From positions 1 to 33,370 of the forward strand of contig JAJRYC010000015.1 in assembly GCA_024275975.1 (NCBI GenBank): DNA of 33,370 nucleotides, in the 5' to 3' direction. Under the pieces are notes generated by a model. That model was given only the letters and a program-made list of their open reading frames with translations. It made no database searches and was not told where the DNA came from. The DNA comes from Nitrospirota bacterium (GTDB lineage Bacteria; Nitrospirota; Thermodesulfovibrionia; Thermodesulfovibrionales; UBA6898). The position numbers were made by a program, and so were the translations under genes. This document shows, piece by piece, positions 1 to 33,370 of this stretch; positions within the stretch are counted from its first letter, which is position 1; every line of letters begins with the position of its first letter.

Positions 1-119
1 ATAATATTTAGTAAACTCCTTGCAGTTTTTGCCTGATTAGGTTGATTCCCTTTTTGAAGAGATTTTTCAACTTGGTCAATGTCTTTCTCAGTGAAATATA
101 GGTTACATCCGTCAGCCAT
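1..119 (-). CDS. Partial unknown ORF, probable integron cassette gene
   Basis: Reading leftwards from an ATG at 119-117, 39 codons stay open to the window edge. The peptide begins MADGCNLYFTEKDIDQVEKS and continues as a hydrophilic, amphipathic sequence with normal codon choice, unlike the competing frames. I do not recognise the family. It lies on the strand opposite to intI, downstream of the leftward promoter at 536-564, which is where and how a cassette gene would sit. There is no clear Shine-Dalgarno before the ATG, which is common for cassette ORFs. The C terminus is outside the window. Confidence 0.5.
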   Translation of the reverse strand, partial: MADGCNLYFTEKDIDQVEKSLQKGNQPNQAKTARSLLNI

Positions 120-480
120 AATATTCTATTTATATATTGTGGGAGTTGGGATAATTGCACTCTTTGGCAAGCTTTGGTTTGAGTATTGGTTCGTGGGGCT
201 TGGCAATGTGTGCAATGTGGGGTGGCACTTAAAAAACAAAAAATGCGGGTCGGCAAAAAATAGAACTTTATCGGAAAGATTAGTGTGTTTTGCAATCATT
301 CTGTTTGGTTTCATATCTCTGTCAGAATATGATGTTCTGTCATGTTTCATTCTGTCGCTGTCTTTTTTAAGCTTGTTGGTAACGTTTGTGTAAACCCTAT
401 TATGTTTATCCCCCCCCCCATTGGCGGGCTAAACGCAATTGTGTATATTTTTCTTATCATTTCTTCCAGTTTTATTCTTT
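120..480. other. Probable first cassette / attachment-site region, no firm gene
   Basis: This stretch between the leftward promoter and the partial ORF holds no convincing gene. Read on the minus strand it has a C/A-rich, G-poor block (about 165-240) and a core-like GTTTAGC at 428-434, close to but not matching the GTTRRRY core of integron sites. An ATG at 421-419 runs straight into a 10-G tract and a 24-codon ORF. A 104-codon plus-strand ORF (79-393) and a 74-codon minus ORF (350-126) overlap the same block; neither looks like a clean protein. A cassette boundary here is inferred from position, not from a recognisable attC fold. Confidence 0.35.
410..419. repeat. Homopolymeric C10 tract
   Basis: Ten consecutive C. 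On the minus strand it reads as G10 immediately after the AT of an ATG (421-419), so its length sets the reading frame downstream. Such tracts are prone to slippage in cells and to sequencing error. Confidence 0.9.
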
Positions 481-493
481 GCTGTATAACCAG

Positions 494-525
494 TTATTAG
501 ACAGTTTATTAGTCCGTTATTAGTC
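494..525. repeat. Three phased copies of TTATTAGWC, candidate attI
   Basis: Copies lie at 494-502 (TTATTAGAC), 506-514 and 517-525 (both TTATTAGTC), spaced 12 and 11 bases, about one helical turn. They sit just downstream of the leftward promoter. In known integrons this is the position of attI, which carries integrase-binding direct repeats beside the crossover core. Assignment to attI is inference; a repressor operator is the alternative. Confidence 0.45.
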
Positions 526-535
526 AGTCACGTAA

Positions 536-564
536 AGTATAGCAAAAAGGCTTTATTCGGTCAA
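536..564 (-). promoter_or_regulatory. Leftward sigma-70 promoter, candidate cassette promoter Pc
   Basis: On the minus strand TTGACC (564-559) and TATACT (541-536) are separated by exactly 17 bases. It fires towards position 1, away from intI, as the cassette promoter of an integron does. Predicted start is near 529, just before the phased repeats. Confidence 0.6.
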
Positions 565-580
565 TGTCCTGAAGGAATTA

Positions 581-609
581 TTGACATATATGTTGAATAT
601 CATTATACT
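581..609 (+). promoter_or_regulatory. Sigma-70 promoter of intI
   Basis: TTGACA at 581-586 and TATACT at 604-609 with a 17-base spacer is close to consensus. The predicted start (about 616) falls inside the TTAGT-TG-ACTAA palindrome at 613-624. It is back to back with the leftward promoter at 536-564. No convincing LexA box was seen. Confidence 0.65.
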
Positions 610-618
610 TTGTTAGTT

Positions 619-646
619 GACTAATATGCATTTTTGGATATTAGTC
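619..646. repeat. Perfect 9-bp inverted repeat in the intI leader
   Basis: GACTAATAT (619-627) and ATATTAGTC (638-646) are exact inverted copies 10 bases apart. They share the TATTAGTC core with the three direct repeats at 494-525. The repeat lies in the predicted 5' leader of intI, so it could be an operator or an mRNA hairpin. A second palindrome, TTAGT-TG-ACTAA, overlaps at 613-624. Confidence 0.7.
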
Positions 647-662
647 ATACACTTGTAATTCA

Positions 663-2075
663 ATGCAGCCGATACCAAGCGATATTTTGACGCAATTCGA
701 GGCCGTTCTGAAAAGAAGGTCAGTGCCTCTTTCCAGCCATGTGGATTACAGAAAGTGGCTGCGGTATTATCTAGACTTCCGCAGTAAATACCCGCTTCCT
801 GATTCCCGACCGGAACAAGTGCGTTTGTTCATTCAAGAATTGCGGGAAAAGAAACAAACGCCTGTACAGCAGAAACAGGCTGCTCATGCGTTGTCTCTTT
901 ATTTTGAGAGTCTGCAAAAAATAGATAATAAAATCCCTCCTGCTCAAATCAATACTGAAAAGATAGTAATGGCAACAACCCCTTCCACTCCTCGAAGCGA
1001 GTCTACGGTCGATACTGCTAAACTTCGAGTCGCTTCGCCCCTTATTAAGGGGAAATCTTCCAAACTGTCCAGTAGTCGTTTTAACAAATGGCGGTGCCTG
1101 GAGAAATCAGAATCACCTGACTGGGACAAGATAATAGATAATCTTGCCGCAGAGATCAAAATGCGGCACTATTCACGAAAAACGCTCAAGGCTTATGCGG
1201 ACTGGACCCGTAAGTTCCAGGGCTTCCTGCATAATAAGCTTCCCGATGAATTGTCGGACACTGATGTGAAGGCGTATCTTACGTATCTTGCAGTAAAATG
1301 CAAGGTTGCCGCATCAACGCAGAACCAGGCGTTCAACGCTATATTGTTTTTATACCGGCACATTCTCAAAAAAGACTTCGGCGACCACAAAGACATTCCC
1401 CGCGCAAAGAAATCAAAATATATCCCTGTCGTTCTTTCAAGGCGTGAAATCGACGCTGTCCTGAAACATCTTTCACATCCCTATGATCTGGCGGTCCAAC
1501 TCCTGTATGGCTGCGGGCTTCGTCTCTTTGAATGTGTGAATTTACGGGTGAAGAATTTCAATTTCGACGCCGGTATCCTTACGTTACATGGAAAAGGCAA
1601 TAAAGACCGTACAGTGCCGATTCCCCAGAAGATCGTGCCGGAGTTAACATCACAGTTTGAGCTAATAAAAAAACTTCATGATGAGGATCTTGCGGCTGGG
1701 TATGCGGGTGTCTTTCTCGAGGACCAAATTGAAAAGAAATATCCGAAAGCCACAAAGGATTTTATATGGCAATGGTTTTTTCCACAGCAGTCGTTGACTT
1801 TCGTGGAGGGTACAAGGGAACTGCGACGCTATCATCTGCATGAAACACACATCCAGTTGGCGCTTTACGAAGCGGTCCGCCGCGCCAAACTCACCAAGCG
1901 AGTCACGTCCCATACCTTCAGGCATAGTTTCGCCACGCACCTTTTGCAGGCAAATTACGACATCCGCACCATCCAGACTCTGCTCGGCCACAGCAACATT
2001 AGGACGACTATGATTTATACTCATTGCGTGCCGAGCAGGACTTTAAAGGAAGTAAAAAGCCCGCTGGATTTTTAG
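663..2075 (+). CDS. intI: Integron integrase with an extra N-terminal core-binding domain
   Basis: Tyrosine recombinase of 470 residues, about 130 longer than the usual IntI (320-340). Catalytic residues are visible: R287, K311/K314, H417, R420, H443 and nucleophile Y452. H417, R420 and Y452 lie exactly 140 residues after their IntI1 equivalents and R287 lies 141 after. The integron-specific insertion is present at about 345-391 (GVFLEDQIEKKYPKA, then RRYHLHE), and the C terminus KSPLDF matches the RSPLD ending of IntI proteins; this separates it from XerC/XerD. Two SAM-like core-binding domains are seen (about 1-85 and 153-240), joined by a Ser/Thr/Pro linker encoded by palindromic DNA. It would insert and excise cassettes at attI/attC. 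Start is the first ATG after the promoter; no good Shine-Dalgarno is visible. Confidence 0.9.
   Translation: MQPIPSDILTQFEAVLKRRSVPLSSHVDYRKWLRYYLDFRSKYPLPDSRPEQVRLFIQELREKKQTPVQQKQAAHALSLYFESLQKIDNKIPPAQINTEKIVMATTPSTPRSESTVDTAKLRVASPLIKGKSSKLSSSRFNKWRCLEKSESPDWDKIIDNLAAEIKMRHYSRKTLKAYADWTRKFQGFLHNKLPDELSDTDVKAYLTYLAVKCKVAASTQNQAFNAILFLYRHILKKDFGDHKDIPRAKKSKYIPVVLSRREIDAVLKHLSHPYDLAVQLLYGCGLRLFECVNLRVKNFNFDAGILTLHGKGNKDRTVPIPQKIVPELTSQFELIKKLHDEDLAAGYAGVFLEDQIEKKYPKATKDFIWQWFFPQQSLTFVEGTRELRRYHLHETHIQLALYEAVRRAKLTKRVTSHTFRHSFATHLLQANYDIRTIQTLLGHSNIRTTMIYTHCVPSRTLKEVKSPLDF
993..1052. repeat. Palindromic block inside intI (interdomain linker)
   Basis: Two stem-forming units lie within the coding sequence: an 11-bp imperfect inverted repeat (CGAAGCGAGTC at 993-1003, GAGTCGCTTCG at 1027-1037, one mismatch) and a perfect palindrome CCCCTTATTAAGGGG at 1038-1052. 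They encode the low-complexity linker between the two core-binding domains (about residues 111-130). This looks like an in-frame inserted palindromic element. Confidence 0.6.
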
Positions 2076-2154
2076 AGCTGAATTGGTTTAATAGATCAGG
2101 ACGATTTTTTGTCCGAAACCGATAGCAAACCGATACAGTCCCCAAAATCAGTAT

Positions 2155-2184
2155 TTGAAACTCTTTTAGAGAATAATATATAAT
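2155..2184 (+). promoter_or_regulatory. Promoter of the phosphodiesterase gene
   Basis: TTGAAA (2155-2160) and TATAAT (2179-2184) with an 18-base spacer. The predicted start (about 2191) is only 2-3 bases before the GAGGAG ribosome-binding site, giving a very short leader. It also rules out initiation at the upstream in-frame TTG (2184). Confidence 0.55.
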
Positions 2185-2204
2185 TGTTGCTCGAGGAGAC
2201 CAGG

Positions 2205-2684
2205 ATGCTTATTGGATTAATTTCAGATACTCATGACAATATGTTACCTTTGGAAAAAGCTGTTCAGCTTTTTAACAAAAAAAAGGTAGAGCATGTAATA
2301 CATGCCGGAGATTTCACCTCTCCGTTTACGTTCAGTGTTTTAAATACTCTTTCATGCGGTTTTACCGGTATATACGGTAACAATGACGGCGACAAACTAC
2401 TCCTGCAAAAAATGTCGAAAGAAAGGGTATTTAATCAGCCGCATCAGTTCGAACTGTTCGGGAAAAAAATTATTGTGATACATGAACATCACATCGTAGA
2501 TTCTCTGGCCGACAGCGGTCATTACGATCTCCTGGTATACGGTCATACGCATACTCCGGATATAAGGAAAACCGGGCATACCCTGATAGTAAACCCCGGC
2601 GAGGCAGGCAACTGGCTTCATGGAAGCTCTACCGTTGCAATTGTTGATCTTTCGAAGATGTCCGCCGAGATTATTTATGTCTAA
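2205..2684 (+). CDS. YfcE/MJ0936-family metallophosphodiesterase
   Basis: A 159-residue calcineurin-like phosphoesterase of the single-domain YfcE/MJ0936 type. The dinuclear metal site is complete: D8 and H10 (SDTH), D36 (HAGDF), N59/N60 (GNND), H93 (VIHEHH) and H114/H116 (GHTH). Members hydrolyse phosphodiesters such as bis-pNPP or 2',3'-cAMP in vitro; the cellular substrate is unknown. Start chosen at ATG 2205 because GAGGAG (2193-2198) lies six bases before it, and the N terminus MLIGLISDTHD is the usual one. Monocistronic; it follows intI but has its own promoter. Confidence 0.9.
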   Translation: MLIGLISDTHDNMLPLEKAVQLFNKKKVEHVIHAGDFTSPFTFSVLNTLSCGFTGIYGNNDGDKLLLQKMSKERVFNQPHQFELFGKKIIVIHEHHIVDSLADSGHYDLLVYGHTHTPDIRKTGHTLIVNPGEAGNWLHGSSTVAIVDLSKMSAEIIYV

Positions 2685-2976
2685 CTACCCCGGCAAAAAC
2701 ATTCCGTCACAACGGAATCCGCTCCAGGGCCCTCAATAAATCATAACCGCTTAATTTAATGGCCTTTTATGCCTGGTCTGGCTGACCGCATCTCTGATCA
2801 GTGGAGGCCCTGCTTGACATTTCATGCCGATTGCGTTTAAATTCTATAGGGATGTCTTCATTACAACTAAATACTTCGGACCGTTAATTTGAGGTCGGAA
2901 GGGTTCTTCAGGGATAAATTCCTCTATATGTTATGCCTTGACTTTGTGTCAGTCCCGCCACAACAATTGAGAATAA

Positions 2977-3145
2977 AGGAAGACCCTGAAGGAACTGATG
3001 ACATTTGCATGCTCAGCAAGAAACGAAGTTCTGGTAACCCTCTCCTGAGTTTGCCGAAAAAGCACGCGGCACGATTCAAAAGCAGCTACCAAAAGACTAC
3101 GTCTGGCCGGGAACTCCTGCATGGTTATTGTGGGCTGATAAATAA
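2977..3145 (+). pseudogene. Frameshifted gene remnant, family unknown
   Basis: One frame from about 2977 reads RKTLKELMTFACSARNEVLV and then TLS, ending at TGA 3046-3048. Shifting frame at about 3036-3046 continues PEFAEKARGTIQKQLPKDYV and WPGTPAWLLWADK, ending at TAA 3143-3145. Both halves look like ordinary protein (aromatic and charged residues in sensible order), while the single longest ORF across the region is low quality. I read this as the C-terminal part of a gene broken by one frameshift and with its N terminus lost. I cannot name the family. Confidence 0.35.
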
Positions 3146-3267
3146 CCGCAGGGTGAAATATAAGACAGTAGCAGGCAGACAACCTTTGACGGGAGGTCTG
3201 TAGCAAAGTATCCGGCACGGCAAGAGAAAAGCAGTTAGAGAGAAGTTTGATTCCCTGCCCTTCTGAG

Positions 3268-3295
3268 TTGCCTGTAATTTAAAACCGATTATAAA
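3268..3295 (+). promoter_or_regulatory. Likely typA promoter
   Basis: TTGCCT (3268-3273) and TATAAA (3290-3295) with a 16-base spacer, 25 bases before the typA start. The -35 box is only fair. Confidence 0.4.
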
Positions 3296-3319
3296 TAATT
3301 ATCAATTGAGAGGTTGAAT

Positions 3320-5131
3320 ATGAAACGTGAAGATTTAAGAAACATAGCGATTATAGCCCATGTTGACCATGGCAAGACAACGATCCTGGACGGCATGCTT
3401 AAACAGTCGGGCATATTCCGTTCGAATGAAGTAGTCCAGGAAAGGATAATGGATAATATCGATCTCGAGCGGGAACGCGGCATCACCATAATGGCAAAGA
3501 ACACCGCTGTCGACTATATGGGCGTCAAGATCAACATCGTCGACACACCCGGCCATGCCGACTTTGGAGGAGAGGTCGAAAGGACTTTAAAAATGGCTGA
3601 CGGGGTGCTTCTGCTTGTTGACGCATCCGAAGGCCCCCTGCCCCAGACAAGGTTCGTTCTTAAAAAGGCGCTTGAACTTAATCTCCCCCCTATCCTCGTT
3701 ATAAACAAGATAGACAGGCCTGACGCGAGAATCCAGGAGGTGCTGAATGAAGTCTACGACCTCTTTATCGATCTGGATGCAACGGAAGAGCAACTCGAAT
3801 TTCCGATTGTATACACCAACGCTAAGGCAGGCATAGCAAAACTCAATATAGATGACGAATCAACAAGCCTTAAATGCCTTCTTGATCTGATCATAGAGAC
3901 TATACCGCCTCCTGAAGGCGGCAGGGACGAGATCCTTCAATTGCTGGTCACGAATATTAACTATAATGAATACATAGGAAGGTTAGCAATTGGCAGAATA
4001 TTTTCGGGGACTTTAAAAGTCGGTGACTGGGTATCAGTGATAGACAGGAAAGGAGATGCGGTAAAGACAAAGGTGACGTCTATCTACGGTTTCAAGGGAC
4101 TCGAACGGGCTGAGCAGAACGAGGCGTCGGTCGGTGATATTGTAGCGCTGGCAGGGATCGATGGGATAAATATCGGCGATACAATAACAGATACCGAAAA
4201 CCCGAAGCCGTTGCCCAGGATCAAGGTTGATGAACCGACCATCTCGATGGTCTTTTCGGTAAATACTTCCCCCCTTGCCGGAAAGGACGGTAAATACGTC
4301 ACCTCAAGGAACCTGAGGGAACGACTCGAAAAAGAGCTTTTATATAATGTATCCATAAAGGTTGATTTTGACAACACTGATTCGTTCAGGGTCATGGGAA
4401 GGGGTGAACTTCAGCTGGCCATTCTCATCGAGATGATGAGGAGAGAAGGTTATGAACTCTCGGTCTCGATGCCGGAGACGATTACAAAAATGATCGACGG
4501 CAAGCTCCATGAACCGATGGAAAATCTCGTAATAGATGTGCCCGACGAATTTGTCGGTGTAGTCACACAACAGGCTGGAATATGCAAAGGCCAGATGCAG
4601 AAGATGCAGAACAACGGCCACGGCAGAGTGCGTGTTGAATTCAGAATACCTTCGAGAGGACTTATAGGTTTCAGGTCTCAGTTTCTGACTAATACGAAGG
4701 GCACTGGACTTCTAAACCATCTCTTTGACGGATATGAACCGTGGCAGGGACCGATGTCAAAGCGCTCCACCGGCGCGATAGTCGCTGACAGAACAGGGAA
4801 ATCTACAATTTACGCCCTTTTTCATCTCCAGCCACGCGGCACACTGTTCATTAAAGAGAACACCGCTGTTTATGAAGGCATGATTGTAGGTGAAAATTCA
4901 CGGGAGAGTGATATAGATGTAAATGTAATCAAGGAGAAGAAGATGACAAACATCAGGGCTTCAGGCACTGATGAAGCGCTTCAGCTTGTCCCTCCGAAAA
5001 TTATGAGCCTCGAACAGGCGATAGAGTTTATCAAAGAGGGCGAACTGGTTGAAATCACACCTCTTTCCGTGCGTCTCAGGAAGAAGGTGCTGGCAGCAAA
5101 CAAGAGGCCGAAACATAAGACCAACGAATAG
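3320..5131 (+). CDS. typA: Translational GTPase TypA/BipA
   Basis: A 603-residue GTPase of the elongation-factor class that binds the ribosome and aids 50S assembly and growth under stress or cold. G motifs are intact: AHVDHGKT (13-20), the RERGIT switch-I segment (51-56), DTPGH (75-79) and NKID (129-132). The rest has the EF-G-like domains 2, 3 and 5 and the TypA-specific C-terminal domain (about 480-600), so length is normal. Start is ATG 3320 with GAGAGG at 3308-3313; a TTG two codons upstream is less likely. Monocistronic, closed by the hairpin at 5174-5210. Confidence 0.97.
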
Positions 5132-5173
5132 AGAAGGGGTTTATAGCCCGTAAATATCATGAACTCAATAATA

Positions 5174-5210
5174 AAAGGCAGGTATATGACCCCGAATATT
5201 ACCTGCCTTT
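5174..5210. terminator. Bidirectional terminator between typA and coaE
   Basis: Perfect 11-bp stem AAAGGCAGGTA (5174-5184) with TACCTGCCTTT (5200-5210), a 15-base loop, and A/T-rich flanks on both sides (ends in TTT plus ATT). It sits between two convergent genes and can serve both. Confidence 0.75.
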
Positions 5211-5254
5211 ATTGATTAACCAACATTGTCTACACCGGGCGAGCCGGGCGGCTT

Positions 5255-5869
5255 TCAGGATGCCTGTTGCTCTCTCATATCCTGAATCAATGATCCATAA
5301 ATCATCTCCACCTGTTTCCGTGTCCGTTGCTTTGGGCCGTTGTTATCTATAAGATAGTCTGCAAGCTTCTTCTTTATCTTTATCGGCATCTGGATCTTTA
5401 ATCTCCTCAGTGCTTCATTGCGGGAAATCCCCTTATCTTTTAATCGCTCAATCGCTGTTCTCTGTGTTGTATGCACGGTTATGACCCTGAAAAACCTGTC
5501 CCTGTAATCGCCTTCGAACAGGAGAGGGACCTCTACAACCACCAGGCGATCTTTATCTTTATTCTTGATTCGGTCAATAAAACTATCTATTTCCATAAAA
5601 ACAAGAGGATGAAGTAATGCTTCAATCTGTTCTCTTAACCTATTGTTACTAAATATTTTTTTAGCAATATATTTCCTGTCCGGTAAACCGTCGTCGCCGA
5701 TAACTCTATTACCAACCAAATTTTTTATCTCATTAATGACCTTTTCATCTTTCAGAAGCCGGTCAACAATCGCGTCACTGTCTATCACTATCGAGCCGAG
5801 AGACTTAAATACCGATAAAACATAACTCTTTCCAATACCAAAATTGCCTGTTAATCCTGCTATAAACAT
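5255..5869 (-). CDS. coaE: Dephospho-CoA kinase
   Basis: A 204-residue P-loop kinase that phosphorylates the ribose 3'-OH of dephospho-CoA, the last step of coenzyme A synthesis. The Walker A loop is GNFGIGKS (8-15), the DSD motif follows at 30-32, and the conserved VEVPLLFE segment lies near 112-119. Length is standard. A weak Shine-Dalgarno and an AT-rich upstream region precede ATG 5869. It is convergent with typA and stands alone. Confidence 0.95.
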   Translation of the reverse strand: MFIAGLTGNFGIGKSYVLSVFKSLGSIVIDSDAIVDRLLKDEKVINEIKNLVGNRVIGDDGLPDRKYIAKKIFSNNRLREQIEALLHPLVFMEIDSFIDRIKNKDKDRLVVVEVPLLFEGDYRDRFFRVITVHTTQRTAIERLKDKGISRNEALRRLKIQMPIKIKKKLADYLIDNNGPKQRTRKQVEMIYGSLIQDMREQQAS

Positions 5870-6616
5870 AACTATCTATATTATATATACATTTTCATTT
5901 TTTAATATCTGCCATACCCGAAGTCTGTAATAATCGGGCAGCCAGGAAGTATTGAAAACACTGGATTCCGGCTAAAGGACTCTTATCCTTACCCACATTC
6001 AGGTTTGGGTACGGGGGGACTGAGGGGGTTACTCTTGTCGTCAGCAGGTATTGCCTTCCGTCCTGGTCTTCTGTTTCCAGGCTTTAACGCTCTGCGCCAT
6101 GCTCTCTGCGCTTTGCTGGTCTTTCAAACCCCTTTGATTATTTTAGGGATGATTCCGAGGCTGAACGCGTTAAGAATTCAAGACTGTCTGAGCTTTTTTT
6201 TCGTCTTAGTCTGTTACGCTTTGCTTTTGTTTGCGCCTTAAACATTGAACGTTGAACATTGAACTTCTTTTATCCGTTACGCTCTGCGCTTTGCTCTCTG
6301 CGCTATGCTTTTTATCGGGCAGACCGGAAGCATCCCGTTAAAAAAGAATCGCGGGGCGCATTTTCTTGGTTCCGTTCTTTATGTCTTTGTTCTTGCTATG
6401 CGCTTTGCGCTATGCGTCTTTATCCGTTGCGCTGTTGCTTCTTAAAGAACCGGGGACAGGGGCGGAGCCCCATTTGATTAAATAACTCCCCTAGGTCCAG
6501 TCATATTTGTGGAACATGGTAAGTTATGGACCACGCCTATGATCGGGAATGACCACGATAAATCAGATAATAAATACAGAACATATACCCAGGATAAGGT
6601 TGAAGAACCAAAAAAA
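5870..6616. other. Long non-coding spacer rich in dispersed repeats
   Basis: About 750 bases without a credible gene. It holds a CTGGATTCCGG block near 5961-5970, the degenerate GCGC/TTGC repeat field (6081-6430) and the GGGGC-GGA-GCCCC hairpin at 6459-6471. Short ORFs here are low-complexity readings of the repeats. Confidence 0.65.
6081..6430. repeat. Degenerate GCTCTGCGCTTTGC repeat field
   Basis: Variants of GCTCTGCGC and GCGCTTTGC or GCGCTATGC recur at 6086-6115, 6280-6309 and 6395-6430. TTATCCGTT followed by ACGCTCTGC or GCGCTGTTG occurs twice (about 6270 and 6420). A separate short tandem, ACATTGAAC/GTTGAAC, lies at 6242-6264. The strand read right to left gives GCATAGCGCAAAGCGCATAG-like runs. 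No transposase or target duplication is visible. Confidence 0.65.
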
Positions 6617-6646
6617 TTGACTCGATTTTGATCCATGCGTTATATT
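6617..6646 (+). promoter_or_regulatory. Promoter of the zinc-ribbon / TIM-barrel pair
   Basis: TTGACT (6617-6622) and TATATT (6641-6646) with an 18-base spacer. A start near 6653 excludes initiation at 6628 and supports ATG 6679. Confidence 0.55.
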
Positions 6647-6678
6647 ATATATGGTTATTTTTTGGAGGTTTTATCATT

Positions 6679-6981
6679 ATGCCTATATATGAATATGAGT
6701 GTCTTAAATGCAAAAAACAGTATGAAGTGATGCAAAAAATCACAGAGGGTCCCCTTACAGAATGTTCCATCTGCGGCGGAAAGTTGAGAAAGAAGATATC
6801 CAACACAACATTCGTATTGAAAGGGACCGGCTGGTATGCTACTGATTATGCGTCAAATAACAGGACCAGCGAAAAGAACGGTAATGGCGCGAAGACCGCC
6901 GAAACATCAAAATCCGGGAAGAAGACCGGGACGGAAACAGAACAAAAGTCAGAAGCCAAAGAGACTGTGACTCCCAAATAG
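6679..6981 (+). CDS. FmdB-family zinc-ribbon protein
   Basis: A 100-residue small protein with an N-terminal FmdB/CxxC zinc ribbon: MPIYEYEC, C8 and C11, then C29 and C32, the signature of this family of putative regulatory proteins. From about residue 65 the chain is a disordered Lys/Glu/Thr tail. The family was first seen beside formamidase genes, but its function is still unclear. Start chosen at ATG 6679 because GGAGG (6664-6668) precedes it and nearly all homologues begin MPIYEY. Its stop overlaps the next start (TAGTG), so the two are translationally coupled. Confidence 0.9.
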   Translation: MPIYEYECLKCKKQYEVMQKITEGPLTECSICGGKLRKKISNTTFVLKGTGWYATDYASNNRTSEKNGNGAKTAETSKSGKKTGTETEQKSEAKETVTPK

Positions 6982-7754
6982 TGTTACATCCTCACGCGCA
7001 TATCCCATACAATAAGATATCCGAATATATTGGCGTCATCAGAAAAGAGAGGCTGAACCTCGAAATTTATATCAGCGCCGCGGTTCTGGACGATATAACA
7101 GATGACGATGTGATCACACTTAAAAAAAGTCTCGATTACAATCCGGTGATTTCTATCCACGCGCCTTTTATCGATCTATCACCAGCGGCAATTGATTCTC
7201 TTGTGCGAAAAGTCACGATGGAGCGGTTTTCGCATGTACTTTCTTTGTCGGAAATACTGGGCGCGAGGGGGATAGTATTCCATTCAGGTTATGAGAAATG
7301 GAAATATGCGTTACATCTAAATTTATGGCTCGAAAAGAGCCTCATAACATGGCATGAGATCAATAAAAGGGCTTATGACGCCGGCATAAAAGTCGCCATA
7401 GAAAATATCTTTGAGGAGGAACCATCCAATCTGAAACTATTGATGGAAAATATGAGTTCAGATAATTTTGGTGTCTGCTTTGATACGGGTCACTTTAACC
7501 TTTTTTCGAAAGTCCCGATTGAGACCTGGATGGATTCTCTGAATCCCTATATAGTCGAACTCCACCTGCATGACAATGACCGGACATCCGATCAGCACCG
7601 TCCGGTCGGTGACGGCACATTCGATTTCGGGAAATTTTTCAGCCTGCTTCAGAAATCAGACGTAATCCATACAATCGAAGGTCATACACCCGAAAATGTG
7701 ATCAAAAGCATTGAATACCTCAAAAAGATATTACCCGGAAAATACCTTGCGTAG
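6981..7754 (+). CDS. Xylose isomerase-like TIM-barrel protein
   Basis: A 257-residue member of the AP-endonuclease-2/xylose-isomerase-like superfamily. Metal-site candidates follow the family order: H60, H101, E141 (AIEN), D168 and H171 (CFDTGH), H195/H197 (ELHLHDND), D211 (PVGDGTFDF) and E233 (IEGH). Such proteins are sugar isomerases, epimerases or endonuclease-IV-like enzymes; the exact substrate cannot be told. It starts with GTG sharing one base with the upstream stop, so it is expressed with the zinc-ribbon gene. The 33-base gap to the convergent methyltransferase gene shows no terminator. Confidence 0.85.
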   Translation: MLHPHAHIPYNKISEYIGVIRKERLNLEIYISAAVLDDITDDDVITLKKSLDYNPVISIHAPFIDLSPAAIDSLVRKVTMERFSHVLSLSEILGARGIVFHSGYEKWKYALHLNLWLEKSLITWHEINKRAYDAGIKVAIENIFEEEPSNLKLLMENMSSDNFGVCFDTGHFNLFSKVPIETWMDSLNPYIVELHLHDNDRTSDQHRPVGDGTFDFGKFFSLLQKSDVIHTIEGHTPENVIKSIEYLKKILPGKYLA

Positions 7755-7787
7755 TCACCAAAAAGCAGCCATGAATAAGGTCCACCA

Positions 7788-8930
7788 TCATAAGTAAGCT
7801 TCCGGACGACGGTCCAGATATTCCACTCTGTTTTTCATTGTAAATCCCTTTAATTTCAGATCATTATCCCCTTTAACCTGAACTAACACCTGATGTGATT
7901 CGCCCATACCCCCAGGCAGAATTAATTTTTTTATCCTTGCCAGTTCAAACAGATAATCAGCAGAGGTGGCGGCCAGCCTTTCGATCGCTTCTGTAATCCC
8001 GAGGGAGATAAGGAATGCACTCTGGTTGCAAAACCCGATCGTGTTCAGGCCGAACTGTTCACCCCACTTTTTTACAGATGTGAAATTTACATGGGCCGAG
8101 ATGTCCTGCTCCCCGATAAACCTGTACGGGTCGTCATTGACCTGATGCCTGTGGTAACAGACCAGAGTTCCCCTGTTTCTATCCTGAAAGTAATAATCCC
8201 TTGAAGAGTAGCCATAGTCGATTGTCATAACAAATCCCCTCGCCAAAGAGTTCGATACATCTTTAAGCCATTGCCTGGCCCTGAGATTCGCTTCGGTCCT
8301 GTAACCTTCCTGAAGTCCAGCGGAATTCTCCCTGAAATATTCCTCCAGGTCATCCGTGCCTGGAGGCCCCAACACCTCTTTAATGACATCATCGTCAACA
8401 GTAACATATACCTCTTTAAGTCCGGATTTCATCTGTATGATATGAACAGGGAAGGCATCAAGTAGTTCATTGGAAAATATGCATCCCGTTATGCCGGACA
8501 GGTCATTTATTGTCGAAAACCATTTTATTTTATGCGAAAACCGATGGAGCGCCTTTTTTTGTCTGGCCCTCATCGCTGGATTGCGTTCTATGATATTGTA
8601 ATCAAGAGAGTCAAAAAAATCGCTATTCATCAGACCGCCGAGCATGTCACCGCAGACATATCCTTCCCCGTCCCCCATCTCGACAATACTAAAGTTCGCG
8701 GGCCTGCCGATCAACTCCCACATCTCCTCGATCTGTCTCCCAATCGATATCCCGAATACAGGATGCAGATGCGAACCAGTATAAAAGTCCCCTTCCCTCC
8801 CAATCCGGGTCGCTTCCCTCATGTAGTAACCGAATTCCTCATCATAAAGCGCCATCTCCATGAAGCATTCAAACGTGAGGGGGCCTTCTCTCCTGATCTT
8901 CTCAATCACTTTCAGCTCAAGCATATTCAT
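7788..8930 (-). CDS. MidA/NDUFAF7-family SAM-dependent methyltransferase
   Basis: A 380-residue class I methyltransferase of the PF02636 family. The SAM-binding loop is VEMGDGEG (about 83-90; most relatives have a GAG-type loop), followed by FSNELLDAFPV (about 153-163) and TIDYGY (about 244-249), both diagnostic. The mitochondrial relative methylates an arginine of complex I subunit NDUFS2; bacterial roles are undefined. It is the last gene of the minus-strand series lytic transglycosylase, nadA and this gene, 113 bases after nadA. Two Met codons (positions 1 and 3) could start it, and neither has a good Shine-Dalgarno. Confidence 0.88.
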   Translation of the reverse strand: MNMLELKVIEKIRREGPLTFECFMEMALYDEEFGYYMREATRIGREGDFYTGSHLHPVFGISIGRQIEEMWELIGRPANFSIVEMGDGEGYVCGDMLGGLMNSDFFDSLDYNIIERNPAMRARQKKALHRFSHKIKWFSTINDLSGITGCIFSNELLDAFPVHIIQMKSGLKEVYVTVDDDVIKEVLGPPGTDDLEEYFRENSAGLQEGYRTEANLRARQWLKDVSNSLARGFVMTIDYGYSSRDYYFQDRNRGTLVCYHRHQVNDDPYRFIGEQDISAHVNFTSVKKWGEQFGLNTIGFCNQSAFLISLGITEAIERLAATSADYLFELARIKKLILPGGMGESHQVLVQVKGDNDLKLKGFTMKNRVEYLDRRPEAYL

Positions 8931-9043
8931 GGCAATACGTGGACAACCATAATAAGATAGTGTGTTTACTGCAAGGCGTACCCGGCGTTTTCTGCGGCTC
9001 TTACGCGGTATCCCCGGGCAAATTCATATAACTTTAGAGCGAA

Positions 9044-10030
9044 CTATTTTATCTCAAGCATACGATCCAACGCCCTTTTGGCTGGAACCCTGATATGCTC
9101 GGGGACTTTGACAAGGTGACTTTCTTCCCTGAACGCTCTGATGATGCTCTGGAGGGTTGTCTTCTTCATATTTGGACATATCATATCTTTTCTGAGGGGG
9201 TAAAAAATCTTATCCGGATTTTCATTTCTCATCCTGTGCATAAGGCCTATTTCGGTGCCGACAATAAATTCTTTCGCATTCGACGACGTCGCAAACCTTA
9301 ACATACCTGACGTGCTGGTGACATGGTCCACCATCTCAAGCACCTCGATCCTGCATTCAGGATGGGCCATGACAACCGCATCCGGATGCTCCGCCCTTGC
9401 CTTTCTTATATCATCGGGAGTCACCCTCTCATGCACATGGCAGAATCCGTCCCACGCGATCACTTTTTTATTTGTATTCCTTTCCACCCACATAGAGAGG
9501 TTCTTGTCGGGAATGCATATAACCTGCTCGCCGGGAAGTGATTCCACCACCTTCACTACATTGGCCGACGTGCAGCATATATCGCTTTCAGCCTTAATAT
9601 CAGCGGTTGTGTTGACATATGCGACCACCGGAACGCCGGGGTATTTCCGTTTGATGTCCCTCAGGGAAAATTCAGGTGGATATACATATGAGGGAGGCGT
9701 GTCAAACCCGGGGAAACTATTAATTACAGGCCTGGGTGCGTCAACCCTTATCATATCAGCCATGGGACAGAGAGCATTCTCCTCAGGGAGCAGAACTTTT
9801 TTGCCGGGAGAAAGGATCGATGCGCTTTCGGCCATAAAGTGAACTCCACAGAAAACGATTATTTCACATTCTTTTGTTGCAGCTATTCTCGAAAGCTCCA
9901 GTGAGTCCCCGACAAAATCCGCTATATCCTGGACCTCGTCTCTCTGGTAATTATGGGCAAGTATTATCGCCCGCTTCTGTTGCTTGAAGGCCTGAATCTG
10001 TTCCTGAAGAGAAGTAATTTCGGAAGGCAT
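9044..10030 (-). CDS. nadA: Quinolinate synthase A
   Basis: A 328-residue [4Fe-4S] enzyme that condenses iminoaspartate with dihydroxyacetone phosphate to quinolinate, the entry to de novo NAD. Three conserved cysteines are placed as in the Bacillus type: C88 (ALCPM), C197 (GFCHVH) and C285 (MICPNMKKTTL). The N-terminal LAHNYQ and VNTTADIKAESD segments are also typical. No nadB or nadC is in the window. Its ATG follows the stop of the upstream transglycosylase without a gap (TAGATG), so expression is coupled. Confidence 0.97.
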   Translation of the reverse strand: MPSEITSLQEQIQAFKQQKRAIILAHNYQRDEVQDIADFVGDSLELSRIAATKECEIIVFCGVHFMAESASILSPGKKVLLPEENALCPMADMIRVDAPRPVINSFPGFDTPPSYVYPPEFSLRDIKRKYPGVPVVAYVNTTADIKAESDICCTSANVVKVVESLPGEQVICIPDKNLSMWVERNTNKKVIAWDGFCHVHERVTPDDIRKARAEHPDAVVMAHPECRIEVLEMVDHVTSTSGMLRFATSSNAKEFIVGTEIGLMHRMRNENPDKIFYPLRKDMICPNMKKTTLQSIIRAFREESHLVKVPEHIRVPAKRALDRMLEIK

Positions 10031-10726
10031 CTAAAATCTGATCTTTCCAGCCGTTTCAAGAGTTGAATTCGTAAAAAGAATCGTGCCGTCCTCAAGAATA
10101 ACCTTGTAAATTGTAGCGTTCCGTTGCATCCCGGGGTTGTTTGAATCAGAAATATCAAACTTTCTCTTCCCCTGGTAAATGGAATAGATTTTCTTAATAT
10201 ACCTCTTTGTCTCTGATATCGGAGGGATTTTCCCGTATTTTTCGACTGTCCTGGGCCCGGCATTATAGGCGGCCAGGGCAAGTGTCAGGTCACCGTTGAA
10301 TTTCTTAAGGAGATACCTGAGATATTTTGTGCCGCCGTCTATATTTTCCTCCGGACTGTAAAGATTGTCGACATTCATATCATCAGCGGTGGCCGGCATC
10401 AGCTGCATAAGTCCGACTGCACCTTTTCCGGATACAGCCATATGGTCGCCGTTTGACTCGGCTTTTATTACGGCTCGTATCAATTCCGGCTCTATGTTAT
10501 ATTTCAGGGCGGCCTTTTTAATATACTTATTATATTCAGGTTTAGCGGCTATTATACTTTCCACGGCTTGGTCCGGACTTTCCTCAATAATTCTCTCCGA
10601 GGTGTTATCAAACGGAGAGTCCGTATAGTTCATCACACCGTTTTCATCCGTATATCTGTAAACATCGGCATAAACCGGCGCAATGAAGATGGAAATGATT
10701 ATTACAGTCAGAACAAATCCCAGCAT
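10031..10726 (-). CDS. Periplasmic lytic transglycosylase with DUF4124 domain
   Basis: A 231-residue exported murein hydrolase. A hydrophobic leader (1-20, ending PVYA-D) precedes a DUF4124 segment (YRYTDENGVMNYTD, 23-36) and a soluble-lytic-transglycosylase domain. The catalytic glutamate is E90 (IKAESNG), with GLMQLMP (105-111) and AYNAGP (about 153-158) as in the Slt/MltC families. It would cleave the MurNAc-GlcNAc bond. The N terminus lacks the usual Lys/Arg, but an in-frame stop lies four codons before the ATG, so it cannot be longer. First gene before nadA. The predicted mRNA start coincides with the ATG. Confidence 0.9.
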   Translation of the reverse strand: MLGFVLTVIIISIFIAPVYADVYRYTDENGVMNYTDSPFDNTSERIIEESPDQAVESIIAAKPEYNKYIKKAALKYNIEPELIRAVIKAESNGDHMAVSGKGAVGLMQLMPATADDMNVDNLYSPEENIDGGTKYLRYLLKKFNGDLTLALAAYNAGPRTVEKYGKIPPISETKRYIKKIYSIYQGKRKFDISDSNNPGMQRNATIYKVILEDGTILFTNSTLETAGKIRF

Positions 10727-10732
10727 ACCTGC

Positions 10733-10761
10733 ATCTTAACATTTAGAGAGATGAGTGTCAA
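10733..10761 (-). promoter_or_regulatory. Promoter of the transglycosylase-nadA series
   Basis: On the minus strand TTGACA (10761-10756) and TAAGAT (10738-10733), 17 bases apart. The -10 box ends six bases before the ATG, so the transcript would be leaderless or nearly so. Confidence 0.5.
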
Positions 10762-10933
10762 TATAAAATCCCATTTTTACAACATCTTATAAGCGGGTGA
10801 GCGCCTGAATCAATCCCGTCTCGGGTCCTGCGCGGAGTTTAAAAAACCGCGGTTTCCGGACGACAGAACGTATTCAGCTACTCCCACCATCAATCCCAAA
10901 CTCTCTCATATCCCGCTGAATCGCGCCTGAAAT
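10762..10933. other. Intergenic part between divergent genes, nothing recognised
   Basis: The gap between the transglycosylase and the SH3 gene is 306 bases. Apart from the two promoters at its ends it shows a GC-rich block (GCGCGGAGTTTAAAAAACCG near 10829) without a strong stem. No ORF, RNA gene or repeat was recognised. Confidence 0.5.
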
Positions 10934-10961
10934 TTGACATAAGCAGTCAAAAGATTATAAT
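10934..10961 (+). promoter_or_regulatory. Strong sigma-70 promoter of the SH3 gene
   Basis: TTGACA (10934-10939) and TATAAT (10956-10961), both perfect, with a 16-base spacer. The leader is about 65 bases. Confidence 0.65.
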
Positions 10962-11032
10962 AATGAAAATGATGAGTAGCAGGCTTTAATATTACGAAAC
11001 GTGAAAACAAAATACACAGGAAGAGGATAAAC

Positions 11033-11488
11033 ATGATAAGAAAAATGACCACTCCCTTTTTAATAATCTTATTTACCCTGATTACATTCAGTTATGCCGA
11101 CGCATTATGCGTGAATGTGCCAAAGGCGAATGTCAGGACCGGTCCCGGAAAGAATTACGACATAGCATGGGAAGTCTATAAATACATGCCATTTTTAAAG
11201 GTTGGAGCTTCGGTTTCCGGCAACTGGTACGCTGTAAAAGATCTTGATGGAGACGTCAACTGGATATACAGGAAGCTTGTATCCTCTAAACTTAAGTGCG
11301 CGGTAGTAAAAAAGGCGGAGGTTAATATCAGAAAAGGCCCCGGCAAAAAATATTCAAAGACCTCGTCAGGCCCAGCAAGACAATATTATTCTTACATGGT
11401 TCTCAAGAAAAAAGGTGCATGGGTCCAGATTAAGGACGAATGGAATAACATCGGCTGGATCCATAAAGACTATTTATGGCAACAGTAA
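11033..11488 (+). CDS. Exported protein with two bacterial SH3 domains
   Basis: A 151-residue secreted protein. A signal peptide (MIRKMTTPFLIILFTLITFS, cleavage after about 24) is followed by two SH3_4-type modules with the same grammar: VPKANVRTGPGKNYDIAWEV then WIYRKLV (about 27-83), and KAEVNIRKGPGKKYS then GWIHKDYLW (about 92-149). Such domains are taken to bind cell-wall peptide or other ligands. Start is supported by GGAAGAGG seven bases upstream. No enzyme domain is attached; it stands alone behind its own near-consensus promoter, so it may be abundant. Confidence 0.88.
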   Translation: MIRKMTTPFLIILFTLITFSYADALCVNVPKANVRTGPGKNYDIAWEVYKYMPFLKVGASVSGNWYAVKDLDGDVNWIYRKLVSSKLKCAVVKKAEVNIRKGPGKKYSKTSSGPARQYYSYMVLKKKGAWVQIKDEWNNIGWIHKDYLWQQ

Positions 11489-11795
11489 AAAAAATTTTCA
11501 TTGACCACAACCTCTAACCGTCCAGCGGCATGAGAAGTCATTTCCGCTGATTGCCTTTAAGACATTCGGCCGGAGCTCCGTGCTGAAGGTCCGCCGGAAG
11601 AAACAGACCATGCATGTCGGCGCAATCCAGGTGCGGTGTCACCTCTCTATCGTCGCGACCGATGTTCCTGCCTGTCATTCTGAAGAAGCATCCGGTCGAA
11701 GAATCCTGGATTTCTCCATTCGGTCAAAATGGCAGCTTAGATTTGGCGCTATACCAGCCCTTATTCAGCCTTATAAAAACCGTCTCCCGGATTTT
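11489..11795. other. Spacer with a dispersed-repeat fragment
   Basis: The 307 bases after the SH3 gene hold GTCATTCTGAAGAAGC and then GAAGAATCCTGG (11674-11709), resembling the GTCATTCC/GGGAATCCAGG element at 19123-19156. No gene is credible here. Confidence 0.5.
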
Positions 11796-12176
11796 TTATT
11801 TTTTTACGGATTTTACCGCGCGTTTAACTGCTTTCACAGCGCGTTTTGCGGGTGCTTTCTTTGCTACCGCTTTTGGTTTGCCCTCTAGTTTTATTATCTG
11901 TGCTTCCAGTTTTTTGATTTTAGTTATGATTGTCTTCACTTTACTGTTAAGCATGGGGTTCTTCACCTTCAGGCTGAGGTCATAAATCTGTCCGCCAAGT
12001 TCTGTGATTTCCTTCTGTACCTTTGTCTTCAGGTCAAAGGTCCTGTATCTCTTTTTCCCTTCCTCTGTAAGCACCTCCGCCTTCTCCTTCACCGCAACGG
12101 CGCTCTCTTTAAACATTACAACACCTTCCTTGATGCCCTTCTGTAAATCTCTCCTGATCTTTTCCCAGAAATTCAT
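11796..12176 (-). CDS. Coiled-coil protein with Lys/Ala-rich tail, function unknown
   Basis: A 126-residue, highly charged protein. Residues about 1-98 form long amphipathic helices (phasin- or apolipoprotein-like; FWEKIRRDLQKGIKEG at the start, KVKTIITKIKKLEAQIIKLE near 80-98). Residues 99-126 are almost only K, A, V, R and P (AVAKKAPAKRAVKAVKRAVK), like bacterial histone-H1-like or PHA-granule/DNA-binding tails. A strong AAGGAGG lies 6-8 bases before the ATG. No PHA genes are nearby, so a phasin role is not supported by context; DNA or membrane association is possible. I cannot assign a name. Confidence 0.75.
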   Translation of the reverse strand: MNFWEKIRRDLQKGIKEGVVMFKESAVAVKEKAEVLTEEGKKRYRTFDLKTKVQKEITELGGQIYDLSLKVKNPMLNSKVKTIITKIKKLEAQIIKLEGKPKAVAKKAPAKRAVKAVKRAVKSVKK

Positions 12177-12231
12177 TATGCAGCCTCCTTTTGAAAAATT
12201 TGAGCTTATTCTCCGGGCACCGCCCTGACTG

Positions 12232-12256
12232 AACGGAAAAAAATACTTTTTCCGTT
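12232..12256 (-). terminator. Possible terminator after gpgS
   Basis: Perfect 10-bp inverted repeat AACGGAAAAA (12232-12241) / TTTTTCCGTT (12247-12256), loop of five, 30 bases after the gpgS stop. The transcript would have U-rich 3' arm but no U tail beyond the stem, so it would be weak. Confidence 0.4.
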
Positions 12257-12285
12257 TAATCGCAAGGCAGGCAAGTTAAGAGCTA

Positions 12286-13494
12286 TTATTTATTGTCCTC
12301 TTCCACCGCCTTTTTCAGCCTTTCAAGGATATCAGGAATCGCGGATATAACTCTGTCCCAGCTTGATATCAATGGAACTCCGAGAGGATCACCCGATATT
12401 ATTTCGGCCGCCTTTTTTATACCATTTGTGAATGTCTCCACTGCCAGGCTTTCATCATGCCTGTCAAAGAAAAGACCGTTTATCGAAGCGTCATCCTCGT
12501 ACCGCTTCAGTAAATCATGGGCCGTGCTTACATATGTCGCAACAAGTGTCTTGAAAAATCCCTCAGGGAATACTATACCTTCCGAAGCGAGGGTCCTGAA
12601 GATGGATTTGCATATATCAACGCACATCTTATAGAGGCCCTTTGACGCGTCCTCGGGAGAGAGTTCCTGGTGTTTGTGTTCATAATTTTCGGAAATCTCT
12701 ACCTGACATACCCTTCTTATGGATGTATTTTTATAGACCTCCGCGAGCACCCCGACTTCCAGCCCCCAGTCACCCGGGATCCTGTTAACACGGGCCAGAT
12801 CAACATCCATCGCAAACTCTCCGGCCAGGGAATATCTGAAACTGTCGAAGAAGACCAGAAGTGGATGATAGCCGAGAATCTTCTGCAGCGCTCTTATCAG
12901 AGGGGTCACCAGAAGCCTTGTTATCCTTCCATGCATTTTATTGGTTACCCTGCTGTAAAAACCCTTGCAGAAATCATAATCGAGGTTAGGCATCACAACG
13001 GGATAACACAGTCTTGACAGCATGTCCCTGCTGTAAGTAAGAATATCGCAATCATGGAGCGCGATTGCGTGAAAATCCTGGTAAGAAAGCACGTACCCAT
13101 ACGCCATCCAGGCGGACCTGCCCTTACCCTGCTCCCCGGTCGGAAGTTCCGCCGATTCAATAGCTTTGTATATCTCGGTTATTTTCGGCCCTGTATTCCA
13201 TATAATCCTGGTTTTCTGCGGAAGGCCTGAAAAGAATTTTTTTGCGTATTTAAATTCCTTTTTGGTCGCGGGACCGAGAGTTACCACAATCTCCCTGATA
13301 TATTCGACTTCTTTCAGTTCCCTGATAATACCTTTAAGCGCCTCACTCTCGATCTCGGAATAAAGAGATGGAAGCACCAGGGCGATAGGTCTTTCGTGAG
13401 CATACCATTTCAGTTCCTCTTCCAATTTAGAATGGTTGGGTTTGCCCAGTCTATGAAAGGTCGCCACAACTCCTGTCTGAAAAAAATCACTCAT
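12286..13494 (-). CDS. gpgS: Glucosyl-3-phosphoglycerate synthase
   Basis: A 402-residue GT-A glycosyltransferase of the GT81 type (GpgS/MpgS-like). It would join glucose from a nucleotide sugar to 3-phosphoglycerate, giving glucosyl-3-phosphoglycerate, the precursor of the compatible solute glucosylglycerate. Seen: LVLPSLYSEIE near 39-49, GKGRSAWMAYGY (123-134), the metal-binding DCD (148-150, HDCD) and MDVDLAR near 233-239 with GDWGLEVG after it, all characteristic. Start ATG has AGGGAGA seven bases upstream. It is divergent from a glycerate kinase and a sugar-phosphoglycerate phosphatase, which fits a two-step GpgS/GpgP route. Mannosyl donors cannot be excluded from sequence alone. Confidence 0.85.
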   Translation of the reverse strand: MSDFFQTGVVATFHRLGKPNHSKLEEELKWYAHERPIALVLPSLYSEIESEALKGIIRELKEVEYIREIVVTLGPATKKEFKYAKKFFSGLPQKTRIIWNTGPKITEIYKAIESAELPTGEQGKGRSAWMAYGYVLSYQDFHAIALHDCDILTYSRDMLSRLCYPVVMPNLDYDFCKGFYSRVTNKMHGRITRLLVTPLIRALQKILGYHPLLVFFDSFRYSLAGEFAMDVDLARVNRIPGDWGLEVGVLAEVYKNTSIRRVCQVEISENYEHKHQELSPEDASKGLYKMCVDICKSIFRTLASEGIVFPEGFFKTLVATYVSTAHDLLKRYEDDASINGLFFDRHDESLAVETFTNGIKKAAEIISGDPLGVPLISSWDRVISAIPDILERLKKAVEEDNK

Positions 13495-13657
13495 CTTATT
13501 CTCCCTAGAAAAAGTTTACCATAGAAAAAAGCAATTTAGTACATCACGCAAATACAGTATACCTGATTTTCATATAAACAACGGGCGGAAGGACTGAAAA
13601 ACGTGCGGCATACATACTGATAACGGGACAAAAAAAGAAAAAAAGCGGCACTTATAT

Positions 13658-13663
13658 TATAAT
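13658..13663 (+). promoter_or_regulatory. Likely -10 box of the glycerate kinase operon
   Basis: A perfect TATAAT lies seven bases before ATG 13670, within an A-rich stretch; no good -35 box at 16-18 bases. It implies a leaderless start. Confidence 0.35.
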
Positions 13664-13669
13664 TCAGAT

Positions 13670-14980
13670 ATGGAATCCACAGCGTCGGGAGAACTGGCGG
13701 AGAAAATTTTTCATGCTTCATTAAGGGCGGTCGACCCTTATGAATCGGTTAAACAGCATACGGAGAAAATCCGCGCCGGTTACCTTTCCGGTGGCTTCAA
13801 CAGAATTATTGTTACTGGTTTCGGCAAGGCGTCATACTGGATGGCAAAGGCAATGGAAGATTACATGCCGGATATGATCGAAACCGGAATAGTGATTACC
13901 AAATACGGCCATGTCGGCATGGAAAAACTTAAGAAGATTGAAGTGCTTGAGGCAGGTCATCCCGTTCCTGATGACCATGGAACATCAGGAACCACCCAGG
14001 TAAAAACTCTCCTGAACAACGCTGATAAAAACACACTCATCGTCTGCCTTATTTCAGGCGGCGGTTCGGCCCTTCTTGTTTCCCCGTATGAAGGCATTTC
14101 CCTGCGGGACAAGCAGAATATCACCCGGCTGCTGCTTAACGCGGGCGCAGACATATATGAACTGAACGCCGTCAGGAAACACATTTCATCCGTAAAGGGC
14201 GGAAGACTGGCCGAGCTAGCCGACCCGGCAGGAATAATTTCACTGATACTATCCGACGTTATCGGCGACAGGCTCGACGTTATTGCCTCGGGCCCGACAG
14301 CTCCGGATAAAACATCATTCAGCGATGCCATAAACATTCTGGAAAAATACAGACTGACCGAAAAAACAGCCCGCCCCGTATTCGATATGCTCAACAGGGG
14401 CGCAAGGCATCTTATACCCGAGACACCCAAGGATGATAATCCTGTTTTTGAAAATGTTGAGAACATAATTATTGGCGACAATAAGAAGGCATTGCAGGCC
14501 GCGATTGCAGAGGCGGGAAGGCTTGGCCTCAAAGCAGAAATCATTTCAACGGAAATTAAAGGAGAAGCCAGGGAGGCTGGGAAATGGCTGGCTGAAAAAG
14601 CAGGTAAAATCAGGAGAGAAAAGGGTCCCGGGCCTCCATTATGTTTAATCTCAGGCGGTGAAACAACCGTTACCGTCCAGGGTAACGGTCTTGGCGGAAG
14701 GAATATGGAACTGGCGCTCTCATTCGCGATCGGGATCGAAGGGACTAAAGGAATAACTCTCCTCTCGGCGGGTACTGACGGCGCTGACGGCCCGACTGAC
14801 GCGGCAGGCGCCGTAGTGACCGGGCATACAACCGAAAAAGCCAGGGCGGCAGGTCTCGACCCAAAGGAATATCTGCGAAATAACAATACATATAATTTTT
14901 TTAAAAAAACCGGAGGTCTCTTCGTCACCGGGCCAACAGGAACAAATGTTACGGATATTCAGATACTGATAGTCAAATGA
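13670..14980 (+). CDS. gckA: MOFRL-family glycerate 2-kinase
   Basis: A 436-residue class II glycerate kinase (DUF4147 plus MOFRL domains). Typical motifs: VTGFGKASYWMA (48-59), AGHPVPDD (94-101), CLISGGGSALL (125-135), LSDVIGD (about 193-199) and, in the MOFRL part, SGGETTVTV and GGRNMELAL (near 330-350), then SAGTDGADGPTDAAG (about 370-384). The enzyme makes 2-phosphoglycerate from glycerate and ATP. Its stop overlaps the next start by ATGA, so the phosphatase is co-translated. In this setting it may recover glycerate from glucosylglycerate breakdown (inference). No Shine-Dalgarno precedes the ATG. Confidence 0.9.
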   Translation: MESTASGELAEKIFHASLRAVDPYESVKQHTEKIRAGYLSGGFNRIIVTGFGKASYWMAKAMEDYMPDMIETGIVITKYGHVGMEKLKKIEVLEAGHPVPDDHGTSGTTQVKTLLNNADKNTLIVCLISGGGSALLVSPYEGISLRDKQNITRLLLNAGADIYELNAVRKHISSVKGGRLAELADPAGIISLILSDVIGDRLDVIASGPTAPDKTSFSDAINILEKYRLTEKTARPVFDMLNRGARHLIPETPKDDNPVFENVENIIIGDNKKALQAAIAEAGRLGLKAEIISTEIKGEAREAGKWLAEKAGKIRREKGPGPPLCLISGGETTVTVQGNGLGGRNMELALSFAIGIEGTKGITLLSAGTDGADGPTDAAGAVVTGHTTEKARAAGLDPKEYLRNNNTYNFFKKTGGLFVTGPTGTNVTDIQILIVK

Positions 14981-15822
14981 AAAATATTATTGTCTTCACA
15001 GACCTTGACGGCACACTGCTTGATTCCGGCACATATTCTTTTCAAGAGGCATTGCCATCCCTTAAACTCCTGAAAGAGAAAAATATACCCGTTGTCATAT
15101 GTTCGAGCAAGACCAGAAAAGAGATAGAACTTTACAGAAAAAAACTGGACAATAATCATCCTTTTATATCGGAAAACGGTGGCGCGATATTCATACCCAA
15201 AGGCTATTTTAATCTTAATTTGCGGGATACAATATTCATTGCCGATGAGGAAAAAAACTATTATATTATCACTCTCGGAATTCCGTATTCAGAACTCAGA
15301 AAAGCGATCGGGTTTCTGAAGGAAAAGGGATTTGATCTCATGGGATTTGGAGACATGACAGCAGAAGAAGTGGCCGGAGTTACCGGACTGAATATCGAAG
15401 AGGCCGGGATAGCGAAAGAAAGAGACTTTGACGAACCATTTATATTCAGAGGAGATGAAAAAGATACGGAGTCGCTTATTGCTTCAATTCAATCGATGGG
15501 CCTGAATTTCACACAGGGACGATTTTTCCATATCCTCGGCAACAACGACAAAGGCAAGGCGGTATCCATTCTGATCGATTTATACAGGAAAGAATTCGGA
15601 GAGGTCAAGACAGTCGCGATTGGAGACAGCCTCAATGATTTTCCGATGCTCGAAAAAGTAAAATATCCGGTCATCGTTAAAAAACCCGGCGGGCAATATG
15701 ATCGCCGCATTAATGTTCCCGATCTCATAAAGGCAGACGGCATCGGACCGGAAGGATGGAATTCCGCTATACTGAAAATTCTATCCGGCCTGCGTCTTTC
15801 AGTGCAAGACAACCATGGTTAA
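14977..15822 (+). CDS. Mannosyl/glucosyl-3-phosphoglycerate phosphatase (HAD-IIB)
   Basis: A 281-residue HAD phosphatase of the MPGP family, which removes phosphate from mannosyl- or glucosyl-3-phosphoglycerate. HAD motif I is DLDGTLL (about 9-15), motif II CSSKTRKE (about 43-50), ENGGAIFIP follows, and motif IV is GDSLNDFPML (about 217-226). Members often accept both sugars; the neighbouring gpgS points to the glucosyl form, hence a GpgP role. It overlaps gckA by four bases. Its TAA shares TTAA with the convergent scpA stop, leaving no terminator between the two transcripts. Confidence 0.85.
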   Translation: MKNIIVFTDLDGTLLDSGTYSFQEALPSLKLLKEKNIPVVICSSKTRKEIELYRKKLDNNHPFISENGGAIFIPKGYFNLNLRDTIFIADEEKNYYIITLGIPYSELRKAIGFLKEKGFDLMGFGDMTAEEVAGVTGLNIEEAGIAKERDFDEPFIFRGDEKDTESLIASIQSMGLNFTQGRFFHILGNNDKGKAVSILIDLYRKEFGEVKTVAIGDSLNDFPMLEKVKYPVIVKKPGGQYDRRINVPDLIKADGIGPEGWNSAILKILSGLRLSVQDNHG

Positions 15823-16574
15823 GAATATGGCTGCCCGGCGACGGCATTTTCCTGTATAACCGGATTGATTATCCAGATATTGCCAAACTCCTTTTCCTGG
15901 TATACACGGGCCAACCCAAGTCTCAGAAGCTCAAGGAGCGCAAGAAATGTTATTATTAATTGCTGTCTTGTCAGGCTGTCTCTGAATAACTCCTCAAACC
16001 TCATGCTTTCCGTATTTTCGAGCATATCCACTATTAAATTCATTTTATCCTTTACTGTCAGAAGCTCCCGAGTAATCGTGACAACATCCGGGGGCGCATT
16101 ATCAAGCATCTTTTTGAAAGCGCCCAATAAATCGTAAACATTGACGTTAAAAAGATACAGCTCGTTCGTAACAGCATCTTCTTCATTATCTTCCGCCGGC
16201 TGCCGGTAAAAAAAATCCAGACTTTCTTCTTCCCTTTCCCTTAAAACCAGTGCTCCATCTTTAAACGCCTGGTATTCGAGAAGTCTCTGCACCAGCTCAA
16301 GCCTTGGGTCTTCAGCCTCCGCCTCTGCGGCCTGTTCGTCCACAGGCAGAAGCATTCTGGATTTAATATATATGAGAGAGGCGGCCATAACAAGAAATTC
16401 TCCGGCTATCTCCAGGTCAAGTACCTTCATTACGTTAATATATTCCAGATACCGGCCTGTAATAAAGGAAATAGGTATGTCATATATGTCGATTTTATTC
16501 TCCTTTATCAGATGCAGCAGCAGATCAAGTGGTCCTTCAAAGGCAGGCAGTTTAATGTCATATAAATCTTCCAT
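15819..16574 (-). CDS. scpA: Segregation and condensation protein A
   Basis: A 251-residue kleisin subunit of the Smc-ScpA-ScpB condensin. The N terminus FEGPLDLLLHLIKENKIDIY (about 12-31) is the Smc-neck-binding helix signature. Further family features are ISFITGRYLEYI, LDLEIAGEFLVMAASLIYIK (about 53-72) and the winged-helix C terminus. Length is standard. It is the third gene of a tight minus-strand run after the antiporter and Usp genes (12-base gap). No scpB follows, because the next gene is convergent and overlaps by four bases; in many genomes scpB is the next gene. Confidence 0.94.
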   Translation of the reverse strand: MEDLYDIKLPAFEGPLDLLLHLIKENKIDIYDIPISFITGRYLEYINVMKVLDLEIAGEFLVMAASLIYIKSRMLLPVDEQAAEAEAEDPRLELVQRLLEYQAFKDGALVLREREEESLDFFYRQPAEDNEEDAVTNELYLFNVNVYDLLGAFKKMLDNAPPDVVTITRELLTVKDKMNLIVDMLENTESMRFEELFRDSLTRQQLIITFLALLELLRLGLARVYQEKEFGNIWIINPVIQENAVAGQPYS

Positions 16575-16586
16575 TTTTTATCTCTG

Positions 16587-17474
16587 TTACGGAACCAGGA
16601 TAATCGGAAGTTCCGACTTTTCGCTGACTTTATGGGAAGGACTTCCTTCGAATAATTCAGTCAGACGATTTTTCCCCGTTGTGCTCATAACAATCATACT
16701 CGCCCCAACCTGCCTGGACAAGCGTATGATTTCCGCCGCTATTTCGCCAGCGCCCATATGCTGTTCCGCATCAATGCCGGCTGACTTTAATCTATCGCAA
16801 TATTCGGCAAGTTTTCGCTTGCTATCATTCTCTATCGTGTCTAACGCGGATCTGTCATGACATTTCGATAGTTTTGAGTTTATAACGTTACAGACATAAG
16901 CCTTTTCAATGAGTCCATCCAGAAATAGCAGCAGGTCAAGCGCCTTATCCGATAACTCGGAACAGTCAGACGCAAGAAGCGGTTTTTTGAATATTTCTCC
17001 GTTTATACGAGTCACAATTTTTCCTTCCCGCTCGAATTCGACAATATATCTGTTTACAAGCACCGGGATTTTGCTTCTTGTGATTATTTTGAAAGTCCGG
17101 GAACCCAGAAATGGGATATCAAAAGCCGCCCTTGTCTTCTTGTTCACGACTATGAGATCAACCGCCTCCTGCTCAGCGATGGAGAGAATTTTAGGGACCG
17201 GATCTCCGACTTCAATGATTATTCTGCTGTTCACCCCATGCTCCGCCAATGATCTTTGCCAGTCCTCGAATCTGATCCTCGCCTCTTCCCTCAGTCTCTC
17301 CTCTTCTCCCTTGAGATAACCACCATAAGGCACAAAGCCCACATCATCTCTTGGAATTACATAAAAAAGCAGAATCTCTTTGAGTACTGCTTTACTCAGT
17401 ACAAGGAGGGTTTCAAGAGACCTGTAGGAAAATTCATCAAATTTTGTCGGAAAAAGTATTTTATCTATCTTCAT
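16587..17474 (-). CDS. Tandem universal stress protein
   Basis: A 295-residue protein with two UspA domains (about 1-145 and 160-295). Domain 1 begins KIDKILFPTKFDEFSYRSLE and has VDLIVVNKK; domain 2 ends with GASMIVMSTTGKNRLTELFE, then GSPSHKVSEKSELPIILVP, the G-2x-G-9x-G(S/T)-type ATP-binding signature in adapted form. Start chosen at ATG 17474, five bases after GGAG; a GTG two codons upstream overlaps that site. It lies 10 bases after the antiporter stop and 12 bases before scpA, so the three are probably one operon. The role alongside an ion antiporter may be stress signalling (inference). Confidence 0.88.
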   Translation of the reverse strand: MKIDKILFPTKFDEFSYRSLETLLVLSKAVLKEILLFYVIPRDDVGFVPYGGYLKGEEERLREEARIRFEDWQRSLAEHGVNSRIIIEVGDPVPKILSIAEQEAVDLIVVNKKTRAAFDIPFLGSRTFKIITRSKIPVLVNRYIVEFEREGKIVTRINGEIFKKPLLASDCSELSDKALDLLLFLDGLIEKAYVCNVINSKLSKCHDRSALDTIENDSKRKLAEYCDRLKSAGIDAEQHMGAGEIAAEIIRLSRQVGASMIVMSTTGKNRLTELFEGSPSHKVSEKSELPIILVP

Positions 17475-17484
17475 AATCACTCCA

Positions 17485-18921
17485 TTATAAAAAGAAAATG
17501 AAAGTTATTAAAACAAAAATCGGCATCAGGATTATTAATGAATATTTAAACATATACCCGAAGAAACTTGGCATTGGCGTGCCTAATTCCTCTGCAATCG
17601 AGCGCACCATGAAATTCGGGGCATTACCTATATATGTCAATGCTCCAAAAAACACCGCCCCCGTTGAAATCGCGGCGAGATAAACAGGGTTTTCCTTTAT
17701 TAAAAGGGCGATAGCCTCAGGCCCGGGAACACCGGTATAAAAACCGCCTGTCGCGGTGTTCAGAAAGGTAAGGTATGTGGGGGCGTTGTCAAGAAACGCG
17801 GAGAGAATACCTGTCACCCAGAAATAATGAACAGGTTCCCGTACCGCCGTAATGACCCATGAAAGTTCGCCTCGCGCTCCAGCCTGAAGTATAGCAAGAC
17901 AGGGTATCATCGAAAGAAAGATGCCGAAAAAGAGAATGGCCACTTCTTTAATGGGAAACCACGTAAATGCGTTATCCTCTCGGATTTTTCTCTTTGTGAG
18001 TGTCAGGGATAGGACCCCCATTAATATCAAAAACCCGTCTCTTACTATATCCTGCACGCCCCTGTGAACTCCCAGCATGGATATCTCCCCCCATTTAACC
18101 GTTCCACTCAGGAGAACAGCACCGACAATACCGGCAAGAAAGATAAAATTAGAGTAACCTTCAATCCTTACCGGCTCATTTATCCCTTCATCAGGAAGAT
18201 CGGCTATTCCTTCTTTTTTGTAGAAATAAGTATCCAGGACATAATAAACCGGCAGCAGAACCACAACCGCTACCAATAACTGTTTCAGCAGACTGAAGGT
18301 CCAGAAAAAAGGCACTCCCCTCAGGAACCCCAAAAACAGCGGGGGGTCGCCAAGAGGGGTCAATAAACCCCCGATATTGGCAACCATAAATATAAAGAAG
18401 ACCACCATAAACGAGCGATTTTTTCTCCTGGCGTTAGCGCGTAAAAAGGGGCGAATGAGAAGCATCGCAGCGCCTGTTGTCCCCATCCATGACGCCAGAA
18501 TCGTTCCGACCAGGAGGATCATGGTATTAAAAGCGGGCGTGCCGCTTAATGTTCCTCTTAACAATATCCCGCCGGACACCGTGTATAGTGAGCCAAGGAG
18601 GATGATGAACGGAAGATAATCAGCTAACATGATATGAAGTATTTCACTCAGCCCCGCCATTTTATAAAATATCAATAAAGGTATGACCGTAATCAACACC
18701 CAGAATAACGTGACTTTACCAAAATGGTGATGCCAGAGTTTTGGAAGAACAAGAGGAAACAGGGCTATAGATAACAGCATTCCTGCAAAAGGCAGCAGGC
18801 TGTAAAAAGGTAAAGTCTCTCCAATAGCGGGCCCTTTTTCAGCACCTGCATACGCGGAGGTCAAGGGAACCAGGAATAAGAATAAAAATGATAGAATACG
18901 GCCGGCTGTAGCCTGTTTCAT
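17485..18921 (-). CDS. Sodium:proton antiporter-like membrane transporter
   Basis: A polytopic inner-membrane protein of about 478 residues, of the ion-transporter superfamily that includes NhaD and CitMHS. After an N-terminal hydrophobic signal-like segment (about 8-25), about twelve hydrophobic helices can be traced. Family motifs: GTTGAAMLLIRP, NIGGLLTPLGDPPLFLGFL (mid-chain), FLDNAPTYLTFLN and GALTYIGNAPNFMVRSIAEE near the C terminus. The paired GDPP/GNAPN motifs are typical of this transporter fold. Substrate (Na+/H+ or carboxylate) is not settled by sequence. Start chosen at ATG 18921, with GGAA 10 bases upstream; a TTG 11 codons earlier is possible. Confidence 0.82.
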   Translation of the reverse strand: MKQATAGRILSFLFLFLVPLTSAYAGAEKGPAIGETLPFYSLLPFAGMLLSIALFPLVLPKLWHHHFGKVTLFWVLITVIPLLIFYKMAGLSEILHIMLADYLPFIILLGSLYTVSGGILLRGTLSGTPAFNTMILLVGTILASWMGTTGAAMLLIRPFLRANARRKNRSFMVVFFIFMVANIGGLLTPLGDPPLFLGFLRGVPFFWTFSLLKQLLVAVVVLLPVYYVLDTYFYKKEGIADLPDEGINEPVRIEGYSNFIFLAGIVGAVLLSGTVKWGEISMLGVHRGVQDIVRDGFLILMGVLSLTLTKRKIREDNAFTWFPIKEVAILFFGIFLSMIPCLAILQAGARGELSWVITAVREPVHYFWVTGILSAFLDNAPTYLTFLNTATGGFYTGVPGPEAIALLIKENPVYLAAISTGAVFFGALTYIGNAPNFMVRSIAEELGTPMPSFFGYMFKYSLIILMPIFVLITFIFFL

Positions 18922-19122
18922 CTGTGTATTTCCGGAATTAGTCTGCTTAACCAATAAATATTTACAACCCTCATGACTTCAAACCATTATTATTCCTGCC
19001 TCTCTAAAATATATTTCCAGAAAGACAGCCGATTCCCCGCTCAAGCAGGAAATATATATTACCATATCCGGGATGATGATAATTGAGACTCTTCCAGGAA
19101 GTGGATGGTTAAGGTGAAGAAC

Positions 19123-19156
19123 GTCATTCCCTTAGTCTGTTGAGCGGGAATCCAGG
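19123..19156. repeat. Dispersed GTCATTCC / GGGAATCCAGG element
   Basis: GTCATTCCCTTAGTC followed by GAGCGGGAATCCAGG forms a short imperfect inverted unit of a type often dispersed between genes. A diverged relative is at 11674-11709, and CTGGATTCCGG occurs near 5961. Lies in the 305-base gap upstream of the antiporter gene, which otherwise shows nothing recognisable. Confidence 0.5.
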
Positions 19157-19226
19157 AGGTTCCGGATCCCTGTTCAACATGACAAACTATTTTATTGCCG
19201 GGTTAATAGCAACCGCGTTTTAAGGA

Positions 19227-19964
19227 TTAAAAAACTTTCTTGAAAAATCTGTACTTCCGATATCTAAGGATGACCCCTTCCGGCGTAATTCGTTCTATCC
19301 TGATACCGGAATCCATAGTCTGGCCTTCATACATTATCTGGTCCTCAATTCTTACAAATCTGGAACGCGGATCATTGGAATATATGAAAGCGGTAACCGA
19401 TAAGTCCGGCAGGCTCTTGCGGATAGACACAGGCAGTTCATCCAGGTCAAACACTTTTTTCTCCGGAGCGTTCCCCCCGGCGCTCCTGGGTGGATTCCCA
19501 ACCCGCTCCGCTTTTTCGGGGCTGGCCATGGGAATCACCGGCATGCGCATCATGGCCTTTTTATCGCCCGGAGTGTCGGGACGTCTTCCTCTGTCATTTC
19601 CAGCCGCCTTAAGCGGGGGAGAAGCCGTCCCGGTCACACCGGGACTTGATTTAGGCGTCGCCTTATCGCCGGTCGGCACTGTCTCCGAAACGGAGACTTG
19701 CGCCACCGGGCCGGATACTGACGGCCCGACCTGCAAGGCGTCGTCCGTATGCAAATCGTCCACGAGGGATTCCTGACGCGGGGGACTCAGCGACCAGAAT
19801 ACTAATCCGGCATTCAGAATCAGGGCAAAGAGAAGCAGGTACGGCCACCTCAACTTTCCCCCCGGCTTTTCCGGCAGAGGGTCGTGATGCGTATTCATAT
19901 CCTGCTCCACACCTTTTTTACGCTGCTGCTCGGCCTTTTTTAGTGCATCAAGAATAAAAGACAT
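19227..19964 (-). CDS. gspB: Type II secretion accessory protein GspB
   Basis: A 245-residue inner-membrane protein. It begins MSFILDALKKAEQQRKKG, the standard GspB/PulB start, with one membrane helix (about 40-58), then a Pro/Ser/Thr-rich periplasmic spacer (60-165). The C-terminal GspB domain runs from about 170 (LPVSIRKSLPDLSVTAFIYS, then RFVRIEDQIMYEGQ and GVILRYRKYRFF). GspB works with GspA to place the GspD secretin through the peptidoglycan. GAGGGA lies eight bases before the ATG. It follows gspA at 36 bases; no other gsp genes are in the window. Confidence 0.9.
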   Translation of the reverse strand: MSFILDALKKAEQQRKKGVEQDMNTHHDPLPEKPGGKLRWPYLLLFALILNAGLVFWSLSPPRQESLVDDLHTDDALQVGPSVSGPVAQVSVSETVPTGDKATPKSSPGVTGTASPPLKAAGNDRGRRPDTPGDKKAMMRMPVIPMASPEKAERVGNPPRSAGGNAPEKKVFDLDELPVSIRKSLPDLSVTAFIYSNDPRSRFVRIEDQIMYEGQTMDSGIRIERITPEGVILRYRKYRFFKKVF

Positions 19965-20000
19965 TTTGACTATCCCTCAATTTAACGTTAATTTTGGAAC

Positions 20001-21602
20001 TTATCCACTTGTTAAGTTGTTAAACTGGATTATTGTCTGTGCGCCAATAATCCCATCAGGGGTTAACTCCATCAGAAGCTGAAAACTCCTTAATTGTTTA
20101 AGCAAATCCCCTTTCAATACCTTGCCTCCTCCCTGCCTGGCCTTACGGCCCTGAATAATCGCAATCTGATTATCAAGCCAATCGACCATACTCCCCCTAT
20201 CACCCGGCCTGACGTTTTCATTATAGGCAGGGGGGGGGCGCCAAAACAGCGTATACTCGCCGGACCAGTATGATTCAATAAGTTTAACGGAATTACTGAA
20301 TGTCCTCTTCCCGGCGACAAGTGTCGCGTTTTGGCCTTTTAAGGATGTGAGTGTGACAAAAAATGGCCGGCCTTCGGAATCAAACACCTTCAGTACCACG
20401 GGCCTGTTCAGGGTAAGGACGGACTTGAGATCGCCACTCGCCTCCAGGCATCGCAAACCCTGCTCACGGGCATAATGGCAGGCAGGGCCGTTGAACCGCG
20501 ACTCATAGTCCATGTCCCACTGCCTGAACAGCGCCTGGAAAGCTGCATCCCTGGTACGGGAATCCTGGGGAAAGCCGGGCAACCACTTTAAGATAGTCAG
20601 CCCTGGGCCAGCGAATACATTATTAACAATACCTTCCAAGGATATTGATCCCATGCTGATATCGGTTAAAGACGAGAGCCTGTCCCTGTAATAATAACCG
20701 AATGAAAACAGCAAACAACCAATAAATGCGATCATCGCGATTAACGCCGTTTTCGAAGTTAATAGTCTTTTCCTCCATCTCTTTCGAGGATCAACACCCC
20801 CGAAGACCTCGCGGGCGGCTTTCGCCATGGTATGTCTGTTTACCAACCGGTGTTCCTGAACATACGCCCCGAGCAATGCCCGGTCACACAACAGGTTGAT
20901 TAATCGCGGTATCCCACCGCTAAGACGATAAAGCTTGCTGATCGTCCCGGCAGGAAATAATTCATTATGGACCCCTGCTATGGCAAGACGATATTTTACG
21001 TATGCGGATATGTCCTTTGCGGAGAGTGGCTCAAGGTGGAACCGCGCCGTAATACGCTGCGACAGTTGCCGCAACTCCGTGCGCGCCAATTTCTCCTGAA
21101 GTTCGGGCTGGCCAAGCATAATTATCTGTAGCAGTTTGCGCTCGTTAGTCTCAAGGTTTGTGAGCAGCCGCAGCTGCTCCAATACTTCCGTCGAGAGGTT
21201 TTGGGCCTCTTCAATAATAAGCACTGTCTTGCGTCCCATGGCATGTTCTTCGAGCAGATATTTATTAATATAATCCACGAAAACCTTAATACTGGTATTC
21301 TTTTCGGGAACGATGACGCCCAGCTCATCACAGATCGAGGCCAACAACTCCTCAACAGTCATTTTTGGGTTAAGAATAAACGCGATATTGATATTTCCAG
21401 GTATCCGTTCAAGCATGGAGCGGCATATTGTTGTTTTGCCGGTCCCAACCTCACCCGTCAGAAGGATGAATCCACCGTCACTGTTCATCCCATACATAAG
21501 ATGCGCCAGAGCCTCCCTGTGAAGCTCGCTCAGATAAAGATAGCGAGGATCCGGCGCGATAGAAAAAGGTGTTTCCCGAAGACCAAAATATTTTTTATAC
21601 AT
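20001..21602 (-). CDS. gspA: ExeA/GspA AAA+ ATPase with peptidoglycan-binding domain
   Basis: A 533-residue bitopic membrane ATPase. The cytoplasmic AAA+ domain starts MYKKYFGLRETPFSIAPDPR and has Walker A GEVGTGKTT (50-58) and Walker B LIIEEAQ (about 127-133). A membrane helix lies at about 285-305. The periplasmic part holds a C39-like fold (about 345-460) and a PG_binding_1 module at the end (LRSFQLLMELTPDGIIGAQT). All this matches ExeA of Aeromonas, which remodels or binds murein for secretin assembly. A poly-G/C stretch near 20229-20238 is within coding sequence. Start is the only early ATG; no good Shine-Dalgarno. Confidence 0.92.
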   Translation of the reverse strand: MYKKYFGLRETPFSIAPDPRYLYLSELHREALAHLMYGMNSDGGFILLTGEVGTGKTTICRSMLERIPGNINIAFILNPKMTVEELLASICDELGVIVPEKNTSIKVFVDYINKYLLEEHAMGRKTVLIIEEAQNLSTEVLEQLRLLTNLETNERKLLQIIMLGQPELQEKLARTELRQLSQRITARFHLEPLSAKDISAYVKYRLAIAGVHNELFPAGTISKLYRLSGGIPRLINLLCDRALLGAYVQEHRLVNRHTMAKAAREVFGGVDPRKRWRKRLLTSKTALIAMIAFIGCLLFSFGYYYRDRLSSLTDISMGSISLEGIVNNVFAGPGLTILKWLPGFPQDSRTRDAAFQALFRQWDMDYESRFNGPACHYAREQGLRCLEASGDLKSVLTLNRPVVLKVFDSEGRPFFVTLTSLKGQNATLVAGKRTFSNSVKLIESYWSGEYTLFWRPPPAYNENVRPGDRGSMVDWLDNQIAIIQGRKARQGGGKVLKGDLLKQLRSFQLLMELTPDGIIGAQTIIQFNNLTSG

Positions 21603-21848
21603 AGGTATTATTGGTAGTTATTACTTTATGGCCGTCGAGTCGAAGCCGGATTTTCGTCCATTTGGCTGTTCCCTCGACCGAATCACTCCCAAGCCGATAA
21701 AAAAACTTTTCGACATAACTTATTTCAAACATCCGTTACCATATTAAGCGATTAAAAAACAGAACTTGTCCTGCCTGATACTATTGAACTATTATATCAT
21801 TAATGTAATTTTTATTTCGAAGTGATTCTTAGGGTTTCCGGTCTGAAA
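21603..21848. other. Divergent intergenic region
   Basis: This lies between gspA (minus) and the kinase operon (plus). It has a candidate promoter at its right side and no recognised gene or repeat. Confidence 0.5.
21766..21795 (+). promoter_or_regulatory. Candidate promoter of the kinase-regulator operon
   Basis: TTGTCC (21766-21771) and TATTAT (21790-21795), 18-base spacer, about 50 bases before the small coupled ORF. Fair match only. Confidence 0.35.
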
Positions 21849-22100
21849 ATGCCGGAGCGGTTTAATTTTTTTCTCTTTAAAAGTGACTGGGGAGATTTAA
21901 TTCATAAAAAAAGATGGCCGGAAAATTCAATTGTTCCGCGACGCCGGAACTGCCTATTTATACCGATATATTATGTTATTTTGTCCATTGTCATTTCCAG
22001 TGAGATAACAATTTTGAAAAGTAAAGGGACCAGGCCGTATAATGAGGCGACGAGGATATTAACAAGGCTGAACGAATTGAATAAAAAAACCCCATTATGA
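21849..22100 (+). CDS. Small membrane ORF coupled to the histidine kinase
   Basis: An 83-codon ORF from ATG 21849 (a GTG at 21822 would add nine residues). It ends TGA overlapping the kinase ATG (ATGA). Residues about 39-53 are hydrophobic (LFIPIYYVILSIVIS), followed by SEITILKSKGTRPYNEATRI, which resembles the start of mature ABC_sub_bind (PF04392) periplasmic proteins, where a short strand and a P-Y pair are common. That family often precedes kinases in operons. If so this is a truncated leftover, or a small membrane partner of the kinase. The N-terminal 35 residues look less protein-like. Not recognised with certainty. Confidence 0.4.
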   Translation: MPERFNFFLFKSDWGDLIHKKRWPENSIVPRRRNCLFIPIYYVILSIVISSEITILKSKGTRPYNEATRILTRLNELNKKTPL

Positions 22101-23659
22101 AGAATTTCTATTCCCGGCATAGATGCAATGACAGTTTCAGGATAAAGGTATTTAATATCTTTGTTTTTTCGATCCTGGTTGTATCGCTTGTTTTTACAAC
22201 ATTTTTTGTATATTATCAGAGCAGGTCCGAAAAGGAAGACCTTATAAAACAATGGAAACTACTGGCGGGCTTTTTAGCAAAAAGTTCAATCACTGGAGTC
22301 TTCGCCGAACAAACCTCCCTGCTTGAAGACGCTGTGAAGGGTATTATGCAGCAGGATTCGGTTCTGGTGGTTACGGTATACACCTTAAACAACAAGGTGT
22401 TATTTAATATTCGGAAAAAGAATCTTGCAGAGAATATCAGGCCCAGATCGGCAGACACTAATGTGAATATCCTGAAATCCGGAAAAGACCGCGTGTTTGA
22501 AGTTATCGAGGAAGCGGATACAATCGAAATCCAGACTCCCGTAATCCTGGAATCCGTCACTAATACAGAGGAAGCTCTCTACTTCAATAACTCGGATCTG
22601 AATAAGACGCATAGGGTTATCGGTTATGTCACAATTTTGCTGAGCAAAAAAGGCCTTGATGAAAAGATAAAGTACATTCTGATAAGAAACGCATTAATCG
22701 CCACTGTTTTTTTATTAATCGGCTCCATTCTGATATATATACAGATAAGAAGGGTTGCCAGGCCGCTTATCGGTTTGACTGAAGCGGTGAGATTGTTCGG
22801 CAGGGGAGAGTCTTTTAATAAGGTTCGGGTCGAATCCTCGGATGAAATAGGAAAACTGGCGGAAGCCTTTAATACCATGTCCGATAACCTGGAAAAGCGT
22901 GACATAGAGAAGCAGCTGCTTGAAGAACAACTAAGGAATGCACAGAAGATGGACGCCGTTGGAACATTGGCCAGGGGGGGCGCGCATGACTTTAATAACA
23001 TACTGTCAGCCATAAGCGGAGCGGTATACATAATCGAAAAAAGAGCCGGGAAGAACTTCACATTAAGTCGTTATACAGGACAGATACATACATCTATAAA
23101 CAAGGCAAAAAACCTCATAGAAGGGTTGATCACATTCAGCAGACTTAATTCAATGCATCCTATTTCCGTCGACATCAACAGGCTTATCAAAACCCTCCTG
23201 CCAATGATGAAGAATATAACTGGAGAAAACGTCGATATACGGACATCACTTTCAGAAGAAACGCTCTTAATAATGGCCGATGCCTTTCAGCTTGAACAGA
23301 TCCTGATGAACCTCTGTACAAACGCCCGGGACACCATGCCTGACGGAGGGCTGCTGACCATTGAGACCGAAATGGTAATCATCGATGCCGAAAATTCCAT
23401 GGCGCATCGTTTATCAAAACCTGGAAGATACGCCCGCATTACGCTATCTGATAGCGGCACGGGAATGGATGAAGAGACGCAAAAAAAGATATTCATACCC
23501 TTTTTCACAACAAAGGAGGTCGGAAGTGGCACGGGGTTGGGCCTTTCCATTGTTTACGGGATAATAGAACAGTTCAAGGGGCATATAGATGTACATAGTC
23601 AGAAAGGCGAGGGAACGATATTCCGGATATATTTCCCTTTAATCGATAAGAATCTTTAA
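22097..23659 (+). CDS. Membrane-bound sensor histidine kinase
   Basis: A 520-residue kinase. Two membrane helices (about 20-40 and 197-216) bracket a periplasmic sensor region of about 155 residues. A HAMP domain follows (about 217-270, with ARPLIGLTEAVR and DEIGKLAEAFNTM). The phosphoacceptor is H297 in GGAHDFNNIL; the usual GIAHDFNN has GGAHDFNN here. The ATP-binding domain is complete: N box NLCTNARD, G1 DSGTGM, F FFTTK and G2 GSGTGLGLS. Its start overlaps the upstream ORF; a sigma-54 response regulator follows 44 bases later and is its likely partner. The signal sensed is unknown. Confidence 0.92.
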   Translation: MKNFYSRHRCNDSFRIKVFNIFVFSILVVSLVFTTFFVYYQSRSEKEDLIKQWKLLAGFLAKSSITGVFAEQTSLLEDAVKGIMQQDSVLVVTVYTLNNKVLFNIRKKNLAENIRPRSADTNVNILKSGKDRVFEVIEEADTIEIQTPVILESVTNTEEALYFNNSDLNKTHRVIGYVTILLSKKGLDEKIKYILIRNALIATVFLLIGSILIYIQIRRVARPLIGLTEAVRLFGRGESFNKVRVESSDEIGKLAEAFNTMSDNLEKRDIEKQLLEEQLRNAQKMDAVGTLARGGAHDFNNILSAISGAVYIIEKRAGKNFTLSRYTGQIHTSINKAKNLIEGLITFSRLNSMHPISVDINRLIKTLLPMMKNITGENVDIRTSLSEETLLIMADAFQLEQILMNLCTNARDTMPDGGLLTIETEMVIIDAENSMAHRLSKPGRYARITLSDSGTGMDEETQKKIFIPFFTTKEVGSGTGLGLSIVYGIIEQFKGHIDVHSQKGEGTIFRIYFPLIDKNL

Positions 23660-23703
23660 ATGAAAACAGTTGAAACATCAATAAATATAAGAGGGATAAG
23701 CAT

Positions 23704-25059
23704 ATGAGTAATGTACTGATTGTCGATGATGACGCTGACTTAAGAAATATTGTCGCGGATGTATTAAAAGGTGAAGACATTATCGTGGACGAGGCCTCCG
23801 ATGGTTTCGGCGCGATAAAGCTGTTCAGGAAAACTCGCCCCGATGCCGTGCTTCTCGACCTTAAGATGCCGCATATGAACGGCATCGAGACCATGATTGA
23901 ACTGATGAAGATAGAACGGAATGTACCGATTATAATCCTTACCGCGCATGGTGATATCGATTCCGCGGTGAAAGCGATCAAACACGGAGCATATGACTTC
24001 ACCCTCAAGCCCCCGGATTTTGACAGGCTGATCTTAACAATTAAAAGGGCGATTGAAAAGCGAAAACTACAGATGGAGGTAGAAAACACCGGTACGGCGT
24101 TAAAACAACTTCTTGGTAAAAGCGATGCGATGAATACTGTCATAAGCCAGATCAAACAGATCGCCCACACGGACTTTTCCGTTATTATCCAGGGAGAGAC
24201 CGGGACGGGAAAATCCATAACAGCCGGATTAATCCATAATATGAGCAAAAGGGAAGATGAATCCTTCGTATGCGTCGACATCGGACTGATTCCCGACATC
24301 CTGGTCGAGAGCGAACTCTTCGGCTATAAAAAGGGGGCGTTTACGGGCGCGGTGAAGGACAAAATGGGTTACTTTGAAAGCGCCCACAAAGGCACGATCT
24401 TCATAGACGAACTCGAAAACATGTCCCCCCACATACAGACCAAGCTGCTGAGTGTTATCGAGAAAAAAAAGATATACCCCCTGGGCGGCACCAGTCCCAT
24501 AGATGTAGATTTACGCATTGTAGCGGCAACGAACCAGAATATCAGGGAAAGTCTGAAGAAAAAAGAGTTCAGAGAAGACCTCTTTTACCGTCTGGGCGAA
24601 TTTATAATTACTCTGCCTCCGCTGAGGGAGAGACTTGGGGATATTCCGTTTTTCGCCAGAAAATTTGTTTTTGAAGTTTCATTAGAATTGAACAAGCAGA
24701 TCAGGGATATAACCGACAACGCGATTGACCTTCTTAAGCAATATCCGTGGCCTGGAAATCTCAGGGAATTAAAAAATGTGATGCGAAGGGCGACCCTGTT
24801 AACAAACAGCAGCACAATCAATAAGGAATTTATAGAAATTCTGCTGAACGAGCATTACACGGAAAAGAAATGCATGGCTAAATCCGCGTCCGGCCAGTTA
24901 CCGCTTAAAGACGCCTTAAAGGAACTTGAGAAAAAGATGATCAGAGATGCGATGGAAAACACCGGCGGCAATAAGGCCAAGGCAGCTAAATTACTCCGCA
25001 TCAGCTATAAAAATCTCTTTGATAAAATGAAGGAATACGAAAACCAGTCCGAATTATAG
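23704..25059 (+). CDS. NtrC-family sigma-54 response regulator
   Basis: A 451-residue activator. The receiver (1-115) has D9/D10 and phospho-acceptor D52 (LLDLKMP), T80 (LTAHG) and the conserved K (LKPPD, one residue before the usual KP). The AAA+ domain (about 140-365) carries Walker A GETGTGKS and the sigma-54-contacting GAFTGA loop, and the usual GTIFIDELEN, RIVAATN and REDLFYRL blocks. The C terminus is a Fis-type helix-turn-helix (AKAAKLLRISYKNLFDKMKE). So it can open sigma-54 promoters. GAGGG lies about 10 bases before ATG 23704. One good sigma-54 promoter occurs just downstream, at 25181. Confidence 0.95.
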   Translation: MSNVLIVDDDADLRNIVADVLKGEDIIVDEASDGFGAIKLFRKTRPDAVLLDLKMPHMNGIETMIELMKIERNVPIIILTAHGDIDSAVKAIKHGAYDFTLKPPDFDRLILTIKRAIEKRKLQMEVENTGTALKQLLGKSDAMNTVISQIKQIAHTDFSVIIQGETGTGKSITAGLIHNMSKREDESFVCVDIGLIPDILVESELFGYKKGAFTGAVKDKMGYFESAHKGTIFIDELENMSPHIQTKLLSVIEKKKIYPLGGTSPIDVDLRIVAATNQNIRESLKKKEFREDLFYRLGEFIITLPPLRERLGDIPFFARKFVFEVSLELNKQIRDITDNAIDLLKQYPWPGNLRELKNVMRRATLLTNSSTINKEFIEILLNEHYTEKKCMAKSASGQLPLKDALKELEKKMIRDAMENTGGNKAKAAKLLRISYKNLFDKMKEYENQSEL

Positions 25060-25063
25060 TCGT

Positions 25064-25080
25064 AAATATAATATATATTT
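25064..25080. repeat. AT-rich inverted repeat downstream of the regulator
   Basis: AAATATA-ATA-TATATTT, a 7-bp perfect stem directly after the regulator stop, followed by more T residues. It could be a weak terminator or an upstream activator site for the promoter at 25181. Confidence 0.3.
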
Positions 25081-25180
25081 TTTATATAAATTGTAAGTAT
25101 TATATATTTCTTTAACCAATCAACATCCTTCTTAATCGAATAAATCCTGTAAAACCACGCAGTTGCATTAAAAATTGTGT

Positions 25181-25196
25181 TGGCATCTCTTTTGCT
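25181..25196 (+). promoter_or_regulatory. Sigma-54 (-24/-12) promoter
   Basis: TGGCATCTCTTTTGCT has the GG and GC dinucleotides at exact -24/-12 spacing and matches TGGCAC-N5-TTGCW at all but one key base. Predicted start near 25207. It lies 122 bases after the stop of a sigma-54 activator gene and drives the PAS kinase. Confidence 0.7.
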
Positions 25197-25315
25197 TTAT
25201 TAAGATATGAATCGACTGTTTTTTGGGAGCGGGTGGGGATACCTTGAGGGGATGTAATAATGTCAAAATTATTCATGGTGTAGACGGTCGGGAGGGAAAA
25301 TCCTGTTTAACCGGC

Positions 25316-26428
25316 ATGTCAAAAGATGCTTTCGACATAAGTAACAACAACGAAGAAAAAAGCCTGGAAGTCGAAAGTCTTGTGGCAATCATGGATCAAA
25401 TACCCGTCTTTATCGCTATTCAGGAAAAATATTATACCATCAGGTTTGCGAACCGGAATTTTCGCAGGCTGTTTGGTAAACACAAGGGAAGGCTCTGTTA
25501 CGAGCTTTATCAGGGATTTACGGAGCCATGTAAAAAATGCCCTACCGCCCTGGTATTCGATACAGAGATCCCTTGCAAGAGGGAATGGAAAAATTCTGAC
25601 GGTCTAACATACCTCATATATGATACACCGATTGCCGGTGATCATGGTTCTACGGATGTCCTGACAATAGGAATTAATATCACGGACCTCAAAAAAAAGC
25701 AGGATGTAATTATCAGGGACAGAAACATTGAATCAATAACAATATTCGCCAGGGGAATCGCACATGACTTCAATAACCTCCTCACCTCTATTCTCGGAAA
25801 CATATCACTTGCAAAAATGTCCTTGTCCTGCCATCCCAAGACCTTAACTCTGCTCGAAAAAGCTGAGACGTCCTCTCTTCATGCGAGGGATTTAACATCC
25901 AAATTAATCACTTTCGCCGTTGGTTCGGATCCGATTAAAAAGGTCACCCATATTCCAAATTTAATCAAGAAATCCGCGGAGGTAATATTCACCAATTTGG
26001 ACGTCCAATGTAAATTTTACTTTTCCGGAGATCTCTGGCCCGTTAAAATTGATGAAGACCAGATCGCACAGGTCATCTCGCATCAGTTTGTAAACGCATG
26101 CGAAGCATTGCGTGGGGAAGGGCTGGTACAAATAAGAGCTGAAAATGCAGTTGTAACTTCAGGCAATGCACTCCCGCTGACTGCCGGCAACTATGTAAAA
26201 ATATCCGTTAAAGACCAGGGAATTGGAATACCAGAAGCTAACATTCCAAAACTTTTTGATCCGTACTTTACGACCAAGGAAATGGGATACAGAAGAGGTG
26301 TAGGCCTCGGGCTTGCTATCAATTATTCAATCGTAAAAAAGCATGGGGGATACATTACGGTAGAATCCAGAAAGGAAATCGGAACAACTTTTTCCATATA
26401 TCTTCCGGCTTCGGGGAATAATCCTTAG
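25316..26428 (+). CDS. Cytoplasmic PAS-domain histidine kinase
   Basis: About 370 residues with no membrane helix. A PAS domain (about 18-125 from this start) contains CYELYQG and EPCKKCP, a cysteine pair found in a subclass of PAS sensors and possibly metal- or redox-responsive. The HisKA domain has GIAHDFNNLL with H150. The ATP-binding domain has QFVNACEA, DQGIGIP, FTTKE and VGLGLAIN. No receiver gene follows, so it is an orphan. It is expressed from the sigma-54 promoter at 25181. The start is uncertain: ATG 25316 has no Shine-Dalgarno, TTG 25244 has GGTGGGG before it, and the leader contains a well-placed seven-codon ORF (ATG 25260). Confidence 0.85.
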   Translation: MSKDAFDISNNNEEKSLEVESLVAIMDQIPVFIAIQEKYYTIRFANRNFRRLFGKHKGRLCYELYQGFTEPCKKCPTALVFDTEIPCKREWKNSDGLTYLIYDTPIAGDHGSTDVLTIGINITDLKKKQDVIIRDRNIESITIFARGIAHDFNNLLTSILGNISLAKMSLSCHPKTLTLLEKAETSSLHARDLTSKLITFAVGSDPIKKVTHIPNLIKKSAEVIFTNLDVQCKFYFSGDLWPVKIDEDQIAQVISHQFVNACEALRGEGLVQIRAENAVVTSGNALPLTAGNYVKISVKDQGIGIPEANIPKLFDPYFTTKEMGYRRGVGLGLAINYSIVKKHGGYITVESRKEIGTTFSIYLPASGNNP

Positions 26429-26601
26429 AAATATTTCAGTGCTGGCCATTTCGACTGCTTTAGCAGAGAGCGGGTGAAATCGTATTAAAGGATATACTTC
26501 CTGTTAATCCCCTTCTTATTAAAACTTCCCTGGATCCTGACCTTTTGCACGGAACAATTTGGGCCGTCCTCCTGCTTATACGTTTCAGCCCCCGAGAGTT
26601 C

Positions 26602-26631
26602 TTTACAAAGCGGAAATATAGCTGGTAGACT
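26602..26631 (+). promoter_or_regulatory. Likely promoter of the tRNA-Ser(GCU) transcript
   Basis: TTTACA (26602-26607) and TAGACT (26626-26631), 18-base spacer, ending 11 bases before the tRNA. Confidence 0.4.
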
Positions 26632-26642
26632 ATTACGTTGTG

Positions 26643-26735
26643 GGAGAGGTGGCCGAGTCGGTTGAAGGCAGCCGCCTGCTAAGCGGTTGTGGGGGTCAAA
26701 CCTCACCCAGGGTTCGAATCCCTGCCTCTCCGCCA
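26643..26735 (+). tRNA. tRNA-Ser(GCU)
   Basis: Class II tRNA. Acceptor GGAGAGG (26643-26649) pairs with CCTCTCC (26725-26731), followed by discriminator G and an encoded CCA. The anticodon loop CTGCTAA gives GCU (Ser, AGC/AGU). A long variable arm and the TTCGAAT T-loop are present. Confidence 0.96.
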
Positions 26736-26802
26736 TTAACGCCGTTGACATGTATTAACCGAGGGACTGGAAAGTCCATTAATTTAAAAAGGAGAGCCTG
26801 CA

Positions 26803-27351
26803 ATGAACAAGAAAATATTGGCGATAACATGCGGCATAATGATTATGTTTGTCGCGTCCGCGTGCAAGAAAAAGGAAGAAGAAGTTCCGGTTATTCCAAA
26901 GTCGGTCATGCCGGGACAACACCAAAACGTTACTCCCGAGGGACATCAGCAGATGATGCCGGCAGGGGAAACTACCGTTGTAGTGCCTGATTCCGTAAAA
27001 GGCCAATGGAAGGGAGTCGTACTCGCCATAGAAGACAAGGAAGCAGGCAAGACAACAGAATTCACTGTTAATCTCCACAGTGATTTTAAACTCCCGGATT
27101 CAAACATTACGATCACGGTAGGTGATTTTCTGCCTGACTTCAGAATGGACGGAAGGACGATAACCTCCCTGTCAAACGAAGCCAATAACCCTGCTGTCGC
27201 CATAGTGATTTCCGAGGATGAGAAGCAAATTTTTCCCCAGGCCGGGAAAAAATGGGGATGGCTTTACGCAAAGCCTGAGCTCCGCAGTGTGCACCCTTTT
27301 GAACATGCCAAATACGGCATTTCGCTTGAAAACGGTATAAAGGAAGGCTAG
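26803..27351 (+). CDS. DUF2155-like lipoprotein
   Basis: A 182-residue lipoprotein. The N terminus MNKKILAITCGIMIMFVASA ends in a lipobox with C21 (VASAC), followed by a charged linker and a Gln/His/Pro stretch (about 22-55). The folded part (about 60-175) matches DUF2155-type proteins: KGQWKGVVLAIEDKEAGKTT, VGDFLPDF, and the end GWLYAKPELRSVHPFEHAKY, where W-x-Y/F-x5-HP-F/Y-H is the family's closing motif. Function unknown, likely outer-membrane anchored. AGGAGAG lies about nine bases before the ATG. It sits between two tRNA genes and may share their transcript. Confidence 0.8.
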   Translation: MNKKILAITCGIMIMFVASACKKKEEEVPVIPKSVMPGQHQNVTPEGHQQMMPAGETTVVVPDSVKGQWKGVVLAIEDKEAGKTTEFTVNLHSDFKLPDSNITITVGDFLPDFRMDGRTITSLSNEANNPAVAIVISEDEKQIFPQAGKKWGWLYAKPELRSVHPFEHAKYGISLENGIKEG

Positions 27352-27368
27352 ATTAATTCCGATGATAT

Positions 27369-27445
27369 GCGCCCTTAGCTCAGCTGGATAGAGCGTCGGA
27401 CTACGAATCCGTAGGCCGGGGGTTCGAATCCCTCAGGGCGCGCCA
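27369..27445 (+). tRNA. tRNA-Arg(ACG)
   Basis: 77 bases. Acceptor GCGCCCT (27369-27375) pairs with AGGGCGC (27435-27441), then G and an encoded CCA. The loop CTACGAA gives anticodon ACG, whose A34 must become inosine to read CGU, CGC and CGA. The tadA gene that performs this edit starts about 39 bases downstream. Confidence 0.97.
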
Positions 27446-27483
27446 TTAAGAGCAAAGAGAAGCTTCTAAAAATAGTGAATATC

Positions 27484-27933
27484 ATGGAAGCAGACATCTA
27501 TTATATGAAGCTGGCTTTGAAAGAAGCCGGTCTTGCTTTTCAGGAGGGAGAAATCCCCGTGGGCTCCCTGCTTGTAAAAGACGGCGTTATTCTCAACACA
27601 GCTCATAACCTGAGAGAGCGTTCAAAAGATCCGTCCGCGCACGCGGAAATCCTCTCTTTAAGAGCTGGATCCACGAAATCCGACAGCTGGCGACTGACGG
27701 GGATGACACTTTATGTAACCAAGGAGCCATGTATTATGTGCGCTGGGGCGATTATAAACTCCCGAATATCAAGGCTTGTTTATGGATGCAGGGATACCAA
27801 GGCCGGGGGAGTCGACAGTCTCTATAATATCCTCAATGACAGGAGATTGAACCATCGGGCCGAAGTTGTTTCAGGCATTCTGGAAGAGGAATGCGCTGAC
27901 TTATTAAGAAGGTTTTTTCAGGAACGGAGATAA
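27484..27933 (+). CDS. tadA: tRNA-specific adenosine deaminase
   Basis: A 149-residue zinc-dependent deaminase that converts A34 to inosine in tRNA-Arg(ACG). The active site is HAE (H53, E55) with zinc ligands C83 and C86 (PCIMC). GEIPVGSLLV and SRISRLVYGCRD are typical. Start taken at ATG 27484; a GTG three codons earlier is possible and neither has a strong Shine-Dalgarno. It lies directly behind its own tRNA substrate gene, so both may be on one transcript. A second tRNA-Ser gene follows 79 bases after the stop. Confidence 0.95.
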   Translation: MEADIYYMKLALKEAGLAFQEGEIPVGSLLVKDGVILNTAHNLRERSKDPSAHAEILSLRAGSTKSDSWRLTGMTLYVTKEPCIMCAGAIINSRISRLVYGCRDTKAGGVDSLYNILNDRRLNHRAEVVSGILEEECADLLRRFFQERR

Positions 27934-28012
27934 GATTAGGCTGTCCGGAGGCTTTGTTTTATAATATATGTGTTTTCTTTGAATTTAACTTGCTGGTTTT
28001 TAATGAAATTCA

Positions 28013-28102
28013 GGAGAGGTGCCAGAGCGGTTGAATGGGGCGGTCTCGAAAACCGTTGTGGGGGCGACTCCACCCAGGGTTCGAATCCCTGCCTCTCCGC
28101 CA
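28013..28102 (+). tRNA. tRNA-Ser(CGA)
   Basis: Class II tRNA, 90 bases. Acceptor GGAGAGG (28013-28019) pairs with CCTCTCC (28092-28098), then G and an encoded CCA. The loop CTCGAAA gives anticodon CGA (Ser, UCG). It shares the acceptor stem and T arm with the tRNA-Ser(GCU) 1.4 kb upstream, suggesting duplication. Confidence 0.95.
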
Positions 28103-28244
28103 CTATTTTCAATTCCGGCTGGTCAATTTCCTTCCTGTCTCATATAACCCACCCGCACAGTTAAGAGAGAATGACCGGAACCTTTTCTTTTTTACGGGTA
28201 TTTTATTATATTAGTAATTGGGGACAATAAAATATATCATCCGT

Positions 28245-28250
28245 TATAAT
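28245..28250 (+). promoter_or_regulatory. -10 box upstream of the TonB receptor gene
   Basis: A perfect TATAAT 34 bases before the start codon; the best -35 (GGGACA at 28221-28226) is 18 bases away and only partial. No cobalamin riboswitch or Fur box was recognised. Confidence 0.35.
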
Positions 28251-28283
28251 GATTAATCTTAAAATATTTCAGGAGAACTTTTA

Positions 28284-30143
28284 TTGCCTAAATATAAAAT
28301 CATATCGATTTTAATCCTAATTTTATCAATCCTCCAGGTACATGCTGACGTGCTTGCCATATCCAGAGACGAAAAAAGCTTTCTGCTTATGTATTTCGAT
28401 GAAGATGAACTCGTGGTTATTTCAACAACCAGGACACTGAAATCAATTACGCGGGTTGCGGAGAATGTCTCGATTATTACCGACGAAGACATTGAAATGA
28501 TGAATGCTCATACAATTGCCGACGTACTGAATACCATTAATGGAGTTCAGGTCTCTTTCAGTGGTGGTCCCGGCAGCATAGCAACCGCGATTATACAAGG
28601 CTCTGAATTATATCACGTCGCTGTTTTTATTGATGGTATCCTTATAAATAATCTGTCCGACAATTTTGCTGAACTCGGCATCATGCCGGTACAGAATATT
28701 GCAAAGATAGAGATTATAAAGGGACCCGCGTCCTCGGCATGGGGGTCGTCACTTGGTGGTGTTATCAATATCATTACGAAAACTCCAGAACCGGGAAAGA
28801 ATACTAGGGGCGTCCTCAGATCGTCCATCGGCAGAAAAGGGACAGGAGATTTCAGGGCTGAATTGTCAGGCAAAAGAGGGAACACGGGTTATTACCTTTA
28901 CGCCGGAAGGCTTCAGGCAACGGAGCTGACACATGGAAACGATATTTCAAATAATAGTTTTTATTCAAAATTCTCTTATAATCTTCCAGATAATGCCGGC
29001 ATCATATTCACTCTTTCATACAATAAATCTTCCAGACTGGATTCTCTCGGACGGGGATTCTTTGATTCCAGGCTTGAGCAGTTATTCACGGGCCTCGCAC
29101 TTAATACATCGCCCGGCAGAGAGATTGTTCTGAACGTCTCTTTAAAGTCGTCAAAACAGCTTGTCAAATTTCGATCGAGCTATGATGGAATAACAGAGGG
29201 GAAAAATACGGTACGTGATATCACAAACGGTATAAGCACGCAACTTAAATGGAAACATGGAAGGCATAATCTTATCATCGGCACTGAATATAATGACAGC
29301 AGGTTAAAAAACAGTGATTATTCAGATGACAATCTGAAGAAGAGGCAATGGGCCATGTATGCCAATAACACTATTGAACTGGACCAGCTTTCCATAACTC
29401 CAGGCATACGTTATGACGATATCAGCACAAGCAATAATTTTGTCAGCCCCAGCCTGGGGATAACATACGCCCTGACAAAAAATACACTTGCCAGGATATA
29501 TATTGCGAAGGGATTCAACGCGCCACCCCTCGCCTTCACATCCGGAGATAATGAAGTTCTGGCCTACAGATCCAATCCCGACCTCAGGGTCGAAAAAATA
29601 AGGTCTTACCAGGCAGGAATTGAGACAGGCGAACTTAAATATCTCTGGCTGAAGTTTTCCGTATTCAGGCACGATATTGAAGATGTTATAATTTTAAAGA
29701 CGGATACCGATACCGGAATAAAAAACCATGTCAATGATACAAATCAGAGACGTCAGGGGCTGGAAATAGAGTATAAAACTCTGCCTTTTAATAATTTCAC
29801 GCTCTCGGGAGGCGCCATATTCATAGACACAAGGTCGTCAATGGCCACAGAAGGGATTCCGGAATATTCATACGACGTTAACCTCAAATACGATGACGGA
29901 AAATCCTTCAGGGCGCTACTGAAAGGCCATTATATCTGGTGGAATGAGGAAGCACGTAATGATGCCAGATACAGTTCAATCATTTTTGATCTTAATATTA
30001 TAAAGAATATCTTTACCGAAAGGAAAAGCTCGATGGAGATATTTCTCACCGCTCATAATCTCTTCAATGGTTCCCAGTACTGGCTCTTTTGCTATGAAAA
30101 CCCCGGGAGATGGCTTGAAAGCGGTATCAGAATAAAGTTTTAG
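28284..30143 (+). CDS. TonB-dependent outer-membrane receptor
   Basis: A 619-residue receptor of BtuB/siderophore-receptor layout. A signal peptide (MPKYKIISILILILSILQVH, cleavage near 22) is followed by a TonB-box-like DELVVISTTR (about 41-50), a plug domain (about 55-170, with FIDGILINN and VQNIAKIEIIKGPASSAWGS) and a C-terminal beta-barrel. The last residues, WLESGIRIKF, end in aromatic F as outer-membrane barrels do. Start is TTG with AGGAG eight bases upstream (28271-28275). Size is on the small side but whole. The ligand is unknown; no ABC transporter or ExbBD genes are near. The following nifU/nifS are separated by 131 bases. Confidence 0.88.
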   Translation: MPKYKIISILILILSILQVHADVLAISRDEKSFLLMYFDEDELVVISTTRTLKSITRVAENVSIITDEDIEMMNAHTIADVLNTINGVQVSFSGGPGSIATAIIQGSELYHVAVFIDGILINNLSDNFAELGIMPVQNIAKIEIIKGPASSAWGSSLGGVINIITKTPEPGKNTRGVLRSSIGRKGTGDFRAELSGKRGNTGYYLYAGRLQATELTHGNDISNNSFYSKFSYNLPDNAGIIFTLSYNKSSRLDSLGRGFFDSRLEQLFTGLALNTSPGREIVLNVSLKSSKQLVKFRSSYDGITEGKNTVRDITNGISTQLKWKHGRHNLIIGTEYNDSRLKNSDYSDDNLKKRQWAMYANNTIELDQLSITPGIRYDDISTSNNFVSPSLGITYALTKNTLARIYIAKGFNAPPLAFTSGDNEVLAYRSNPDLRVEKIRSYQAGIETGELKYLWLKFSVFRHDIEDVIILKTDTDTGIKNHVNDTNQRRQGLEIEYKTLPFNNFTLSGGAIFIDTRSSMATEGIPEYSYDVNLKYDDGKSFRALLKGHYIWWNEEARNDARYSSIIFDLNIIKNIFTERKSSMEIFLTAHNLFNGSQYWLFCYENPGRWLESGIRIKF

Positions 30144-30274
30144 CCATACATTTAGCTCTTTGATTCATTGTCTCGCCCTACTCTGGATGCAACTGTTCTT
30201 TCTCCGTCGATTCTTCATCAGGACGTAACCCCCGTCAATTTGACTTCGGGTCTTATATGTGCAAATATTAAAAC

Positions 30275-30325
30275 ATGTGGTAATATACGAAGAAAGTCAA
30301 AGACTTCTTTCTTCATCCGAAAAAT
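30275..30325 (+). pseudogene. Ancestral NifU N terminus broken by TAA at codon 3
   Basis: ATG 30275-30277, TGG, then TAA 30281-30283, then in the same frame YTKKVKDFFLHPKN leading straight into NifU. Most NifU proteins start MW(D/E)YT..KV...F..P.N. A single G-to-T change would turn GAA into TAA. Confidence 0.8.
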
Positions 30326-31108
30326 GTGGGTGAAATAAAGGACGCGGCTGCTATCGGCGAAGTCGGCAGCATCGTGTGCGGCGACGCCCTGAAGCTTTTT
30401 CTGAAAATTGACCGGGAAACAGACAGGATAACCGACGCCAAATTCCAGACATTCGGTTGCGCCAGTGCAATCGCAAGTTCATCCGCCCTTACCGAACTCA
30501 TCAAGGGAAAGTCTCTTGATGAGGCATTAAAGGTCACCAACAGGGATATAGTGGAGTTCCTCGGCGGTCTGCCTAAAGAAAAGATGCACTGCTCGGTGAT
30601 GGGACAGGAAGCACTAGAAGCCGCCATAGCAAATTACAGGGGAGAGGCCCCGCCGGTCAGGGAAAAGGGAAGACTTGTATGCAAGTGTTTCGACGTCACT
30701 GAAGAAAAGATCAGAAAGATTGCGGAGGAAAACCACCTTACAACGGTCGATGAGATCACAAACTTCACCAAGGCCGGCGGAGGATGCGGTGAATGCAGGC
30801 CGGAAATAGAAACTATACTGGACAGCATTTGGACTTTAAAGCCGCCCGGAAAACCCGTTAAACCAAAAAAACTGACCAATCTCCAGAAGATCGCCCTCAT
30901 TCAGGAAATCATAGAGACCGAAATAAGGCCCGGACTTCAGGTAGACGGTGGGGACATCGAATTGATAGACGTTGATCGAAACAGGGTGACCATAGCGCTT
31001 CGCGGCATGTGCGCCGGTTGTCTTATGGCGGACGTAACGATAAAAGGCATTCAGGAAAAGCTCAGGGAACTGGTGAGCGCGGATATCATTGTCGAGGCCC
31101 GGGGATGA
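30326..31108 (+). CDS. nifU: NifU iron-sulfur cluster scaffold (5' end interrupted)
   Basis: A three-domain NifU. Counting from ATG 30275, the N-terminal scaffold cysteines are C35 (VCGDA), C62 (FGCAS) and C106 (MHCSVMG), the same numbers as in Azotobacter NifU. The central [2Fe-2S] domain has C136, C138, C171 and C174 (CKC, CGEC), and the C-terminal Nfu domain has C246/C249 (MCAGC). The frame is closed by TAA at codon 3, so the listed start is the first in-frame candidate after it, GTG 30326. That would drop 17 residues, including the conserved YTKKVKDFF segment. Neither start has a Shine-Dalgarno. It overlaps nifS (GGATGA). No nitrogenase genes are nearby; general Fe-S assembly is as likely. 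Confidence 0.85.
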   Translation: MGEIKDAAAIGEVGSIVCGDALKLFLKIDRETDRITDAKFQTFGCASAIASSSALTELIKGKSLDEALKVTNRDIVEFLGGLPKEKMHCSVMGQEALEAAIANYRGEAPPVREKGRLVCKCFDVTEEKIRKIAEENHLTTVDEITNFTKAGGGCGECRPEIETILDSIWTLKPPGKPVKPKKLTNLQKIALIQEIIETEIRPGLQVDGGDIELIDVDRNRVTIALRGMCAGCLMADVTIKGIQEKLRELVSADIIVEARG

Positions 31109-32265
31109 CCGAGATATACCTCGACAATAACGCCACAACAAGGATATCACCGGAAGTTCTCGACGCCATGCTACCATACCTTACCGATCTTTACGGAAAC
31201 CCGTCAAGCATGCATACCTTCGGGGGACAGATACACAGGAAGATAGAGGTAGCAAGGGCACAGGTCGCAGCGCTCATCAACGCTGATCCTGACGAGATAA
31301 TTTTCACAAGCTGCGGCACCGAAAGCGATAATACAGCCCTCATGTGCGCGGCCGAATCGTATCCTCATAAAAAACATATCATCACAACAAGGGTCGAACA
31401 CCCGGCGGTATTAAACTTCTGCCGACACCTGGCAAGAAAAGGATACCGGGTTACGTTTCTGACAGTAAACCACGAGGGAAAGCTTGACACGGATTTATTA
31501 ATTAAAGAAATCAGCGAGGATACGGCCGTTGTATCGATCATGCATGCAAACAATGAGACAGGAGTTATCTTCCCTGTCCTGGAAATCGCTGAAATAGTCA
31601 CACAGAGAGGCGCAATCTTTCATACCGATGCCGTGCAGACCGTCGGAAAAATTCCGATAGACGTGAAAAAACTTCCTGTCGACATGCTATCTCTCTCCGG
31701 CCACAAGCTCCACGCCCCCAAGGGCGTCGGCGCCCTGTATGTCAGAAAAGGCACAAGGTTCAAACCGTATATAATCGGCGGCCACCAGGAACATGGAAGA
31801 CGGGCCGGCACCGAAAACATCGCTTCCATAATAGGTCTCGGCAGGGCGTGTGAACTTGCCGGGGGAAACCTTGATGAAGAGGCAACATACCTGAAAGGGC
31901 TGCGGGACAGGCTCGAAAACACTCTGCTAGAACGTTGTCCTGATGCTATGGTAAACGGAGATACCGTCAACAGACTGCCTAATACCAGCAATATAAGTTT
32001 CGAATATATAGAAGGAGAAGCTATCCTGCTCAGACTCAACGAATACAATATATGCGCGTCATCCGGTTCGGCATGCACGTCAGGTTCACTTGAACCTTCA
32101 CATGTCTTAAGGGCGATGGGCATCCCTTTCTCAGCGGTACACGGCTCTGTAAGATTCTCACTCAGCCGTTACAACACAGATAAAGATGTAGACGCCGTAA
32201 TTAATGTCATGCCCGGGATAATACAGGACTTAAGGCGGCTTTCTCCTTTTGGCAGGGAAAAATAG
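31105..32265 (+). CDS. nifS: Cysteine desulfurase NifS
   Basis: A 386-residue PLP enzyme that takes sulfur from cysteine and passes it to NifU. The start MTEIYLDNNATT, H99, the PLP lysine K201 (SGHKLHAPKG) and the catalytic loop cysteine C324 (SSGSACTSG) are all present, in class I NifS/IscS order. Start chosen at ATG 31105, overlapping the nifU TGA by ATGA; a 32-residue upstream extension in frame is only a shadow of nifU. The gene is followed within 31 bases by a convergent glycosyltransferase gene. Confidence 0.96.
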   Translation: MTEIYLDNNATTRISPEVLDAMLPYLTDLYGNPSSMHTFGGQIHRKIEVARAQVAALINADPDEIIFTSCGTESDNTALMCAAESYPHKKHIITTRVEHPAVLNFCRHLARKGYRVTFLTVNHEGKLDTDLLIKEISEDTAVVSIMHANNETGVIFPVLEIAEIVTQRGAIFHTDAVQTVGKIPIDVKKLPVDMLSLSGHKLHAPKGVGALYVRKGTRFKPYIIGGHQEHGRRAGTENIASIIGLGRACELAGGNLDEEATYLKGLRDRLENTLLERCPDAMVNGDTVNRLPNTSNISFEYIEGEAILLRLNEYNICASSGSACTSGSLEPSHVLRAMGIPFSAVHGSVRFSLSRYNTDKDVDAVINVMPGIIQDLRRLSPFGREK

Positions 32266-32296
32266 CTATCATGCCTCCGGATAATACAGACGGCCC

Positions 32297-33370
32297 TTAT
32301 TGCATATAATCCAATATCCGCTCACATATTGCCGCTGACGAAAAAGGTCTGCCCAGCCTCAAGGCATTCTTCTTTAACTCAAGAAGTCTGTCACCTCTCC
32401 CGGAAAGGAAAGAAATCTTCTGTAACAGATCTTCACTGTCTCTCGCGAAGAGCGCGGCACCTTCATTCACAAGAAAATCGACGTTAAAGAACTCCTGTCC
32501 GGGGATCGGGTCGAATATAACCATCGGGAGTCCTGCTGCAAGCGCCTCTGACAAAGTAAGTCCGCCGCCCTTCCCTATGATCAAATCAGACGCCTGCATC
32601 AGCCGGGACACATTCTCCTCATAACGCAGAGGTATAAGATTGCTGTATTTCAGAGCAAGTTTTTTAACGGAATTGTAAAATCCTTCATTTCCGCCGGTGA
32701 CCGCAACTATCTGAATGTTTAATCCGCATAACCCTGGGAGGATGTTTTTAGTTATATTCCTTGTTTTTCCCATTAAAAGGACTGTAAACATTTCAGACAG
32801 GTCTAAATCACTTCTTGTATTTGCAGTGTCATATTTTATTGAAAACTGTTCTCGTACAGGTATGCCTGTAACACTTATGGCGCTTTCAGCCACGCCCTTA
32901 ATGGTCAGCTCTTTCTTCACCTTTTCATCAGCTACGAAATACATATCTATATAATCCTTGACCCATGTCCTGTGAACACCAAAATCGGTTATCACGGAGA
33001 AATACCTGAATTCGTTTTTTTTTCTGATCCGTTCTATTTTTCCGGATATTGGGAAAGTCGCTATCACTGCATCGGGCATTTCCTCCGACAAAAACGCTTC
33101 AAGTCCCCTGATGCCGATCCTGTCAATTTCCTTTGTAATTGCTTCCGACGAAACATCATTCGTAGCAGTAAAAAAAGCACCGTACGCCTTCGGAATTTTT
33201 TTTATACTTGTGTCATACATGAACCTTACACAGGAGTTTAAGAGATAACTTATTAGACCACGCCGCATAGCCAGTATTGACGGTACTTTAGCTGCGCACC
33301 GGTTGTAAGACCCCACTGTCATCCACATAGTGGCCAAAGGCTGATAGGACTTCGGCTTGGGTCTTCGTGG
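32297..33370 (-). CDS. MGDG-synthase-like glycosyltransferase, 5' end not resolved
   Basis: A GT28/MurG-fold enzyme related to processive diacylglycerol glucosyltransferases and MGDG synthase. The acceptor half contains FSVITDFGVHRTWV and FVADEKVKKEL; the donor half has VTGIPVR, VLLMGKTRN and the UDP-sugar-binding block LMQASDLIIGKGGGLTLSEA, LAAGLPMVIF, typical of the family. The reading frame is open to the window edge; the first start codon inside is TTG 33337. The usual N-terminal glycine-rich GxGH loop is not visible; VGSYNRCAAKV is the closest. The upstream 40 residues look poor, so the true start or a mutation may lie at or beyond the edge. It would make membrane glycolipid. Confidence 0.8.
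   Translation of the reverse strand, partial: PRRPKPKSYQPLATMWMTVGSYNRCAAKVPSILAMRRGLISYLLNSCVRFMYDTSIKKIPKAYGAFFTATNDVSSEAITKEIDRIGIRGLEAFLSEEMPDAVIATFPISGKIERIRKKNEFRYFSVITDFGVHRTWVKDYIDMYFVADEKVKKELTIKGVAESAISVTGIPVREQFSIKYDTANTRSDLDLSEMFTVLLMGKTRNITKNILPGLCGLNIQIVAVTGGNEGFYNSVKKLALKYSNLIPLRYEENVSRLMQASDLIIGKGGGLTLSEALAAGLPMVIFDPIPGQEFFNVDFLVNEGAALFARDSEDLLQKISFLSGRGDRLLELKKNALRLGRPFSSAAICERILDYMQ

Follow-up and report, generated by a model that had tools for sequence, protein, structure and literature searches.

Nine-base repeats at attI and in the intI leader of a Nitrospirota integron: candidate binding sites of a two-domain integrase

Layout of the locus and its repeats

The window, by which we mean the whole stretch of 33,370 nucleotides analysed here, is one complete contig (C80) of a 2.51 Mb genome in 111 contigs. 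At its left end lies intI (663-2075, plus strand), which was assigned from TIGR02249 and a structure model as an integron integrase of 470 aa with two core-binding-like domains. A consensus scan predicted two divergent promoters upstream of the gene, pointing apart: Pint, TTGACA-17-TATACT, at 581-609 on the plus strand and Pc, TTGACC-17-TATACT with TG before the -10, at 536-564 on the minus strand. Most relatives carry a Pint-like promoter at about -84. The predicted attI core covers 484-502 on the minus strand with the crossover predicted on the 484-490 side; both were assigned by eye from the core of the relatives and not by script. On the minus strand it reads ...CTAATAAC-TG-GTTATAC, and its R side, GTTATAC, does not fit GTTRRRY. 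We identified no attC in the window, whose sequence beyond attI runs for 480 bp to the contig end. An Rfam scan gave no match above the gathering scores.

The 9-mer TTATTAGWC had been reported in the initial annotation in three direct copies across 494-525. All three match exactly, their starts following each other at 12 and 11 bp: copy 1 (TTATTAGAC, 494-502), copy 2 (TTATTAGTC, 506-514) and copy 3 (TTATTAGTC, 517-525, at about +5 of Pc), each on the plus strand. The triplet thus lies just downstream of the predicted Pc, and an inverted repeat lies just downstream of the predicted Pint. This leader repeat of 28 bp (619-646, about +4 to +31 of Pint) is a predicted operator on the basis of comparison and covariation. 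Its perfect 9-bp arms, GACTAATAT at 619-627 and ATATTAGTC at 638-646, are as annotated, and the arm differs from the 9-mer at the first base. The palindrome TTAGT-TG-ACTAA (613-624), which had been placed across the intI start site, lies over the predicted transcription start (about 616) and not over the start codon at 663. It overlaps the left arm of the inverted repeat and is by eye absent from the leaders of near relatives.

Across the whole window the 9-mer with one mismatch is not over-represented: there are 11 matches compared to 15.5 expected, and 89 of 100 shuffles gave at least as many. GACTAATA/TATTAGTC occurs four times in 420-662, a number reached in 7 of 2000 dinucleotide shuffles. 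The unusual feature is the clustering of the 9-mer, not its window-wide abundance. A fourth exact 9-mer at 33250-33258 was rejected as unrelated, as it falls within the terminal part of a multi-copy element found at contig edges. In the same genome (G000), many contig ends have TTATTAGAC at a distance of 109-120 bp (305 in C86), namely the window (33231-33370), C37, C56, C74, C85, C86, C98, C101, C102 and C110. The three ends that we compared (window, L003, L008) have common sequence around it, so the assembly breaks there at a multi-copy element that is probably an insertion sequence.

The integrase and its extra N-terminal domain

IntI matches TIGR02249 with 386 bits (cut-off 265) over profile positions 1-313 of 315. 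R287, H417 and R420 are invariant across 72 sequences and H443 and Y452 are present in at least 90%; we take these five to be the catalytic residues of a tyrosine recombinase. Intact reading frames were found in 67 of the 74 loci examined, a share that says little about how frequent live integrases are because the loci had been selected for their resemblance to intact integrases.

Residues 1-92 (663-938, plus strand) form an extra N-terminal domain, assigned as a second core-binding-like domain from Pfam, profile and fold. They match PF13495 (E 3.9e-9), as do 37 of 37 members. The extra-domain profile also picks up these proteins' ordinary core-binding domain; a BLASTP comparison of the window protein's two core-binding-like domains against each other gave no match. 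Modelled in full length (mean pLDDT 85.6), the protein shows a four-helix domain at 6-89 and a low-confidence linker at 93-140, followed by the core-binding and then the catalytic domain; the best PDB match of this model is IntI4 (2a3v). Modelled alone, the domain reached a mean pLDDT of 87.7 and best matched the core-binding region of IntI4 (TM 0.68 by query, probability 0.99, E 0.19), with XerA, Cre and lambda core-binding domains among the next matches. On these models the extra domain is best described as a second core-binding domain. A lambda-type arm-binding domain was rejected, since the modelled fold is four-helical and not beta-stranded and its best matches are core-binding domains.

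Pieces resembling the extra domain alone occur elsewhere in the same genome (L163 in G000:C108, and C39, C4 and C17). They are probably intI remnants, some with stops. At L163 an open frame of about 100 aa (reverse strand, about 4257-3950) lies next to an attI-like site that carries the word CTGTATATC/GATATACAG. In another Nitrospirota family a different N-terminal stretch of ~100 aa, PYSPDHVAKIKT..AGRRWH...HWTVP, precedes the core-binding domain in L130, L134 and L140 and likely also in L132, L133 and L135-L137; it has no Pfam match.

The repeats across related loci

The comparison set consisted of 86 loci: the window, five full-length relatives from the same family (L010-L014) and 80 loci obtained by scanning named genomes (L039-L118). 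Five loci without a usable start (L046, L087, L091, L100, L104) were left out, and 59 of the remaining 81 had a TTGAC-type Pint and enough upstream sequence. Removal of L070, a duplicate of L014, left 58 leaders, and 33 loci also had a recognised attI core.

A leader repeat just after the Pint -10 was observed in L010, L012, L039, L040, L042, L043, L049 and L112 and in degenerate form in L011, L045 and L089. It was not seen in L114 or in L013, L014, L041, L047, L048 and L066, the latter six of which have the extra domain. In more distant integrases this position is occupied by an inverted repeat with a different sequence, and in many lineages the inverted pair lies about 110-140 bp from the attI core. 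Perfect 9-bp arms occur in 12 of the 58 leaders (100 shuffles: mean 0.11, maximum 1) and arms matched at 8/9 or better in 19 (mean 3.06, maximum 7), though these 58 include many related loci and by eye represent about six independent words. The control region, the 50 bp before the -35 region, contained neither (0 perfect, 0 at ≥8/9). We aligned 15 34-mers, including three from sites where intI has been lost. Both sides had changed, in compensating fashion, in 9 of 14 pairs, and the covariation was 0.382 compared to 0.169 in shuffles, while sliding gave no more than 0.120.

Such covariation is stem-like, and the leader also gives a stable RNA fold (z = -3.67), as would be expected if the repeat were an RNA hairpin in the intI 5' leader and the attI copies a separate matter. 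However, DNA palindromes show such covariation too, and the half-site recurs in attI singly or in tandem, unpaired, so that we regard a hairpin as very unlikely. A dif-like 11-6-11 reading of the 28-bp repeat was noted and not adopted.

Single-domain integrases, too, can have inverted repeats near their genes. Among 27 single-domain loci, whose starts, like the position rules of the analysis, were assigned by script, seven had an inverted repeat of at least 8/9 in the last 130 nt compared to 2.3 expected; in the Pint leader itself none was found (0/16). Remote two-domain Nitrospirota loci had a repeat of at least 8/9 in 2 of 21 cases, not above chance (3.0 expected). A single-domain intI from Nitrospirota, L144, carries a 32-bp inverted repeat, CCTGATAAC...GTTATCAGG, immediately before TATAAT.

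On the attI side, the core common to the relatives, AACCAGTTATTA and variants, corresponds to window positions 488-499. It follows that copy 1 (494-502) doubles as the L arm of attI; its GTTATT part is common to relatives without the motif. Copies 2 and 3, extra half-sites beside attI, recur partly altered in L010 and in the intI-less sites L124 and L125, the place of copy 3 being taken by CTTAGTC in L010 and by GTATTAGTC in L124. Other near relatives have one single different sequence where the window has these two copies. As such the triplet is found in the window and L010, and in part at L124 and L125; by this comparison it is lineage-specific. Conservation beside homologous integrases, on which the initial annotation had staked the motif, thus extends to the leader repeat, which is kept in near relatives, but not to the tandem triplet. 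Most other lineages have an attI with one half-site in the opposite orientation (orientation judged by eye). Direct repeats beside the core, an attI1-type trait, are present in the window (494, 506, 517).

In many loci the half-site of the leader recurs in the locus' own attI, about 20 bp from the core start. Examples matched by eye are L085 (CTGCATAAC), L082 (CTGTATAG), L086 (CTGTATAAG), L103 (GATATCAT) and L057 (GGCCAACA). For the 33 loci the leader matched its own attI better than the attI of other loci at all three word lengths: 7.45 compared to 6.81 for w=9 (p = 5e-5), 8.36 compared to 7.72 for w=11 (p = 1e-4) and 9.36 compared to 8.53 for w=13 (p = 5e-5), p values that, like those of the other sharing tests below, are optimistic because related loci are not independent. 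The best own match fell inside a position box, picked post hoc from these same matches, in 14 of the 33 loci (mean 1.74 and at most 5 in 300 permutations). We repeated the analysis on new loci with the rules fixed beforehand. After removal of seven fetched duplicates of the first set, 34 two-domain loci were left, of which seven qualified. Four of the seven fell in the box compared to 1.43 (p = 0.009; w=9 p = 0.022, w=11 p = 0.050), a count that retains three loci (L022, L207, L213) whose core or promoter is doubtful by eye. In the single-domain gammaproteobacterial control an attI core was recognised in 0 of 27 loci and therefore only the inverted-repeat half was run.

The window and L010 are outside the box, as their attI copies are oppositely oriented and in tandem. 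This misfit to the common position and orientation counts against the reading that IntI recognises the copies.

These results also bear on whether the likeness is one of chance between AT-rich sites, or of shared ancestry alone. In favour of this are the identity of GTTATTA with the attI core, the lack of window-wide enrichment of the 9-mer, and the borderline outcome (p = 0.07 and 0.048) of a cruder sharing test without promoter anchoring (30 loci). On the other side stand the clustering seen in so few shuffles, the double occurrence repeated in L010 and the replication on new loci, and we consider this explanation extremely unlikely.

Several sites carry the repeats with a much reduced intI or none. 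Intact-looking 'orphan' sites of this kind, taken as proof that the repeat is part of attI, lost weight: L121 and L123 are integrons with intI cut to 12 and 5 codons, and these remnants weaken the argument, leaving L124 and L125. The site at L119 lies at a contig end. L124 and L125 (G020:C20 and C121, around 1501-1570) are two copies of one unit in a single genome, in which the inverted repeat and one or two direct half-sites adjoin the attI core, without intI or Pint. At L157 (G005:C173, 15414-16489) an attI-like site with a leader repeat is accompanied by an intI reduced to 12 codons and by a pair of identical attC-like repeats of 77 nt, spaced 859 bp apart; in G005 we found no integron integrase over 1e-60.

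Candidate binders and comparison with known systems

We compared the words of integrons that occur in the same assembly. L042 (GACTAATAT) and L098 have different words, as do L086 (CTGTATAAG) and L106 (TGATATCAT), whereas the words of L094 and L096, whose integrases are 88% identical, agree. In the pair L090/L114 the latter carries a LexA-type box, and the pairs L061/L069 and L067/L116 were left out of the word comparison. The word GACTAATAT is shared by assemblies that carry the labels Nitrospirae, Nitrospinae and Deltaproteobacteria. In the window's own genome intI is the one place with the exact inverted repeat, and in 27 genomes of the family it stands at 7 places in 6 genomes, all seven by eye beside intI or an attI-like site; a reversed control pattern occurred at 0 places in these 27 genomes. 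From these comparisons the word goes with the integrase rather than with the host.

The initial annotation had seen no usual SOS box, and indeed none of six LexA-type patterns, including GAACN4GTTC and CTGTN8ACAG, matches upstream of intI in the window. LexA was rejected as the binder, as the genome's own lexA has GAACATTCGTTC upstream and this box is absent at intI. Across the 81 loci CTGTN8ACAG was not found, and GAACN4GTTC was found in two (L114, at Pint, and L089). A Geobacter-type LexA pattern matched two loci (L052, L116). L077 has one further LexA-type pattern far upstream. L114, L052 and L116 carry their LexA-type box at Pint, and no integrase-type repeat was seen in these three. In L114, a two-domain intI, GAACN4GTTC lies at -49 between the predicted -35 and -10 and resembles the box of the lexA of the window's genome. 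A CTG(T/C)N8(A/G)CAG box was present in 5 of the 27 single-domain loci of the gammaproteobacterial sample.

A host repressor binding both places would agree with the operator-like geometry, with the inverted repeats near the start of single-domain intI genes, and with the binding of LexA to the intI promoter in other integrons (PMC8946536, PMC3108266). Two integrons of one assembly with different words argue against it, and it also has to accommodate one word shared by assemblies labelled as three phyla or classes, an exact repeat confined to intI in its own genome, and a lexA box of another type. We consider such a repressor distinctly unlikely.

Alternatively, the sites may be purely accessory recombination sites through which IntI builds or steers the attI complex, with no role in regulation. 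There is a precedent in attI1, which has extra IntI1 sites: IntI1 is reported to bind its repeats DR1 and DR2 (PMC8946536, PMC12901181). Furthermore, at L124 and L125 the inverted repeat adjoins attI and no Pint was found between them. Against a purely accessory role stand the fixed place of the inverted pair just after the Pint -10 in many lineages, some 110-140 bp away from the core, and the LexA-type box that L114, L052 and L116 hold in that promoter region instead. We regard it as unlikely.

We think it somewhat probable that the integron's own integrase binds the repeats, recognising them most likely through the extra core-binding-like domain, and that they serve as operator and as attI sites; the enzyme would then probably control itself instead of being governed by the usual DNA-damage switch. 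The proposal in the initial annotation that one protein, perhaps IntI with its second domain, acts at both places is upheld in part. In its favour are a leader repeat that is conserved and drifts with compensating changes, a half-site in the own attI, a word that follows the integrase and an extra domain that is core-binding-like. The tandem copies are not conserved as such, though, copy 1 is part of the attI core, and the attI of most lineages holds a single, oppositely oriented half-site. Also counting against it are the inverted repeats near single-domain intI genes, their scarcity in remote two-domain relatives and absence from six loci that have the extra domain, and the borderline result of the unanchored sharing test. 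What the sequences show directly is that the repeats exist, that they are conserved and drift together, that the integrase has a second domain and that a LexA box is lacking.

If IntI is the binder, the protein made from Pint would bind the inverted pair via its extra domain and thereby block Pint; a steric block fits because the operator lies at about +4 to +31. The same domain, on its long flexible linker, could take the half-site beside attI. Half-sites beside attI and under Pc would bring IntI to the recombination site; this may assist its positioning on the core and may also interfere with Pc. Changes in the extra domain would force both sites to change, which would explain their joint drift. 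We infer the binder, the domain used, the repression and any effect on Pc. A partial Mantel test that might have singled out the N-terminal domain as the reader of the word was not decisive, as the catalytic domain links too: leader similarity correlated with the extra domain at 0.14 (p = 0.001), with the catalytic domain at 0.19 (p = 0.0005) and with the ordinary core-binding domain at -0.10, so that its link to the catalytic domain is no weaker than that to the extra domain. More tentatively still, a widespread family of integrases might have duplicated its core-binding domain and gained from the copy a sequence-specific self-switch that also reads accessory attI sites, with word and protein co-evolving and a private regulation replacing LexA control.

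LexA is held to control integrase expression, and where this control is lacking the integrase is described as often inactive (PMC8946536). If the proposal holds, the integrase would supply the alternative regulator whose exploration Cambray et al. 2011 called for, with a concrete candidate at hand in the predicted 28-bp operator, the extra domain and the lineage-specific words. Searches of an open-access library on integron integrases listed no title or abstract describing these sites (other integron literature: PMC8876359, PMC5559693, PMC3414803). Long integrases were noted in 2008: in clade 15 of Nemergut et al., from Deltaproteobacteria, IntI is about 120 aa longer, attributed to one gene fusion (PMC2426708). 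Matched by this description, clade 15 is probably the same family as the window's IntI; the portion of PMC2426708 consulted names neither the domain nor cognate DNA sites, and self-control would give these long integrases a purpose.

Like LexA/SOS-controlled intI genes, the locus has an inverted-repeat operator at Pint, here a predicted one; unlike them it has no LexA-type box and its word follows the integrase, not the host. The attI of class 1 integrons resembles it in the extra repeats beside the core (DR1/DR2), repeats that are absent from most attI sites according to the passages of PMC8191803 consulted. The present locus differs in having its word as an inverted pair at Pint too, in a word that changes from lineage to lineage, and in the two-domain integrase that accompanies it. 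Integron integrases have been placed among the simple recombinases (PMC8138268). With lambda-type integrases the window's IntI would share a second N-terminal DNA-binding domain, here predicted, and accessory sites near the core (PMC8138268), but its extra domain has, on the model, an all-helical core-binding fold in place of a beta-stranded arm-binding one.
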